Assembly (NCBI RefSeq): GCF_025152745.1
Contig: NZ_CP104040.1
Location: 4,121,501 to 4,185,500, forward strand
DNA length: 64,000 nt
Source of the DNA: Rhizobium sp. WSM4643
GTDB taxonomy: Bacteria; Pseudomonadota; Alphaproteobacteria; Rhizobiales; Rhizobiaceae
Reading direction: 5' to 3'
Below the pieces are notes generated by a model that was not told the origin of the DNA, did no database searches, and was given only the letters and a program-made list of their open reading frames with translations. Shown one piece after another: positions 1 to 64,000 of this stretch; positions within the stretch are counted from its first letter, which is position 1; the number at the start of each line of letters is the position of its first letter. The translations under genes were made by a program, and so were the position numbers.

Positions 1-2095
1 CACGGTCCGCCGTTGCGACCGCTTCCTCAAGCGAGGTATGCTCAGTGAACGTCGTCTTAAGTCGCGCCTCTTCAATTTTCATGTTGCGGAAGTCATTCAT
101 AAACTCCCGCACGGCGATGGACTGAGTTTCGACCGCTGCCTTCTCAAGCATATTGTGGATCGTCGATGCATCATACAATACGTAGTAAAGCGTCATGATG
201 ATGGAGGCGTGGCCTGCCACCATCTCGCTCAGGATGTCGATAGGTATACCGGCTCTGTAGAGATTGGTAATGCCCCGAACTCTCATGCCGTGTGGCGTGT
301 AAATGGATTTTTGCGGCTGTCCGGTTTTTTCGTTGTACTTGACGACTATGGTAACCTGGTCGTCGGGATTCAGCTCGTTCCAAACACGTTCGACCTCCAT
401 CATCAGGAAGTTCCAGCTCAGATTGATATCCGCTGCGGTTGGAGGTCGACCTGAATAGGGCTGCCATCCATCAGGAAGAGTTCGGAAAAGTGCGAAGATA
501 TCAGGGAGACGAGCCTTTGCGCGGGCAGAATACTCTTTTGGATCGTCCAAATAATCATCTGGCCCCACCGGTGATTTGACCGGATTGAACTTAAGTTGCC
601 ATTCGAGAAGCTCAAAAAGTCGCAAGTGAAGCTCTTCGGCCATCCATGGGATACCGTAGGGAGACCCAGTTTTGTTCGTATTCACAAAGAAGCCGGTTAT
701 CGCGGGCGAGACTTCTTCATATAGTAGTGCATAGCCACGGGACTGAGGGGTCGAAAGCTTGTCGCGTGTTGCCCAAAATCCTGCATTTTCCGATGGATTG
801 GTCTCCCAAGCCATTGTTGTGGCATTAAATCGGCGCAAGTCCCCCTCGCCAGAGTCCAGGCGACGCCATTGCGCCATACGAAGGGGTAGATCAAAGGCGC
901 ACCGCAAAAGTGTTGGAATCACAGGACAATAAACTTCCATCCATTGCCCGGATACAAAAGCGTTCTTCTTGAAAAATGACTGCCTACCGGCCCATCCGTT
1001 TTCACCCTCGTCCAAAATTTGCTTCGCAATATAATAGAGCCGTTCGGGTAGGGGCCGAGAACGAGCGCGAGGGTGCTTCCTATTTCCCAAATCATCAATC
1101 TGGCCTTTGATCCAATTGACGTCATCTTCAGTAACGAGGGGATAGAGCGCGATACCGTCGGAAGACTCGCGCAATTCAGCTATGACATAATTTTGGAATT
1201 GCTGGAGCTGCCTAATCTTGTCTAGGCACTTGCGAGTAACTCCGAAGCGTTTCGTGTAATTCTCAGCCACTTCTCGGCGCTCTAGCCTTATTTGGAGAGC
1301 TTCGAAAAGGGACGAGTGACCTGCCTCAGCAAGGTAAACGTCCAGGTCCATCAGCATATTCTTGTTTAGTGTGGGCCTGGCTCTCGATGCGGCAGCGTAC
1401 TTAGAATAGTGCGAAAGAAGGTCCGCTTGCAAAGGCGTGGGACGCCCTTGGATGGCTGCCCATGTCGGTTTATTTCCGTTTGCCAGCCGTGATTGCGAGG
1501 CATGCTTTAGAAGGCTGTCATCTTCGTAATATCGGGCAAATGCCTGGGCGATCTCCTTTAGGCATTGATGCATACGAGCATTTTTGCCGACCAAATCGGT
1601 GCGCCATCGAAGACCGTCAGGGGTGCGCCAAAACGCAAGCCAAGATAGAATCAAATCTTTGGGTGCTTCATCTAAGTCTGCAAGGCCGGTCGAAGCCATA
1701 ACCAGACTAGCGATCAAGCGAAGAAGAATCCTTGCAACGTAGTCGCGTGTCTCTTGATCTTCGAGCCTCTCGGCGAAACCCATCAATCCAACTTCAGTCA
1801 GAGCTGTGAGAATTGAGTCGCCGAATTCCGTCTCTTGAACGATGCGTTCCGCAATGCGGTAGTTCGGCATTCCCTTCGAAATGAAGTAACTTGGCGAGAG
1901 GCAAACTTCTTCCTCGATCAGAAGGTCTATTTCTGCTGAAAATTGGTCTATAGTAATGAAGGCGGTTGCTGCGATGGACTGTAGACGATCTATCGCATCC
2001 TTTGCTTCGCTCTCGCGGTGAGTATATCCAAACCAATGTTCCATTGTGCCGTTGAACGCAATGATACCTTTGTCTGTCGGGAATTCTGTGATCAT
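1..2095 (-). CDS. Large tyrosine-recombinase-like protein (GmtZ/VPA1269-like), C-terminus outside window
   Basis: One uninterrupted frame runs leftward from an ATG at 2095 off the window edge, giving at least 698 residues. I recognise nothing in the first ~590 residues. Residues ~600-640 form a tyrosine-recombinase-like core: HGMR (H602, R605), then VAGHAS (H629) and TLYY (Y637/Y638), matching the family's His-x-x-Arg, second His and nucleophile Tyr order. Only 9 bases, with an AGGGTG ribosome site, separate it from the recombinase upstream, so the two are probably translated from one message. Size and pairing recall GmtZ of gamma-mobile-trio islands; that link is from memory and untested. 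Base composition is AT-richer than genes right of 5 kb, which fits acquired DNA. It could instead be another accessory integrase family. Confidence 0.7.
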   Translation of the reverse strand, partial: MITEFPTDKGIIAFNGTMEHWFGYTHRESEAKDAIDRLQSIAATAFITIDQFSAEIDLLIEEEVCLSPSYFISKGMPNYRIAERIVQETEFGDSILTALTEVGLMGFAERLEDQETRDYVARILLRLIASLVMASTGLADLDEAPKDLILSWLAFWRTPDGLRWRTDLVGKNARMHQCLKEIAQAFARYYEDDSLLKHASQSRLANGNKPTWAAIQGRPTPLQADLLSHYSKYAAASRARPTLNKNMLMDLDVYLAEAGHSSLFEALQIRLERREVAENYTKRFGVTRKCLDKIRQLQQFQNYVIAELRESSDGIALYPLVTEDDVNWIKGQIDDLGNRKHPRARSRPLPERLYYIAKQILDEGENGWAGRQSFFKKNAFVSGQWMEVYCPVIPTLLRCAFDLPLRMAQWRRLDSGEGDLRRFNATTMAWETNPSENAGFWATRDKLSTPQSRGYALLYEEVSPAITGFFVNTNKTGSPYGIPWMAEELHLRLFELLEWQLKFNPVKSPVGPDDYLDDPKEYSARAKARLPDIFALFRTLPDGWQPYSGRPPTAADINLSWNFLMMEVERVWNELNPDDQVTIVVKYNEKTGQPQKSIYTPHGMRVRGITNLYRAGIPIDILSEMVAGHASIIMTLYYVLYDASTIHNMLEKAAVETQSIAVREFMNDFRNMKIEEARLKTTFTEHTSLEEAVATADR

Positions 2096-2104
2096 TCGGG
2101 CACC

Positions 2105-3733
2105 CTACGCTGCTGCAGCGAAGCTGTGCGCTCGGCGTCGCGCGAATGATTGATCGAATTGCCGCTTCAGCTTACTTAGCAGAGCCGCATCACCCGGCAC
2201 GGCCTTGGCGCGTCCCTTGAGAATGCTATTTATCTCTTCGTTCGATAGCTTCGTGTATCGTCGTTGGGTTTCGGCATTTTTATGATGCATGCATCGAGCA
2301 ATCACCTCTCCTTCGCAGCCGAGGGTCTTCAAAAAACAACCGTAGAAGTGCCGAGCCCCGTGAATAGTCGTTCCCATGCGTTTGCGCACAGTTAGCGCTA
2401 CGTCATTGCACCGCCGTGCTGTGGTTCGGATGGCACGCTTCCACGCCGCCTTAAAGGCGGCCATGGTATAAGGCTTTCCGATCTCGCGATTTCCATCCGA
2501 GTATCCATCGCCAGATGAAACGAAAAGGTAGTCGTGGTCGGACAAACCACGCGACGCCCGGAGCCTCATTGTGTTGGGGCGATCCACAGCGAGATATTTT
2601 GCCAACAGAAGAGATAGATGGTTCTGTAGTTCAGGAATAGGTAACCAATGAATCAGTGCACCGTCAGCCTCTCCATCCAAACCCTTCCAACCGGCACCAT
2701 CCCTTTTTCGTAATTGAGTTCTCGGAAGCCGTCCTTTTGAAAGAAGGCGGTCTTTCCTTCGAACCGCTTTCCCGGTCCGGTCGATTACCATTGCGTCTTC
2801 AGGATGGTGGAGAAATAGAAAAACTTCCCCGTGCACAAATTGCACGTCCTGGACCCAAACGTGGAAAAGTTCACTTGCCCTCATTCCGCCTGCGAATAAG
2901 ATGAACGCCACGATCTGGGCGACTACATTGCTCCTCCCGTCTTTCCTTACGAAACCATGGAAGAGAAAATCCCAAACATACTTGATGGGAAAGCGGTACG
3001 TCGCGCCCGACGTCTGAATAGGACTGAAATAGCCCGAAAAGGAATGCGGCGGTGCTGGATCGTCAAGGTCGTCGGCAAGATGAGCCAATAGGCTCATTTT
3101 GTTTCTGATCACAACCTGATGTGCAATACGAATTGCGCTCAATGGATCGATATACCAGCTTGAGGCTGCATGGCTCCAATCGTCGCTCTCGTTAGAAAGT
3201 GACGTCAAAAAATTCGTCAACGCCGACAGGCATTTTTTTGCTTCTATCTCAGCGCGAGGTCGCCAGTAGAGCCCGACGCCATCAATCCGAGCGCCATTGT
3301 TCAGCATAGCGGTGCCATTCAGGATTGCTTTGGCAAAGCGTTCCAACATCCGCCGATGCACACTCTCCGTGCTCCCCCTTGCGCTGGCCCGGCGTAAGAA
3401 AGGTAGCCAAGCAAACGTGTAGTCGATGAGGAGTCCAAGCGTTCTCACTCTGTAGAGGTGCCATGTCGAGGAACGTCTCCAATTGTCGTCGCAATAACGC
3501 AAGACGGAGTCGACGCGACACAGGCTCAGACTACCGTTGGAGGTCCGCTGCATCACATACAAGACGGGCAAGCATACCTTTCTTTTGTCCCTATAGACCC
3601 ACTGCCAAACAATAAAATGGTTGAGCCCGCGTTCGATTTTGGAGAAATCTTGGTGCTCTTCAGATCGACGTTTCAACAATGTCCCTCGCAGTTCATCGCG
3701 GCAGATCGCATCCGCCTTCACAAACGGCAACAA
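2105..3733 (-). CDS. Site-specific tyrosine recombinase/integrase (GmtY-like)
   Basis: A 542-residue integrase that would cut and rejoin DNA at the element's attachment sites. The C-terminal catalytic domain is visible: GGMRASELF (first Arg, R285), HGARHFYG (H458, R461), MHHKNAETQRRY (H483/H484 and nucleophile Y493). The ~240-residue N-terminal part is longer than a usual phage integrase arm- and core-binding region. It is the first gene of a two-gene unit with the larger recombinase that follows after 9 bases. It lies about 660 bases from a detached tRNA-Arg 3' end, the expected target. The start is uncertain: 3733 is a TTG with no clear ribosome site, and a GTG at 3721 is an alternative. 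Lower GC than the chromosomal genes to the right. Confidence 0.85.
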   Translation of the reverse strand: MLPFVKADAICRDELRGTLLKRRSEEHQDFSKIERGLNHFIVWQWVYRDKRKVCLPVLYVMQRTSNGSLSLCRVDSVLRYCDDNWRRSSTWHLYRVRTLGLLIDYTFAWLPFLRRASARGSTESVHRRMLERFAKAILNGTAMLNNGARIDGVGLYWRPRAEIEAKKCLSALTNFLTSLSNESDDWSHAASSWYIDPLSAIRIAHQVVIRNKMSLLAHLADDLDDPAPPHSFSGYFSPIQTSGATYRFPIKYVWDFLFHGFVRKDGRSNVVAQIVAFILFAGGMRASELFHVWVQDVQFVHGEVFLFLHHPEDAMVIDRTGKAVRRKDRLLSKGRLPRTQLRKRDGAGWKGLDGEADGALIHWLPIPELQNHLSLLLAKYLAVDRPNTMRLRASRGLSDHDYLFVSSGDGYSDGNREIGKPYTMAAFKAAWKRAIRTTARRCNDVALTVRKRMGTTIHGARHFYGCFLKTLGCEGEVIARCMHHKNAETQRRYTKLSNEEINSILKGRAKAVPGDAALLSKLKRQFDQSFARRRAHSFAAAA

Positions 3734-3790
3734 CTGTGAAGCACAATAGAATCACATTCCACATATGTCAATATGGTAGTATTTTAATGC

Positions 3791-3894
3791 CTATTTCCTT
3801 GGAGTGGACGCGTATTTAGGATTTTTGTTCTATTTCCTTGCGACCGAGAGGAAATCCGGAAATTTTGTGCCCGGATTTTTTTGCATTTCCTTGC
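3791..3894. repeat. Three copies of ATTTCCTTG near the integrase gene
   Basis: The 9-mer ATTTCCTTG occurs in the same orientation at 3793, 3832 and 3885, twice preceded by CT and twice followed by C. A partial inverted copy (GGAAAT) lies at 3850. Short repeats beside an integrase are often arm-type binding sites for the recombinase or its directionality factor; that role is inference only. Confidence 0.4.
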
Positions 3895-4264
3895 AGCCTG
3901 ATATTGTTGAGATATTCCTGTCCCCGTTGATCTGATTTGATCGCCAGTCACATCGAGTGGCGCAAAACCCGGAGTGGCCGGAGTCTTTGGCGGTGCGAAA
4001 CTGAGGGGAGCCATTCTCGCGGGTCTGATAGCGACGACCGTGGAAACCTCGACGAGCCCTGGCGACCCTAAGTCGGACCCAAAGCTCAAGTCGGCATCGA
4101 TCAGCCGCTCTTTTTGCCGCATGCAATCTTGCGGCAGGGCGAGCACTTATCCTTTTACGGCGCGGCACCATTAGACGGTTGATACCAGTGTCAAAGCCGC
4201 TGCGCGGGGCCTTGGCCTGCGGCTATCGGACGGCCTTTGGCCGACTTCTTTTTTTGCTTTCTTA

Positions 4265-4316
4265 TATAGCGGCTGATTAGACCCTAGTAATGAGGCATGG
4301 GTCATCAGCCGCTATA
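4265..4316. repeat. Long hairpin next to the attachment site
   Basis: TATAGCGGCTGAT (4265-4277) pairs perfectly with ATCAGCCGCTATA (4304-4316), and GACCC (4280-4284) continues the stem with GGGTC (4299-4303) after a two-base bulge. This gives an 18-bp stem with a 14-base loop. No run of T follows, so it is not a typical terminator. It may be a protein-binding or single-strand structural site of the element, or an insulator at the island edge. Confidence 0.6.
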
Positions 4317-4397
4317 GAAAGCGCTTTCGGCCGAGACGAAACAAGGCTACCCTTCAGAAAGCAGTAAAGACCGGTAAATTCTTAATCGGTCTTAAAC

Positions 4398-4452
4398 GAG
4401 CACCAGATTCCTAATCTGGGGGTCGCGCGTTCGAATCGCGCCGGGATCACCA
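4398..4452 (+). other. Attachment site: displaced 3' part of tRNA-Arg(CCT)
   Basis: These 55 bases fold as the 3' three-quarters of a tRNA: D-stem end GAGC, anticodon arm CCAGA-TTCCTAA-TCTGG with anticodon CCT, T-arm GCGCG-TTCGAAT-CGCGC, acceptor strand CGGGATC, then ACCA. The 5' acceptor strand (expected GATCCCG or similar) and the D-loop are missing upstream. A tRNA end detached from its 5' half, next to integrase genes, is the usual product of insertion into the tRNA gene. The functional tRNA should be at the other end of the element, left of this window. The repeat limits are taken from where tRNA identity stops. Confidence 0.8.
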
Positions 4453-5083
4453 GTCAATCAGATGCTTATCTCCCTCGACAGAACGCACGTTCCTGCAGAC
4501 ATGCAAGAACGCAATAATGATGTCATGAGAAACCAGCCTTTGATCGGCAATAGCGAGGCCGATTGTCGCACTGAGGCCGCACGACCGAGCTCTTGGGACG
4601 AAGAAATTGGCGATCGATTAGACTCGTTCAACTGGCTAGTTTTTCAACATCGGCGCCGATCCACGGTCAGTTCGCTCAAAATGGACGATCGCGCGTCTCA
4701 GCGCAGACCGCCCGCCGAAAAAGCACTCGGGCCAGAACCACTGGATCAGGACGATCAACGAATATTTGCGCAATCAGTGTCGAGCCGGGCGCAAATCTGC
4801 GCACATCGGAGCACGTTTCGTAAAGTGGATACAACCACCCAAGCGAACCCACCCTAAATTGAAAGCAGTCTCTGCGATAGCCGCGCCGCGTAAGCGGTCA
4901 TGGTCCAGCGATGCGAAGCCTCCGGCGTGGCCGCCTCGGCATCTTAGCCCGTAAGAATGGCACGCTTCTTGCGTTGCTTGGTATGGGGCCGAGCAAAACT
5001 GCTCGGCGGAAGCCAGCGAATGTCCACAAAAATCGGACGAGTTCTCGGACATTTGGAATAGACCGGTCGACGGCCAGGAGCAG
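4453..5083. other. Gene-free stretch between attachment site and eutB
   Basis: About 630 bases without a gene I can support. Open frames of 60-130 codons overlap on both strands but show no recognisable motif or convincing ribosome site; a decayed gene is possible between about 4690 and 4950. The right part carries the sigma-54 promoter and leader of eutB. Confidence 0.5.
4958..4973 (+). promoter_or_regulatory. Sigma-54 (RpoN) promoter for eutBC
   Basis: TGGCACGCTTCTTGCG matches the -24/-12 consensus TGGCACG-N4-TTGC. The GG at 4959-4960 and GC at 4971-4972 have the required 10-base gap. It sits about 110 bases before the eutB start. Sigma-54 control needs an enhancer-binding activator, NtrC being the obvious candidate for a nitrogen source such as ethanolamine; no clear NtrC site was found by eye. 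Confidence 0.75.
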
Positions 5084-6481
5084 ATGACAACATATTCGAT
5101 CGTTCTAGGACGCGAACGCCATGTCTTTCAGGATCTGAAATCGATATTGGCTTGCGCTTCGCCGCTGAAGTCAGGTGACGTGCTGGCCGGGATCGCAGCG
5201 TCGAGCAACGAGCGGCGGGTGGCCGCCCGCTACCTGCTCGCGGATATGCCTCTCAAAACTTTCCTGGAGGACCTCGTCATCCCATACGAGACCGACGAGG
5301 TCAGTCGGCTGATCGTCGACCGCCATGATTGGATGGCATTCGCGTCGGTATCTCACATGACGGTCGGTGAATTTCGCGATTGGCTTCTCTCTTATGATGC
5401 GACCTCCGAAAAATTGCTTGCCATTGCACCGGGCCTCACCCCCGAAATGGTTGCGGCGGTCTCCAAGATCATGCGCAACCATGATCTGATCACCGTCGCA
5501 GGCAAATGCAGGGTGGTCACTGGCTTTCGTTCCACGATCGGTCTGCCTGGCCGACTGTCGAGCCGTCTTCAGCCCAATCATCCCACCGATGATCCTGAAG
5601 GCGTCGCCGGCTCGACGCTCGACGGACTTCTCTATGGGATCGGCGATGCGGTGATCGGCATCAACCCGGCGACCGACAATCTCGAGGCCTGCACAAGATT
5701 GATGGTTCTTTTCGACCGGCTGCGCGAACGGTTCGAAATCCCGACCCAATCCTGCGTGTTGACCCATGTCACCACGTCGATCAAGGCAATCGAGGCCGGC
5801 GCGCCGCTCGATCTGGTGTTCCAGTCAATCGCCGGCTCTGAGGCCGCCAACAAGGGTTTCGGCGTCGATCTGGCCGTCCTTAGGGAAGGCCAGCAGGCAG
5901 CACTTTCCATGAAGCGCGGAACGGTCGGAAACAATGTGATGTATCTGGAGACCGGCCAGGGCAGCGCTCTCTCGGCCGACGCCCATCATGGTGTCGACGA
6001 ACAGACGGTGGAGGCGCGGGCCTATGCCGTTGCACGTGAACTCAATCCGTTGCTCGTCAATACGGTGGTCGGCTTCATTGGCCCGGAATATCTGTTCGAC
6101 GCCAAGCAAATTATCCGCGCCGGGCTCGAAGATCATTTCTGCGGCAAACTGCTTGGTGTGCCGATGGGGGTCGACGTTTGCTACACGAACCATGCGGAAG
6201 CCGACCAGGACGATATGGATAATCTGATGGTGCTGCTGACTGTCGCGGGCGTCAGCTTCCTCATCGCGGTGCCCGGCGCCGACGACGTCATGCTCAATTA
6301 TCAGAGCCTTTCCTACCACGATATTGTCGGCCTCAGACACCAGTTCAATCGTCCGCCCGCCCCGGAATTTGAAGCCTGGCTCCATCGCATGGGCATGCTT
6401 GATCACACGGGTCGTCTTGCGCCGGCCAGCGCCTCGGGCGCCTTCTCCCGCAATCTCTTGAGCTACAGGGCATCGGCATGA
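5084..6481 (+). CDS. eutB: Ethanolamine ammonia-lyase large subunit
   Basis: The 465-residue catalytic subunit of the adenosylcobalamin-dependent enzyme that splits ethanolamine into acetaldehyde and ammonia. Length fits EutB (about 450). The sequence shows family features along the TIM barrel, including GQGSALSADAHHGVDEQT (residues ~289-306) and the conserved stretch CYTNHAEADQDDMD (residues ~366-379). AGGAG lies just before ATG 5084. Its stop overlaps the eutC start (ATGA), so the subunits are translationally coupled. The transporter follows. The setting is a minimal ethanolamine-use operon without carboxysome-like shell genes. A sigma-54 promoter lies upstream. Confidence 0.95.
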   Translation: MTTYSIVLGRERHVFQDLKSILACASPLKSGDVLAGIAASSNERRVAARYLLADMPLKTFLEDLVIPYETDEVSRLIVDRHDWMAFASVSHMTVGEFRDWLLSYDATSEKLLAIAPGLTPEMVAAVSKIMRNHDLITVAGKCRVVTGFRSTIGLPGRLSSRLQPNHPTDDPEGVAGSTLDGLLYGIGDAVIGINPATDNLEACTRLMVLFDRLRERFEIPTQSCVLTHVTTSIKAIEAGAPLDLVFQSIAGSEAANKGFGVDLAVLREGQQAALSMKRGTVGNNVMYLETGQGSALSADAHHGVDEQTVEARAYAVARELNPLLVNTVVGFIGPEYLFDAKQIIRAGLEDHFCGKLLGVPMGVDVCYTNHAEADQDDMDNLMVLLTVAGVSFLIAVPGADDVMLNYQSLSYHDIVGLRHQFNRPPAPEFEAWLHRMGMLDHTGRLAPASASGAFSRNLLSYRASA

Positions 6482-7224
6482 CTCCCTTCGAACGAGATCC
6501 GTTTGCGCGATTCCGCAATGCCACACGCGCCCGGATCGGGCTTGGCAGGGCGGGCGACGCCTTGCCGACATCGGCAATTCTCGACTTCCAGCTCGCCCAT
6601 GCCCGGGCGCGGGACGCCGTGCATGGTCAAGTGGATTTTGTCGCCCTTGCCAAGCAGCTTGCGCCCATGGCTACGGTCCGCATTCGCTCTCGCGCCAAAG
6701 ACCGCACGATCTATCTGGCGCGCCCGGATCTCGGCCGTCAGACCAATGCAGCCGATCTGCCAGGCCCAGGCGATCGTTATGATATCGCCTTCATCATTGC
6801 AGATGGGCTTTCAGCCTCGGCGGTCGAGCACCACGCGGTGCCGCTGTTTAAGGCATGCATTAAGCGCCTCGGCGACTTCAGCGTCGCCCCCGTGATATTG
6901 GGCGAGCAGGCGCGGGTGGCATTTGGCGATGAGGCAGCGGCAGCGTTTGGTGCGGAAGTTGCCATCGTGCTGATCGGCGAGAGGCCGGGATTAAGCGTGC
7001 CTGACAGTCTCGGTGCCTACATCACGTTCCGCCCGCAATCGGGACGGCGCGACAGTGAGCGCAACTGCATTTCGAATATTCATGCCGACGGGCTCAGCTA
7101 CGAGGTCGCAGCGGACAAGATCGTTTGGATCGTTCGGGAGGCGCTTCGCCTGCAGCTGACCGGTGTCGATCTCAAGGAAAATGCCGAAGGCGCCATAGAA
7201 GCGCTGCCACACCAAGAAGCATAA
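6478..7224 (+). CDS. eutC: Ethanolamine ammonia-lyase small subunit
   Basis: The 248-residue partner of EutB, needed for cobalamin binding and the active oligomer. The family core is visible in the C-terminal two thirds: HAVPLFKACIKRL, LIGERPGLSVPDSLGAYITF (residues ~162-181) and RNCISNIHADGLSY (residues ~196-209). Start ATG 6478 overlaps the eutB stop by four bases. Length is slightly below the enteric protein (295), whose extra N-terminal segment is absent, as is common outside enterics. The ethanolamine permease begins 28 bases after its stop. Confidence 0.95.
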   Translation: MTPFERDPFARFRNATRARIGLGRAGDALPTSAILDFQLAHARARDAVHGQVDFVALAKQLAPMATVRIRSRAKDRTIYLARPDLGRQTNAADLPGPGDRYDIAFIIADGLSASAVEHHAVPLFKACIKRLGDFSVAPVILGEQARVAFGDEAAAAFGAEVAIVLIGERPGLSVPDSLGAYITFRPQSGRRDSERNCISNIHADGLSYEVAADKIVWIVREALRLQLTGVDLKENAEGAIEALPHQEA

Positions 7225-7252
7225 AGTTCATCTGCAAAAAAGGGGAACAATC

Positions 7253-8617
7253 ATGTCAAATCCTCAACCGACGCTCGCCAAAAGCCTGACCGGGCTGCAT
7301 TTATGGGGACTTGCCGTCGGCCTCGTCATCTCGGGCGAATATTTCGGCTGGAGCTATGGCTGGGCGGCTGCCGGCACACTCGGCTTCTTGATCACCACGA
7401 TCCTGATCGCCGTGATGTACACCACATTTATCTTTTCCTTCACGGAATTGACGACAGCCATTCCACATGCCGGCGGCCCTTTTGCCTATGCGCTCAGGGC
7501 TTTCGGCCCGCTCGGCGGCTTCGTTGCGGGCTTTGCGACATTGGTTGAATTCGTCTTCGCCCCTCCGGCCATCGCGCTGGCCATCGGCGCCTATCTCAAT
7601 GTGCAGTTCCCGGGGCTCGATCCGAAAGTGGCGGCTGTCGGCGCATATATCATTTTCATGGCGCTCAATATCGTCGGAGTTACCATCGCGGCAACCTTCG
7701 AACTCTTCATCACCATTCTGGCGATTGCCGAACTGCTGATCTTTATGGGTGTCGTCGCGCCGGGCTTCTCTTTTGCCAATTTCGCGGCCAATGGCTGGGC
7801 TGGCGCCCCTGAATTCTCGGTCGGTGCCATTGGAGGCATCTTTGCCGCCATTCCATTTGCCATCTGGTTTTTCCTGGCGATCGAAGGCGCGGCGATGGCG
7901 GCTGAGGAAACCAAGAACCCCACCCGCACCGTTCCCATTGCCTATATTGCGGGTATTCTGACACTCGTCTTCCTCGCCTTCGGCACCATGATCTTCGCCG
8001 GTGGCGTCGGCGACTGGCGCACGCTGTCCAACATCAACGATCCGCTACCGCAGGCGATGAAGGCGGTCGTGGGCGAATCCTCCGGTTGGCTGCATATGCT
8101 GGTCTGGATCGGCCTGTTCGGCCTGATTGCTTCCTTTCACGGCATCATCATGGGCTATTCCAGGCAGATTTTTGCGCTGGGCCGCGCCGGCTACCTCCCG
8201 GAAGTCCTTGCAAAAATCCATCCGAAATTCCGCACGCCTTATCTCGCAGTCCTTGCAGGTGGCGCCGTCGGCATCGCAGCCATCTTTTCCGACAGCCTGA
8301 TCCAGATCGGTGGTTTGCCGCTGACCGCCAATATTGTCACCATGTCGGTGTTCGGCGCGATCATCATGTACATCGTCTCGATGGCATCGCTGTTCAAGCT
8401 GCGCCAGGCCGAACCTGAACTCGCCCGCCCCTTCAGGGCCTGGGGTTATCCCGTGGTCCCAGCCATTGCCCTCGGGCTCGCCCTCGTCGCGCTGGCGGCG
8501 ATGATCTACTACAACTTCCTGATCTTTGTGATCTTCCTCGCGATGGGCGTCGTGGCATTCGGCATTTGGCGTTTGCTTTCAGGTGGCATCATCAAGGAAG
8601 CGGCAGCGTCCACGTAA
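7253..8617 (+). CDS. Ethanolamine permease (APC superfamily)
   Basis: A 454-residue inner-membrane amino-acid/polyamine/organocation transporter with about 12 hydrophobic segments. The N-terminal VISGEYFGWSYGW (residues ~24-36) and the following GTLGFLITTILIAV match the ethanolamine permease branch of the superfamily. It lies 28 bases after eutC in the same direction with an AGGGGAA ribosome site, so the substrate is very likely ethanolamine. The operon can take up and deaminate ethanolamine; no acetaldehyde dehydrogenase gene is visible here. Confidence 0.88.
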   Translation: MSNPQPTLAKSLTGLHLWGLAVGLVISGEYFGWSYGWAAAGTLGFLITTILIAVMYTTFIFSFTELTTAIPHAGGPFAYALRAFGPLGGFVAGFATLVEFVFAPPAIALAIGAYLNVQFPGLDPKVAAVGAYIIFMALNIVGVTIAATFELFITILAIAELLIFMGVVAPGFSFANFAANGWAGAPEFSVGAIGGIFAAIPFAIWFFLAIEGAAMAAEETKNPTRTVPIAYIAGILTLVFLAFGTMIFAGGVGDWRTLSNINDPLPQAMKAVVGESSGWLHMLVWIGLFGLIASFHGIIMGYSRQIFALGRAGYLPEVLAKIHPKFRTPYLAVLAGGAVGIAAIFSDSLIQIGGLPLTANIVTMSVFGAIIMYIVSMASLFKLRQAEPELARPFRAWGYPVVPAIALGLALVALAAMIYYNFLIFVIFLAMGVVAFGIWRLLSGGIIKEAAAST

Positions 8618-8678
8618 TAAGGCTCTCTGGCCCGATCACCGGAAAGGCGATGCACGAACCGCTTCCGATCAACATCGA

Positions 8679-8708
8679 TGCCCCCGCCGAAGTTTGGCGG
8701 GGGTTATT
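8679..8708 (+). terminator. Terminator after the ethanolamine operon
   Basis: CCCCCGCC (8681-8688) and GGCGGGGG (8696-8703) form a perfect 8-bp stem with a 7-base loop, followed by TTATT. It lies 60 bases after the permease stop, in the right direction. Confidence 0.65.
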
Positions 8709-8773
8709 CCAGCGCAAAGCTTGACTGATATCATCCCGTTCCGGGGCCAGGGCCGCGTTCGCCGTAGATTAGT

Positions 8774-9292
8774 TCACCGCACCTGACGATGGAATCGCCG
8801 CGTCCTCGTGACGCGCCGCGCACCCAATCCCAATAGCGCCGCCACGGCCCAACCTCCGATAAATCCAATCGCGCCCCAGACGAGACCGGCAAAACTGACG
8901 GGCACGCCAGGCACGAAGTCGCGCCAAGTATTGGCGAAAACGACGTCATCCGCATTTCCCAGCAGGATGAAAGGCCTGGCGACGGGTGCGGCGGTGCCGA
9001 GGTGGAGTTGCTGCGACTGCAGCGTTTCGTAGCGCGAGATCGTGCTCTGCATCGAGACGCCGCGGTCGCGCAGGAAATCGTCGGATGATTGGGCATAGGC
9101 GCTCAGCGCCTGCTGGCGATCGAGATGGTGCTCGGCGGCTTGGCGGTTGAAATCCTCGACGATGACGCGCAATTCGTCGATCGCCCCGCCGATCCGCTGG
9201 CGGTATTGCTGCGCAAATTCCGGCGCCTGCGAAAAAATCGTACCGCCGGCAAGCCCGGCCAGAATGGCGATGATCCTTGCAATCAGTCCCAT
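8774..9292 (-). CDS. DUF2937-like inner-membrane protein
   Basis: A 172-residue protein of unknown function resembling the DUF2937 family. Start ATG 9292 is chosen because an AGAGG precedes it and the protein then opens with a hydrophobic segment (MGLIARIIAILAGLAGG). A polar, helical middle (residues ~25-110, rich in Gln, Arg and Glu) is followed by a second membrane segment near the C-terminus (VSFAGLVWGAIGFIGGWAV). The topology suggests a hairpin with a periplasmic or cytoplasmic middle domain. It is convergent with the ethanolamine operon and stands alone. Confidence 0.7.
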   Translation of the reverse strand: MGLIARIIAILAGLAGGTIFSQAPEFAQQYRQRIGGAIDELRVIVEDFNRQAAEHHLDRQQALSAYAQSSDDFLRDRGVSMQSTISRYETLQSQQLHLGTAAPVARPFILLGNADDVVFANTWRDFVPGVPVSFAGLVWGAIGFIGGWAVAALLGLGARRVTRTRRFHRQVR

Positions 9293-9439
9293 GATCGATG
9301 CCTCTGGCTGTCCCCTTGCGCTAACGATCGGCGGCCCAAAAGGTTTCTGACATCGACACAATCGGTAACTCTATGTGATTGAACCGACAGCACTTCCGGC
9401 GAGTTGATCTCCTGACAAACTCAGAAAGAGAGGCTCGTC

Positions 9440-9682
9440 ATGAAACGGATTATTCTTGCCTGCACGCTCGCTGCTGCGTCCATCTTTTCCGCAATGCCGT
9501 CCCAGGCGGCAAGTGTGACCATCACCACGGATGATGCGCGTCCCTATTATCGCCATTCGGACCGGCCCTATTACCGCCATCACATGAGGCCGCGCCACAT
9601 CTCCGAGGAGTGCTTCACCAGGGTGGAAAAAATCCGCCGCCACGGTCACACGATCGTCAAGGAAACCCGAATCTGCCGATAA
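9440..9682 (+). CDS. Small secreted protein, unknown function
   Basis: An 80-residue protein with a clear signal peptide (MKRIILACTLAAASIFSA, cleavage after SQA near residue 23). The mature part is rich in Tyr, His and Arg (PYYRHSDRPYYRHHMRP) and ends ETRICR, with two Cys (in EECF and RICR) that could form a disulfide. AGAGAGG precedes the ATG by a normal distance, and a terminator follows. I do not recognise the family; rhizobia carry several such small exported basic proteins. Confidence 0.75.
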   Translation: MKRIILACTLAAASIFSAMPSQAASVTITTDDARPYYRHSDRPYYRHHMRPRHISEECFTRVEKIRRHGHTIVKETRICR

Positions 9683-9696
9683 GGCAATCCATGCAG

Positions 9697-9732
9697 GAAA
9701 AGCCCGGCTGATCCTCCCCAGCCGGGCTTTTC
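9697..9732 (+). terminator. Rho-independent terminator
   Basis: AAAAGCCCGGCT (9698-9709) pairs with AGCCGGGCTTTT (9720-9731), giving a 12-bp stem with a 10-base loop, A-rich before and T-rich after, 15 bases downstream of the small secreted protein. Confidence 0.85.
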
Positions 9733-9811
9733 ATCTGATCGCGCCCTGATCGCGCCGATGAGGAACTTCACCATATCAGCCGCGTTTATTGCGAAAACAG
9801 GAGTACTCATC

Positions 9812-9964
9812 ATGCGTATCAAGATGATTCTTTTGGCCATCGCCTATGTCGCCGTCAGCGCCGTGTTGCTTGCCACTGCCTATCACCCACAAGGGTCGGG
9901 CGCCATGCAGAAGACGGATCGTCTGGCCGGCTCGTCCTTCCTCGTTGAACGCTTCGCCGGTTGA
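9812..9964 (+). CDS. Small single-pass membrane protein
   Basis: A 50-residue protein: Met-Arg-Ile-Lys, one hydrophobic helix (MILLAIAYVAVSAVLLATAY), then a polar tail. ATG 9812 is preferred over the ATG at 9758 because AGGAG lies 8 bases before it and the protein then starts at the membrane segment. It could be an inner-membrane peptide or an uncleaved signal; no function can be assigned. Confidence 0.55.
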   Translation: MRIKMILLAIAYVAVSAVLLATAYHPQGSGAMQKTDRLAGSSFLVERFAG

Positions 9965-10046
9965 TTAGCTCAGTGCCGACTGATAGGCGGCGATGCTGAA
10001 CTGTCCTCGGCCGGCAGGTCTGGGCTCGGAGCAGCCTGCCATCTCG

Positions 10047-10337
10047 TTAATGCGTGCCATCGAGCGAAGATCCGCCAAGCAATATCCGGTTCTGCACCGC
10101 ATGCACACCCTCGACGGCCTTGGCGACCGCGGTTGCCCGTTCGATTTCGCCGACCGTGCCGACGGTGCCGCTCAGCACGATCTGGTCGTTCTCCATCGTC
10201 ACCTCGACATCAGAGGCATCGATGCCGCCGGCGATCGCAAGCGCATTGGCAACGGCCGCCTCGACCGATGCACGATTGGCGATTTCCGCTTCCATTTCGG
10301 GTTCGAGCCCGTGAAATGTCTGCTCCTTGAAAACCAT
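10047..10337 (-). CDS. BON-domain protein
   Basis: A 96-residue protein made of one BON domain, a fold linked to phospholipid or ligand binding and osmotic protection. The pattern ASVEAAVANALAIAGGIDAS, then VEVTMENDQIVLSGTV and AVEGVHAVQNRILL fits the alpha-beta-beta-alpha-beta repeat, with the conserved Gly in LSGTV. GGAGGAA precedes the ATG. No signal peptide is visible, so it is probably cytoplasmic. It is followed leftward by no gene on its own strand. Confidence 0.8.
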   Translation of the reverse strand: MVFKEQTFHGLEPEMEAEIANRASVEAAVANALAIAGGIDASDVEVTMENDQIVLSGTVGTVGEIERATAVAKAVEGVHAVQNRILLGGSSLDGTH

Positions 10338-10400
10338 GATCCGTTCCTCCGTGAAAACCTGCGGAGGAAACGCTGATCGGCGGAGATTGGTTCAGCGCCG

Positions 10401-11051
10401 CTACCACTGCACGCGATAGCGGAGATTGACGCTGCCTGCCTCACCCCCCGAAAATGGATTGCTGACCGAGGCATCGAGATTGAGGTTCGGCAGGATGGTC
10501 TGGCTGACCCCCACCGTGCTTGAGAAGTCGCCGCTGGCATTGCTGACGCCGGTCCCTGCCGAAAGCGAGGTTCCCGTCCAGGGATGGATCAGCTTCAGGG
10601 CCTGCGATGCCGTCACCGAAGCCTGCCGGGCTTCGACCGCGTCATATTGGACACTGATGGACCGGCTCGATTGCATGTCGAGCGAATCGGAGAGGATCCA
10701 GCTGCGGGAGCGGCTAAGCGTCAGCGCGCCGCTGCCGCGCAGCGTATCGACGCTGACGCTGGCACCCTGCTGTGACTGGCCTGCCGGGGTGACGTTCGTC
10801 CTGGTGATCCGGCCCCAAAGCATTGCCTGTTCGGAATCGGGCAGCAGCGCCCCGCTTTTGGTCGAGGCCAGCGCGATGTCGGCGCCGGCGCTCGTTTCCC
10901 ATTCCGCCGGCAGGCGAAAACCCATCGTCGCCTTGTAGGACCGGTCCGAAAGCTTGGCCGGCGACCAAATCACCAGGTCGTCCGCCCTGGCTGCGGCGGT
11001 GAGCGAGGATAGGATGGCGAAAAGAATGCATGCTGTTTTAAGTATCTTCAT
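10401..11051 (-). CDS. Secreted protein of unknown family, probable beta-rich
   Basis: A 216-residue protein starting MKILKTACILFAILSS, a good signal peptide ending around AARA (residue ~23). ATG 11051 is chosen over an upstream start because it places this signal at the N-terminus. The mature part alternates polar and hydrophobic residues, is rich in Ser, Thr and Gly, and ends in an aromatic residue (LRYRVQW), which resembles outer-membrane beta-strands. I do not recognise a family. It lies 63 bases upstream of the BON gene, in the same direction. Confidence 0.6.
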   Translation of the reverse strand: MKILKTACILFAILSSLTAAARADDLVIWSPAKLSDRSYKATMGFRLPAEWETSAGADIALASTKSGALLPDSEQAMLWGRITRTNVTPAGQSQQGASVSVDTLRGSGALTLSRSRSWILSDSLDMQSSRSISVQYDAVEARQASVTASQALKLIHPWTGTSLSAGTGVSNASGDFSSTVGVSQTILPNLNLDASVSNPFSGGEAGSVNLRYRVQW

Positions 11052-11433
11052 GAAATCCGATCGTTTTGACCTGACACAGGGCTCTAGCGCCGAACCGACG
11101 CGACGGCACATATGAAGGCGCTCGCAGCGAACGCGATGGGGATTGCGGCCAAGCCGCCAATCCCGGTTTCAACCTCGATTTGATTTTGGCCGGAAGGCCT
11201 GTGGCACCGCGTGCCTGTTCTTCAATGGACGCCGCAGCGTCCCGATTGCGCATGCGACCGTGAACGGCCGCGGCGGAACCTCCCAATCCCCATGAGGATT
11301 GTTGTAAGGATCACATCCAACCGCCGCTCTGTAAACCCCTCGCGGGTTGAAATCTGCTGCACCGCACACTTGCCGCCCCCTCCAAAGCCTAGTAGAGCCT
11401 GAGCCTACGAGAGAAATTTTCGCGAAATACCAC
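11052..11433. other. Intergenic stretch before dxr
   Basis: About 380 bases between divergent genes. I see no gene, RNA or strong terminator; it must hold the promoters for the secreted protein and for dxr. Confidence 0.4.
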
Positions 11434-12624
11434 ATGATAACCGGCAAAAGCGCGCCGCGGCGCCTCAGCATCTTCGGTTCGACGGGTTCGATCGGCCAGA
11501 ATACACTCAATGTCGTCGATCACCTGGGCGGACGGGAGAACTTCGAAATCTCCGTGCTGACAGGCAACGGCAATGTCGAATTGCTGGCCCGGCAGGCGAA
11601 ATCCTCCGGCGCGCGGCTGGCGGTCACGGCAAACGACCGCCATTACGAATCGCTGAAGAGCGAACTTTCCGGCAGCGGCATCGCGGTCGCTTCGGGAAAG
11701 TCCGGCCTGATGGAAGCCGCCGACTGCGAAGCCGACTGGGTGATGGCGGCAATCGTCGGCACCGCGGGCCTGGCGCCGACGCTTGCCGCCGCCCGCCGCG
11801 GCGCCGATATCGCCCTTGCCAACAAGGAATGCCTGGTATCGGCCGGCGATCTCTTCATCGCAGCGATCCGGGCGGGCGGCGGCAGGCTGCTTCCGGTCGA
11901 CAGCGAGCACAACGCGATTTTCCAGGTGCTGGAAGAGAACCAGCGCCACGCCGTCGAGCGGGTCATCCTGACGGCGTCGGGTGGCCCCTTCCGCACCGCC
12001 TCACTGCGTGACATGGCGGATGTGACGGTGGAAACCGCGCGCGCCCACCCGAACTGGTCGATGGGATTGAAGATCTCGATCGACAGCGCCTCGATGTTCA
12101 ACAAGGCGCTGGAGATGATCGAAGCCCGGCACCTTTTCGGTCTCAGACCCGAACAGATCGAGGTCATCTTCCATCCGCAATCGATCATCCACTCCATGGT
12201 CGGCTATACCGATGGGTCGGTGCTGGCGCAGCTTGGCGCGCCGGATATGCGCACTGCCATCGGTTATGCCCTGTCCTTTCCGCGCCGGCCGAACCTGCCC
12301 GTCGAGCGGCTGGATTTCGCCAAGCTCGCCAGGCTGGATTTCGAAGCACCGGATGAGACGCGGTTTCCGGCGCTGCGGCTCGCTCGCCTGGCGATGACGC
12401 GCGGCGGCGTTCAGGGCGCGGTGCTGAACGGCGCCAAGGAAGTGGCGCTCGAAGCCTTCATCGAAGGGCGGCTGTCTTTCCTGACGATGGCCGAGATCAC
12501 CGAGAGAGTCATGGACGATCTGGCCGGCCTGCCCCCGGCCTCCAGCATGGACGATGTCTTCGCCGCCGACAGGCAAGCCCGGCAAAGGGCGGCGGAGCTC
12601 ATGACACTCGCGATCGCCGAGTGA
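11434..12624 (+). CDS. dxr: 1-deoxy-D-xylulose 5-phosphate reductoisomerase
   Basis: A 396-residue enzyme converting DXP to 2-C-methyl-D-erythritol 4-phosphate with NADPH, the committed step of the MEP isoprenoid pathway. Motifs in order: GSTGSIGQNTLNVV (NADPH fold), LANKECLVSAGDL, PVDSEHNAIFQ (metal site), LTASGGPFR, HPNWSMGLKISIDSAS and the H-P-Q-S segment FHPQSIIHSMVGY. ATG 11434 removes an unrelated 29-residue extension and leaves MITGKSAPRRLSIFG as N-terminus. The usual alphaproteobacterial neighbours (frr, uppS, cdsA, rseP, bamA) are absent, so this may be a second copy; that is inference from context. Confidence 0.92.
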   Translation: MITGKSAPRRLSIFGSTGSIGQNTLNVVDHLGGRENFEISVLTGNGNVELLARQAKSSGARLAVTANDRHYESLKSELSGSGIAVASGKSGLMEAADCEADWVMAAIVGTAGLAPTLAAARRGADIALANKECLVSAGDLFIAAIRAGGGRLLPVDSEHNAIFQVLEENQRHAVERVILTASGGPFRTASLRDMADVTVETARAHPNWSMGLKISIDSASMFNKALEMIEARHLFGLRPEQIEVIFHPQSIIHSMVGYTDGSVLAQLGAPDMRTAIGYALSFPRRPNLPVERLDFAKLARLDFEAPDETRFPALRLARLAMTRGGVQGAVLNGAKEVALEAFIEGRLSFLTMAEITERVMDDLAGLPPASSMDDVFAADRQARQRAAELMTLAIAE

Positions 12625-12679
12625 AGTTCGGGCGGCCGATCATCGAGTGGTCGCCCGCCTGTGATCGCGACCGGCGCCA

Positions 12680-13765
12680 TTACCGCAACCGGTTGCCGCC
12701 CTCATCGAACAACCGGCAATCCGACGGCTCAAACAGCAGGCTCACCTGCTCGCCTGCCGCGATGCTGATCGGCGAGCGATGCTCGACGGTGAGTGACTGG
12801 CCATCGGCAAGCTGGCAATAGAGATATTGCGTCCCGCCGAGATATTCCGAAAAATCGACCCTGGCCGTCAGGCTGCCCGATAGATCGGAGGCCACCCTCA
12901 GATGCTCCGGCCGCAGGCCGAGCGTCACCGCGCCACCAACCGGCCTGTCTGCCGGCGGCAGGCCGCTTTCGATCTGCCGGCCGGCGACTTCGACCATGCC
13001 TCCCTCACCCCAACGGGCATTCAGCAGATTCATCCTCGGCGAGCCGATGAAGCCCGCCACGAAGGTATTCGAGGGATTCTCGTAGATTTCCCGCGGCGTT
13101 CCGGCCTGTTCGACTCGGCCGTCGCGCAGCACGACGATCTTGTCGGCGAGCGTCATCGCCTCCGTCTGATCGTGCGTGACATAGATCATCGTATTGCCGA
13201 GTTCGCGATGGAGCCGGGCGATCTCGATGCGCATCGAAACGCGCAGTTCCGCATCGAGATTGGACAGCGGTTCGTCGAACAGGAAGACATCGGGCTTGCG
13301 CACGATCGCTCGGCCGATCGCTACACGCTGCCGCTGGCCGCCGGAAAGCTGTCCCGGCCGCCGGTCGAGAAGATGGTCGATCTTCAGGATTGCAGACGCG
13401 GCCTTGACGCGCGTCTCTATCTCGGCGGCACTGGTGCGCGCCATCTTCAAGCCGAAGGCCAGGTTGTCGCGCACGCTCATATGCGGATAGAGCGCGTAGG
13501 ACTGGAAGACCATGGCGATACCGCGCTCGGATGGATCGAGATCGGTGACAACACGTCCCTTGATCTCGACCTCCCCGTCGGTCACGTCTTCCAGGCCGGC
13601 GATCATGCGCAGAAGCGTCGATTTTCCGCAGCCGGAAGGGCCGACGAAGACGACGAATTCGCCCTCCGCGATCGTCAGGTCGATGCCGTGGACCACCTGC
13701 AGATTGCCATAGCTTTTTCGCACGTCCTGGAGCACGACGCTCTTGTTAGCCATACCGTTCGACAT
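12680..13765 (-). CDS. Sugar ABC transporter ATP-binding protein (UgpC/MsmK type)
   Basis: A 361-residue ATPase energising the binding-protein-dependent importer encoded upstream. Walker A GPSGCGKSTLLRMIAG, signature LSGGQRQRVAIGRAI, Walker B VFLFDEPLSNLDAELR and the H-loop YVTHDQTEAM are all present, followed by a C-terminal OB/TOBE region (residues ~235-361) as in MalK and UgpC. ATG 13765 is preferred to a TTG two codons earlier; ATG 13753 is also possible. It is the last gene of the operon, 11 bases after the GH127 stop. Confidence 0.9.
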   Translation of the reverse strand: MSNGMANKSVVLQDVRKSYGNLQVVHGIDLTIAEGEFVVFVGPSGCGKSTLLRMIAGLEDVTDGEVEIKGRVVTDLDPSERGIAMVFQSYALYPHMSVRDNLAFGLKMARTSAAEIETRVKAASAILKIDHLLDRRPGQLSGGQRQRVAIGRAIVRKPDVFLFDEPLSNLDAELRVSMRIEIARLHRELGNTMIYVTHDQTEAMTLADKIVVLRDGRVEQAGTPREIYENPSNTFVAGFIGSPRMNLLNARWGEGGMVEVAGRQIESGLPPADRPVGGAVTLGLRPEHLRVASDLSGSLTARVDFSEYLGGTQYLYCQLADGQSLTVEHRSPISIAAGEQVSLLFEPSDCRLFDEGGNRLR

Positions 13766-13776
13766 CCCCAAAAGAC

Positions 13777-15699
13777 CTATCTGTCCGACTGGACCCAGAC
13801 GAGCATCTCTCCGGGCGCGCGGTTGTCCCAGAGATGATAGGGCACGAAACGCGCGGTGGCGACCTGCCTTTCGGCCGGCGCCTTGCGGTAGAGCGCTGTT
13901 CCCCAGTTCGATGTTTCCTCGCGCTCGACCTTGAGATCGAGGGCGACGGCATCATTGAGATCCTTCAGCACGACGGTTTCGGCGGCCGGGAGCTCACGCG
14001 GCAGGACGATGGCATTGAGGTCTTCGCCATTGTCCGTGGTTTCCAGACAATAGACCAGCGGCCCGCGCATCAATGCGACCCGGCCGGCGTCCTGGCGCAC
14101 CTTCGGGTTGGCATATTGCGGCCGAAGCGCCAGCGGCAGGTAGAGGGCGACACGATCGCCCGCCGCCCACTCACGATCGATCCTGGCATATCCGTCGTGC
14201 ATATTGGCGTTGAGATCGAGCATCTCTCCATTGACGCTGAGGGTTGCGCCTTCGGCCCAGTCCGGAATGCGCAGCGACAGCGCAAACCGCGCCGGCTTCT
14301 CCAGCCTGGTGGTAAAGGCGACCGCACCGTCCCACGGATAGTTGGTGGTCTGCTCGAGTTCGACCTCGGCACCGTTGGCAAGCTTCAGCCGCGCGGTGCT
14401 TTCGCCATAGAGGTGCACGGCGATCTCGTTATCCGAAACGGCGTACATGTAGGAGCCGATCGAGGTCACCAGCCGGGCGATGTTCGGCGGGCAGCAGGGG
14501 CAATGGTGCCACTTCCACCGATGGTGCTTACCAGCACTTTCGAGCGGATTGTCATAGAAGAACGTCTTGCCGTCCGTGGAAACCCCCGGTAGCGCGCCGT
14601 TGTAAAGCGCCTGCTCCATGATATCGGCATAGCGCCGGTCCGGCCCGCGGCCGAGCATGCGGCTTGCCCAGAACACCAGGCCGACCGAGGCGCAGGTCTC
14701 CGCATAGGCGGTATCGTTCGGCAGATCGAAATAATCGGTAAAGCCTTCGTTGGAGGCCGCCGGCCCAATGCCGCCGGTGATGTACATCTGCTTGGTCGTC
14801 AGATCGTCCCAGAGCGTTTCCAGCGCCGCCGTCAGGCTGTCGTCCTTGTATTCGGTGGCGATATCGGCCATGCCCGAATAAAGATACATGGCGCGCACGG
14901 CGTGGCCGACGACCTTTGTCTGCGCGCGCACCGGCTGGTGCGCCTGCGCATATTCATAGGTCTTCTGGTGGTATTCGGAGACATCGCGGCCGTCGCGGCC
15001 TGCCTCGGCGGTGAAGAAATGCGGTTCGGTGCCGCGTTCGTCGATGAAGTATTTCGATAGTTCGAGATATTTCTTTTCTCCCGTCACGCGGGCGAGCTTG
15101 ACCAGCGCGAGCTCGACTTCCTCATGGCCGCAATAGCCGGGGATCTGGCCTTCGCCGTGCCCGAAAATCTTGATCATATAATCGGCATAGCGGCTCATGA
15201 TGTCGAGCAGCTTGCGTTTGCCGGTCGCCTGGTAATAGGCGACCGCGGCTTCGATCAGATGGCCGGCGCAATAGAGCTCATGATGGTCGCGCAGGTTGGT
15301 CCAGCGGCGGTTCGGTTGCACGCGCTGGAACCAGGCGTTCAGATAGCCGTCCTCATCCTGCAGCTTCTCATACATGTCGATGATCTCGTCGGCACGCGCT
15401 TCCAGCTTCGGGTTCGGCCGGCGATAGAGCGAATAGGCAATCGTCTCGATCGACTTGCCGAGGTCGGAGTCCCAGAACATCTGTGTCGTCCCGCCCCATG
15501 GCTGAATGGGAATGACGACCCCGGGACTCGGCTGATCGACGTCGATCGCCTTGAGCATGCCGGCCTCGACACAGCGGTCGAGCAAGGTCTCGGCGGTGGA
15601 ATTGCAGACGGCGTCCTGCCACTTGCCCCAGAACCCGCCGAGCTCCACATCGGGAACGGCGACGGGACGAAACTGGCGGTCGTTGCTTGGTTTGGTCAT
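13777..15699 (-). CDS. Glycoside hydrolase family 127 (beta-L-arabinofuranosidase)
   Basis: A 640-residue GH127 (DUF1680) enzyme, which releases L-arabinose from beta-L-arabinofuranosides such as those on plant hydroxyproline-rich glycoproteins. The family's metal/catalytic motif is seen as HHCPCCPPNIARL (residues ~396-408), with the conserved AETCASVG acid-plus-Cys segment near residues ~332-339. No signal peptide, so it acts in the cytosol on imported sugar. ATG 15699 is chosen because GGAG precedes it; upstream in-frame starts would run into the permease gene. It sits inside an ABC importer operon, 20 bases after the permease. Confidence 0.9.
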   Translation of the reverse strand: MTKPSNDRQFRPVAVPDVELGGFWGKWQDAVCNSTAETLLDRCVEAGMLKAIDVDQPSPGVVIPIQPWGGTTQMFWDSDLGKSIETIAYSLYRRPNPKLEARADEIIDMYEKLQDEDGYLNAWFQRVQPNRRWTNLRDHHELYCAGHLIEAAVAYYQATGKRKLLDIMSRYADYMIKIFGHGEGQIPGYCGHEEVELALVKLARVTGEKKYLELSKYFIDERGTEPHFFTAEAGRDGRDVSEYHQKTYEYAQAHQPVRAQTKVVGHAVRAMYLYSGMADIATEYKDDSLTAALETLWDDLTTKQMYITGGIGPAASNEGFTDYFDLPNDTAYAETCASVGLVFWASRMLGRGPDRRYADIMEQALYNGALPGVSTDGKTFFYDNPLESAGKHHRWKWHHCPCCPPNIARLVTSIGSYMYAVSDNEIAVHLYGESTARLKLANGAEVELEQTTNYPWDGAVAFTTRLEKPARFALSLRIPDWAEGATLSVNGEMLDLNANMHDGYARIDREWAAGDRVALYLPLALRPQYANPKVRQDAGRVALMRGPLVYCLETTDNGEDLNAIVLPRELPAAETVVLKDLNDAVALDLKVEREETSNWGTALYRKAPAERQVATARFVPYHLWDNRAPGEMLVWVQSDR

Positions 15700-15719
15700 G
15701 GGCTCCACTTTCTCTAAGA

Positions 15720-16583
15720 TCATTTCACCGCGCCGGCCATCAGCCCGCGCATGTAATAGCGTTGCAGGAGCAGGAAGACGATCAGGCAAGGGATCGTCAT
15801 GACGACGACGCCGGCCTGGACCGCTCCCCAGTTGATGGCGCCGAGCCGTCCGGCGCGAACCGCCGTCATCAGCACTGGCAGGGTGTATTTCTCATTGCTG
15901 GAGAGCAGCACGAGTGCTGCGAGAAACTCGTTCCAGGCATTGAGGAAGGCAAAGATCGCCACCGTCGCGACGCCGGGAAGCACCAGCGGCAGAAGAACCC
16001 GGACCAGAAGCCTGAGGTCGCGCGCGCCGTCGATGCGTGCGGCCTCTTCGATCTCCTTCGGCACGGCGTCGAAGGCGTTGCGCATCATGAAGACCGAGAA
16101 GGGCAGTTGCAGCGTCACATAAACCAGCGTCAGCCCAATCAGCGAATTGTTGAGGCCGAGCTTTGCCAGGATGATGAAGAGCGGCGTCAGGATCGACTGG
16201 AACGGGATCATCAGCGTCGCGATGATCAGCACGAAGAGCGCATTCTTCAGCGGGAACCGATAACGCGAGAAACCGTAGCCGGCGAGCAGGCTGACGGCGA
16301 CGGTGAGCACCACGGTGGCGACCGAAACGAACAGCGAATTGATCATGTGCCGCCAGATGCCGGCGCCGAACGTATCGAGCAGCGCATAGGAATCGATGCT
16401 GACGCCGGAGGTCGGCCATGGCGGCAAGGGCGGCAGGCTGGCCTCCGTGCCATGCCGGAAGGATGACAATAGCGTGATCACGAAAGGGGCGAGAAAGAAG
16501 ATCGATATGACGATACCGGTCAGATGATAGACCGATTTCGCACGGATGGCCTTGCGCGCGCGGCGTTCCCTTGAGGTGGTCAT
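15720..16583 (-). CDS. Sugar ABC transporter permease (MalG type)
   Basis: A 287-residue inner-membrane subunit with six predicted helices, beginning VYHLTGIVISIFFLAPFVIT. The EAA loop that docks on the ATPase is EIEEAARIDGARDLRLLVRV (residues ~196-215). It overlaps the preceding permease by four bases, so the two are coupled, and precedes the GH127 gene by 20 bases. The C-terminus ends QRYYMRGLMAGAVK, typical for the carbohydrate uptake family CUT1. Confidence 0.92.
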   Translation of the reverse strand: MTTSRERRARKAIRAKSVYHLTGIVISIFFLAPFVITLLSSFRHGTEASLPPLPPWPTSGVSIDSYALLDTFGAGIWRHMINSLFVSVATVVLTVAVSLLAGYGFSRYRFPLKNALFVLIIATLMIPFQSILTPLFIILAKLGLNNSLIGLTLVYVTLQLPFSVFMMRNAFDAVPKEIEEAARIDGARDLRLLVRVLLPLVLPGVATVAIFAFLNAWNEFLAALVLLSSNEKYTLPVLMTAVRAGRLGAINWGAVQAGVVVMTIPCLIVFLLLQRYYMRGLMAGAVK

Positions 16584-17500
16584 GGACGCTCCTCCCCGAC
16601 GCGAAGCAGCCAGAGCTGCACGATGCTGATCGCCACCAGGATGGCGAGAAGTACGATCGACAGTGCTGCTCCATAGCCGAGATTGAACGACACGAAGGAC
16701 TGATTGAAGATGTAATAGACCACCGAGATCATTTTGTTCTGCGGTCCGCCTGACGTCATGATGTAGAACTGGTCGAAAGCGAGGATCGAACCGGTGACGG
16801 AGACGATCAGCGCCAGCGCGATCGTCTTGCGCATCAGCGGCAGCGTCAGATGCCGGAAACGCTGCCAGCGCCCGGCGCCGTCGATGCGGGCGGCCTCCGT
16901 CAGCTCGGACGGAATGGCCTGAAGCCCAGTCAAAAGAATGATCATGGTGAAGCCGGCGATCTTCCAGACGACCATCACCACGATCGTCAGAAAGGCGGTG
17001 TCGAAAGTCGCCAGCAGATTGGGGCTCTTTTCCAGAAGACCGAGCGCCTTCAAGGCCGGCCCGATGAAGCCGCTATCGACATTGGCGAGCCAGACCCAGA
17101 GCAGGGAGGCGGTGGCAAGACCGACCACGACGGGCAGGAAGATGATCGTCCGATAGGCGCTGACGAACTGCCGTTCCTTTTCGACGAAGATGGCGAGCGG
17201 AAAGGCGATCGCGAAGATCGCGATGGTGACGATCACGGTGTAGTAGGCCGTGAAATTCAGCGCCGCCATGAAGCGGGTGTCGTTGGCCATGCGAAAATAA
17301 TTGTTGAAGCCGATCCAGCGCGACGCCCCCATCAGCGGCCAGTTGTGAAGGCTCATCCATCCGGTGAAGAGAACCGGCATGATGAAGAAGACGATGACGA
17401 GCGCCATGGCCGGCGCGATATAGGCAAGACCTCGCCAGTTCGATCTGCGCCGTCGCCTGCGCTGAGGCAATAGAGTCTCTGAACCGGAACCGGTCATCAA
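16580..17500 (-). CDS. Sugar ABC transporter permease (MalF type)
   Basis: A 306-residue inner-membrane subunit with about six helices, starting after an Arg-rich cytoplasmic tail (QRRRRRRSNWRGLAY). The EAA loop ELTEAARIDGAGRWQRFRHL (residues ~206-225) contacts the ATPase. It pairs with the MalG-type permease, whose start it overlaps by four bases. The binding-protein gene ends 72 bases upstream. Substrate is probably an arabinose-containing oligosaccharide, from the GH127 gene in the operon. Confidence 0.92.
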   Translation of the reverse strand: MMTGSGSETLLPQRRRRRRSNWRGLAYIAPAMALVIVFFIMPVLFTGWMSLHNWPLMGASRWIGFNNYFRMANDTRFMAALNFTAYYTVIVTIAIFAIAFPLAIFVEKERQFVSAYRTIIFLPVVVGLATASLLWVWLANVDSGFIGPALKALGLLEKSPNLLATFDTAFLTIVVMVVWKIAGFTMIILLTGLQAIPSELTEAARIDGAGRWQRFRHLTLPLMRKTIALALIVSVTGSILAFDQFYIMTSGGPQNKMISVVYYIFNQSFVSFNLGYGAALSIVLLAILVAISIVQLWLLRVGEERP

Positions 17501-17572
17501 AACGCTCCGCGTCTGTCGAGTGGGATTGGCCGGGAAGCTGCCACCGCTCCCCGGCCGCGGCCGGGGGAGAGA

Positions 17573-18811
17573 TTACTGGCCGCTATCGATGATCGATTGC
17601 ATTTCCGACTGGGCGCTCGAAAACGCGCCGTCGACATCGTCGCCGAAGATCGCGGCATTGGTGAAGCTTGCCCATGGCCCGTTGGCGCTGTTGATCAGGT
17701 CGTTGAATTGCAGCGTATAGGGTGTCTTGGCGACGCTGATCGCCTTCAGGCCAACCTGCATGCGCGGATCGAGGCCCTCAAGCACCTTGTCGGCGATATC
17801 GCCGCGCGTCGGCAGGCTGCCGTATTTCGCCATGATCTTCTGGCCGTCCATCGAATACACATATTCGAGGAAGCCCTTCACCGCGTCGATCTTCTTCGTG
17901 CCCTTGGTGATGACGAAGTTGTCGCCGCCGGCAAAGGACGAAGGCTTTCCGTCGACGCCGGGGATGAGCGTCACGCCGAAGTTGATATCGGGATGCTCGG
18001 TCACCAGCGTGCCGATGGCAAAGGCGCCGAGGCTTTGCTGGCCGATCTTGCCGTTGGTAAAGGTCAGGAAGTTGGCGCCGGTGTCGCTGGCCGCACCCGC
18101 CGGCACCAAGTCCTTCTTGACCATGTTGCGGTAGATATCGACGGCCTTGCGCATCTGAGGCGTATCGAGCGTTGCCGTCTTGCTGTCGGCCGACAGGATA
18201 TCGGCACCGGCACCCCAGGTGAGCGGCGTGAAGGTGAAGATCATGCAGCCGCCGCAGCCGCCACCGGAGAAATAAAAGCCGTAGGTATCGTCACCCAAGG
18301 CCCGGATCTTCTCGGCATTGGCGGTGATTTCATCCCAGTTGGCCGGCGCCTTTTCCGGGTCGAGACCCGCCTTCTTGTAGAGATCCTTGTTCCAGGCGAA
18401 GACCGATGTCTCGACCGACAGCGGCAGGCCGTAAATGCGGTCCTGATAGGTACCGAGGCGAACATGCGATGGCGACAGCGAGTTGAAATAGGGCAGGGAT
18501 TTTGCCCAGTCCGTCAGGTCTTCCAACTGGCCGGCCGCAGCAAAGGCCGGGTTATAGATGAGATCCATCGACAGCGCGTCCGGCGCCTGCCCGCCGGCGA
18601 TTGCCGTCGCATATTTCTGTACCAGCTCGGAGAACGGCACCTCGGTCATCACGACCTTGTTCTCGTGACCGGAATTATAGGCTTCGACGACCTTCTTGAA
18701 GGCGTCGCCGATCCCCGAGCGAACCCACATTTCGACATTTTCGGCAGCCGATGCAGCCGACACCAGACATAAGGTAGCGATGCTGGTCGCCGCCAATAGA
18801 CGCTTGATCAT
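17573..18811 (-). CDS. Sugar ABC transporter substrate-binding protein
   Basis: A 412-residue periplasmic extracellular-solute-binding protein family 1 member. Start ATG 18811 follows GGGAGGAGTGTC and gives a signal peptide (MIKRLLAATSIATLCLVSA, cleaved near ASAA). The mature protein shows the family pattern GGQAPDALSMDL, YGLPLSVETSVFAWNKDLYK and KGFLEYVYSMDGQKIMAKYG. A CGGCGGCGGCTGCAT-type Gly/Cys patch (SGGGCGGCMIF, residues ~184-194) is unusual and may hold a disulfide. It follows the LacI-type regulator by 69 bases, in the same direction. Confidence 0.92.
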   Translation of the reverse strand: MIKRLLAATSIATLCLVSAASAAENVEMWVRSGIGDAFKKVVEAYNSGHENKVVMTEVPFSELVQKYATAIAGGQAPDALSMDLIYNPAFAAAGQLEDLTDWAKSLPYFNSLSPSHVRLGTYQDRIYGLPLSVETSVFAWNKDLYKKAGLDPEKAPANWDEITANAEKIRALGDDTYGFYFSGGGCGGCMIFTFTPLTWGAGADILSADSKTATLDTPQMRKAVDIYRNMVKKDLVPAGAASDTGANFLTFTNGKIGQQSLGAFAIGTLVTEHPDINFGVTLIPGVDGKPSSFAGGDNFVITKGTKKIDAVKGFLEYVYSMDGQKIMAKYGSLPTRGDIADKVLEGLDPRMQVGLKAISVAKTPYTLQFNDLINSANGPWASFTNAAIFGDDVDGAFSSAQSEMQSIIDSGQ

Positions 18812-18880
18812 GACACTCCTCCCGATATGGCGCATCTCCTCGCGCCTTTGCTCATTCACGTGTTCTCATCCCCGAGGGCT

Positions 18881-19930
18881 TTACCCCCCGCATGATTGCC
18901 GGACGATCAGCCGGCACGGCAATTTCCTCACTCCCGGCTCGACAGGCCGTCCTTCAGCAAGCGCAAGCACCGTCAATCCGGCTTGCCGCCCGAGCTCCTT
19001 CAATTCCATATCCACCGTCGTCAGCGGCGGCCGCGTCTGGGCCGCGACAATCTCCCAATTGTCGAAGCCGACGACCGAGACGTCCTGCGGCACCTTGACG
19101 CCGCGCTCGCGCAACGCATCCACAGCACCTCGGGCGATCTGGTCGTTGCCGCAGAAGAGCGCATCCGGTTTTTCTCCCGGTCTCTTCCAAAGCTGTTCGA
19201 CCGCCTCATGGCCCCAGCTTTCCGACCAGACGCCGTAGAGCACCGGCTCTCGGTGACCAGCCACCTCGTGATAGGCGCCGGCACGTTCCCGCACCGAGAA
19301 GAAATCCTGCGGCCCGGTGATGTGCGCAATCCGCCGCCGCCCGATCTTCACGAGCCATTCCACGGCCAGCTTCGCACCCTGCTCGTCGTCCGACCGGAAG
19401 GTGACACTGTTTTGCGCCCCCTCAGTGAACGCATAGACGACGGGCACATGCAGATTCGACAAGTCGACAGGCAGGCGTCTGTCCAGGCGTTTTCCCGTCG
19501 CAATGATGCCGTCGACCTGTTTGTCCAGCATCGCGTCGACATGGATCTGGGCGAGCGCCGGATCGTCTTCGATGGCGCACAGGAAGACCGAAACACCGTG
19601 ATCGACGAGTGCGTCCGAAATGCCGGCCATGACAGGCAGCGTGAACCGGCCGTAAGTGTCGTTCGTCAGCAGCCCGATGGTGAAGCTGCGCTTGCTGAGA
19701 AGACCTCTGGCCAGCGCATTCGGCCGGTATCCAATTTCCGCGGCTATCCGTTTCACCCGTTCGCGCGTTTCCGAGCCCATCCGGCCGGTATCGTTGAGAG
19801 CTTTCGACGCCGTCGAGATGCTCACCGCGGCAGCCGCCGCCACCTCGTGGATGGTGATCCTGCCTCTTTTTCCTCCCGATATGTTCAGAACGTCCTCCTT
19901 CTGAAGTGATCTGAGAAAAGCTTTTACCAA
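18881..19930 (-). CDS. LacI-family transcriptional regulator of the arabinofuranoside operon
   Basis: Up to 349 residues: N-terminal helix-turn-helix (ITIHEVAAAAAVSISTASKA with hinge ALARGLLSKRS) and a periplasmic-binding-protein-like sugar domain ending VGFDNWEIVAAQTRPPLTTV. It is first in the operon with the transporter and GH127, so it likely represses the unit until the sugar is bound. The start is doubtful: the TTG at 19930 lies inside an operator-like palindrome and has no ribosome site, whereas a perfect AAGGAGG (19900-19894) sits five bases before an in-frame CTG at 19888. The shorter form would have 335 residues and still include the whole helix-turn-helix. Confidence 0.9.
   Translation of the reverse strand: MVKAFLRSLQKEDVLNISGGKRGRITIHEVAAAAAVSISTASKALNDTGRMGSETRERVKRIAAEIGYRPNALARGLLSKRSFTIGLLTNDTYGRFTLPVMAGISDALVDHGVSVFLCAIEDDPALAQIHVDAMLDKQVDGIIATGKRLDRRLPVDLSNLHVPVVYAFTEGAQNSVTFRSDDEQGAKLAVEWLVKIGRRRIAHITGPQDFFSVRERAGAYHEVAGHREPVLYGVWSESWGHEAVEQLWKRPGEKPDALFCGNDQIARGAVDALRERGVKVPQDVSVVGFDNWEIVAAQTRPPLTTVDMELKELGRQAGLTVLALAEGRPVEPGVRKLPCRLIVRQSCGG
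19912..19929. promoter_or_regulatory. Operator-like palindrome 1 (LacI type)
   Basis: TGAGAAAAGCTTTTACCA: a perfect 10-bp core AAAAGCTTTT with imperfect flanks. It shares the left half TGAGAAAA with the second palindrome 32 bases away. Probably bound by the adjacent LacI-family regulator. Confidence 0.5.
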
Positions 19931-19943
19931 ACCTTATGTCAAG

Positions 19944-19961
19944 TGAGAAAAGGTTTTCTCA
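19944..19961. promoter_or_regulatory. Operator-like palindrome 2 (LacI type)
   Basis: TGAGAAAAGGTTTTCTCA: two perfect 8-base arms around a GG centre, upstream of the lacI-like gene. With palindrome 1 the centre-to-centre distance is 32 bp, about three helical turns, which suits cooperative or looped binding of a tetramer or two dimers. Confidence 0.6.
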
Positions 19962-20201
19962 TGCGGCACAAAGGCCGGATCGGCAATGCAGTTTGCGGGA
20001 AGGGCAAGCACAGGGAGAGTTCGACGCGCATCGATCAGGCCGATTGCGATGTGTCATCGGTGTTGAGACCAAGCACAGAGCGGATGATCTTGGGCGGGTA
20101 AGGAGGTTTGCAGCAGCGCCTTGCGGGAGCAAGACCGATCGCTGTCAGAGCCTCCAGTGGAGGCCCTGAATTACGGTTCGAACCGAGCGATCATCGAAAA
20201 A

Positions 20202-21416
20202 TCAGGCGACGTGCCTTGCGAGCGCGCAGCGCGACCAGAGCGAATGCAGCGCCTCAACCAGATGGGCGATATCGGCGTCGGAATGCAGCGGTGTCGGCGT
20301 GATGCGCAGCCGTTCGGTCTTCTTCGGCACGGTGGGATAGTTGATCGGCTGGACGTAAACGCCGCAATTGTCGAGCAGCAGGTCGGAGATCCACTTGCAC
20401 TTGGCCGCATCGCCGACCAGCACCGGCACGATATGGCTCGGATTGGGCATATGCGGAATGCCGCGCTGGTCGAGCAGCGCCCTCAGCTTGCGGACACGGT
20501 CCTGATGCCGGGCGCGCTCGAACTGGCTGATCTTCAGGTGCTGGATCGAGGCGACGGCGCCGGCGGCAAGCGCCGGCGGCAGCGCCGTGGTGAAGATGAA
20601 GCCCGACGCAAACGAGCGGATGAAATCGCAAAGCGCCGTCGAAGCGGCGATATAGCCGCCCATCACCCCGAACGCCTTGCCGAGCGTGCCCTCGATTACC
20701 GTCAGCCGGTCCATCAGCCCTTCGCGCTCGGCAATGCCGCCGCCGCGCGGGCCGTACATGCCGACGCCATGCACTTCGTCGAGATAGGTCATCGCCCCGT
20801 ATTTGTCGGCGAGGTCGCAGATTTCCTTGATCGGGGCGATATCGCCATCCATCGAATAGACGCTCTCGAAGGCGATCAGCTTCGGCGCCTTCGGATCGGC
20901 GGCCTTGAGCTTGGCTTCGAGATCGGCCACGTCATTGTGCTTCCAGATCACCTTGTCGCACTTGGCGTAGCGGATGCCCTCGATCATCGAGGCATGGTTC
21001 AACGCGTCGGAGAAGATGATCAGGCCGGGGATCTTGGCGCCGAGCGTGCCGAGCGCTGCCCAGTTGGAGACATAGCCAGACGTGAAGATCAGCGCTGCTT
21101 CCTTGCCGTGCAGATCGGCAAGCTCACGCTCGAGCATGACATGATGATGGTTGGTGCCAGAAATATTGCGGGTGCCTCCCGCACCCGCGCCACAGTGGTC
21201 GATGGCGTTCTTCATCGCCTCGATCACCTTCGGATGCTGGCCCATGCCGAGATAGTCGTTGGAGCACCAGACCGTGACTTCCTTTTGGCCATCCGCGGTG
21301 TGACGCGTCGCGCGGGGGAAATTGCCGCGGTGACGCTCGAGATCGGCAAAAACGCGGTAACGGCCCTCGCTATGAAGCCCGTCCAGCTCGTTTTTGAAAA
21401 ACGCTTCGAAATCCAT
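20202..21416 (-). CDS. hemA: 5-aminolevulinate synthase
   Basis: A 404-residue PLP enzyme condensing glycine and succinyl-CoA to 5-aminolevulinate, the first step of heme and cobalamin precursor synthesis in alphaproteobacteria. Seen: [15 protein letters not shown] near the N-terminus, [13 protein letters not shown], the Gly-rich [32 protein letters not shown] and the PLP lysine in [18 protein letters not shown] 21416 ([13 protein letters not shown]) is chosen: GGAG lies 6 bases before it, only 3 before the adjoining ATG at 21419, and this matches rhizobial HemA N-termini. It is a single-gene unit. Confidence 0.95.
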
Positions 21417-21742
21417 CATATGCTCCAGTATCACGCGGATGTTCTTGATGACTGGACGTCCGCGCGTCAATGCTTACCCTTTGCTTTAACATCAACTGCG
21501 GCAAAAGGCCCAGATTTTTGAATGATTCCAGATAAAAAATATGCGCGCCGCAATCAACGAAATTGATGCCGCAGAAGGCAGGGGGAGCTTGCGCATCGTG
21601 CAAAAGGCGACCCAGCCCGATCGCAAAAAAATCAGCACACCGGATGGACAACCCTTTCTTCCGACATAGTTTTCGGTCTAGCCTGACAAAAAAATAGAAG
21701 GGACGGCCTTTGCCCGCTGGGCAACAACCTCGGAGAGAAAAG
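21417..21742. other. Divergent promoter region of hemA and the lipoprotein gene
   Basis: About 325 bases, AT-richer than its surroundings with several A- and T-runs. I see no gene or RNA; no FNR/FixK-type TTGAT-N4-ATCAA box was found. It should carry both divergent promoters. Confidence 0.4.
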
Positions 21743-22000
21743 ATGAAGAAAGCTGTCATACTCGCATTGGTCGGCCTGTCGATTGCAAGCTGCACGCCGA
21801 CGCAGCAGGGCGCCGGCATCGGCGCTGCATCAGGCGCCGTCATCGGCGGCGCAGTCACCGGCAATGTTCGTGGCGCGGCAGTCGGCGCCGCGATCGGCGG
21901 TGTGTCCGGCGCCCTCATCGGCAGCGTCGCCGAACAGCCCGGCCAGTGCTACTATCGCGACCGTTACGGCCGCCGCTACATCGATAGCTGCCCGCGCTGA
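21743..22000 (+). CDS. Glycine-zipper lipoprotein
   Basis: An 85-residue small lipoprotein. The signal peptide ends in the lipobox IASC (Cys at residue ~16). The mature part is a glycine zipper: GAGIGAASGAVIGGAVTG then GAAVGAAIGGVSGALIGSV, a membrane-inserting helical hairpin similar to OmpA-like or YMGG/17-kDa antigen proteins. It ends with a Tyr/Arg-rich tail and two Cys (QCYYRDRYGRRYIDSC). GGAGAGAAAAG precedes ATG 21743; an upstream in-frame ATG would spoil the signal. A terminator follows. Confidence 0.85.
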   Translation: MKKAVILALVGLSIASCTPTQQGAGIGAASGAVIGGAVTGNVRGAAVGAAIGGVSGALIGSVAEQPGQCYYRDRYGRRYIDSCPR

Positions 22001-22027
22001 GAGCACCCTGAAATCGCTAAATCCAGG

Positions 22028-22056
22028 AAATCCCGGACACACGTCCGGGATTTTTT
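22028..22056 (+). terminator. Rho-independent terminator
   Basis: TCCCGGAC (22031-22038) pairs with GTCCGGGA (22043-22050) across a 4-base loop, followed by TTTTTT. It ends the lipoprotein transcript. Confidence 0.9.
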
Positions 22057-22169
22057 GTGCTAAATTAACGCGTTGGCAATTTAAAATGGTACACCCCGCG
22101 CGATTTTATCGCTAAGCTGTTCACGGCTGGGCAACGAAGCTTCATCGTAGGCGTAACCAAAAGCGGCGG

Positions 22170-24098
22170 ATGCGGATTAGAGGGACAGGTCCGAAAACAA
22201 GTACTGCGTATCGGCGAACAGGCACCATGATGGTGGTCGCAGCGGCAGCTGCGTTCTCACCGGTCCTGATCGGCGACGCTTACGCCTTCAAGCTTTTCGG
22301 CATCACCATTTTCGGCAAAGAGGAAGACGAAGGCGAACAGGTGCCCGATCCGGTGCGCTACCACGTCGACCTCAGGGCCGATACCGCCGATCCCGACCTG
22401 AAAGAAGCGTTGGAAAACAGTTCCCGTCTTGTCAGCGACCAGAAGCAGCCGGTGTCCGGCGATCTCGGCATCGTCGTCAAAGCGCGCGACGACCGAGAGC
22501 GCCTGATCGCCACTCTCTATGAAAAGGCCCGTTATGGCGGCCTGGTGACGATCACCATCGACGGCAAGAATATCGACGACCTGCCACCCAATCCGACATT
22601 CGACCGGTCCGGCCCGATCCGCGTCACCGTCGACATTGCTCCCGGCCCGGTTTTCAAGGTCAGGGAAGTTCAGTTCGGCGGCGATGCCGCAAACCATAAT
22701 CCCGCCGATTACGATCTCGCCCCGGGCGCTGAGGCCGGCTCGCTCGCCATCATCAAGGCCGGCGACAAGATTGTCGAACAATTGAAGAGCGAAGGTCGGC
22801 CGTTTGCCAAGTTGACCGAACGCAAGGTCGTCGCCGATCACAACAGCGATACCGTCGATATCGTCCTTGCTGCCGAGGGCGGTCCCGTCGCCCCGATCGG
22901 CGATGTGGGCGTCACCGGCGAAAAGACCGTCAAGCCGACTTTCATCCAGCGTTATTCCCGGCTGAACAAGGGCGAAGCCTATTCCCCGGAAGCACTGAAG
23001 AAAGCCGGCGAGCGCCTTCGCGCCCTCGGCGTCTTTTCGAGCGTCACCATCCACCAAGGGGATGCATTGGCGCCTGACGGCACCTTGCCGATGACGATCG
23101 AGGTTTCCGAGGGCAAAAGGCGCTACTTCGGCGTCGGCGCTCAATATTCCACCACCGACGGCTTCGGTGTTCAGGGTTATTGGGGCCACCGCAACCTGTT
23201 CGGCGAAGCCGAAACGCTGAGGATCGAGGGATCGGTCTCCAGGCTTGGCGAAACGACGGATGTCGGCAGCCTCGACTATTCCGCCGGCATCCTCTTCACC
23301 AAGCCCGGCGCCTTCTTTCCCGCCGCTACTCTGAAGGCCGGCATCGTCGCCAAGACCGAAAATCCGGATGCTTACAACGCGACGCTCGTCACCGCCTCGC
23401 TCGGCCTTTCCTACGAGCTGACCGACCGGGACACCGTCTCGGCGAGCGGCGAGGTCAGCTGGGAGCGCGACGACGACGCCTTCGGCACGAACGACTATCT
23501 GACCTTTGCCTTGCCGATCAAATATGATCGCGATGCACGCGACGACAAGTTCAACCCGACAGAGGGCTATCGCGCGACATTCTCGGCAAAGCCTGGCTAC
23601 GAAATCTTCAACGCCACGCCCTATGCGGCATTCGAGGGCTCGATTTCCGGCTATTTGCCGTTCGGCCAGGAAGACGGCCTGGTGCTTGCCGGCAAGGTTG
23701 CCGCCGGCGTCCTGATCGGCGGCGATAGCATTGGGGACATTCCCGCCACCCAGCGCTTCTTTGCCGGCGGCGGCGGTTCTGTGCGCGGATACAGCTATCA
23801 GGAAATCTCGCCCTACAACGACAATGGCGATGCCACCGGCGGCCGCTCCTATGTGACCGGTTCGCTGGAGGCTCGCATCAAGATCACCGATACGATCGGC
23901 ATCGTGCCCTTCGTCGATGTCGGCACGGTATCGGACAGCACCTTTCCGGGTTTTTCCAATATCCGCGCCGGCGCCGGCGCCGGAATACGATATGCAACGC
24001 CTTTCGGCCCGCTGCGGCTTGATTTTGCCGTGCCGCTAAACAAGTACGAAGATGGCACAGATTACGGAATCTACGCCGGCATTGGCCAATCCTTCTAG
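22170..24098 (+). CDS. tamA: TamA, Omp85-family outer-membrane protein of the translocation and assembly module
   Basis: A 642-residue protein with POTRA domains (residues ~45-330) followed by a 16-strand Omp85 barrel (residues ~340-642). The conserved lid-lock motif is VRGYSY within FAGGGGSVRGYSYQEIS, and the barrel ends with a Phe (GIYAGIGQSF), the usual outer-membrane signal. A signal peptide is seen at MMVVAAAAAFSPVLIGDAYA. With TamB, encoded 31 bases downstream, it helps insert proteins into, or carry lipids to, the outer membrane. ATG 22170 has only a weak ribosome site; ATG 22227 is an alternative that keeps the signal peptide. Confidence 0.9.
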   Translation: MRIRGTGPKTSTAYRRTGTMMVVAAAAAFSPVLIGDAYAFKLFGITIFGKEEDEGEQVPDPVRYHVDLRADTADPDLKEALENSSRLVSDQKQPVSGDLGIVVKARDDRERLIATLYEKARYGGLVTITIDGKNIDDLPPNPTFDRSGPIRVTVDIAPGPVFKVREVQFGGDAANHNPADYDLAPGAEAGSLAIIKAGDKIVEQLKSEGRPFAKLTERKVVADHNSDTVDIVLAAEGGPVAPIGDVGVTGEKTVKPTFIQRYSRLNKGEAYSPEALKKAGERLRALGVFSSVTIHQGDALAPDGTLPMTIEVSEGKRRYFGVGAQYSTTDGFGVQGYWGHRNLFGEAETLRIEGSVSRLGETTDVGSLDYSAGILFTKPGAFFPAATLKAGIVAKTENPDAYNATLVTASLGLSYELTDRDTVSASGEVSWERDDDAFGTNDYLTFALPIKYDRDARDDKFNPTEGYRATFSAKPGYEIFNATPYAAFEGSISGYLPFGQEDGLVLAGKVAAGVLIGGDSIGDIPATQRFFAGGGGSVRGYSYQEISPYNDNGDATGGRSYVTGSLEARIKITDTIGIVPFVDVGTVSDSTFPGFSNIRAGAGAGIRYATPFGPLRLDFAVPLNKYEDGTDYGIYAGIGQSF

Positions 24099-24128
24099 GG
24101 TTGCCGGTTCCGCTGTGTTTACCGATCT

Positions 24129-27100
24129 GTGAGCCGTCATGAAAACGGGGTAGTGTCCGCGCCGATGCAAACGCTGGCAAAAATCGTTAACTGGATCGTA
24201 CGGCTCACCGGCTATGCCGTCGGTGCCACTTTGATTCTCGCCGTCGTAGCGCTGGCGATCTTCGGCTTCACCAGTTTTGGCGCTCGCATCGTCACCGAAA
24301 AGATAGCCTCCACGCTTTCCAACCGCGACATGACGATCGAGGTTCGCGAACCGCAAGGCCTTTTGACCGGCGGGCTGCGGGCCGCCGAGATTTCCATCTC
24401 CGACACCAGGGGCGTCTTTGCGGAAATTCATGGCGTCGCGATCGACTGGAATCCGCTTGCGCTGCTGACGGGAACTTTCCATGCCAAACGCTTCGAGATC
24501 GAAGCGATCAACGTGCTGCGCAAGCCGGTGCGCACCCTCCCCTCGCGGCCCGGAGCTGAAAATTCCGGCGGATTTAATCTTCCGATCAAGGTCGATATAG
24601 ACCGTGTCGCACTGCCCGATATCAAACTTGCCGCACCTGTTGCCGGCCGCGCCTTTGCGCTCGCCGCCGAGGGCAGCCTTTCGGCAAATGGCGATGGCGG
24701 CGAGGCCGTCGTCAATGTCAGCCGTCACGCGGTCCCGGATGCGCGGCTTGCCGCCGACATCGCCTTTGCGCCGGCCGAAAACCGGCTGCGGTTGAAGGCG
24801 CAACTGTCCGAGCCGAAGGGCGGGCTGCTGGCGGGCTTTCTCGGCTTGCCGGACAGCCCGGCCGTCAACATTGATCTCGACGGCCAGGGGCCGATATCCG
24901 ATTGGAAAGGCAAAGTGCAGGCCGCCCTCGACGGGCAGCAGCGCGCCGCAATCGAGGCCCGGCATCAGATCACGGCAGACGGGCTGCACCATCTCGACCT
25001 CAAGGGTGGCGGTGACCTGAGCTCGCTGCTTCCATCGGCATTCCGGCCGCTTTTTGCCGGCCAGACCAATATCGATCTTGCCACGACCTTCGACAATCAC
25101 GGCAAGATCGATATCCAGACCGGCAATATCGCCACCGGCAGCGTGGTGATCGCCGCCTCGGGCACCCTCGATCCGGCCGGCAACAACAGCCTGAACGCCA
25201 ATCTGCTCGGCACGTCGGGGCCTGTCGATTTCCGCTGGCCGCTCGCCGAAGGCGAAGCGCGCTTCCTCATTTCTGGCCTCAACCTGGCACTGACAGGCGA
25301 TGCGCAGGCGGCCCGGCTGAACGTCAGCGGCTCGCTCGACACCGCAACCCTCCCGCAGGCCAATATCGGCAATATCAAGCTGACCGCAAAGAGCGACGCC
25401 TTCAATCTCGCCGCCCGTTCCGGCAGCGTCCAGCTGCGCCTCGTTGCCGGCGACGTAACCTTCTCCGACCCGAACCTCAATCGCGCCGTCCAGGGCCCGG
25501 TCACGATCGCCTCGCCGCTGCAGATCTCGCCCAGTGGCATCGGCTTCAACGCCACCACCGTCGAAAGCGCCAATATCAACGGCGGCCTTAACGGCTCCTA
25601 TCGGCTGGCAGACAAGGCGCTGACCGGCAACCTCAAGCTCACCATCGACCCGGCAGCCCTGCCGGCTGCGGTGACAAGCAGGTTCGACGGACCGATCTCG
25701 TTCGAAAGCCAGATGGTCGGCACCATCCCGTCAAAATTCGCGCTGTCCAACATCGTCCTGAAATCCGGCACGCTCGAAGCCGCCGGCAACGTCGCGCTCG
25801 ACGGCGGGATGTTGAATGCCGATCTCTCCGGCCGGTTGCCTGACATCGGCAAGCTCATCCCCGGCGCCAGTGGTGGCGCGGGTTATGCATTGAGAGTTGG
25901 CGGTGAGCTCCCGGCAATCTCGGTGACGGCCAATCTGAAGGCCGCCAGCCTTGAAATGGCCGACCGCGTGCTCGGCAATCTGAATATCGACCTGTCAGGG
26001 CTCGCCGATCCCAAGGCGCCGCAGGGCAGGATCGCCGCCACCGGCACGATCGACGGCCAGCCGATCGGCATCAACGGTGACATCAGTTCGCGGGACGGCA
26101 AGACGAGTATTCCGGCTTTGACCGCTGATATCGGCGGCAACCGGCTGACCGGCAATGTGGAATTCTCGCCTTCCCTGGAGCCAACAGGCGCACTGACTTT
26201 CGATTTCCCCAATGTCGGCCTGCTTGCCGCACTCGGCGGACAGAAAGCCGACGGTGATCTCAAGGGGTCGCTTGGCGTGAGCAGCGATAGCGGCAGGATT
26301 GCGCTCAAGCTGCTTGCAACAGGCGGATCGATCCGCCGTGATACGCTTGCGATCACCAAGCCGGATATCGATGTCACGGTCAGCGATCTCAAAGCCCTTG
26401 CCGCAAAAGGTACGGTCAAGGCCGCGGAGGTGAGTGTCGGAACGAACAGGCTGGCCGGGTTTTCGCTCGATTTTACCAAGCAGCAAGACCATACCGACTT
26501 CCATCTCGATGCTGCCTATGACGGCAATCCCGTGCTGGCGGCCGGCAATATCGAGGCGGCGGCCGGTACGATGCAGCTGAACCTCGATCGCTTTTCGGCA
26601 AGCCCCCGCAATATCCCGATCGAGCTTGCCGCACCGACGCAGGTCACCATCGGCGGCGGTGCCGCCAGTCTGAACGGACTGACGCTGAAGACCGGCACCG
26701 GTTCGGTGACTGTCACCGGTTCCGCCGGTGAAACGCTGAAGCTCGATGCAGACATCCACGAGCTGCCGGCAGCGCTCGCCAACGGTTTCGTGCCCAACCT
26801 TTCAGCCGGCGGCACGATCTCCGGAACGATTGCCGTAACCGGAACGCCGGCAGCACCGGTCGCCGACTTCAAGCTCGACTGGAAGGATGCGACGACGGGC
26901 CAGATAAAGGGGGCGGGCCTGGCACCGCTCGGCATCACCGCCGGTGGCAAATTCGCCGACAACAAGCTCGATTTCGACACGACGATTGGCAGCAATGACG
27001 GACTGTCGCTGAAGGCAGCCGGCAATGTCGCGCTCGCCGACCCGAAGGCGCCGGTGCTTGATGTCAATGCCGATATCCTCAACCTGCCTGCCCGCATTGC

Positions 27101-30100
27101 CAATGGCTTCGTTCCCGATCTCGCCGCCGAAGGCACGATTACAGGAAAACTGGCCGCCTCCGGCTCGCTCGCTGCTCCCACCGCCAATTTCGATCTCGAT
27201 TGGAAAAGTGCTGCGACCAGCCAGACGAAGCGTGCGGGCCTTGCCGACCTCGCCGTCAAGGCATCCGGAAAATTCGGCGACAACAAGCTCGATTTCAACA
27301 CGGCGATTGGCGGTGCCAACAGTCTCTCGCTGAAGGCAAACGGCAATATCGCCATCACGGGTACGACGATCGGTAACGTCACGGTCGATGCCGCACTGGC
27401 GAATGTTCCGGCAAATATCGCAAACAGCTTCGTCCCCGATCTCGCCGCCGAAGGCGCGATCTCTGGAAAGATCTCCGCCAGCGGGTCGCTCTCCGCCCCG
27501 AGTGCCGATTTCGATCTCGATTGGAAAGACGCTGCGACGAGCCAGACGAAGCGTGCGGGCCTTGCAGCGCTCGGCGTGACCGCATCAGGAAAATTCACCG
27601 AAAACAAGCTCGATTTCGACGCGGTGATCGTCGGCGCCAACAGCCTCTCCTTAAAGGCAACCGGCGATGTCGCCATCACGGGCACGACGATCGGCAATGT
27701 CACGGTCGACGCCGCACTGGCGAATGTTCCCGCAAATATCGCAAACAGCTTCGTCGCCGATCTCTCCGCCGAAGGCGCGATCTCAGGAAAGATCGCGGCC
27801 AGCGGGTCGCTCACCGCCCCGAATGCCGATTTCGATCTCAATTGGAAAGATGCTGCGACCAGCCACACGAAACGGGCTGGCCTTGTAGCGCTCGGCATGA
27901 CCGCATCAGGAAAACTTGCGGATAATAAGCTCGATTTCAGCACGGTGATCGTCGGCGCCAACAGCCTCTCCTTAAAGGCAAACGGCAATGTCGCCATCAC
28001 GGGCACGACAATCGGCAACGTGAAAGTCGATGCCGCGCTGGCCAATGTTCCCGCAAACATCGCAAACGACTTCGTCGCCGATCTCGCCGCCGAAGGCGCG
28101 ATCTCGGGAACGGTCTCTGCCAGCGGCTCTCTTTCCGCCCCGACCGCCAATTTCGATCTGAATTGGAAGAATGCCGCGACGAGCCAGACGAAACGCGCCG
28201 GCCTTGCAGCGCTCGGCGTGACCGCATCGGGAAAACTTGCGGATAATAAGCTCGATTTCGACACGGTGATCGGCGGCGCCAACAGCCTCTCGCTGACGGC
28301 AAAGGGCAATGTCGCCATCACGGGCACGACAATCAGCGACGTCAAAGTCGACGCCGCGCTGGCCAATGTTCCCGCAAACATCGCAAACGACTTCGTCGCC
28401 GATCTCGCCGCCGAAGGCGCGATCTCAGGAAAGATCTCGGTCAGCGGGTCGCTCTCCGCCCCGAATGCCGATTTCGATCTCAATTGGAAAGATGCTGCGA
28501 CGAGCCACACGAAACGGGCCGGCCTTGCAGCGCTCGGCGTGACCGCATCGGGAAAATTTGCGGAAAACAAGCTTGATTTCAACGCGGCAGTCAGCGGCGA
28601 TAAAGACCTTTCACTAAAGGCCATCGGCAATGTCGCATTGGCTGGTACGGCGATCGACAGCATCAAGGTCGATGCCGAGATCGCCAAGCTTCCCGCCAGC
28701 CTCGCAAATGCCTTCGTTCCCGATCTCGCGGCCGGCGGCACGATTTCCGGCACCATGGCCGCCGCCGGAACATTCGCCGCACCGAAAGCCGACTTCAAGC
28801 TCGACTGGACCGACGCTGCGACCAGCCAGACCCGACTCGCGCACCTCTCCGGCCTGGCACTTGCCGCATCGGGACACTTTGCCGACAACCGGCTCGATTT
28901 CGATACCAATCTCGCCGGCCAGGGCGGCCTTTCGCTGAAGGCCGCCGGCAACGTTGCGATTTCAGGCACGTCGGTTCGCAACCTTGACGTCAAGGCCGAT
29001 CTCGCCAACCTTCCGGCAGGCCTCGCCAACGGCTTCGTCCCGGGTCTTGCCGCAGAAGGCACCGTCTCGGGAACGGCATCGGCTTCTGGCACACTTCCAA
29101 AGCCGGCGGTCGATTTCAAGCTCGACTGGAAGAACGCCGCGACCGCCCAGACCAAGAGCAGCGGCCTTTTGGGCTTGAACGCTGCGGCATCCGGCAAGTT
29201 CGCCAATGACCGGGTCGATTTCGACGCTAATCTCGCCGGCAAGGACGGCGTGTTGGCCAAGGCAAAGGGCGGCGTCACGATCGCGGGAACCGCCATCCGG
29301 GACCTTTCGATCAATGCCGATATCCCGGCGCTGCCGGCAAATATCGCAAATGCCTTCGTTCCCGGCCTCGGTGCCGAAGGCACGCTTTCGGCAAGCGCCA
29401 TAACGTCGGGAACGCCGGCCAATCCGATCGTCGACTTCAAGCTCGACTGGAAAGATGCCGCGACCAGCCACACCAAGGCTGCCGGCCTGTCCCGCCTCGC
29501 GCTGGCGGCAACGGGAAAATATGCCGGTGACAGGCTGGATTTCGACGCGAACCTGACTGGCGGCGGCGGCATGGCGCTGAAAGCAGCCGGCGATCTTTCG
29601 ATCGCAGGCACGTCGATCCGCTCGGTCGACGTCACGGCGAACGCCACCAATGTTCCGGCCGGCATCGCCAACGGCTTCGTTCCCGGCCTTGCCGCCGAGG
29701 GCGCGGTCTCGGCGACCGTAAAGGCCACCGGCGCGCTATCGGCGCCGTCGGTCGATTTCAAGGTCGACTGGAAGAACGCAGGGACGAGCCAGACAAAAGG
29801 CGCCGGCCTTTCGCCGTTCACCATCGGTGCGTCAGGCAAACTTGCCGGAAACAAGCTGACGGTCGACACCAGCCTTGCCGGTGACGCCGGCATGTCGCTG
29901 AAGGGCGGCGGCAGTGTCGTGATCACAGGCAATCGCGCCATCGACATGCACTTCACAGGCAATCTTCCCTTTGCCGTGCTCGGCGCCCCGCTCGCGCAGC
30001 AGGGCCTCGTCGCGGACGGCGTCGCCACTGTCAATCTCCAGATTGGCGGAACGGCCGCAGCACCCGTCATCAATGGCACGGTCTCCACCAACGGCGCCAA

Positions 30101-31229
30101 GCTCGTCGACGTCCGGCGCAATCTGGCGGTCAACAATCTCGCGGCAACCGTAACCTTCAATGGCAGCCAGGCCGTGATATCGCGTCTCAGCGGCAACCTT
30201 GGCGGCGGCGGCACGATTTCTGCAAGCGGCACGATCGGCATCCAGCCGGCTGGCGGCTTTCCCGCCGACATTTCGATCAAGCTCGACAAAGCAGTCTACG
30301 TCGATGGAACGCTTGTCGTCTCGACCGTCAACGGCACGGTCGGCCTGCGCGGGCCGATCGCCAGTGCGACGCTGAGCGGCAAACTGCTGCTGGACAAGAC
30401 CTCAATCACGGTCCCGGAAAAACTGCCGACCTCGCTGAGAGAAATCGACATCCGGCACAAGAATGCGCCGCGCGCCGTGCTTGCGCAGATGCGCGATAAC
30501 GGCGAGCGCAAACCTGGGGAGAAATCCTCCGTGATCACGCTGAATCTCGAAATCGACGCGCCTTCGCATATCTTCGTTCGCGGCCGCGGCATCGACGCCG
30601 AACTCGGCGGCCAGGTGACGATCCGCGGAACGGCGGCTGCACCCATCGTGACCGGCGGTTTCACCATGCGCCGCGGCCGCCTGACCATTCTCAACCGTCG
30701 CCTGGACTTCTCTGACAAGAGCAGGATCACCTTTGCCGGCGACTTGACGCCGGCGCTCGATATGGAAGCGACATCGTCCTCCGGCACGACGACGCTGACC
30801 GTCGACGTCGCGGGCCTTGCCACCGATCCCGCAATCACTTTCTCCTCCTCGCCCGAGCTGCCGCAGGACGAGGTGCTGGCACAGCTGATCTTCGGCCAGT
30901 CGATGTCGAAGCTCTCGCCGGTGCAGATCGCTCAGCTCGCCGATGCCGTCAGTCAGCTGGCCGGCAACCGCTCCACCTCGCTTTTCGAAGGCCTACGCAA
31001 TCAACTCGGCGTCGACGATTTCGACGTCAGCACCGATTCCAAGGGCCAGACGAGCGTCAGCGTCGGCCGCTATCTCAACGATCGCACCTATTTCGAATTG
31101 CAGCAGGGCGGTTCGGCCGGCGCCAAGGCGGTGATCAACCTCGATGTCGGCCGCGGCGTCAAGCTGCGCGGAGGGGCCGGTGGCAACGGTGAGGGCGAAG
31201 CCGGGATTGTCTACGAACGAGAATACTGA
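24129..31229 (+). CDS. tamB: TamB, giant inner-membrane-anchored translocation and assembly protein with ten 107-residue repeats
   Basis: At 2366 residues this is almost twice the E. coli TamB (about 1260). An N-terminal anchor helix (YAVGATLILAVVALAIFGF, residues ~29-47) is followed by AsmA-like beta-rich sequence and a C-terminal DUF490/TamB domain (residues ~2010-2366; GNLGGGGTISASGTI, RGRGIDAELGGQVTIRG, FGQSMSKLSPVQIAQL, ending VYEREY). Residues ~873-1942 are ten in-register repeats of exactly 107 residues. TamB proteins form a long hydrophobic beta groove bridging inner and outer membranes; the extra repeats should lengthen it. It starts 31 bases after tamA. GTG 24129 is used; ATG 24165 is equally possible. 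Confidence 0.92.
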   Translation: MSRHENGVVSAPMQTLAKIVNWIVRLTGYAVGATLILAVVALAIFGFTSFGARIVTEKIASTLSNRDMTIEVREPQGLLTGGLRAAEISISDTRGVFAEIHGVAIDWNPLALLTGTFHAKRFEIEAINVLRKPVRTLPSRPGAENSGGFNLPIKVDIDRVALPDIKLAAPVAGRAFALAAEGSLSANGDGGEAVVNVSRHAVPDARLAADIAFAPAENRLRLKAQLSEPKGGLLAGFLGLPDSPAVNIDLDGQGPISDWKGKVQAALDGQQRAAIEARHQITADGLHHLDLKGGGDLSSLLPSAFRPLFAGQTNIDLATTFDNHGKIDIQTGNIATGSVVIAASGTLDPAGNNSLNANLLGTSGPVDFRWPLAEGEARFLISGLNLALTGDAQAARLNVSGSLDTATLPQANIGNIKLTAKSDAFNLAARSGSVQLRLVAGDVTFSDPNLNRAVQGPVTIASPLQISPSGIGFNATTVESANINGGLNGSYRLADKALTGNLKLTIDPAALPAAVTSRFDGPISFESQMVGTIPSKFALSNIVLKSGTLEAAGNVALDGGMLNADLSGRLPDIGKLIPGASGGAGYALRVGGELPAISVTANLKAASLEMADRVLGNLNIDLSGLADPKAPQGRIAATGTIDGQPIGINGDISSRDGKTSIPALTADIGGNRLTGNVEFSPSLEPTGALTFDFPNVGLLAALGGQKADGDLKGSLGVSSDSGRIALKLLATGGSIRRDTLAITKPDIDVTVSDLKALAAKGTVKAAEVSVGTNRLAGFSLDFTKQQDHTDFHLDAAYDGNPVLAAGNIEAAAGTMQLNLDRFSASPRNIPIELAAPTQVTIGGGAASLNGLTLKTGTGSVTVTGSAGETLKLDADIHELPAALANGFVPNLSAGGTISGTIAVTGTPAAPVADFKLDWKDATTGQIKGAGLAPLGITAGGKFADNKLDFDTTIGSNDGLSLKAAGNVALADPKAPVLDVNADILNLPARIANGFVPDLAAEGTITGKLAASGSLAAPTANFDLDWKSAATSQTKRAGLADLAVKASGKFGDNKLDFNTAIGGANSLSLKANGNIAITGTTIGNVTVDAALANVPANIANSFVPDLAAEGAISGKISASGSLSAPSADFDLDWKDAATSQTKRAGLAALGVTASGKFTENKLDFDAVIVGANSLSLKATGDVAITGTTIGNVTVDAALANVPANIANSFVADLSAEGAISGKIAASGSLTAPNADFDLNWKDAATSHTKRAGLVALGMTASGKLADNKLDFSTVIVGANSLSLKANGNVAITGTTIGNVKVDAALANVPANIANDFVADLAAEGAISGTVSASGSLSAPTANFDLNWKNAATSQTKRAGLAALGVTASGKLADNKLDFDTVIGGANSLSLTAKGNVAITGTTISDVKVDAALANVPANIANDFVADLAAEGAISGKISVSGSLSAPNADFDLNWKDAATSHTKRAGLAALGVTASGKFAENKLDFNAAVSGDKDLSLKAIGNVALAGTAIDSIKVDAEIAKLPASLANAFVPDLAAGGTISGTMAAAGTFAAPKADFKLDWTDAATSQTRLAHLSGLALAASGHFADNRLDFDTNLAGQGGLSLKAAGNVAISGTSVRNLDVKADLANLPAGLANGFVPGLAAEGTVSGTASASGTLPKPAVDFKLDWKNAATAQTKSSGLLGLNAAASGKFANDRVDFDANLAGKDGVLAKAKGGVTIAGTAIRDLSINADIPALPANIANAFVPGLGAEGTLSASAITSGTPANPIVDFKLDWKDAATSHTKAAGLSRLALAATGKYAGDRLDFDANLTGGGGMALKAAGDLSIAGTSIRSVDVTANATNVPAGIANGFVPGLAAEGAVSATVKATGALSAPSVDFKVDWKNAGTSQTKGAGLSPFTIGASGKLAGNKLTVDTSLAGDAGMSLKGGGSVVITGNRAIDMHFTGNLPFAVLGAPLAQQGLVADGVATVNLQIGGTAAAPVINGTVSTNGAKLVDVRRNLAVNNLAATVTFNGSQAVISRLSGNLGGGGTISASGTIGIQPAGGFPADISIKLDKAVYVDGTLVVSTVNGTVGLRGPIASATLSGKLLLDKTSITVPEKLPTSLREIDIRHKNAPRAVLAQMRDNGERKPGEKSSVITLNLEIDAPSHIFVRGRGIDAELGGQVTIRGTAAAPIVTGGFTMRRGRLTILNRRLDFSDKSRITFAGDLTPALDMEATSSSGTTTLTVDVAGLATDPAITFSSSPELPQDEVLAQLIFGQSMSKLSPVQIAQLADAVSQLAGNRSTSLFEGLRNQLGVDDFDVSTDSKGQTSVSVGRYLNDRTYFELQQGGSAGAKAVINLDVGRGVKLRGGAGGNGEGEAGIVYEREY
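26745..29954 (+). repeat. Ten tandem 321-bp repeats inside tamB
   Basis: Unit starts are 26745, 27066, 27387, 27708, 28029, 28350, 28671, 28992, 29313 and 29634; the following degenerate segment begins at 29955. Every interval is exactly 321 bp (107 codons), with no insertion or deletion. Landmarks in each unit: an ANxFVPxLAAEG-like stretch, a DFxLDWKxAATSQTK-like stretch, a GKxxxNKLDF-like stretch and a GNVAITGT-like end. Units 3 to 6 are nearly identical in DNA and protein, while outer units have diverged, a pattern of recent expansion or homogenisation from the middle. Confidence 0.95.
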
Positions 31230-31289
31230 TGCATCTCTCCCGAAGCTATGCAGCAGTTTGCGGACAGCATGCACAAGCTTTAAGCCGGT

Positions 31290-31727
31290 TTAGAAACCGG
31301 TTTTGCTTGTCTTGAGAAGGATGTTGGTCTCGGTCGAATTGATGCCGTTGATCAGCCGGATGCGGCGCAGCGTCTCGTCGAAGGCGGCAAGATCGCGATC
31401 CTCGAGCTCGGCGACGAAATCCCATTTGCCGTTGGTGCTGTGAAGCGCGCGCACCTGCGGCAGGCCCCTCAACTGATCGGCCACCCTGTCGGCGAGCTTG
31501 CCAAGCACCTCGATCATGACGATGGCGCGCACGCCGGCGGACCGCGTCTCATGGCCGGTGCGAATGGTGAAGCCGACAATGGTGCCGCTGGCGACCAGCC
31601 GGTCGATACGGGCGGCAACCGTTGCCCGCGATGCACCTGTCGTCGCCGCAAGCGACGAGACGGAAATCCGGGCGTTATGGCGAAGTGCACTGAGAAGTTC
31701 GGTGTCGAGATCGTCCACGCTGACCAC
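31290..31727 (-). CDS. Lrp/AsnC-family regulator
   Basis: A 145-residue regulator with an N-terminal helix-turn-helix (LDTELLSALRHNARIS, then LAATTGASRATVAARIDRL) and a C-terminal ligand-sensing RAM domain (VRAIVMIEVLGKLADRV, GKWDFVAELEDRDLAAFD). It is divergent from the arginase gene with 124 bases between starts, so it most likely controls arginase and ornithine aminotransferase in response to arginine or ornithine; that role is inferred from position. Confidence 0.9.
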   Translation of the reverse strand: MVSVDDLDTELLSALRHNARISVSSLAATTGASRATVAARIDRLVASGTIVGFTIRTGHETRSAGVRAIVMIEVLGKLADRVADQLRGLPQVRALHSTNGKWDFVAELEDRDLAAFDETLRRIRLINGINSTETNILLKTSKTGF

Positions 31728-31738
31728 TTTGTCAAAAT

Positions 31739-31752
31739 AGATTTATCAATCT
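31739..31752. promoter_or_regulatory. Possible Lrp-type operator between regulator and arginase
   Basis: AGATT-TATC-AATCT is a perfect 5-4-5 inverted repeat 12 bases upstream of the regulator start and 99 bases before arginase. Size and AT-rich centre suit Lrp/AsnC boxes, but single short palindromes occur by chance. Confidence 0.4.
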
Positions 31753-31851
31753 GCGCAAACATAATCCATTTCTGACGTTTTTCCATCTTTTTGCTACCAG
31801 CACTTTACCCCAATATCGGTCGAAACAGCCCACAACCACGGAGCCCTCGAA

Positions 31852-32787
31852 ATGGATGCCCAATCGCGATCTGTCACCCTCATCGGCGCGCCGCTGGAAG
31901 AAGGCTCCGGCCGCAGAGGGGCTGCCATGGGCCCTTCCGCCCTGCGCATTGCCGGCATCGACCAGACGTTGATCGAGCTTGGCCATGACGTCGCCGATAT
32001 CGGTGATCTCAGGATCGTGCCGGCGATGGACCTGCCGAATCACCCGAAGGCTCACAATTTGAGGATTGTCGGCGCCTTCACCCGCGCGCTCGAAAGCAGC
32101 GTCCACGACGTGGCCGCCTCCGGCCGTTTTCCGCTAATTCTCGGCGGCGACCACAGCCTTTCTATGGGCACCGTCTCCGGCATGGCCCGCTATGCCGCCA
32201 GCAAAGGCCGCCCGCTCTTCGTGCTCTGGCTTGATGCCCATGCCGATTTCAATTCTCCGGCAACGTCGCCCTCCGGCAATATTCACGGCATGCCCGTCGC
32301 CTTCTTCTGTGGCGAGGCGGAGTTCGCCGAGATCCTGCCGAAGGACCGTCCGTTCGTCGATCCCAAGAACGTCTTCCAGGTCGGCATCCGTTCGGTTGAT
32401 GCGCGCGAACGCGAGGAAATCCACGAACACGGCGTCAATGTCTTCGACATGCGCGCGATCGACGAGCAGGGCGTCGGCGCCATCATGCGTGAAATCCTCG
32501 ATGTCGTCATCAAGGCGAACGGCCTGCTGCATGTCAGCCTCGACCTCGATTTCCTCGATCCCGAGATCGCTCCCGGCGTCGGCACGACGGTGCCTGGCGG
32601 CGCGACTTTCCGCGAGGCGCATCTCGTGATGGAAATACTTTCCGACAGCGGCCTCGTCTCGTCGCTCGATCTCGTCGAGCTCAATCCGTTTCTGGATGAT
32701 CGCGGCAAGAGCGCCCGCATCCTGGTCGAGCTGACGGCAAGCCTCTTCGGCCGCCGCATCTTCGATCGTCCAACACGCGCCGCATAG
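31852..32787 (+). CDS. Arginase
   Basis: A 311-residue binuclear manganese ureohydrolase splitting arginine to ornithine and urea. The metal ligands lie in GGDHSLSMG (residues ~100-108), LDAHADFNSP (residues ~126-135) and SLDLDFLDPEIAPGVG (residues ~229-244). GGAG precedes ATG 31852. Next gene is ornithine aminotransferase, so the pair takes arginine to glutamate semialdehyde, with a divergent Lrp-type regulator upstream. Agmatinase and formiminoglutamase share the fold, but N-terminal VTLIGAPLEEGSGRRGAAMG and the context favour arginase. Confidence 0.93.
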   Translation: MDAQSRSVTLIGAPLEEGSGRRGAAMGPSALRIAGIDQTLIELGHDVADIGDLRIVPAMDLPNHPKAHNLRIVGAFTRALESSVHDVAASGRFPLILGGDHSLSMGTVSGMARYAASKGRPLFVLWLDAHADFNSPATSPSGNIHGMPVAFFCGEAEFAEILPKDRPFVDPKNVFQVGIRSVDAREREEIHEHGVNVFDMRAIDEQGVGAIMREILDVVIKANGLLHVSLDLDFLDPEIAPGVGTTVPGGATFREAHLVMEILSDSGLVSSLDLVELNPFLDDRGKSARILVELTASLFGRRIFDRPTRAA

Positions 32788-32802
32788 GGCACGCGCCGCA
32801 TA
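32774..32802. repeat. Short tandem repeat at arginase stop
   Basis: CACGCGCCGCATA occurs at 32774-32786 and again at 32790-32802, a 16-base period. The first copy overlaps the arginase stop codon; the second runs up to the RIME element, so it may be a footprint of that element's arrival. Confidence 0.5.
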
Positions 32803-32803
32803 A

Positions 32804-32914
32804 AACAGGATGATTTTAGGCCGGGACGGCCTAAAATCTGAATCCTGTTCTAAATTAAATAGTTAGAGCATGATGTTGCCCGAAAACCGCTTACACTTTT
32901 CGGCATCATGCTCT
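32804..32914. repeat. RIME-type intergenic repeat (two palindromes)
   Basis: First palindrome: AACAGGAT...ATTTTAGGCC / GGCCTAAAAT...ATCCTGTT (32804-32849). Second: AGAGCATGATG...CCGAAAA / TTTTCGGCATCATGCTCT (32865-32914). It lies between arginase and rocD and is repeated at 42566, 47733 and, as a half element, at 48925. Confidence 0.8.
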
Positions 32915-32929
32915 GGAGGGAGAACGACC

Positions 32930-34129
32930 ATGAATACTTCGGAAAAACTGATCGCCACGGAACAACGGCTCGGCGCCCATAACTATAAGCCGCTGGACGT
33001 GGTGCTGACGCGCGGCGAAGGTGTTTATGTCTGGGATACCGACGGCAACCGTTATCTCGATTGCCTCTCGGCCTATTCCGCCGTCAACCAAGGCCATTGT
33101 CATCCGAAGATCCTCGCCGCCATGGTCGAGCAGGCGGGCAGGCTGACGCTCACCTCTCGCGCCTTCCGCAATGATCAGCTCGCCTATCTCTACGAAGAGC
33201 TTGCAGCTCTCACCGGCTCGCACAAGATCCTGCCGATGAATTCCGGCGCCGAAGCGGTGGAAACCGCCATCAAGGCGGTGCGCAAATGGGGATACGAGGT
33301 CAAGGGCGTGCCGGAAGGCAAGGCGGAGATCATCGTCTGCGCCGATAATTTCCATGGCCGGACGCTGAGCATCATCAGTTTCTCCACAGATCCCGAGGCC
33401 CGCACGGGCTTCGGCCCCTATACGCCAGGTTTCCGCACCATTCCCTTCGGCGATGCCGAGGCTTTCGAGGCAGCGATCAACGAAAATACGGTGGCCGCCC
33501 TGATCGAGCCGATCCAGGGCGAAGCTGGCGTCATCATTCCGCCGGCGGGTTATTTCACCCGCATCCGCGAGCTCTGCACGGCAAATAACGTCACCCTCAT
33601 CCTCGACGAGATCCAGACCGGCCTCGGCCGTACCGGCAAGCTGCTGGCCGAGGAGCACGAAGGCATCGAGGCCGACGTGACGCTGATCGGCAAGGCGCTG
33701 TCCGGCGGCTTCTATCCCGTGTCGGCCGTGCTTTCGAATTCCGAAGTCTTGGGCGTACTGAAACCCGGCCAGCACGGCTCGACCTTCGGCGGCAATCCGC
33801 TCGCCTGCGCGGTGGCGCGTACCGCACTCAAGGTGCTGACGGAAGAGGGCATGATCGAGAACGCCGCCGTCATGGGCGACTACTTCCTCGAAGGCTTGAG
33901 GTCGATCCGCTCGAACATCGTCAGGGATGTGCGCGGTCGCGGCCTGATGATGGCCATCGAGCTGGAACCCGAAGCCGGCGGCGCACGGCAATATTGCCAT
34001 GCGCTGAAAGAGCGCGGCCTTCTCGCCAAGGACACCCACGATCATACGATTCGTCTCGCTCCGCCGCTGGTCATCACCAAAGAGCAGGTGGATTGGGCCG
34101 TCTCGCAGATTGAAAAGACGATAGGCTGA
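32930..34129 (+). CDS. rocD: Ornithine aminotransferase (ornithine-oxo-acid transaminase)
   Basis: A 399-residue class III PLP aminotransferase converting ornithine and 2-oxoglutarate to glutamate 5-semialdehyde. Seen: [20 protein letters not shown] (residues ~43-62), [12 protein letters not shown], the PLP-aspartate region [15 protein letters not shown] and the PLP lysine in [25 protein letters not shown] precedes ATG 32930; the earlier in-frame ATG lies inside the RIME repeat. It follows arginase, and the substrate call rests on that context plus the rocD-like motif set; acetylornithine aminotransferase is the close alternative. Confidence 0.92.
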
Positions 34130-34144
34130 GTAAATCGGCGCAAT

Positions 34145-34168
34145 TCTTCTTCGCCATCCCGAAGAAGC
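34145..34168 (+). terminator. Hairpin after rocD
   Basis: CTTCTTCG (34146-34153) and CGAAGAAG (34160-34167) form a perfect 8-bp stem with a 6-base loop, 16 bases after the rocD stop. No T-run follows, so termination is uncertain. The remaining ~260 bases to cheW show no gene. Confidence 0.35.
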
Positions 34169-34426
34169 CTGGAAGATCCTGAATGCCAAAAATCGGCTGG
34201 AACAGATCGACAGCAAAACCGCCTGGTTTTCATCCGAGATAAAAACCTTTCGCAATCTCGTCGCCCAATTTAGATTTGGGCAACACTCTTTCGCTAATGT
34301 CGTCGATAACCGTAACGATGCTTCGCCGAGCGCAAAGCCATCGCGTGGTATGAAGGCAAAGCTTGTCCGCGCCAATGGTGGCGCATCCGCTTCTGCCCTA
34401 GCTTACGACAGTTGGGAAGAATTCTA

Positions 34427-34903
34427 ATGGCCACGATCAATTCGACTAACTTCAGCGGCGATACGCTCGAAATTATTGCCTTCCGTCTGCATGATCAGGA
34501 ATTCTGCGTCAAGACCACGACCATTCGCGAAATCCGCGGCTGGGCGCCGTCGACGCCGATCCCGCATGCACCGGCCGATGTCATCGGCGTCATGAACCTG
34601 CGCGGTTCGGTGATCCCGATCATCGATCTTGCTTTCAAGCTCGGCATGAAGAGCACGGTCGCCAATGAGCGCAGCGCCATCGTCGTCGCCGAAGTTCACA
34701 GCATGGTCATCGGCATGCTGGTCGACCGCGTCTCGGATATTCTCACCATCTCATCCAGCCAGGTCCAGCCGGTGCCTGAAGTGACCGCCTCCTTCGACCG
34801 CGCTTATTGCGAAGGCATCATTGCCTCGGAAAATGGCATGATCTGCTTCCTGAACCTCGCCAAGATGTTCAAGGAAAACGAGACGGATGAACTGGCGGCC
34901 TGA
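34427..34903 (+). CDS. cheW: Chemotaxis adaptor CheW
   Basis: A 158-residue CheW-domain protein that couples receptors to the CheA kinase. Typical segments: LEIIAFRLHDQEFCVKTTTI (residues ~10-29), VIGVMNLRGSVIPIIDLAFK (residues ~52-71) and VDRVSDILTISSSQVQPVP. GGGAAG lies 8 bases before ATG 34427, preferred over an ATG 15 bases upstream. It is not in a che cluster; such orphan cheW genes in rhizobia may serve additional receptors or a secondary pathway. Confidence 0.92.
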   Translation: MATINSTNFSGDTLEIIAFRLHDQEFCVKTTTIREIRGWAPSTPIPHAPADVIGVMNLRGSVIPIIDLAFKLGMKSTVANERSAIVVAEVHSMVIGMLVDRVSDILTISSSQVQPVPEVTASFDRAYCEGIIASENGMICFLNLAKMFKENETDELAA

Positions 34904-34927
34904 TTCGGACCATACGATCGAATATTA

Positions 34928-34956
34928 GAAAACCGCCCGCTTGAGGCGATTTTTTA
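34928..34956. terminator. Weak terminator between convergent cheW and fdsD
   Basis: CGCC (34934-34937) and GGCG (34945-34948) form a short stem followed by ATTTTTTATT; A-rich on the other side, so it could work in both directions. The stem is short. Confidence 0.35.
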
Positions 34957-34990
34957 TTGCGGCACCACAAGCAGCCTTCAGCAGCGGCTA

Positions 34991-35254
34991 TCATTTTCCG
35001 GGCTCTGATACCCGAAGGTTAACGATCACCGGCTCCGGCTTTCTGATGAGATGAACGGCCTGAAGCACGAGCGCATCCAGCCCGTTCTCCTCATTCTCCA
35101 GAATTTCGAACAATTGCCGCCGCATGCGCGGGTCCCAGAATTTGTTGATATGGGTGGCGACCCCCTGCGCGGCCTCGCTTTGCGGCTGGCTCTTGAAGAA
35201 GGTGGCGATCTGGTTTGCCATATAGACGAGCTTGGTCTTGGTATCATGCGACAT
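34991..35254 (-). CDS. fdsD: NAD-dependent formate dehydrogenase delta subunit
   Basis: An 87-residue FdsD protein, found with fds-type formate dehydrogenases and thought to help assembly or maturation. The family signature is VYMANQIATFFKSQP followed by HINKFWDPRMRRQLFEI. ATG 35254 is chosen (GGAAG eight bases before it); it overlaps the end of fdhD by 11 bases. It is the last gene of the fds cluster. Confidence 0.88.
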   Translation of the reverse strand: MSHDTKTKLVYMANQIATFFKSQPQSEAAQGVATHINKFWDPRMRRQLFEILENEENGLDALVLQAVHLIRKPEPVIVNLRVSEPGK

Positions 35255-36071
35255 CGGCAATGCTTCCGGGCGAGATGCGGTGCGGGTGGGTGAAGATCTC
35301 GAAATCCTCGCCGCGCACCAGCGCGACGAGCGTCATGCCGGCTTCTTCGGCTGTGCGGATGGCGAGAGCCGTCGGCGCCGATATGGCGATGAGCACCGGG
35401 CTGCCGAGGCTCGCCGCCTTCTGCACCATCTCGACGGAAAGCCGGCTGGTGACGACGACGGCGCCGTCCGCGCCTCTTTCACTGGCACGGATGATGGCGC
35501 CGCAGAGCTTGTCCAACGCATTGTGCCGGCCGACGTCTTCACGCACGGCAATCAGCCCGCTGCCGGGACGATAGAACCCGGCGCCATGTACCGCCCGCGT
35601 CTCGCGATGCAGCGGCTGTGCCTCGTTCAGAAGCGAAACGGCGCGGACGATATCCGCATGCGACAGCGCCAGCGGCGATGTCGAAACGTCAGCCACCGGC
35701 CGCACCGCCTGTTCGATCGATTCGATGCCGCAGAGCCCGCAGCCGACCGGCCCCGCCATGCTGCGGCGCCGGGCCCGCAGCCGATCGGCGACATCGTCGA
35801 CCAGGCTCACCTGCACATCGATCCCCTGCTCACCCTCGACGACCTCGATGCCCGATATCTCCGCCGGCCCGGCGATGATCCCTTCGGTCAGGCTGAATCC
35901 GACGGCAAAATCCTCGAGATCCGCGGGCGTTGCCATCATCACCGCATGCGAACTGCCGCCGTAGGAAAAGGCGATCGGCACCTCTTCCGGCACGATTCGC
36001 GAACCGGTCTGCAGGATGCCGTTGCGGCGGGTGGTTTCGGGGGCATGGGCAGTGACGGTGAATTTTACCAT
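35244..36071 (-). CDS. fdhD: FdhD, sulfur transferase for formate dehydrogenase
   Basis: A 275-residue protein that passes sulfur from a cysteine desulfurase to the molybdenum cofactor before insertion into FdsA. The redox CxxC is seen in CGLCGIESIEQAV (residues ~112-124), with VGRHNALDKLCGA and TSRLSVEMVQKAA further on. It follows fdsA after about 270 bases of palindromic repeats and overlaps fdsD. Ribosome site before ATG 36071 is weak. Confidence 0.93.
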   Translation of the reverse strand: MVKFTVTAHAPETTRRNGILQTGSRIVPEEVPIAFSYGGSSHAVMMATPADLEDFAVGFSLTEGIIAGPAEISGIEVVEGEQGIDVQVSLVDDVADRLRARRRSMAGPVGCGLCGIESIEQAVRPVADVSTSPLALSHADIVRAVSLLNEAQPLHRETRAVHGAGFYRPGSGLIAVREDVGRHNALDKLCGAIIRASERGADGAVVVTSRLSVEMVQKAASLGSPVLIAISAPTALAIRTAEEAGMTLVALVRGEDFEIFTHPHRISPGSIADVA

Positions 36072-36139
36072 GCAGCGCCAGGATGAAAGACACCCTCCTC
36101 CACAACTCGGCCTCTTGGGAAGACAACGTCAATCGCTTG

Positions 36140-36310
36140 CCCCCCCTTCTCCCCAGCGGGGAGAAGTGCCGAGCAAAGCGAGGCGATGAGGGGGGCGAGC
36201 GACGACAGGAGCGAGCGCACCGAGCGCAAGCGAGGGGCAACACCATTTGCCGCGCCGCTCCCCTCATCCGCCCTTCGGGCACCTTCTCCCCGCTGGGGAG
36301 AAGGGGGAGG
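36140..36310. repeat. REP-like palindromes between fdsA and fdhD
   Basis: CTTCTCCCC-AGC-GGGGAGAAG (36146-36166) and CTTCTCCCC-GCT-GGGGAGAAG (36283-36303) are two strong hairpins, joined by a GAGCGA-rich spacer and flanked by GATGAGGGG / CCCCTCATC copies. The same unit recurs at 39265-39405. Such elements may stabilise or attenuate the operon message. Confidence 0.75.
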
Positions 36311-36342
36311 CTCACCGACAATGCCACCCCGTCCCCGCATCG

Positions 36343-39222
36343 TCACTCCGCTGCCTCGAGCTTGCCGGCGATGCGGCGCGATTGCCGCGCCTGCTCGTCA
36401 TATTCCAGCTGCCATTCGCTCGGCCCGTTGGAGGGCGAGACCTGCACCGCCGTCACCTTGTATTCCGGGCAGTTCGTCGCCCAGTCGGAGAAATCGGTGG
36501 TGATGACATTCGCCTGCGTATTGGGATGATGGAAGGTCGTATAGACGACACCCGGCGCGACGCGATCGGTGATCAGCGCCCTGAGCGTCGTGTCGCCGGA
36601 GCGGCTGCCGAGCTTCACCCAGTCGCCGTCGCGAACGCCGCGCTGCTCGGCATCGTGCGGATGGATTTCCAGCCGGTCTTCCGCATGCCAGACGACATTC
36701 TCGGTCCGCCGCGTCTGCGCCCCGACATTGTACTGGCTGAGGATGCGGCCGGTTGTCAGCAGCAGCGGGAAGCGCGGACCGGTGCGCTCGTCGGTCGCCA
36801 CATATTCGGTGCGGATGAACTTGCCCTTGCCCCGCACGAAGCCATTGACATGCATGATCGGCGAGCCGAGCGGGTTCTTCTCGTTGCAGGGCCACTGCAC
36901 CGAGCCCATTTTGTCGAGATAGTCGTAGGAGACCATCGCAAAACTCGGCGTCGTCGCGGCGATCTCGTCCATGATCTCCGACGGATGGGTGTAATTCCAG
37001 TCGAGCCCCATCGCCTGAGCAAGCTTCTGCGTCACTTCCCAGTCGCCATAGCCGTTGCGCGGCGACATCACCTTGCGCACGCGATTGATGCGGCGCTCGG
37101 CATTGGTGAAGGTGCCGTCCTTCTCGAGGAAGGTCGAGCCCGGCAGGAAGACATGGGCGTAATTGGCGGTCTCATTGAGGAAGAGGTCCTGCACGACGAC
37201 GCATTCCATCGCCGCCAGCCCGGCCGCGACATGTTTGGTATCGGGATCGGACTGCAGAATGTCCTCGCCCTGAACGTAAAGCCCCTTGAACGAGCCGTCG
37301 ACCGCCGCATCCAGCATGTTCGGAATGCGCAAGCCCGGTTCATTGTTGAGCTTCACGCCCCAGAGCTTTTCGAAGATATCGCGCGTCGCATCGTCGGAAA
37401 TGTGCCGGTAGCCCGGCAGTTCGTGCGGGAAGGAACCCATGTCGCAAGAACCCTGGACGTTGTTCTGGCCACGCAGCGGATTCACGCCGACGCCAGGACG
37501 GCCGATATTGCCGGTCGCCATCGCCAGGTTGGCGATCGCCATGACCGTGGTCGAGCCCTGGCTGTGTTCGGTGACGCCGAGGCCGTAGTAGAGTGCGCCA
37601 TTGCCGCCCTTGGCATAGAGCCTTGCCGCACCGCGCAGATCCGCCGCCGGCACGCCGGTGAAGATTTCCGTCTCTTCGGGACTGTGCTGCGGTTCGGCGA
37701 CGAAGGCGGCCCAGTCCTCGAATTCCGACCAGTCGCAGCGCTCGCGGATGAACCTCTCGTCATAGAGCCCTTCGGTGACGATCACATGCGCCAGCGCCGT
37801 CATGACCGCGACATTGGTGCCCGGCTTCAGCGGCAGGTGGTAGGAAGCCTCGATATGCGGCGACCGGACGATGTCGGTGCGGCGCGGGTCGATGACGATG
37901 AGCTTGGCCCCTTGGCGCAGCCGCTTTTTCAGCCGCGAGGCGAAGACCGGATGGCCATCCGTCGGATTGGCGCCGATGATGACGACGACATCCGAATGTT
38001 CGATGCTGTCGAAATTCTGCGTGCCCGCCGACGTGCCGAACGTCTGGCCGAGACCGTAGCCGGTCGGCGAATGGCAGACGCGGGCGCATGTGTCGACGTT
38101 GTTGTTGCCGAAGCCGGCGCGGACCAGCTTCTGCACCAGGTAGGTTTCCTCATTGGTGCAGCGTGAGGAGGTGATGCCGCCGATCGCGTCGCGGCCATAT
38201 TGATACTGGATGCGGCGGAACTCCGACGCGACATGCGCGAAGGCCTCGTCCCAGCTCACCTCCCGCCAGGGATCGCTGACCTTTTCACGGATCATCGGGT
38301 TGAGGATGCGATCCTTGTGGGTGGAATAGCCGTAGGCAAAGCGACCCTTGACGCAGGAATGGCCGCGATTGGCCTGGCCCTCCTTCCACGGCACCATGCG
38401 CACCACTTCCTCGCCGCGCATCTCCGCCTTGAAGGAGCAGCCGACGCCGCAATAGGCGCAGGTGGTGACGGCCGAATGCTCCGGCTGGCCGATCTCTATC
38501 ACCGACTTCTCCGTCAGCGTCGCCGTCGGGCAGGCCTGAACGCAGGCGCCGCAGGAGACGCATTCGGAATCGATGAAATGCTCGTGCACGCCGGGCGAGA
38601 CGCGTGAGCCGAAGCCGCGTCCCTCTATCGTCAGCGCAAAGGTGCCCTGGACTTCCTCGCAGGCGCGCACGCAGAGCGAACAGACGATGCACTTGGAGGG
38701 ATCATAGGTGAAATAGGGATTGGATTCGTCCTTCGGCATCCATTTCAGATTGATATCGCCATTGCTGCGCGCCTTGACGTGATTGTCGCCCTCATAGCCG
38801 TAGCGTACGTCGCGCAGGCCGACGGCGCCCGCCATGTCCTGCAATTGGCAATCGCCATTGGCAGCGCAGGTGAGACAGTCGAGCGGATGGTCGGAAATAT
38901 AGAGTTCCATCACGCCGCGGCGGATATCCTTCAACCGCCCCGTCTGCGTGTGCACCACCATGTTCGCCGCCACCGGCGTCGTGCAGGAGGCCGGCGTTCC
39001 GGCCCGGCCCTCGATTTCGACGAGACAGAGGCGGCAGGAGCCGAAAGCGTCGACCATGTCGGTGGCGCAGAGCTTCGGCACCTCGATACCGGCCTCCATC
39101 GAGGCGCGCATGATGGAGGTGCCCTCCGGCACGCTGATCTGCTGTCCGTCGATGGTGAGCGTCACCATAGTTTCGGATTTCGAAGCGGGAGTGCCGTAGT
39201 CGATTTCATGGATGAGAGACAT
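36343..39222 (-). CDS. fdsA: NAD-dependent formate dehydrogenase alpha (catalytic) subunit
   Basis: A 959-residue molybdenum (bis-MGD) enzyme oxidising formate to CO2 in the cytosol. Domains in order: plant-type [2Fe-2S] ferredoxin (residues ~20-100; FGSCRLCLVEI), NuoG-like His-Cys cluster (CLTCAANGDCQLQ), two [4Fe-4S] motifs (CIVCSLCVRACEEV; CVSCGACVQACPTA), the [4Fe-4S] of the catalytic domain (CAYCGVGCSFKAE), then the molybdopterin domain with the Mo-ligand Cys in NVDTCARVCHSPTGYGLG. ATG 39222 follows GGAGGAG. The C-terminal cap is complete. Gene order fdsG-fdsB-fdsA-fdhD-fdsD. Elements of repeat DNA flank it on both sides. Confidence 0.95.
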   Translation of the reverse strand: MSLIHEIDYGTPASKSETMVTLTIDGQQISVPEGTSIMRASMEAGIEVPKLCATDMVDAFGSCRLCLVEIEGRAGTPASCTTPVAANMVVHTQTGRLKDIRRGVMELYISDHPLDCLTCAANGDCQLQDMAGAVGLRDVRYGYEGDNHVKARSNGDINLKWMPKDESNPYFTYDPSKCIVCSLCVRACEEVQGTFALTIEGRGFGSRVSPGVHEHFIDSECVSCGACVQACPTATLTEKSVIEIGQPEHSAVTTCAYCGVGCSFKAEMRGEEVVRMVPWKEGQANRGHSCVKGRFAYGYSTHKDRILNPMIREKVSDPWREVSWDEAFAHVASEFRRIQYQYGRDAIGGITSSRCTNEETYLVQKLVRAGFGNNNVDTCARVCHSPTGYGLGQTFGTSAGTQNFDSIEHSDVVVIIGANPTDGHPVFASRLKKRLRQGAKLIVIDPRRTDIVRSPHIEASYHLPLKPGTNVAVMTALAHVIVTEGLYDERFIRERCDWSEFEDWAAFVAEPQHSPEETEIFTGVPAADLRGAARLYAKGGNGALYYGLGVTEHSQGSTTVMAIANLAMATGNIGRPGVGVNPLRGQNNVQGSCDMGSFPHELPGYRHISDDATRDIFEKLWGVKLNNEPGLRIPNMLDAAVDGSFKGLYVQGEDILQSDPDTKHVAAGLAAMECVVVQDLFLNETANYAHVFLPGSTFLEKDGTFTNAERRINRVRKVMSPRNGYGDWEVTQKLAQAMGLDWNYTHPSEIMDEIAATTPSFAMVSYDYLDKMGSVQWPCNEKNPLGSPIMHVNGFVRGKGKFIRTEYVATDERTGPRFPLLLTTGRILSQYNVGAQTRRTENVVWHAEDRLEIHPHDAEQRGVRDGDWVKLGSRSGDTTLRALITDRVAPGVVYTTFHHPNTQANVITTDFSDWATNCPEYKVTAVQVSPSNGPSEWQLEYDEQARQSRRIAGKLEAAE

Positions 39223-39264
39223 GGATTGCTCCTCCGATAGATTTCCTTGTCGGCCGCCTCGGGG

Positions 39265-39405
39265 CGTGCCCCTCATCCGCCTGCCGGCACCTTCTCCCCG
39301 CAAACGGGGAGAAGGGAACACGCCGCAACCTCTCCGTTCCCCGCCACGTCTCGTATGGCACGTCCCCTCTCCCCGCAAGCGGGGAGAGGGTTAGGGTGAG
39401 GGGCA
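39265..39405. repeat. REP-like palindromes between fdsB and fdsA
   Basis: CTTCTCCCCGCAAACGGGGAGAAG (as arms 39291-39300 and 39305-39314) and CCTCTCCCC / GGGGAGAGG (39366-39389) form hairpins separated by about 50 bases, with GCCCCTCATCCGCC and GGTGAGGGGC at the outer ends. They are the same family as the repeats at 36140. Confidence 0.75.
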
Positions 39406-39423
39406 AAGTTTTAAAAAACCCCG

Positions 39424-40980
39424 TCATTCTGCCGCCTCCACCAGAGGTGCCGGCGAAAAATCCTCCGGGAAATGCGTCATGGCGCTCATCACCGGATAGG
39501 GCGTGAACCCACCGAGCGCGCAGAGCGAGCCGAACTTCATCGTGTTACAGAGATCGGCAAGCAGCGCCCGGTTCTTCTCCGGCTCGATGCCGTGCGCGAT
39601 CTTGTCGGCCGTCTCCACGCCGCGCGTCGAGCCGATGCGGCAGGGCGTGCACTTGCCGCAGCTTTCGACGGCGCAGAATTCCATCGCGAAACGCGCCTGT
39701 TTCAGCATATCGGCCGTGTCGTCGAAGACGACGATGCCAGCATGGCCGATCAGCCCGTCCTTGGCGGCGAAGGCTTCGTAATCGAACGGCGTGTCGAACA
39801 GCGCCCGCGGGAAATAGGCCCCGAGCGGTCCGCCGACCTGTACGGCTTTGACCGGTCGTCCCGTAGCCGTCCCCCCACCGATCCTGTCGACGATATCTCC
39901 GAGCGAAAGACCGAAGGCCGTCTCAAAGAGGCCGCCATATCTGACATTGCCGGCGATCTGCAGCGGGATGGTGCCGCGGGAGCGGCCCATGCCGAAATCC
40001 CGATAGAAGGCGGCGCCCTTATCCATGATCACGGGCACGGAGGCGAGCGAGATCACGTTGTTGATGACGGTCGGACAGTCGAACAGTCCCTTATGCGCTG
40101 GCAGCGGCGGCTTGGCGCGCACCACGCCGCGCTTGCCTTCGAGGCTGTTGAGCAAGGCGGTCTCCTCGCCGCAAACGTAGGCGCCGGCGCCGGTGCGCAC
40201 CTCGATATCGAAGGCGCGCCCCGAGCCGAGCACCGACAGGCCGAGTATGCCTGCCTGTCGCGCGATGCCGATGGCCTCGCTCATCGCCGCAATTGCGTGA
40301 GGATATTCCGAACGCGTATAGATGAAGCCCTTCGTGGCGCCGGTGGCGAGCCCCGCGATCACCATGCCTTCGATCAGCACGAAGGGATCGCCCTCCATGA
40401 TCATCCGGTCGGCGAACGTGCCGCTGTCGCCCTCATCGGCATTGCAGACGATATATTTGCGTTCGCCGGCGGCATCGAGAACGGTCTTCCACTTGATGCC
40501 GGTGGGAAAGCCGGCGCCGCCGCGTCCGCGCAGGCCGGAATCGGTGACCTCCTTGACGATATCGACCGGTGTCATCGAAACGGCGCGGCGAAGGCCGGCG
40601 AGACCGCCGTGAGCCTCGTAATCCACGAGCGAAAGCGGATCGGTGATGCCGCAGCGGGCGAAGGTCAGGCGGGTCTGTTCCTTGAGGAATGGGAGGTCGT
40701 CAACCTCCCCGAGACAGAGCCGATGCTCGTCTCCATCAGTCATCCCGGTATCGAACAGATCGGGCACGTCCTTCGCCTTCACCGGTCCATAGCCGATGCG
40801 CTTGCCGGCAACCTCGACTTCGACCAGCGGCTCCAGCCAGAACATTCCGCGCGAGCCGTTGCGCACGATCTCGGCATCGAAGCCGCGGGCGGCGATCTCC
40901 TGGGCAATCGCCTTTGCCACCTTTTCGGCCCCGAGCGCCAGCGCTGCGGCATCGCGCGGAACATATATCCTGACCGTCAT
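39424..40980 (-). CDS. fdsB: NAD-dependent formate dehydrogenase beta subunit
   Basis: A 518-residue flavoprotein passing electrons from FdsA to NAD+. An N-terminal thioredoxin-like part (residues ~1-120) precedes a NuoF-like domain: GLRGRGGAGFPTGIKWK (NAD/FMN site), CNADEGDSGTFADR, GAGAYVCGEETALLNSLEGK (residues ~257-276) and the [4Fe-4S] motif ESCGKCTPCRIG. Start ATG 40980 overlaps the fdsG stop by four bases. Confidence 0.95.
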   Translation of the reverse strand: MTVRIYVPRDAAALALGAEKVAKAIAQEIAARGFDAEIVRNGSRGMFWLEPLVEVEVAGKRIGYGPVKAKDVPDLFDTGMTDGDEHRLCLGEVDDLPFLKEQTRLTFARCGITDPLSLVDYEAHGGLAGLRRAVSMTPVDIVKEVTDSGLRGRGGAGFPTGIKWKTVLDAAGERKYIVCNADEGDSGTFADRMIMEGDPFVLIEGMVIAGLATGATKGFIYTRSEYPHAIAAMSEAIGIARQAGILGLSVLGSGRAFDIEVRTGAGAYVCGEETALLNSLEGKRGVVRAKPPLPAHKGLFDCPTVINNVISLASVPVIMDKGAAFYRDFGMGRSRGTIPLQIAGNVRYGGLFETAFGLSLGDIVDRIGGGTATGRPVKAVQVGGPLGAYFPRALFDTPFDYEAFAAKDGLIGHAGIVVFDDTADMLKQARFAMEFCAVESCGKCTPCRIGSTRGVETADKIAHGIEPEKNRALLADLCNTMKFGSLCALGGFTPYPVMSAMTHFPEDFSPAPLVEAAE

Positions 40981-41456
40981 CGGCGCGCCTCCGCGACGAG
41001 TTCCACCGCCGTCTGATCGTCGACCCGGCCATAGACCTCGCCGTCGAGCATCGCCGACGGCCCGCAGGCGCAGAGCCCGAGACAGTAGACCGGCTCCAGC
41101 GTCACGGCGCCGTCGAGCGTCGTCTGATGAAAATCGATGCCGAGCAGTGTCTTGACGCGCTCGGCCAGCGCATCGCCGCCCATCGACTGACAGGCTTCGG
41201 CGCGACAGAGCTTCAGCACGTGCCGGCCGGCGGGATGATCGCGATAATCGTGATAGAAGGTCACCACGCCATGCACCTCGGCACGGGAGAGGTTCAATTC
41301 CTCCGCGATGACGGGCATGGCTTCCTGCGGCACATAACCGAATTCTTGCTGAACTTCATGCAGAATGGGAAGCAGCGGCCCTTCGAGAAAGCGAAGATCG
41401 GCGACAATGGCTCGGGTGCGCGCTGCAATATCGCCTTCGGCGATATGAATGGTCAT
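40977..41456 (-). CDS. fdsG: NAD-dependent formate dehydrogenase gamma subunit
   Basis: A 159-residue NuoE-like subunit with a [2Fe-2S] cluster. The ligands are seen in CRAEACQSMGG (residues ~84-94) and CLGLCACGPSAMLDGEVY (residues ~125-142). N-terminal PILHEVQQEFGYVPQEAM is the family fold start. GGAGGG precedes ATG 41456. First gene of the fds operon; the LysR-type regulator lies 135 bases upstream. Confidence 0.95.
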   Translation of the reverse strand: MTIHIAEGDIAARTRAIVADLRFLEGPLLPILHEVQQEFGYVPQEAMPVIAEELNLSRAEVHGVVTFYHDYRDHPAGRHVLKLCRAEACQSMGGDALAERVKTLLGIDFHQTTLDGAVTLEPVYCLGLCACGPSAMLDGEVYGRVDDQTAVELVAEARR

Positions 41457-41562
41457 AAGGCAGCCCTCCCAGCGGCTTGCTCGTTGCGAAACAGCGGGGC
41501 TCCCCCGGCCGAGTGCTATTCCGCAACCACCATCTCAGGGAAGCAGCCGGCGATCAATAAAG

Positions 41563-41593
41563 CTATCTCGTTGCTTGATAGGTTTTTTCTATC
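41563..41593. promoter_or_regulatory. Possible LysR-regulator site upstream of fdsG
   Basis: GATAG-N7-CTATC (41577-41593) is a perfect inverted repeat with the T-N11-A layout of LysR boxes, and CTAT at 41563-41566 may add a second half-site. It overlaps the stop codon of the LysR gene and lies 107-136 bases before fdsG. Confidence 0.5.
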
Positions 41594-42485
41594 AAAGCTC
41601 TTCGTCTCGCACGAGTGCCCTCGCCTCGTACAGCAAGGCCGAGACAAGCGGCGTGAAGGGCTCACGATAAGGCGCAACAAGGCCGACCAGATGATGCGCC
41701 TCCGGCTCGACAATCGGGATCATGCGGATTTCCACTGGAAATCCGAAGGATTTTGCAACGTTGCGCGGCATGATGCTCGCCCAGCGTCCAGTCCTGACAT
41801 GCGAGAACAACACGATCATCGAATTGGATTCGAGCGTCGGATGCGCTGTGGCGCCCGCTTCCGTCAAGTGGCGGTTGATGATGCGGCGGTTCTGCATGTC
41901 GGCAGTCAATAGGCAAAGCCGAAGATCGCCGATCTCTCGCCAGGTCACGCTGTCGCGATCGGACAGCGGGCTGCCTGCAGCCGTGATCAGATTATAGCGC
42001 TCGGCATAGAGGGGAACGGTCGTGACGCGGCCGAGCGGCTCGTTTTCGAGATAGGTGATGCCGGCATCGATTTCGAGGTTTTCGAGCATGCTCAGCACCT
42101 GCAGCGAATTCCGCGAGACGATCGAGAAGGTCACGCCGGGATGCCGCTCCTGAAATGGCGTGGTGATGCGCGACAGCATGGCAAGCGCGGTCGGAATGGC
42201 GGCGAGGCGGATGTGGCCGGAAAGACCGCGGCGCGCAGCGCGCATCTCCTCGCGCATGGTGCGGGCATCGCCGACGATGCGTCGGGCCCATTCGAGCACG
42301 CGCTGCCCCTCAGGCGTCAGCCCCTGGAACCGCGAACCGCGCTGCACCAGCATGACGCCAAGCTGATCCTCGAGCTGCCGGATGGCAGCCGAAAGCGTCG
42401 GCTGCGAGATCCCGCACTCCTCCGCGGCGCGGCCAAAATGCTTTTCATTGGCAAGGGCGATGAAGAATTCCAGCTTGTCGATCAT
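41592..42485 (-). CDS. LysR-family regulator, probable formate dehydrogenase activator
   Basis: A 297-residue LysR-type protein: N-terminal winged helix (FFIALANEKHFGRAAEECGI, then SQPTLSAAIRQLEDQLG) and a C-terminal two-lobe effector domain (residues ~90-297; LRLCLLTADMQNRRIINRHL). GGAGACC precedes ATG 42485. It is upstream of fdsG in the same direction, a position often seen for the regulator of fds operons, so formate or molybdate-linked control is likely but inferred. Confidence 0.88.
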   Translation of the reverse strand: MIDKLEFFIALANEKHFGRAAEECGISQPTLSAAIRQLEDQLGVMLVQRGSRFQGLTPEGQRVLEWARRIVGDARTMREEMRAARRGLSGHIRLAAIPTALAMLSRITTPFQERHPGVTFSIVSRNSLQVLSMLENLEIDAGITYLENEPLGRVTTVPLYAERYNLITAAGSPLSDRDSVTWREIGDLRLCLLTADMQNRRIINRHLTEAGATAHPTLESNSMIVLFSHVRTGRWASIMPRNVAKSFGFPVEIRMIPIVEPEAHHLVGLVAPYREPFTPLVSALLYEARALVRDEEL

Positions 42486-42565
42486 CCGGTCTCCCGATCC
42501 GGCATGACATCATCCGGGTCAGTTCATCTTTGACACAGCAGCGGTGCTCCGCAAGGCCGGTCTCT

Positions 42566-42678
42566 AGATCAGGGTGATTTTAGGCCGATCGGCTTAAAAA
42601 GCTGAATCCTGATCTAATTCAAACAAATAGAGCATGATGTCGTCCGCAAACCGCGCACAGTTTTCGGTGTCAGGCTCT
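42566..42678. repeat. RIME-type repeat overlapping the arsR-like stop codon
   Basis: First palindrome AGATCAGG...ATTTTAGGCC / GGCTTAAAA...ATCCTGATCT (42566-42615); second AGAGCATGATG...TTTTCGG...GGCTCT (42629-42678). The end of the second palindrome supplies the last codons and the TGA of the ArsR-family gene. Confidence 0.75.
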
Positions 42679-43017
42679 AACTGTTTCTGCAGCCGGAAAA
42701 AGATCGAACAGCGATTCGAGGAAGCCAAGCACGTTGACATTGCCGATGCTGTAATAGACCAGCCGGCCCTGACGGCGCGTGTGGACCAGGCCTTCGAGCC
42801 TTAACCGCGCCAGTTGCTGCGAGACCATTGCCTGCTGCATGCCGAGGATATTTTCGATTTCACTCACCGTCCGCTCCTCGTTCGCCAGTATGCAGAGGAT
42901 CAGAAGTCGCGTCTGGTGCGCTAGCGCTTTCAGCAGATCGCTCGCCTCGTGGGCTTTTCCAGCGAGTTTGTGCAATTCCTGGCCGGTGATCCCCGGCTCG
43001 GGTTTGGGCAACGGCAT
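42670..43017 (-). CDS. ArsR-family regulator
   Basis: A 115-residue winged-helix repressor: ALAHQTRLLILCILANEERT, recognition helix EIENILGMQQAMVSQQLARL and wing HTRRQGRLVYYSIGN. Of the two Cys used by sulfide-sensing BigR/SqrR relatives only one is visible (LLILCILA), and the metal motif ELCVCDL is absent, so the signal is unknown. ATG 43017 (MPLPKPEPGITG) is preferred over 43116 because an operator-like palindrome would otherwise lie inside the gene. It follows an SDR gene in the same direction. Confidence 0.88.
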   Translation of the reverse strand: MPLPKPEPGITGQELHKLAGKAHEASDLLKALAHQTRLLILCILANEERTVSEIENILGMQQAMVSQQLARLRLEGLVHTRRQGRLVYYSIGNVNVLGFLESLFDLFPAAETVRA

Positions 43018-43065
43018 TCTGGATCTCGGAAGAGAGGCGATGAGGTAGATCAGCACAAATAGCAT

Positions 43066-43081
43066 ATTCGCAAATGCGAAT
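43066..43081. promoter_or_regulatory. Operator-like palindrome before the ArsR-type gene
   Basis: ATTCGC-AAAT-GCGAAT is a perfect 6-4-6 inverted repeat 49 bases upstream of ATG 43017. Arm length and spacing fit ArsR dimers; autoregulation is likely. Confidence 0.55.
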
Positions 43082-43121
43082 TGGTCAAAAGTGATGAAAT
43101 GCCAAAAAAGGTCCAAGCAAA

Positions 43122-43946
43122 TCAGCAGATAAGCTGACCGCCGTTGATCTCGATCACCTGTCCGGTGATGTAGCCCGAGAGCGAGGGAGCCGCCAGGAAC
43201 AGATAGGCGGGAGCGCAGTCCTCCGGCGTGCCGAGCCGCTGCAGGGGGATGGATTTTCTCGTCTGCTCAAGCTTTTCGCGGGAGGAATAGCGTTCATGGA
43301 AATCCGTCTCGATCGTTCCTGGCGACACGCAATTGACGCGGATTCCGTCCGGTGCGAGCTCACGGGCAAGCGCCTTGGAATAAGTCGCAACGAAGGCTTT
43401 CGAGGCCGAATAGATCGAAGAACCGGGGCTGCCGCCGGTCAGCGCCGAAATCGAAACCGTGTTGACGATGGCAGCGGCTTCAGCCGCCTTCAATGCCGGC
43501 AGCAGCGCCCGCGTCAGCGCCACCACCGATGTTTGGTTGAGCCGCACGACCGCCTCATATTCTGCGTCGGTGAGTGTGGCAGCGGGAAAACGGCCAAGCA
43601 TGGTGCCGGCATTGTTGACGAGCACATCGACCTTGTCGAAGAAGGCGAGAGCATCTTCAGCAAATTGCGCTGCCCCGCCGGCCGCGGAGAAATCGGCGTG
43701 CAGCAGCAGCGCCCGTCTTTCCGATTCAGCCGTCAGCAGGAAATCCGGCAGGTCGCGTCCCGGCTTTCGCCCGGTATGGACGATCACCCTCGCACCGCAG
43801 TCCAGGAACTGCCGGGCCACCTCAAGGCCGATGCCGCGACCGGCGCCGGTAACGACCACATTGCGATTTTCGAATAGTCTGGGATGGAACACGAAGCCGT
43901 CCTCCTCGCGGACAGTGCCGCCGGTTGCGTCATTCGCCCTTAACAT
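43122..43946 (-). CDS. Short-chain dehydrogenase/reductase
   Basis: A 274-residue classical SDR. The cofactor motif is VVVTGAGRGIGLEVA (residues ~30-44), NNAG occurs in VDVLVNNAGTML, and the catalytic Tyr/Lys pair in SIYSASKAFVATYSKAL. The loop CVSPGTIETDF and the C-terminal SGYITGQVIEINGG are typical of FabG-like oxidoreductases. An arginine after the cofactor Gly motif (HTGRKPGRD) suggests NADPH. Substrate cannot be told; the ArsR-type gene follows on the same strand. Confidence 0.85.
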   Translation of the reverse strand: MLRANDATGGTVREEDGFVFHPRLFENRNVVVTGAGRGIGLEVARQFLDCGARVIVHTGRKPGRDLPDFLLTAESERRALLLHADFSAAGGAAQFAEDALAFFDKVDVLVNNAGTMLGRFPAATLTDAEYEAVVRLNQTSVVALTRALLPALKAAEAAAIVNTVSISALTGGSPGSSIYSASKAFVATYSKALARELAPDGIRVNCVSPGTIETDFHERYSSREKLEQTRKSIPLQRLGTPEDCAPAYLFLAAPSLSGYITGQVIEINGGQLIC

Positions 43947-44009
43947 ATGAGCGCGCCGACCGAAAGAAAGGCGCGCATCGATCTTTCCGGCAAGGCTTCC
44001 GGCGGAAGA

Positions 44010-44474
44010 TTAGCTTTCGGCCTCCAGAAGCCGCGCGCCTGGCCCTTCCTTGCCCAGCCGGTCGCAGGGATTGCGCAACGGACAGCTTTCGATCGACAGG
44101 CAGCCGCAGCCGATGCAGCCGGTCAGACGGTCGCGCAGCAGACTAAGGCGCCTGATTCGCGCGTCGAGATCATCCTTCCAACGCGCCGACAGCGTCTGCC
44201 AGTCGGCGACGGTCGGCGTGCGCCCCTGCGGCAGGGACGTGAACGCCGCCTGGATTTCCGAAAGCGGAATGCCGACACGCTGCGCCACCTTGATGATGCC
44301 GAGCCGACGAAGCACGTCGCGCCCATAGCGCCGCTGATTGCCGCGGGAGCGGATGCTCGAGATCAGCCCCTTGGTCTCGTAAAAATGCAGCGCCGAGACG
44401 GCCAGGCCGCTGCGCTCTGCCACTTCGCCGACCGTCAGGAGCTTGCCGAGCGGCGCTGCAGGAATTGTGTCCAT
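44010..44474 (-). CDS. soxR: Redox-sensing activator SoxR
   Basis: A 154-residue MerR-family regulator. The DNA-binding part reads [20 protein letters not shown], and the [2Fe-2S] cluster ligands are in [19 protein letters not shown] (C-x2-C-x-C-x5-C). The oxidised cluster activates target promoters by untwisting a 19-bp spacer. The gene faces an FMN reductase across a perfect soxbox, so that gene is its likely target; there is no soxS, as expected outside enterics. Confidence 0.95.
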
Positions 44475-44480
44475 CGCCTC

Positions 44481-44511
44481 TTGACCTCAATATTAGTTGA
44501 GGTTTTATAAC
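44481..44511 (+). promoter_or_regulatory. SoxR-controlled promoter with soxbox
   Basis: -35 TTGACC (44481-44486) and -10 TATAAC (44506-44511) are separated by 19 bp, the over-long spacing characteristic of MerR/SoxR promoters. The soxbox CCTCAATATTAGTTGAGG (44485-44502) has both 6-base arms identical to the enteric CCTCAA-N6-TTGAGG. It drives the FMN reductase gene rightward. Confidence 0.9.
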
Positions 44512-44557
44512 CCTTGCTCCCGCAATCGTAAAGTCCAATCGCAACAAGGAGCAACGC

Positions 44558-45154
44558 ATGCAAACACCCACCAGGCTGGCTGTCATCTATGGGAGCACGA
44601 GAGAGGGCCGCATCTGCGACCGGGTGGTCAAATGGCTGACGCAGGAACTCCTCCGCTTCCCGCAATTTTATATCGACATCATCGACCCATTGGATTTCGC
44701 GCTGCCGGCCAACCGTGACATGACGCACCCCGAAATCGACAGGCTCGCCAGGCGACTTGGCATGGCCGACGCCTTCATCATCGTCACGCCGGAATACAAC
44801 CACAGCTTCACCGCCTCGTTGAAGTCGATCATCGATTTCTTCTTCGAGCCCTGGCAGGGCAAGCCGGTCGCCTTCGTTTCCTATGGCGGCATATCCGGCG
44901 GCCTGCGCGCCGTCGAACAGCTGCGGCTCGTCTTTGCCGAACTCCACGCCGTCACGATCCGCGATTCGGTGAGCTTTGCCGCACCTTGGAACCGCTTCGA
45001 CACGGACGGGCGGCTCGACAATCCCGCCGATGCACTGCGTTTGCTCGATCGGATGATGGCGAGGCTGGAATGGTGGACGCGGGCACTCGTCACTGCCCGT
45101 AGCGATCGTCCTTATGCCGGAATAGAGCGCCGCGTGTCTTTTCAGACCCGCTAA
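44558..45154 (+). CDS. NAD(P)H-dependent FMN reductase family protein
   Basis: A 198-residue flavodoxin-fold reductase. FMN-binding motifs are YGSTREGRICDRVVKW (residues ~10-25) and TPEYNHSFTASLKSIIDF (residues ~77-94), with FVSYGGISGGLRAVEQL later. AAGGAG precedes ATG 44558. It is driven by the SoxR promoter, so it probably reduces flavins or quinones under redox-cycling stress. Its last residues (ERRVSFQTR) are encoded by an intergenic repeat that also ends ykoF. Confidence 0.9.
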   Translation: MQTPTRLAVIYGSTREGRICDRVVKWLTQELLRFPQFYIDIIDPLDFALPANRDMTHPEIDRLARRLGMADAFIIVTPEYNHSFTASLKSIIDFFFEPWQGKPVAFVSYGGISGGLRAVEQLRLVFAELHAVTIRDSVSFAAPWNRFDTDGRLDNPADALRLLDRMMARLEWWTRALVTARSDRPYAGIERRVSFQTR

Positions 45155-45225
45155 GGGCGCTCTATCACTTTGAATCTGCGCATGATCCTTTCCGAAAATC
45201 GATTCCGATTTTCGGGGTTATGCGC
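45124..45225. repeat. Repeat element overlapping the FMN reductase 3' end
   Basis: The left part (GCGCCGCGTGTCTTTTCAGA...GGGCGCTCTA...ACTTTGAATCTGC) recurs at 46105-46160 with few changes. The right part is a palindrome GCGCATGATCC...CCGAAAATCG / CGATTTTCGG...TATGCGC (45178-45225). It contains the end of the reductase coding sequence. Confidence 0.7.
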
Positions 45226-45282
45226 CAGCCGCCTGAGGCAGGAAGCTCCGGTTTCGTTCCCGGCAGGTACGGAACCATTGGG

Positions 45283-45315
45283 AACACCCGGGCAGGACCC
45301 CGTCCGGGGTGTTTT
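45283..45315 (+). terminator. Terminator after the FMN reductase
   Basis: AACACCCGG (45283-45291) pairs, with one bulge, with CCGGGGTGTT (45304-45313), followed by TT. It lies before the TPP riboswitch and probably ends the reductase transcript; it could also be part of the riboswitch leader. Confidence 0.5.
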
Positions 45316-45407
45316 CCGTCACCTCGGCTTCATTCCGACCGCACGGACGGGCTCGCAATTTTGCGGTTGCGGGGAGAAAACCCCGGTGATAGTTTCCGCG
45401 CAGATAA

Positions 45408-45497
45408 CAGGGGAGCTCCGTATCGCCGGGGCTGAGATGTGAGGCGCAAGCCTCTGGACCCTTCAAAGCTGATCTGGGTAATGCCAGCGGAGCGAGG
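45408..45497 (+). ncRNA. TPP riboswitch (THI element)
   Basis: The thiamine pyrophosphate aptamer is recognisable from its invariant parts: GGGGAGC at the 5' side, GGGGCTGAGATG (45428-45439), the hairpin GAGGCGCAAGCCTC, GACCC (45457-45461), CTGATCTGGGTAATGCCAGC (45469-45488) and the closing GGAGCGAGG. The closing strand contains the likely ribosome site of ykoF (ATG 45503), so ligand binding should block translation directly. It regulates ykoF-thiXZ and perhaps thiY. Confidence 0.93.
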
Positions 45498-45502
45498 TTC
45501 AG

Positions 45503-46135
45503 ATGTTCTCAGGCGCACAAGTGTCACTCTATCCGATGTCCGGCAATTTCGTCGGCATCATTCTCGATGCCGTCAAGGCGCTCGATCCCTATCGCGACCG
45601 GCTGCGCATCGAGACCGATGACATCTCCACACTGCTGGTCGGCCCGCCTGACATCCTCTTCGCCGCCATGCACGACCTTTTCGTCGCCGCCGCAAGGACC
45701 GGCGAGCATTGCGTGCTGTCCGCCGCCGTTTCACGCGGCTGCCCCGGCGAGCCCGACGACGCCATCTGCGGTGTCAACCCTTCCCTCGGTCACGCGGAGC
45801 CGCTTGCCGAGCGCATAAGAGCCGCACTTGCCGCCGTTGACATCGCCACCGAGAGCGGACGGCCGACCGCTGCGCAATTCTCGCTCTACGTCATGGGCAC
45901 CGGTACCCATATGGACGAGATCTATGGCTGCATCGACTTCCTGAAGCGCTCCGGCACTTTCGACCGCGCCAAAAATTTCTGCACTAGGCTTTCCGGCGAT
46001 GCCAGCGCGGTCTTCGCCACCATTCGTGAGGCCTTCTGTCGCTTCGGCGACCCCGAAGGGCATGTGACCCTCGACATCACGGTGTCGGCCAATACAACGC
46101 CGCGCGTCTTTTCAGACGCGCAAAGGACGCTGTAG
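45503..46135 (+). CDS. ykoF: YkoF-like thiamine/HMP-binding protein
   Basis: A 210-residue cytosolic protein of the YkoF family, which binds thiamine or its pyrimidine (HMP). Two related halves start AQVSLYPMSGNFVGII (residue ~5) and AQFSLYVMGTGTHMDEIYGC (residue ~123), the tandem ferredoxin-like domains of this family. The gene directly follows the TPP riboswitch and precedes the ABC importer genes. Its last ~13 residues (from TTPRVFSD) are encoded by the same repeat element found at the end of the FMN reductase, in a different frame. Confidence 0.88.
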   Translation: MFSGAQVSLYPMSGNFVGIILDAVKALDPYRDRLRIETDDISTLLVGPPDILFAAMHDLFVAAARTGEHCVLSAAVSRGCPGEPDDAICGVNPSLGHAEPLAERIRAALAAVDIATESGRPTAAQFSLYVMGTGTHMDEIYGCIDFLKRSGTFDRAKNFCTRLSGDASAVFATIREAFCRFGDPEGHVTLDITVSANTTPRVFSDAQRTL

Positions 46136-46160
46136 CACCTTGAATTTGCTGCCGACGAAA
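46105..46160. repeat. Repeat element at the ykoF 3' end
   Basis: GCCGCGCGTCTTTTCAGACG...AGGACGCTGTAGCAC-TTGAATTTGC matches the left half of the element at 45124. It includes the inverted repeat GCGTCT-TTTC-AGACGC and supplies the ykoF stop codon. Confidence 0.65.
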
Positions 46161-46178
46161 GCTTGAAATCGAACGCTG

Positions 46179-46985
46179 ATGACACTGTCAAACCCATCGG
46201 ATTCGCGCCTTGCCGCGCTCCGCGCCGCTCTCTACCGGGGCATACCCGCCTTGCTTGCCGGTTGCGTTTTTTTGGCGGCGTGGGAACTCTATGTCGATCT
46301 TTCCGGCATCAAACCATCCATCCTGCCGGCGCCTTCGCGCATCGTCATCCAGGGCTGGCTGAACCGCGAGGCGCTGATCGCCAATACCTGGCCGACGCTC
46401 GGCGCGACACTCGGAGGTTTCGCCCTGTCGCTTGGCTTCGCCTTCGCTGCCTCGATCCTCATGGATTTCGTGCCCTTCATGCGCCGGGCATTGCTGCCGA
46501 TCTTCATCACCAGTCAGACCCTGCCGCTGGTGGCGATCGCGCCCCTCGTCGTCCTCTGGTTCGGCTTCGGCCTGTTGCCGAAGATCCTGCTGGTGGCGCT
46601 CGTCACCTTCTTCCCACTGCTCGTCGCCTTGCTGCAGGGTTATGAATCGACCGACCGTGACATCGCCGAATTGCTGAATTCGATGAAGGCGAGCCGCTGG
46701 CGGGTTTTCTGCCTGGCACGGCTCCCCTCCTCGCTGCCCTATTTCTTCGCCGGTCTGCGGATCTCGATCACTTATGCCGTGGTCGGCGCGATCTTTGCCG
46801 AATATGCCGGCGCCGCCCGCGGCCTCGGCATCTATATCCTCAATGCCAAGAACAATTTTCGTCCCGATCTCGTGCTCGCCGCCGTTATCGTCAGCGCCGT
46901 GCTGACACTCTGCCTCTTCGCAGCGACGCTGATCATTCAGCGCCTCGTCATGCCCTGGCAACCATCCGGGGAGCGGCGGCGATGA
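46179..46985 (+). CDS. thiX: Thiamine-precursor ABC transporter permease
   Basis: A 268-residue inner-membrane permease of the SsuC/TauC/ThiX type with about six helices (ALLAGCVFLAAWELY; ILVALVTFFPLLVALLQGY). The EAA-like ATPase-docking loop is ELLNSMKASRWRVFCLARLP (residues ~163-182). It lies between ykoF and the ATPase gene, whose start it overlaps by four bases, all under the TPP riboswitch, so the substrate is a thiamine pyrimidine precursor such as HMP or formylaminopyrimidine. Confidence 0.88.
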   Translation: MTLSNPSDSRLAALRAALYRGIPALLAGCVFLAAWELYVDLSGIKPSILPAPSRIVIQGWLNREALIANTWPTLGATLGGFALSLGFAFAASILMDFVPFMRRALLPIFITSQTLPLVAIAPLVVLWFGFGLLPKILLVALVTFFPLLVALLQGYESTDRDIAELLNSMKASRWRVFCLARLPSSLPYFFAGLRISITYAVVGAIFAEYAGAARGLGIYILNAKNNFRPDLVLAAVIVSAVLTLCLFAATLIIQRLVMPWQPSGERRR

Positions 46986-47794
46986 GCGATAGAATGGTTG
47001 AACTCAGCAATATCTCGAAGTCCTTCGACGGCATGAAGGTGCTGGACGATATTTCGCTCGCTGTCGAAAGCGGCGAGTTCGTTTCGATCGTAGGCCCATC
47101 CGGCTCCGGAAAATCGACCGTACTTCGATTGCTGACACAGGCGCTTCGGCCCGATTCCGGCACTATGCTTTTCAACGGCACGCCGCTGGAACAAGCGCCG
47201 CATTCCTTTGCCTTCATGCCGCAGCGCGATGCGCTGATGCCTTGGCGCCGGATCATCGACAATGCGGCACTCGGCCTTGAGGTGCACGGTATGAGCCGCC
47301 GCGCGGCCCGCGCCGCGATCGCGCCTCTGTTCGAGCGCTTCGGCCTCGCCGGCTTCGAGCATCGCCACCCCTCCGAACTGTCCGGCGGCATGCGCCAGCG
47401 CGCCGCGCTGCTGCGCACCGTCGTCCAGACCCAGGACATGCTGCTGCTCGACGAGCCTTTCGGCGCGCTGGACGCGCTGACACGCATGCAGATGCAGGAA
47501 TGGCTGCAGGGCATGTGGACCGAACATCGCTGGACGGCGCTGCTGATCACCCACGACGTTCGCGAGGCCGTGTTCCTCTCCGACCGGATCTACGTACTTT
47601 CGGCCCGTCCGGCGCGTATCATCCGCGAATTCCGCGTTCCCCTGCCCCGTCCGAGAAGCATTGCCGATCTCGGCTCGCCGGCGGCCCAGGCGATCGAAAC
47701 CGAAATCCTGCAAACCCTGCTTCATCCGCTGGAACAGGATGGTTTTGGGCCGGTCGGCCTAAAATCTGAATCCTATTCTAATTTAAAGAGTTAG
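46982..47794 (+). CDS. thiZ: Thiamine-precursor ABC transporter ATP-binding protein
   Basis: A 270-residue ATPase: Walker A VGPSGSGKSTVLRLLT (residues ~37-52), Q-loop FMPQRDALMPW, signature LSGGMRQRAALLRTV, Walker B DMLLLDEPFGALDALTRM and switch LITHDVREAV. It overlaps thiX by four bases. The C-terminal ~20 residues (from EQDGFGPVGLKSE) are encoded by the first palindrome of a RIME element, which also provides the stop, so the natural C-terminus has been replaced or extended. Confidence 0.88.
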   Translation: MSDRMVELSNISKSFDGMKVLDDISLAVESGEFVSIVGPSGSGKSTVLRLLTQALRPDSGTMLFNGTPLEQAPHSFAFMPQRDALMPWRRIIDNAALGLEVHGMSRRAARAAIAPLFERFGLAGFEHRHPSELSGGMRQRAALLRTVVQTQDMLLLDEPFGALDALTRMQMQEWLQGMWTEHRWTALLITHDVREAVFLSDRIYVLSARPARIIREFRVPLPRPRSIADLGSPAAQAIETEILQTLLHPLEQDGFGPVGLKSESYSNLKS

Positions 47795-47841
47795 AGCATG
47801 ATGTCGTCCGAAAACCGCTCACACTTTTCGGCATCATGCTT
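47733..47841. repeat. RIME-type repeat between thiZ and thiY
   Basis: First palindrome AACAGGATGGTTTTGGGCC / GGCCTAAAAT...ATCCTATTCT (47733-47779), translated as the thiZ C-terminus; second AGAGCATGATG...CCGAAAA / TTTTCGGCATCATGCT (47793-47841). thiY starts 20 bases later. Confidence 0.8.
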
Positions 47842-47861
47842 AGAGACCTGAGGAGGTCACC

Positions 47862-48872
47862 ATGCTGCTTCTCACCCGTCGCCAGACGATCTTCGCCGCC
47901 ATTGCGGCAAGCCTCGCCGGCCGCACCGCCTTCGCCCAATCGGCGCCCGCAAAGGTCCGCATGGCGCTCGACTGGACACCCAACACCAACCATATCGGCA
48001 TCTATGTCGCCAAGGCGAAGGGCTTCTATGCCGATGCCGGCCTCGATGTCGAAATTCTTCCCTTCACCGATACCAGCGCCGGAACGCTGGTGTCCAACGG
48101 CGTTGCCGATTTCGGCATCAGCAGCGAGATCGAAACCCTCACGCAACGCGCTGGCGGCGGTGACGTGAAGATGGTCTACGGCGTCGTCCAGACAGAAACG
48201 GCACGCCTGATCTTCAAGGGCGGACGCGACGACATCAAGAGCCCGAAAGACCTCGACGGAAAGACCTATGGTGGCTTTGGCGGCACCTGGGAGAGCGCGC
48301 TGATCTCCGCGATGATCCGCAATGACGGCGGCAAAGGCGACGTCAAGACCGTCACCCTCGGCACCTCCGCTTACGAGGCGCTGGACAATGGCTCGATCGA
48401 TTTCACGCTGGAGATCTACACCTGGGAAGGCATCGCCGCCGAGCTGGAAAATCGGAAGATCGGCCGCTTCCACTATTCCGATTATGGCATTCCCGACGAG
48501 CAGACGACGGTCATTGTCTCCAGCGACGCCTATCTCTCCGCAAGCCGGGAGCACGCCCGCGCCTTCATCCAGGCGACACGAAAGGGTTATGCCTATTCCG
48601 TCGACCATCCCGACGAAGCCTGCGACCTGCTGATCGCTGGAAGCAACGGCGCACTGATGAATACGGAACTGGTAAAGGCTTCCCAGAAGGCATTGATCGA
48701 GGGGCACTTCCTAAAATCCGAGGCCGGTGTGATCGGTACGATCGACCCGGCAAAGGCCGACGCCATCGGCGGCTTCCTGGTCGAAAACGGCATTCTGGTC
48801 GATGCCAATGGCGCCGCACTCAAAGAGAAGCCGGATTTTTCCACCTATTATACCAACGAACTCCTCGCCTGA
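47862..48872 (+). CDS. thiY: Thiamine-precursor ABC transporter substrate-binding protein (NMT1/THI5-like)
   Basis: A 336-residue periplasmic binding protein with a Tat/Sec-like signal (LLTRRQTIFAAIAASLAG, cleaved near AFAQ). The NMT1/THI5 family pattern is VRMALDWTPNTNHIGIYVAK (residues ~33-52), then GFYADAGLDVEILPF and SPKDLDGKTYGGFGGTWE. GAGGAGG precedes the ATG. It completes the ThiXYZ importer after a RIME element; that family imports pyrimidine precursors of thiamine. Confidence 0.9.
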   Translation: MLLLTRRQTIFAAIAASLAGRTAFAQSAPAKVRMALDWTPNTNHIGIYVAKAKGFYADAGLDVEILPFTDTSAGTLVSNGVADFGISSEIETLTQRAGGGDVKMVYGVVQTETARLIFKGGRDDIKSPKDLDGKTYGGFGGTWESALISAMIRNDGGKGDVKTVTLGTSAYEALDNGSIDFTLEIYTWEGIAAELENRKIGRFHYSDYGIPDEQTTVIVSSDAYLSASREHARAFIQATRKGYAYSVDHPDEACDLLIAGSNGALMNTELVKASQKALIEGHFLKSEAGVIGTIDPAKADAIGGFLVENGILVDANGAALKEKPDFSTYYTNELLA

Positions 48873-48924
48873 GCCCGCCCCTGCCTTGCCCGTCGCGGCT
48901 TTCCGCTGCAAAGTCCGAGACCCG

Positions 48925-48972
48925 GAGCATGATGTCGTCCGAAAACCGCTCACACTTTTCGGCATCATGCTC
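48925..48972. repeat. Half RIME element
   Basis: Only the second palindrome is present: GAGCATGATGTCGTCCGAAAA / TTTTCGGCATCATGCTC. It is almost identical to bases 47794-47841, lying 20 bases before the acyltransferase start. Confidence 0.8.
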
Positions 48973-48992
48973 TGGGCAGGGCGGGGAACAAG

Positions 48993-50213
48993 ATGCCACA
49001 ACAGGAGAGACTGGCCGGAGCGGACTTTCTGCGCGCGACGGCCTGTCTGCTGGTGCTCGCCCACCACCTCGCGCTGCGGCTGGATATGCGCAGAATCCCC
49101 GATGAACTCGGACCGACTGCACACATCCTCCGCTTCGGCAATTTCGGCGTCGCCATCTTCTTCGTGCTCAGCGGCTTTCTTCTTGCCCATCCCTTCTGGC
49201 GCGCGCTCGACGCCGGCAGCGCCATGCCGAGCCTCCGGCATTACGCGATCCGCAGGGCGGCGCGCATCTCTCCGGGCTTCTGGTTCGCCGCCACCATCGG
49301 CTTCGCCCTCAGCCTGACGCTGCTTGCCCTGCCGCTGACGCCGGAGCTTGCACTCCGCTACGTCTCGGGGCTGCTGTTCATGAGCCAGTGGCATTGGCGC
49401 ACCTTGTTTCCTGTCGAAGCCGACGGGCCGCTCTGGTCTATCCCCTTCGAGGTCACCAGCTATGTGCTCCTGCCGATCTGCTTTCTCCTGCTGTTCCGTC
49501 TGCCCGTCCTGAGGCAGCGCCCGTTGCTTGCCCGCTTCGCCTGGCTTTGCGTCATCGCAACCGTACTTCTCGCCCATGTGCTGATCCTGAGCTTGCTTCC
49601 GCTCGACGACATCGGACGCGGCTGGCAGTACGGCCTGCAGGGCGGGGCGAAGGAGTGGATGCCGAGATATAATCCGATCGGCTTCTTTGCCGTCTTCGCG
49701 CTCGGCGCGCTTGCCGCGGGCGTCGAGGTCATGCTGCCAACAAGACGCTCCTCCTGGTTCGATGCCGCAACGGCCCTGGCCCTCGCCGTTGCCGGCTACC
49801 GCCTCGTGATATCGCCCGGCGGCTCCGCCGAAGCTTACGGTTGGCTCGAAATCCCCTATGGTTTTCCGGTCTTTCCACTGGCGGTCGCAACGGCGCTCGT
49901 TTCGCTCAGCCATTCGCAACACCTGGGCAGGCTGCTCGACAACGCTCCAGTCCGCTACATCGCAAAGATCTCATTCGGCATCTATATCTGGCAGGAGATC
50001 ATCCTGATATTGATCCAGAGGCTCGACTCAGGCTCGTTTGGCGTCGCCTCGGAGAATGTCGTTATCGGCTGGCTGCAATCTTGCGGGCTGGCGGCGGCGC
50101 TCATCCTTCTGGTCGCGAGCCTCAGCTACTTCCTGCTGGAAAAGCCGGCGATCGATTTCGGAAACCGGCTGACGTCGCGTCAACCCATTCGGGCTACTCC
50201 TTTCAAAGTATAA
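48993..50213 (+). CDS. Membrane acyltransferase family 3
   Basis: A 406-residue protein with about ten membrane helices, of the acyltransferase-3 (OafA/ExoZ-like) family that acetylates or acylates surface sugars. N-terminal family motif: LAGADFLRATACLLVLAHH (residues ~7-25) with the catalytic-type His, then GNFGVAIFFVLSGFLLAHPF; near the end SFGIYIWQEIILILI and YFLLEKPAIDFG. A sugar-phosphate transferase follows, suggesting a role in polysaccharide decoration; substrate unknown. Confidence 0.88.
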   Translation: MPQQERLAGADFLRATACLLVLAHHLALRLDMRRIPDELGPTAHILRFGNFGVAIFFVLSGFLLAHPFWRALDAGSAMPSLRHYAIRRAARISPGFWFAATIGFALSLTLLALPLTPELALRYVSGLLFMSQWHWRTLFPVEADGPLWSIPFEVTSYVLLPICFLLLFRLPVLRQRPLLARFAWLCVIATVLLAHVLILSLLPLDDIGRGWQYGLQGGAKEWMPRYNPIGFFAVFALGALAAGVEVMLPTRRSSWFDAATALALAVAGYRLVISPGGSAEAYGWLEIPYGFPVFPLAVATALVSLSHSQHLGRLLDNAPVRYIAKISFGIYIWQEIILILIQRLDSGSFGVASENVVIGWLQSCGLAAALILLVASLSYFLLEKPAIDFGNRLTSRQPIRATPFKV

Positions 50214-50380
50214 ATTTCCCGCAAGCGCAACTACAGGCATTAAGGTTAACGCGAAATACTCCCATTTTTGGCGTCTTTAGGGTTATCAAATTTTTATTTA
50301 TACCGATGACAAACGATACGTGACCCTGTATCTGTCTCACTGTTGTTCAGTACCGCATCTAAACTTCTGGACCTTGCGTA

Positions 50381-51118
50381 ATGAATGCTTTTACTTCGAA
50401 GACGAATTCACGCTTCGATCCGTCTCAGCGTCAGGACAAAACCAAGATCCTGGTTATAGCGAACTCCAACATTCGCCAGCCGGATAGCTTTTCCCCTGTC
50501 GAAAGAAAAATGGCGGTGCGGCTGGGTGTGAAGCGGTTGATCGACATCGTCGCCTCCGTCAGCGCCCTCATGGTGCTGGCGCCGCTTTTTCTGGCAATCG
50601 CGCTTTTCATCAAATTCGACGATGGCGGTCCGGTGTTTTTTCGCCAGATCCGCTGGGGGATGAACGGCCGCAAGATCACGGTCTTCAAGTTCCGGTCGAT
50701 GCGCGCCGAAGCTTGTGATCCGAGCGGCGTTCAACAGACGGTCAAGGGCGACAGCCGGGTGACCGGCATCGGCGCGGTGCTCCGCAAGACCAATATCGAC
50801 GAGCTGCCCCAGCTTTTCAACGTCCTCAGGGGTGAGATGTCGCTGGTCGGCCCGCGCTGCCACGCCATCAACATGCGGGCAGCCGGCAAACTCTACGAGG
50901 AATTGGTGCCGGACTACCATCAGCGCCACATCATGCGCCCCGGCATCACCGGTCTTGCGCAGACACGCGGTTGGCGGGGCCCGACGACGCGACCGCTGGA
51001 AGCCCGCGCCCGCATCGCCTGCGATATCTATTATGTCAGGAATTTCAGCCTGCTGCTCGACCTGAAGATACTGCTCCGGACGGTCTCCATAGAGCTGCGC
51101 GGCGGCACGGGCTTCTGA
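50381..51118 (+). CDS. Polyprenyl-phosphate sugar-1-phosphate transferase (WbaP/ExoY-like)
   Basis: A 245-residue bacterial sugar transferase that would start a polysaccharide repeat by loading a hexose-1-phosphate onto undecaprenyl phosphate. One membrane segment (IVASVSALMVLAPLFLAIAL) precedes the catalytic domain: PVFFRQIRWGMNGRKITVFK (residues ~83-102), FRSMRAEA, LRKTNIDELPQLFNVLRGEM and SLVGPRCHA, then RPGITGLAQTRGWRG. The ~45-residue N-terminal tail is polar. It is monocistronic, not inside an exopolysaccharide cluster. Confidence 0.92.
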   Translation: MNAFTSKTNSRFDPSQRQDKTKILVIANSNIRQPDSFSPVERKMAVRLGVKRLIDIVASVSALMVLAPLFLAIALFIKFDDGGPVFFRQIRWGMNGRKITVFKFRSMRAEACDPSGVQQTVKGDSRVTGIGAVLRKTNIDELPQLFNVLRGEMSLVGPRCHAINMRAAGKLYEELVPDYHQRHIMRPGITGLAQTRGWRGPTTRPLEARARIACDIYYVRNFSLLLDLKILLRTVSIELRGGTGF

Positions 51119-51227
51119 GAATGATCAGGCATCGCCGCCAGAGGTAGGCGGTCCTACGGCGCCGCGTCTTAATTTCAGCTCGGCCGATAGCCCTGTTTTC
51201 CGCACATCGACAGATAAAGGCAGAAAC

Positions 51228-51255
51228 AAAAAAGCGGCCATCGCGGCCGCTTTTT
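51228..51255. terminator. Bidirectional terminator between sugar transferase and atpC
   Basis: GCGGCC (51234-51239) and GGCCGC (51245-51250) form a stem, extended by AAAAA on the left and TTTTT on the right, so it can end both convergent transcripts. Confidence 0.85.
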
Positions 51256-51275
51256 ATGGATCTTACCGATTGTAA

Positions 51276-51683
51276 TCAATCCTGTTGAACGACGCCGCGC
51301 AAATGCGTCAGTTCCATGATGAAGTGTTCGAGCTTCGACTTGTGCTCGTGCAGTTCGGCATGTTCGAGCTCCTTGCGGGCAGCCTCGATGCGGCGCGTCA
51401 GCTCGTCCTTGTGGAGCTCCTCGACTGGAACCGCGGATTCGGCCAGCAATGTACAGCCAGTCGGCAGGACATCGGCGAAACCGCCGAACACTACGTAATC
51501 CTGCTTCTTGCCGGAGGCCGAGCGCACGCTCACGACGCCCGGCTTGATCGTCGTCATCGTCGGTGCATGGTTTGCCATGACCGTCATCTCGCCTTCAGTC
51601 GCGGGGATAACGACCTCGGTCACCATCTCCGACAGCAGCAGGCGCTCCGGCGAAACGAGCTCAAAGTTGAAATTGTCAGCCAT
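51276..51683 (-). CDS. atpC: ATP synthase epsilon subunit
   Basis: A 135-residue F1 subunit of the central stalk, which couples rotation and can inhibit ATP hydrolysis. N-terminal beta-sandwich: FNFELVSPERLLLSEMV, with the conserved GEMTVMANHAPTMTTIKPGV (residues ~30-49), then a short C-terminal helical hairpin (RRIEAARKELEHAELHEHK). Its ATG overlaps the stop of the small CxxC gene. Last gene of the operon. Confidence 0.95.
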   Translation of the reverse strand: MADNFNFELVSPERLLLSEMVTEVVIPATEGEMTVMANHAPTMTTIKPGVVSVRSASGKKQDYVVFGGFADVLPTGCTLLAESAVPVEELHKDELTRRIEAARKELEHAELHEHKSKLEHFIMELTHLRGVVQQD

Positions 51684-51921
51684 CAGTGACTTACCTTCTC
51701 GGCTATGGCTTTCGCATCTTGCAATTTAGTCCCGCAGAACGGGCAGTGCATTATCGCTTGGTCGAGATAACCGAGGCCTTCCTCGCTTTGAACCAGACCC
51801 ACCACCATCATCAGCACGCCGTTATCGGCGCGATAGACGGTCGGCGCGGCTGGTTCCGGAAGATCCGCCACGACCCCTTTCAGGGAGTCGCAGCAGAATA
51901 TCTCGTCTAGCGCATCGCTCA

Positions 51922-51922
<1 letters not shown>
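51683..51922 (-). CDS. 79-residue CxxC protein inserted between atpD and atpC
   Basis: A small soluble protein I cannot assign to a family. Its C-terminal third has CPFCGTKLQDA (residues ~60-70), a rubredoxin-knuckle-like zinc-binding half, and there is a Cys pair EIFCCDS near residues 8-13; together they could make a four-Cys site. Translation is tightly coupled on both sides: its ATG overlaps the atpD stop (TAATG) and its stop overlaps the atpC start (TGATG). Position within the F1 operon suggests expression at ATP-synthase levels; any role in F1 is speculation. Confidence 0.8.
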
Positions 51923-54266
<2,344 letters not shown>

Positions 54267-54294
54267 CCGTGATCCGTCCTAACTTAGGGCCTGA

Positions 54295-55824
54295 TTACGA
54301 GAAAGACTTTGCGAAGCTATCGAGAGCAGCGGTGAGCTTGCCCTTGGTATCGTCGCTGATTGCCTTTTCCGTGCGGATCGCGTCGAGGATGGCGGAGCCT
54401 TCCGAACGCAGATATGAGAGGAAGCCCTGCTCGAACTTGCCGACCGAAGCGACCGGCAGCTTGTCGAGATAGCCGTTGACGCCTGCAAAGATCACGGCGA
54501 CCTGCTCTTCCGTCTTCAGCGGCGAGAACTGCGGCTGCTTCAGGAGTTCGGTCAGGCGCGCACCGCGGTTCAGCAGGCGCTGCGTCGCAGCGTCGAGGTC
54601 CGAACCGAACTGGGCGAAGGCGGCCATTTCGCGATACTGGGCAAGCTCGCCCTTGATCGAGCCGGCAACCTGCTTCATCGCCTTGATCTGTGCCGAGGAG
54701 CCGACGCGCGAAACCGACAGACCGACGTTCACAGCCGGGCGGATACCCTGGTAGAACAGGTCGGTTTCGAGGAAGATCTGGCCGTCGGTGATCGAGATCA
54801 CGTTGGTCGGAATGAAGGCCGAGACGTCGTTGCCCTGCGTTTCGATGACCGGCAGAGCGGTCAGCGAACCGGCGCCCTTGTCGTCGTTCATCTTCGCAGC
54901 GCGCTCGAGCAGGCGCGAGTGCAGATAGAAAACATCGCCCGGATAGGCTTCGCGGCCCGGCGGGCGGCGCAGCAGCAGCGACATCTGGCGGTAGGACACG
55001 GCCTGCTTGGACAGGTCGTCGTAACCGATCAGCGCATGCATGCCGTTGTCACGGAAATATTCGCCCATGGCGCAGCCGGCAAAGGGCGCCAGGTACTGCA
55101 TCGGCGCCGGATCGGAAGCGGTGGCGGCGACGATGATCGAATATTTCAGCGCGCCGCGCTCTTCGAGCACCTTGACGAACTGGGCGACAGTCGAACGCTT
55201 CTGGCCGATGGCGACGTAGACGCAGTAAAGCTTTTCGCCTTCCGGACCGTTTTCGTGAATGGCCTTCTGGTTGAGGAAGGCATCGAGAAGAATCGCGGTC
55301 TTGCCGGTCTGGCGGTCGCCGATGACCAGCTCGCGCTGGCCGCGGCCGACCGGGATCAGCGCGTCGATGGCCTTGAGGCCGGTCGACATCGGCTCATGAA
55401 CCGACTTGCGCGGAATGATGCCGGGAGCCTTGACGTCGACGCGCGAACGGCGCGTCGCGTTGATCGGGCCCTTGCCGTCGATCGGATTGCCGAGCGCGTC
55501 GACGACGCGGCCGAGCAGCTCCGGACCAACCGGAACGTCAACGATGGCGCCGGTCCGCTTGACGGTGTCGCCTTCCTTGATGTCACGGTCGGAGCCGAAG
55601 ATGACGACGCCGACATTGTCGGATTCGAGGTTCAGAGCCATGCCGCGGATGCCGCCCGGGAACTCGACCATTTCACCGGCCTGGACATTGTCCAGACCGT
55701 AGACACGAGCGATACCGTCACCGACGGAGAGAACCTGGCCGACTTCCGAGACTTCTGCCTCTTTGCCGAAATTTTTAATCTGGTCTTTGAGAATTGCGGA
55801 AATTTCCGCGGCGCGGATATCCAT
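54295..55824 (-). CDS. atpA: ATP synthase alpha subunit
   Basis: The 509-residue regulatory F1 subunit. P-loop [16 protein letters not shown] (residues ~169-184), [36 protein letters not shown] and the signature [14 protein letters not shown] (residues ~363-376) are present. Start ATG 55824 overlaps the atpH stop. Length is standard. Confidence 0.97.
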
Positions 55825-56390
55825 CAGCCAACCTCTTTCAATGCGAGCTTAAGGGTAGAGAGTTTGGTACGAAGAGACGTATCAATCTGACGGGACCCGA
55901 CCTTAACGATCAGACCACCAAGAATTGACGGATCAACCGTGACGGCAATCGTCACGTCTTTGCCGGTAACGCTCTTGAGTGCCACCTTCAATTCGGTTTC
56001 CTGCGCTTGCGAAAGCGCATGCGCCGAGGTGACCTCGGCGGAGATTTCACCGCGATGATTCGCGGCGATGATGCGGAAGGCCTTGATCATGCCCGGTAGG
56101 GCAAACAGGCGGCGGTTGCGCGCCACGACCTTCAGGAAATTGGCGAAGAAACCGCTGATGCCGGCCTTCTCGCTGATGGCGACGATCGCCTTCAGCTGGT
56201 CTTCAGCTGAGAAAACCGGGCTTGCGACGAAGCGCTTCAGATCGGCGCTCTCATCCAGCATCGCCTGGAAACGGTCGAGATCGGCGGTGACGCTGTCGAC
56301 GGCGCCCTGCTCGAGCGCCAGTTCGAAAAGCGACGAGGCATAGCGTTCTGCAACACCAGAAGTAAGCTGGGACGTGTCTGCCACTGGCAC
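55824..56390 (-). CDS. atpH: ATP synthase delta subunit
   Basis: The 188-residue stator subunit joining F1 to the peripheral stalk. The GTG at 56390, preceded by AGGGA, is chosen because it starts the family-typical [20 protein letters not shown]; upstream codons look noncoding. The C-terminal part has the conserved [20 protein letters not shown] (residues ~149-168) and DTSLRTKL. It heads the atpHAGDC operon; the membrane (Fo) genes are elsewhere, as usual in alphaproteobacteria. Confidence 0.95.
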
Positions 56391-56645
56391 AAATTTCCCT
56401 GATTTCAACCCAAAATCCGGCTCTCGGCGGGCGCCGAACCTATGATCTTGAATTCGTTTTGATTTCCCCCAGAAATCACAAGAGAAGCCTCTTGCTTCTT
56501 CCGAAATTCGGGGTCCGTCTAACATAGGATGTTCGGACTCGCAACACGCGTAATGCCTGAATACGCCTTTCGCATGAATTTCTGTCTGCAAAATCGCGCA
56601 ATGGCCTGAAAGCAGGCCAAACGAGCCATCTGCCGGCAGCGAGAG

Positions 56646-57035
56646 TCACGTCTGGATGAAGCCGAAAACGTAGAGCAGCGGTAGCGCCGCCAAGGCGATC
56701 TGCACAACCAGGAGTAAATAGTTGACGAGATTACTCCCCTTATCGGACAGGATCGAGATGACACGGGCAAAGGCTGCCATCGCGAAGGAGGCGCCGAGCG
56801 CCATGTAGATCCAGTCCTGGGCGAGCATGATCGCCGACAGCCCGAAGCCGAGATAGAAACCGCCCATCGAGCGCCCCTCGCCGAAGCCTTCCGGCCGCCC
56901 CTCCTGCGCCTGCAGACCCAGAAGACGGAAAGTATGGCCCGGCGCGAACATCATGATGAAACCGGCGAGCGCCGTGAAAGCGGCGGAACAAAAGGCAAGC
57001 TGCTCGCCAAACTCCGTCGGAAAATAAAACTCCAT
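56646..57035 (-). CDS. DUF4345-like small membrane protein
   Basis: A 129-residue protein with four predicted membrane helices (LAFCSAAFTALAGFIMMFAP; GGFYLGFGLSAIMLA; WIYMALGASFAMAAFARVIS; LLLVVQIALAALPLLYVFGF). The layout and the conserved GEGRSMGGFYLGFGL resemble DUF4345 proteins, of unknown function. It lies between priA and atpH on the same strand, 79 bases after priA's stop-side and 255 bases before atpH, probably with its own transcript. Confidence 0.75.
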   Translation of the reverse strand: MEFYFPTEFGEQLAFCSAAFTALAGFIMMFAPGHTFRLLGLQAQEGRPEGFGEGRSMGGFYLGFGLSAIMLAQDWIYMALGASFAMAAFARVISILSDKGSNLVNYLLLVVQIALAALPLLYVFGFIQT

Positions 57036-57114
57036 GCGTCAGCCCCAAATCACCCGGATGAATCAGTGTTTTATGGCATGGGCCGAAAAAGGAGGGAATG
57101 GCGGCGCCATTCAT

Positions 57115-59331
57115 TTAGAGAAAACTCTGCGGATCGATATCCAGCTGCACCTGCACCGATCCGCGCTCCTTGGGCGATTGCGACAGCAGTGCCCGCAGGA
57201 ATCCCTGCATGTCCGAGTTCCGCCGGCCGTGCACCAGAAGACGGAAGCGGTGGCGGCCGCGCACCAGCGCGAGCGGCGCTTCGGCCGGACCGAGCACCGA
57301 GATGCCCGAAACCTGTGGGGCGGCGTTGCGCATGCCGCGCGCATGGTTTTCGGCGTCGTGGCGAGTTTCGGCCGAGACGATGATCGATGCCAGCCTGCCG
57401 AAGGGCGGCAATAGGGCGCGTTCGCGTTCGGTGATCTCGCGCTCGTAGAAGGCGTCGGAATCGCCGGAGACAATTGCCTGCATGACAGGATGCTGCGGCT
57501 GGTAGGTCTGCAGCAGCCCGTGACTCTCGAGGCCGGTGCGCCCGGCCCGGCCCGTCACCTGCGACAAGAGCTGGAAGGTGCGTTCGGCCGCGCGCGGGTC
57601 GCCATTGGCAAGGCCGAGATCGGCATCGACGATTCCGACCAGCGTCATCAGCGGAAAATTGTGCCCCTTGGCCACGAGCTGAGTGCCGATGACGATATCG
57701 GCTTCGCCCTTGGCGATCGCTTCCAGCTCCAGCCGCAGCCGCTTCACCCCGCCCATGATATCCGAGGAGAGAACGATCGTCCGCGCCTCCGGGAAATGCC
57801 GTTCCACCTCCTCGGCGATGCGCTCGACGCCTGGCCCGCAGGCGACGAGATGGTCGAGCGTGCCGCATTCCGGGCAGGCCTCCGGCGTGCGCTCGGCATG
57901 GCCGCATTGATGGCATTGCAGCTGCTTACGGAAACGATGCTCCACCAGCCAGCTCGAACATTGCGGGCATTGGAACCGGTGGCCGCAGACCCGGCAGAGC
58001 GTCAGCGGCGCATAACCGCGCCGATTGAGAAAGAGCAGCGCCTGTTCGCGCTTTTCCACAGTCTTGCCGATCGCCCGGATCAGCACCGGCGACAGGAAGC
58101 CGCCCCGCTCCGGCGCATGCCGGCGCATATCGATGAGATGCAGGTCCGGCATTGCTGCATCGCCGAAACGCGTCGGCAGGTGAACGGTGCTGTAGCGCCC
58201 GCTCTGGCCGTTGACCTGGCTTTCGACCGACGGCGTCGCCGACACCAGAATGACCGGAAAATCGCCGATGCGGCCGCGCACGACAGCCATATCGCGAGCA
58301 TTGTAGAAGACGCGATCCTCCTGCTTGTAAGCGGGATCGTGTTCCTCGTCGACGATGATCAGGCCGAGATCCTCGAAGGGCAGGAAGAGCGCCGAGCGCG
58401 CGCCCGCCACCACCCGCACTTCGCCGGTCACCGCCTGACGCCAGACCTTTTCGCGCATGCGCGGCGCAAGATCGGAATGCCATTCGGCCGGCTTTGCCCC
58501 GAAGCGGTCCTGGAAGCGCTCCATGAAACTGGCCGTCAGCGCGATCTCCGGCAGCAGGATCAGCACCTGCTTGCCGCGTTTCAGCGTTTCGGCAATCGCC
58601 TCGAAATAAACCTCGGTCTTGCCGGAGCCGGTCACCCCGTCGATCAGCGACACCGAAAATTCGCCCTTGCGGACGTCGGAAACGATCTCTTCGGCCGCCT
58701 GCTTCTGCGGCCCTTCGAGACGTGCGGCGGCAAAATTCGGATCGGGCATCGCCACCACCGGCGGCGGCGGCAGGAAGATCGTCTCGAAGATGCCGAGCGT
58801 GATCAGCCCGTCGACGACACTCGTCGAGACACCCGCCGCATGCGCAAGGCCGCTGCGTGTCCAGGAAAAGCCGTCGGAGGCCGTATCGAGCACCCGGGCG
58901 CGCGCCGGCGTCATCCGCTCCGGTTCGCCGCCGACGAGCTTCAAGCCCTCCACCATCGGTTCCGGCTCGAAGGCGTTCGGTGCCCGCAGCGCCATGCGCG
59001 CGACCAGGCCGGGCGGCGAGAGCGTATAGGTCGCCACCCAATCGATGAAATCCCGCATCTCCCTGGCAAGCGGCGGGCAGTCGAAGACATGGCTGATCGG
59101 TCGAAGCTTCTTCGGATCGACGCCGTCCTCGCCGCCGTCCCAGACGACGCCGATCACCTGCCGCGGCCCGAGCGGTACCTGCACGACCGAGCCGGGCTCG
59201 ACCGCCATGCCATCCGGCACTGAATAGGAATAGGGTTTCGGCGCCGGCATCGGCACCAGCACGGGAACCGTTCGGTTCGCGGGCGGTGCCTCGAAAAGCG
59301 CGCCAAAGAGATCGGACGAATCTGTGCTCAT
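57115..59331 (-). CDS. priA: Primosomal protein N' (replication restart helicase PriA)
   Basis: A 738-residue superfamily-2 helicase reloading replication at stalled forks. An N-terminal 3'-end-binding domain (residues ~15-110) is followed by Walker A GVTGSGKTEVYFEA, the DEEH box IIVDEEHDPAYKQED and a Cys-rich zinc region: CRVCGHRFQCPQCSSWL, then CHQCGH and CPECGTLDHL. C-terminal motifs include IGTQLVAKGHNFP and QVTGRAGR. ATG 59331 is preferred over an earlier start by homology of the MSTDSSDLFGALFEA N-terminus and by the lack of a ribosome site upstream. Confidence 0.95.
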   Translation of the reverse strand: MSTDSSDLFGALFEAPPANRTVPVLVPMPAPKPYSYSVPDGMAVEPGSVVQVPLGPRQVIGVVWDGGEDGVDPKKLRPISHVFDCPPLAREMRDFIDWVATYTLSPPGLVARMALRAPNAFEPEPMVEGLKLVGGEPERMTPARARVLDTASDGFSWTRSGLAHAAGVSTSVVDGLITLGIFETIFLPPPPVVAMPDPNFAAARLEGPQKQAAEEIVSDVRKGEFSVSLIDGVTGSGKTEVYFEAIAETLKRGKQVLILLPEIALTASFMERFQDRFGAKPAEWHSDLAPRMREKVWRQAVTGEVRVVAGARSALFLPFEDLGLIIVDEEHDPAYKQEDRVFYNARDMAVVRGRIGDFPVILVSATPSVESQVNGQSGRYSTVHLPTRFGDAAMPDLHLIDMRRHAPERGGFLSPVLIRAIGKTVEKREQALLFLNRRGYAPLTLCRVCGHRFQCPQCSSWLVEHRFRKQLQCHQCGHAERTPEACPECGTLDHLVACGPGVERIAEEVERHFPEARTIVLSSDIMGGVKRLRLELEAIAKGEADIVIGTQLVAKGHNFPLMTLVGIVDADLGLANGDPRAAERTFQLLSQVTGRAGRTGLESHGLLQTYQPQHPVMQAIVSGDSDAFYEREITERERALLPPFGRLASIIVSAETRHDAENHARGMRNAAPQVSGISVLGPAEAPLALVRGRHRFRLLVHGRRNSDMQGFLRALLSQSPKERGSVQVQLDIDPQSFL

Positions 59332-59494
59332 CGCGCGAGACCATGCCCGCAAATCGATGGAATTGGAACCGCAAAGACGAGGCGATGCGTTCCGCGTCAT
59401 AGCGACGATTTAAAGATCCGAGCCCGGTTACAATGCAGCGAATTTTGTCTTAGCTCTCTACGGTGAAGCCCTTGCGCATGATCACCCCGCGGTT

Positions 59495-59638
59495 GCAAAT
59501 GGAGTGTGCAGTCGCATGGGGGACGGCATGCCCGATGACGCCGAGCTGATCGAGACCATGCAAGCCGCCATCGACGATCGCACGATTGCCGAAAAGGTTT
59601 TTGTTCGAAATGCCGAAGCGCTGTTCTTCGGCCGCTGA
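59495..59638 (+). pseudogene. Remnant 3' end of an amidohydrolase-like gene
   Basis: The frame ending TGA at 59636-59638 reads MGDGMPDDAELIETMQAA (from 59516), then TIAEKVFVRNAEALFFGR. This looks like the C-terminus of a dicarboxylate-hydrolase-type amidohydrolase (MPDD...,RNAE.LF). The preceding sequence does not continue a recognisable protein, so only about 45 codons remain. It lies 14 bases before the DapA-family gene, the position such an operon partner would have. Confidence 0.4.
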
Positions 59639-59652
59639 ATTGGAGAGCACCA

Positions 59653-60585
59653 ATGGCCAGACTGACCGAAGATGCCAAGGGCGTCTATGTGATCGCCGTG
59701 ACCCCCTTCACCGATGACGGCGCGCTCGATCTCGCCAGCATCGAGAGCATGGTCGATTTTTACGAAGGCGCCGGCGTCACCGGCCTGACGGTGCTTGGCC
59801 AGTTCGGCGAGGCCCCGAAGCTGACCGCCGAGGAATCGCGGATAGTCGTCGAACGGGTGCTGAAGCGCCTCGACGGCCGCCTCCCCGTCGTCGTCGGCGT
59901 TTCGGCGCCAGGGCTTGCGCCGATGAGCGAACTCGCCGAAGCCGTCATGGGTGAGGGTGCGGCCGGCGTCATGGTCGCGCCACCCTGGACCATCAAGACC
60001 GACGATCAGGCTTTCGCCTTCTATCAATCGGTCGGGGAGGCCCTGGGCGATACACCCTTCGTGCTGCAGGATTATCCGCTCACCACCAATGTGACGATCG
60101 CGCCCAAGGTCATCGAGCGCATCGTCAACGAGGTGCCGGACTGTGTCATGCTCAAGCACGAGGATTGGCCGGGTCTTTCGAAGATCTCAGCACTTCGCGC
60201 CGCCAGCGACAAGGGCGCCATGCGGCGTATCTCGATCCTTTGCGGCAATGGCGGGCTTTTCCTGCCCGAAGAAATGGGCCGGGGCGCCGATGGCGCCATG
60301 ACCGGCTTTTGTTATCCGGAGATGATGGTTGGCGTCGTCGAGGCCTATGCCGCCGGAAATCCCGATCGCGCCCATGCGATCTTCGACGCCTATCTGCCAC
60401 TCGCCCGCTACGAACAGCAGCAGGGCATCGGTCTTGCCTCGCGCAAATATGTGCTTGCCAAGCGCGGTGTGATCAAGTCCGCCACCCTGCGCAAGCCAAG
60501 CGCCAAGCTGTCGGCGCTCGATATTGCCGACGTCGAGCGCTTGCTGGCGCGCCAGGCCATCCGCCTCAAGGAAATCGGGGCGTGA
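59653..60585 (+). CDS. Dihydrodipicolinate synthase (DapA) family lyase
   Basis: A 310-residue TIM-barrel aldolase/lyase. Family marks: VTPFTDDGALDLASIESMVD near the N-terminus, GLTVLGQFGEAPKLTAEE, the Tyr in QDYPLTTNV and the Schiff-base Lys in CVMLKHEDWPG (residues ~160-170). GGAGAG precedes ATG 59653. The GEAPKLTAEE loop differs from true DapA (GTTGES), so it probably acts on another keto acid rather than in lysine synthesis; the amidohydrolase remnant upstream points to a catabolic pathway. Confidence 0.88.
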   Translation: MARLTEDAKGVYVIAVTPFTDDGALDLASIESMVDFYEGAGVTGLTVLGQFGEAPKLTAEESRIVVERVLKRLDGRLPVVVGVSAPGLAPMSELAEAVMGEGAAGVMVAPPWTIKTDDQAFAFYQSVGEALGDTPFVLQDYPLTTNVTIAPKVIERIVNEVPDCVMLKHEDWPGLSKISALRAASDKGAMRRISILCGNGGLFLPEEMGRGADGAMTGFCYPEMMVGVVEAYAAGNPDRAHAIFDAYLPLARYEQQQGIGLASRKYVLAKRGVIKSATLRKPSAKLSALDIADVERLLARQAIRLKEIGA

Positions 60586-60653
60586 AGCACCGGTCAAATC
60601 CGAAGCCGCTGGATCATCGCTGCGGATATCGATCGTCATGGCAATGCCGGTGG

Positions 60654-61604
60654 TTAGATGGCAGGAACCGGAATTTCGCGGCGCGTCGGCGCAATCGGCA
60701 GGCCGACCGGCACGAAACTCGCGTCACCATTTCTCGCCATGTCGTGTACCGTATGTTTCTCCAGCGCCTTTGTCACCTCGTTGAGGTCGCCGTCCAGCTG
60801 TTCGGCCGGAATGAGATTGCCGATGACGAAATCGAAGCGGTCGCCGCGTTTGTTCAGCAGTTCATGAAAGACCGTCATGTCGCGAAGCTCCGTCGACCAT
60901 TTCGCCAGCCAGTAGAACAGGCCGGAATTGCGTGCCGTCACATGGACGGGAAGGATCGGAAGATTGTATTTGCGCGCCAGCCCGACGGCCGAGGTCTTCC
61001 ACGGACGTTCGTTCAGCCGGCCGTTCGCCCAATAGGCGATGCGGCCTGAGGGAAAGAGCACTGTCGCCTTGCCTTCCCTGACCGCATGGTTGGTCAGCTG
61101 CAGCGTTTCGCGCGCCTTCGGCTTGCTCTTATGCTCCTCCCGCCATTCGACGGGAATGATCATCTCGGCAAACCGTGGATTGACGCGGATGGCATCGCGA
61201 TTGGCAAAGAACATCATGTCCGGCCGGCGCGCTTTCAACAGATCGAACACGGCAACGCCGTCGGCGATGCCGGTCGGATGGTTGCTGACGAGGATGAAGC
61301 CGCCGGTATCGGGAATGCGTTCGCCGTTGGTGATGCCGATGTCGAGTTTCAGCATGTCGCTCATATATTCGAACGACTGGAAGCCCGGCATTTTGGCGAC
61401 CGCATTGGCGAATTCGAGCGCCTTGTTGTAGCGCAGCAGCGTATAGAGGAACGGCCGCATGAGCGGCCAGAGCGGATTTTTCACGATCCTCTGGCCGCGT
61501 TCGGCAATCAGCGTATCGACGATATGACCGGGCTTTCCCTGTGAAACGAGAGCGATCGCTTCCGCGAGCTGTCCGAAAGCCGTCATGGAATCGCGCCGTG
61601 CCAT
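60654..61604 (-). CDS. PlsC-like glycerolipid acyltransferase
   Basis: A 316-residue acyltransferase of the lysophosphatidic-acid/ornithine-lipid type. The catalytic H-x4-D box is LVSNHPTGIADGVAVFD (residues ~105-121), and the substrate box appears as TVLFPSGRIAYWANG. AGGAT lies before ATG 61604. It may make phosphatidic acid or an acylated lipid precursor at the inner membrane; the exact acceptor is unknown. The gene stands alone, convergent with the DapA-family gene. Confidence 0.8.
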   Translation of the reverse strand: MARRDSMTAFGQLAEAIALVSQGKPGHIVDTLIAERGQRIVKNPLWPLMRPFLYTLLRYNKALEFANAVAKMPGFQSFEYMSDMLKLDIGITNGERIPDTGGFILVSNHPTGIADGVAVFDLLKARRPDMMFFANRDAIRVNPRFAEMIIPVEWREEHKSKPKARETLQLTNHAVREGKATVLFPSGRIAYWANGRLNERPWKTSAVGLARKYNLPILPVHVTARNSGLFYWLAKWSTELRDMTVFHELLNKRGDRFDFVIGNLIPAEQLDGDLNEVTKALEKHTVHDMARNGDASFVPVGLPIAPTRREIPVPAI

Positions 61605-61743
61605 GAAAGATCCTGTTTATGGGGTATAAGCTATCGCAGTACAATATGATCGAAGGATGACAAAGGCTTGGCCGGCATTAGCAATTCCATAACTGTTCCT
61701 GCTCCAAATTGGCGGACTTGAAGGCAAAATCAAGGCCCGCAAC

Positions 61744-62679
61744 GTGAACGAACTGCTTGTTATCGCCGATCAGCGCCTGATGGCGGAACGGGCCGCGTGG
61801 CTCGAAAACCTCGCCAGGGAGCGCCGTCTTTCCGAGCATACTCTCGACGCCTACGAGCGCGATACCCGCCAGTTTCTGACCTTTCTGACCGGCCATCTCG
61901 CCGGCCCGGCGACGCTCGGCGATATCAGGGAGTTACGCCCCGCCGATTTCCGCGCCTTCCTGGCGGCCCGGCGCAAGCAGGGCTCCGGCGCCCGATCGCT
62001 TGGCCGCAATCTCGCCGGTCTTCGCTCACTGCTGCGCCATCTCGAAAAGAGAGGCCTGGTCAACGCCGCCGGTGCTGCCGCGGTGCGCTCGCCGAAACAA
62101 CCGAAATCGCTGCCCAAGCCGCTGTCGGACACCCAGGCGATCAACGTCGTCAGCGACGACGCCCAGCTCCATGACGAACCCTGGATTGCGGCCCGCGATG
62201 CGGCGGTCATGACGCTGCTCTACGGCTGCGGCCTGCGCATCTCCGAGGCGCTGGATCTTACGCCCGCCGACCTGCAGAAGGGCGCGACGACTCTGCGCAT
62301 CACCGGCAAGGGCAACAAGACGCGGCTGGTGCCGCTGCTCTCCGTGGTTTTCGACGCCGTCGAGAAATACCGCACGCTCTGCCCATATCATCTCGAAAGC
62401 GGCGAGCCGCTGTTTCGCGGCGCCCGCGGCGGCAAGCTGCAAGCGGCAATCATCCAGCGGACCATGCAGAAGATGCGCAGCGCCTTCGGCCTGCCGGAAA
62501 CGGCGACACCGCATGCATTGCGCCACTCCTTTGCCACCCACCTGCTGGCCGGCGGTGGTGATCTGCGCACCATCCAGGAATTACTCGGCCATGCCAGTCT
62601 TGCCACAACACAGGTCTATACCGGCGTCGATGCATCGCGGCTGCTCGAGGTGTATGATCGGGCGCATCCGCGCGCCTAG
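61744..62679 (+). CDS. xerC: Chromosome-dimer recombinase XerC
   Basis: A 311-residue tyrosine recombinase acting at dif with XerD. Complete active site: R in YGCGLRISEALDL (residues ~159-171), K in GKGNKTRLVPL, HALRHSFATHLL (H and R), LGHASLATTQVYTG (H and nucleophile Y). The N-terminal SAM-like core-binding domain is present (HTLDAYERDTRQFLTF). GTG 61744 is used, with AAGG upstream; ATG 61780 is possible. Nearness to priA agrees with a core-genome XerC rather than an integrase. Confidence 0.92.
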   Translation: MNELLVIADQRLMAERAAWLENLARERRLSEHTLDAYERDTRQFLTFLTGHLAGPATLGDIRELRPADFRAFLAARRKQGSGARSLGRNLAGLRSLLRHLEKRGLVNAAGAAAVRSPKQPKSLPKPLSDTQAINVVSDDAQLHDEPWIAARDAAVMTLLYGCGLRISEALDLTPADLQKGATTLRITGKGNKTRLVPLLSVVFDAVEKYRTLCPYHLESGEPLFRGARGGKLQAAIIQRTMQKMRSAFGLPETATPHALRHSFATHLLAGGGDLRTIQELLGHASLATTQVYTGVDASRLLEVYDRAHPRA

Positions 62680-62760
62680 CGCATCGGAGAAGTACGACGC
62701 GCAAATTGAAAGTGTTAAAGCGCATGGCATCGATCCAATTGAATGTGAGGCGCTTTAAGC
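62674..62760. repeat. Intergenic repeat after xerC
   Basis: AGCGCATCGGAGAAG...AAATTGAAAGTGTTAAAGCGCATGGCATCGATCC..., ending GAGGCGCTTTAA. It shares the AGCGC...TTGAA...GCATG style of the other rhizobial intergenic elements in the window, but only partially. Confidence 0.45.
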
Positions 62761-62846
62761 TTTCGTTAAGGCCTTCTCTTAAAGGAATATGCGCAAGCCG
62801 AGCGTAGAGCATGAAGCCTACGGAGCATGTGATCGGAACACCCATC

Positions 62847-63923
62847 ATGACGACATCAATCGGCCGCCGGACGTCTTACCTCGCAGTGCCGGCCAATCTG
62901 TTGCTCTGGCTGATCGCGGCCTTTCACATGCTGCTTCTTGCCGCCCTGTTTGCCGCCTTCCTGACGGCAAGGCCGGCGGCGGCCGAAGATGTCGCCTGCA
63001 CCGGCCGCAACCTGATGGTCGAACTGCAGCAGAGCGACCCTGCCCGCTATGCCGAGGCGCTGAAGGAAGCCGACGCCACGCCGAACGGCAAGGGCATCTT
63101 CTGGAAAATCGAGAAGCCGGGACTTGCACCCTCGTGGCTGCTCGGCAGCATGCATGTCACCGATCCGCGCGTGCTTGCCCTGCCGCCGCGCGCCCAGGCA
63201 GCCCATGACGCCGCCGACACCATCATCATCGAATCCGACGAGATCCTCGATGAGCGGAAGGCGACCGCCGCCCTGCTCGCAAAGCCAGAGCTGACGATGT
63301 TCATCGACGGCACGACGATCGATAAGCTGCTCTCCCCCGAGGACTACAAGCGCCTCGAGACCGGCCTCAAACAGCGCGGCATCCCGATCAGCGCCGTTTC
63401 CCGGATGCGGCCCTGGATGATTTCCAGCGCCGTCGCGCTTCCGGCCTGCGAAATCGCCCGTAAGGCGAAAGGCGGGCAGTTCCTCGACCAGAAGATCGCC
63501 ACCGACGCCGTTGCTCAGGGCAAGCAGGTCAAGGGGCTGGAGACGCTTGCCGAACAGATCCAGGCTATGGCCGATCTGCCGGTCGAATTCCATCTAAAAT
63601 CGCTGATCGAGACGCTGGAACTCGGCGACAAGATGAGCGATGTCGTCGAGACGATGACCGACCTCTACCTCTCCGGCGATATCGGCATGACCATGCCGAT
63701 GCTGAAAACCGTGACACCGGAGGAGGAAGGCGAAAACAGCGATTATGCCGCCTTCGAACAGCGCGTCATCCTCGACCGCAACAAGGTGATGGCCGAGCGC
63801 GCCGCGCCCATTCTCGACGGCGGCAACGTCTTCATGGCCGTCGGCGCCCTGCACCTGCCCGGCAAGGAAGGCGTTATCGAGCTGCTGCGCCAGCAGGGCT
63901 TCACCGTGACCGCGGTAAACTGA
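62847..63923 (+). CDS. TraB/GumN family protein
   Basis: A 358-residue exported protein. An uncleaved or late-cleaved signal (LLLWLIAAFHMLLLAALFAA) is followed by the TraB/GumN domain: LLGSMHVTDPRV (residues ~98-109), IIESDEILDE (metal or catalytic acids), LDQKIATDAVAQGKQVKGLE (residues ~213-232) with TLAEQIQAM, and C-terminal NVFMAVGALHLPGKEGVIEL (residues ~331-350). The paired GSxH and GxxHLPG motifs are shared with Tiki-like metalloproteases, so a peptidase role is possible. ATG 62847 keeps the signal near the start; ATG 62811 is an alternative. Confidence 0.85.
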   Translation: MTTSIGRRTSYLAVPANLLLWLIAAFHMLLLAALFAAFLTARPAAAEDVACTGRNLMVELQQSDPARYAEALKEADATPNGKGIFWKIEKPGLAPSWLLGSMHVTDPRVLALPPRAQAAHDAADTIIIESDEILDERKATAALLAKPELTMFIDGTTIDKLLSPEDYKRLETGLKQRGIPISAVSRMRPWMISSAVALPACEIARKAKGGQFLDQKIATDAVAQGKQVKGLETLAEQIQAMADLPVEFHLKSLIETLELGDKMSDVVETMTDLYLSGDIGMTMPMLKTVTPEEEGENSDYAAFEQRVILDRNKVMAERAAPILDGGNVFMAVGALHLPGKEGVIELLRQQGFTVTAVN

Positions 63924-63935
63924 GCCCGTCGGCGC

Positions 63936-64000
63936 TCAGCCGAGCGTCATGCGGCGCAGAACATTGCTTTTCCAATAGAACTGATGGACGAGGGCGCCGG
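63936..64000 (-). CDS. C-terminal end of a gene entering from the right
   Basis: The frame ending TGA at 63938-63936 reads ALVHQFYWKSNVLRRMTLG, a protein-like C-terminus, and continues out of the window. Too short to identify. It is convergent with the TraB/GumN gene, whose stop is 13 bases away. Confidence 0.45.
   Translation of the reverse strand, partial: GALVHQFYWKSNVLRRMTLG

Follow-up and report, generated by a model that had tools for sequence, protein, structure and literature searches.

The window analyzed here, a stretch of 64,000 nucleotides from Rhizobium sp. WSM4643, contains a tamA-type gene directly followed by a long tamB-like gene, and the latter carries a tandem array of ten repeat units with a diverged copy of the repeat module on either side. 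The features are as follows, where B and C denote the sequence types of units 2 and 6:

22170..24098, + strand: tamA-type gene, POTRA plus Omp85 barrel, 642 aa (Pfam Omp85 209.7 bits, POTRA 39.6 bits)
24129..31229, + strand: tamB-like open reading frame with the array, 2366 aa from GTG, reading frame intact
25863..26078, + strand: weak diverged module copy ahead of the array (aa 579-650, 22 bits, iterated unit profile)
26745..27065, + strand: unit 1, ortholog of unit 1 in 7-unit strains
27066..27386, + strand: unit 2 (B), from unit comparison
27387..27707, + strand: unit 3, chimera of C (first ~218 nt) and B (rest), junction within 27604-27611 against L031
27708..28028, + strand: unit 4, C/B chimera, junction within 27925-27932 against L031
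28029..28349, + strand: unit 5, C/B chimera, junction within 28246-28253 against L031
28350..28670, + strand: unit 6 (C), ortholog of unit 3 of 7-unit strains
28671..28991, + strand: unit 7, ortholog of unit 4 of 7-unit strains
28992..29312, + strand: unit 8, ortholog of unit 5 of 7-unit strains
29313..29633, + strand: unit 9, ortholog of unit 6 of 7-unit strains
29634..29954, + strand: unit 10, ortholog of unit 7 of 7-unit strains
29964..30239, + strand: diverged module copy directly 3' of the array (aa 1946-2037, 56 bits, iterated unit profile)
30183..31226, + strand: conserved TamB C-terminal domain PF04357 (Pfam)

The ten 321-bp units (107 aa each in protein) fill positions 26745-29954 in frame with the open reading frame 24129-31229. 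Consecutive unit starts lie exactly 321 bp apart in all nine cases, with zero indels. Just outside the array, at this same periodicity, only 24-31% of bases agree with the units (compared with 59-89% for unit pairs), and the array core (27105-28831) has a TRF score of 2087; for these reasons the array is far above chance. This confirms the ten in-register repeats described by the first-pass annotation, which had also counted ten intervals of 321 bp: the exact length stands, the count does not. Its description of units 3-6 as almost identical in DNA was overstated, with measured identities of 83.2-89.4% (77-84% in protein). Even in the most alike stretch the units differ at 11-17% of bases, unit 2 matches units 3-6 at 72-78%, and the remaining unit pairs match at 59-69%.

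TamB is an inner-membrane-anchored β-groove protein that partners TamA at the outer membrane. The identification of the gene as TamB was borne out at the level of a TamB-like protein, given a PF04357 match of 219.4 bits (cut-off 22.4, aa 2019-2366) and the Omp85/TamA-type gene directly upstream. We use the name TamB-like and not the equivalog name, because the match to the NCBIfam equivalog NF047952 (autotransporter assembly complex protein TamB) reached 165.8 bits, under the cut-off of 825. An open reading frame of more than 450 aa, recognized by position and size alone, also lies upstream of tamB in 69 of 70 other loci. A hydrophobic segment can be seen by eye close to the N-terminus. The likelier start is the ATG at 24165, giving 2354 aa, because this equals the length of 9-unit proteins (2247 aa) plus 107 aa, as judged from the length series.

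A plain sequence search of the PDB gave no match at E <= 1, and a profile search matched TamB. In a model of middling quality, eight of the ten units are predicted to consist of six strands and two short helices (the first strand scored over 8 residues only), and the ten like units form a tandem groove in one chain. The prediction has the long amphipathic β-groove (β-taco) that is a trait of TamB, and in an alignment to solved TamB, residues 785-1171 of the model pair with its residues 870-1241. The structure prediction thus agrees with the proposal that the array is part of the TamB β-groove, of which the 107-aa unit would be a module.

The first-pass annotation had anticipated strain-to-strain variation in copy number, and this is what we found: the TamB protein lengths listed step by 107 aa, and the module is present in 6-10 copies in the window's clade and singly in the sister Rhizobium clade and in Allorhizobium. 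The trailing diverged module (29964..30239) is found in single-unit TamBs as well. Altogether, 65 of 71 loci fit the 107-aa step and 62 carry 7 or 8 units, with at least 14 changes in unit number on a tree of the flanks. A difference of exactly one unit separates two protein clusters whose flanks are identical; a third pair compared (P0078/P0105) was out of register and uninformative. Under the strict unit threshold the trailing module is counted in some proteins (P0163, 10 units where length says 9; P0166, 8 where length says 7), and four proteins of single-unit length were scored as 2.

Units 3, 4, and 5 are chimeras of neighboring units, each with a C-like start and a B-like end, and their breakpoint is common to three strains; compared with the window's own units, the junction in unit 3 falls at nt 195-210 of the unit. 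Such chimeras, together with the whole-unit difference between the identical-flank clusters, support the proposed unequal exchange, and the extra units look as unequal homologous exchange between neighbors would leave them. The high identity in the middle of the array had been read as a sign that copy number can change. It does point to where copy number changes, but it does not date the change as recent, because dS among units 3-6 (0.23-0.44) is about as high as, or higher than, that between the window strain and R. johnstonii 3841 (0.17-0.31, seven orthologous units). Four paralog pairs of older units gave dN/dS values of 0.25-0.5.

The same module has been amplified separately in other genera of the order, in 4-20 copies, the Methylopila/Hansschlegelia group alone ranging from 4 to 20 units. 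Other relatives instead have a duplicated TamB block of 478-622 aa. Their genomes were picked for a long TamB or as contrasts and give no frequencies, and internal repeats were sought by lag scans, self-BLAST being so insensitive that it was blank even for the window array. For 18 of the 27 tested, we rejected the idea that these long TamBs are old, faded arrays; each has one block duplication. The block copies did not split into one old first copy and one old second copy (11-12 label changes per 23 copies, with uneven support). Six further TamBs, the longest beyond the order among the matches listed (G729, G788, G908, G770, G972, and G955), showed no tandem run when scanned with the module profile. 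In a family sample of 150 TamB frames among the matches listed (the search matched 272 of 297 genomes), 144 were at least 1380 aa, with a long upper tail, and three of the six shorter frames begin at the first bases of a contig. We do not claim the length peak at 1900-1950 aa as a target length, as block size alone accounts for it.

Together, these observations make it probable, in our view with good confidence, that the array consists of in-register copies of one TamB-like structural module that lengthen the groove of the bridge by unequal exchange. Comparison of sequences shows the identity of the module, its single-copy state in relatives, the chimeras, gains or losses among close relatives, purifying selection acting on the units, and separate amplification in other genera; the six-strand unit and the continuous groove are predicted. 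We propose that an ancestor had one module copy followed by the diverged module kept by the compared TamBs of the order, and that unequal homologous exchange between neighboring modules would then add or remove whole modules. Each exchange would preserve the reading frame and each gain would add six strands, an even number, so that the up-down order of the sheet and its hydrophobic lining would stay unbroken. The outcome would be a longer groove with unchanged ends that may still carry lipid or outer-membrane protein. We read the locus as a bridge lengthened by whole modules, with a lower limit because it must reach, and with an excess that would be tolerated or lineage-tuned and not set by whole-envelope thickness.

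The alternative that fares best is neutral turnover, in which adjacent similar modules exchange freely and selection only culls bridges that fail to reach or lose their register. The scatter of unit number over the flank tree, the range within the Methylopila/Hansschlegelia group, and the family lengths, nearly all at least 1380 aa among the matches listed, are as it would predict, and we regard it as a serious contender that falls somewhat short of an even chance. However, unit number is clustered on the flank tree (0 of 200 shuffles as low), most loci have 7 or 8 units, and long TamBs arose by two routes in several lineages, which drift does not require. A role in tuning to cargo or partners, with the extra modules providing binding surface for outer-membrane or surface proteins or lipid capacity and not reach, seems unlikely to us: the older units, now diverged from one another, may for that reason have acquired distinct roles, but simple relaxation following duplication would also account for the divergence.

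We consider it still less probable that TamB acts as a ruler, with selection fitting unit number to envelope thickness, as the first-pass annotation suggested. TamB is thought obliged to reach TamA, and a passage in PMC11014939 gives a modeled length of 17.8 nm for E. coli TamB (24.6 nm stretched) in a periplasm of ~26 nm. Scaling by residues would give 1.5-2.1 nm per unit, near the 3-4 nm widening that an excerpt of PMC8824477 reports for Lpp+21 strains, but the same scaling puts a 10-unit TamB at 33-46 nm, and clusters with identical flanks differ by one unit. For ten genomes from the genus, of which six have arrays and four have one unit (classed by TamB frame length), we also compared envelope proteins. 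All ten encode a long AsmA-family protein of 1239-1258 aa, and an MlaD-type protein has 456-459 aa in nine (487 aa in G002, a 1-unit genome); TamA frame length does not track unit number, with ranges overlapping between classes. The shorter AsmA-family protein measures 634-673 aa in array genomes and 658-688 aa in 1-unit genomes. It is, if anything, longer where TamB is short. As an indirect measure, these lengths, which do not rise with unit number, leave the matching to envelope thickness unsupported, and we marked it down for this reason. Among the matches listed in open-licence PMC literature, we found no useful report on envelope width in rhizobia. Finally, although tandem repeats are known trouble for short reads and the closest pair lies on draft-sized contigs, mis-assembly is very improbable given how much even the most alike units differ, the contigs of 4.5-5.8 Mb among the 7-, 8-, and 9-unit clusters, the common 107-aa step, and the breakpoint that three strains have in common.

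Returning to lengthening by whole modules, we found no earlier report of variable module number in TamB among the best-ranked matches in open-licence PMC papers; Heinz 2015 (PMC4494059) describes TamB lengths as relatively consistent, with few very long exceptions. We tentatively raise the possibility, which we hold to be doubtful, that TamB length is a fast-evolving selected trait, and that alphaproteobacteria repeatedly tune the bridge with recombined whole groove modules, by two routes, independently of a thickness set by the envelope. If so, strains one module apart would differ in the delivery of lipid or outer-membrane protein. The question of what length a lipid bridge needs, and what an excess does, arises for TamB, YhdP, and VPS13-type proteins. 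Single-module differences between close relatives, some with identical flanks, form a natural series of 1-10 modules in one genus and 4-20 in another group, and thus make this question directly testable.

The closest known system is E. coli TamB (TamAB; 9xdc, 9xdd, 5vtg), which has the C-terminal TamB domain and an adjoining tamA in common with the window protein, and which the predicted hydrophobic β-groove also resembles. E. coli TamB is 1259 aa long, compared with ~2354 aa here. On a 1259-aa TamB from the same phylum (L165), the module profile gave scattered weak matches of at most 17 bits, without any tandem run. Tandem repeats within the genes of bacterial proteins, for example in Legionella, reportedly also vary in unit number between strains; here, in contrast, the gene encodes part of a periplasm-spanning machine and the unit is a 107-aa structural module. 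As in VPS13, ATG2, and their kin, the eukaryotic repeating-β-groove (RBG) bridges, the window protein is predicted to be a rod of repeated groove domains. Whereas an RBG domain comprises five strands and a crossing loop, the window unit is predicted to have six strands and two short helices. The window protein may work like an RBG bridge, but we do not place it in the RBG superfamily. The AsmA-like proteins YhdP and YdbH belong to the same superfamily of proposed lipid bridges as TamB, according to a section of PMC8593681. The AsmA-family proteins of the ten genomes, in contrast, show no lengthening alongside TamB. According to an extract of PMC7613979, VPS13C and VPS13D grew longer through internal duplications of ~500 residues; its author ties the number of domains to the width of the contact, as a matter still to be studied. 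The growth of eukaryotic bridges is mostly placed before the last eukaryotic common ancestor, whereas unit number in the window's TamB shifts between close relatives, and this bacterial series suggests that growth by internal duplication, as inferred for the eukaryotic bridges, is still ongoing in bacteria.

The array lies within a tamB-like gene whose product carries a TamB domain (Pfam, aa 2019-2366, 219 bits), and Pfam assigns Omp85 and POTRA domains to the product of the gene upstream; the match of the window protein to the NCBIfam TamB equivalog falls below the cut-off.

24129-31229, + strand: tamB-like open reading frame, 2366 aa (2354 aa if started at the ATG at 24165)
26745-29954, + strand: ten units, each exactly 321 bp, in frame and free of indels
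26516-30289, - strand: antisense open frame of 1257 aa, spanning the whole array

Units 3-6 share 83-89% of their DNA sequence, unit 2 matches them at 72-78% of bases, and the remaining pairs are 59-69% identical, with identity down to 24-31% in the sequence immediately flanking the array. The antisense frame probably reflects no more than base composition and the codon pattern recurring through the repeats, and is probably not a gene. Public annotation often names the window protein and its relatives 'filamentous hemagglutinin adherence factor', a label perhaps misled by the repeats.

We found that unit number varies from strain to strain, as the first-pass annotation had proposed. Among the 120 protein clusters listed of 827, proteins of 2032-2042 aa (7 units, 35 clusters), 2140-2149 aa (8 units, 80 clusters), and 2247 aa (9 units, 5 clusters) all appear in records labelled R. 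leguminosarum and in others labelled R. laguerreae, and contigs of at least 4.5 Mb carry every one of the three lengths. Clusters P0006 (9 units) and P0019 (8 units) match exactly across both flanks (860 and 424 aa of protein outside the array); what separates them is a single 107-aa indel and four residues. For the pair P0009/P0084, with 11 flank differences, 56 array differences remain once one unit is removed, so more than a one-unit change occurred. Unit number differs in 3 of 495 pairs with flank identity of at least 99%, in 2391 of 3565 pairs at 95-97%, and in 621 of 1918 pairs at 90-95%. Across a collection of one genome per species, we counted units with a profile built from the ten window units and run on 74 tamB loci; 70 were complete, and L057, L064, L065, and L066, which contig ends interrupt, were excluded. 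In the resulting comparison set of 71 loci, including the window, 42 carry seven units, 20 carry eight, six carry one, and six, nine, and ten units occur once each. The flank tree of these loci, rooted on Allorhizobium borbori, requires at least 14 changes in unit number.

Five of the six single-unit loci come from Rhizobium species in a sister clade (R. leucaenae, R. mayense, R. calliandrae, and two further species) and the sixth from A. borbori, which makes the array unit an ancient TamB component that became multiplied. The last unit, alone or tied, is closest to these six single-unit relatives in 9 of 11 loci compared, as is its C-terminal half in 4 of 4. With an iterated profile, a further diverged copy was detected directly behind the array or single unit in all 59 proteins of the order tested (35-67 bits), together with weak additional copies elsewhere; the module thus looks like a building block of the TamB groove itself.

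The arrangement of the units also bears out the suggestion that copy number changes by unequal exchange. Strains of the R. leguminosarum complex share seven units that match one to one, and the extra units follow unit 2 (B) and precede the next of the shared seven (C, window unit 6). A single unequal homologous exchange would yield a unit with a C start and a B end, positioned between B and C, and chimeric units of this kind are what we observe there. Window units 3, 4, and 5 start C-like and end B-like, switching at nt 218-225 when B and C of locus L031 serve as reference (195-210 in unit 3 and 213-225 in units 4-5 with window units 2 and 6 as reference); none of six control units of the window showed a switch. 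The switch in L032 units 3-4 and L038 unit 3 coincides with that of the window (nt 218-225). Elsewhere it lies at 237-239 (L033), 244-251 (L043 and L054), or 194-195 (L045 and L053), and nearer the unit start at 111-116 (L041), 84-88 (L035 and L050), or 48-70 (L034); L036 contains a complete second C, and a clear switch was absent from L059 (205 of 2000). Later conversion may have shifted some breakpoints. Synonymous divergence among window units 3-6 (dS = 0.23-0.44) is no lower than that between this strain and R. johnstonii 3841, a seven-unit strain (0.17-0.31), which argues that these copies are not new, and the dN/dS of the seven orthologous units (0.07-0.25) indicates maintenance by selection.

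The same module is amplified with differing periods in other genomes of the order, in a sample of 40 TamBs picked mostly for length. Genus g142 has a 102-aa period, with 4, 4, 6, 6, 9, 11, 11, and 11 units in eight of ten matched genomes; a 101-aa period occurs in genera g45 (8 and 9 units), g65 (8), and g167 (6), and g71 (106-107 aa) has seven units in one genome versus two in the other. A 48-row tree built from the C-terminal part requires five changes, gains and losses pooled, to account for runs of at least four units, each change forced by well-supported branches. Because the periods differ, separate gains across the order are the favored reading of these sequences. A protein search with one amplified TamB recovered Methylopila and Hansschlegelia proteins of 4 to 12 units, their lengths rising in steps of ~102 aa. 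Fulvimarina proteins carry 8 or 9 units, each 101 aa long. The longest TamB among those examined, the metagenomic P0178 (3377 aa, 20 units), has Methylopila/Hansschlegelia proteins as nearest relatives. Among the matches listed from a phylum sample, the six longest TamBs that fall outside this order gave no tandem run.

Block duplication is a second way in which the TamB-like protein has grown longer: 18 of 27 TamBs tested from relatives contain a single tandem duplication of a 478-622-aa block (scores 300-2848, versus 30-47 in shuffled controls), with copies 97% identical across 616 aa in locus L132. The seven genomes taken from genus g97 offer a clean natural comparison of short and block-duplicated TamB: the protein is ~1415 aa long in G571 and G588, whereas G132, G213, G275, G329, and G552 carry a duplicated block of 622 aa. 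Two long TamBs, P0159 (1953 aa, Rhizobium sp. BK251) and P0175 (2013 aa, Rhizobiaceae bacterium), have only 1-2 module hits. The TamB frame of G116, a genome in two contigs, is just 983 aa and may be split or broken.

The E. coli TamB model measures 17.8 nm (24.6 nm stretched) in a periplasm of ~26 nm, as given in PMC11014939; scaled by residues, one unit would correspond to 1.5-2.1 nm and the ten-unit protein to 33-46 nm. A wider envelope overall would be expected to bring longer versions of the other components that span it. We compared ten Rhizobium genomes, six with arrays and four of the one-unit group, as classed by TamB frame length. In every one of them the long AsmA-family protein measures 1239-1258 aa. 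The MlaD-type protein has 456-459 aa in nine genomes and 487 aa in the one-unit genome G002. A shorter AsmA-family protein spans 634-673 aa where TamB carries an array, against 658-688 aa where it does not. TamA frames measure 622-657 aa at loci with one unit and 620-676 aa at loci with more. As these lengths do not follow TamB, general widening alongside the array is not supported, and the proposal that copy number matches envelope thickness loses ground. Given this, and since 144 of 150 TamB frames listed of the family sample are at least 1380 aa with a long upper tail, we favor a bridge with a lower length limit whose excess is tolerated or lineage-tuned; neutral turnover above the minimum is at least as likely as tuning.

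A literature search (open-licence papers, top matches) found no account of a bacterial bridge protein whose module number varies. PMC4494059 describes TamB as relatively constant in length. VPS13C and VPS13D are groove proteins enlarged through internal duplication according to PMC7613979, whose author suggests there, as a yet unstudied idea, that domain number tracks contact width. Internal duplication of groove proteins is thus already known, and what we describe here is a TamB-like protein with a groove lengthened by whole modules.
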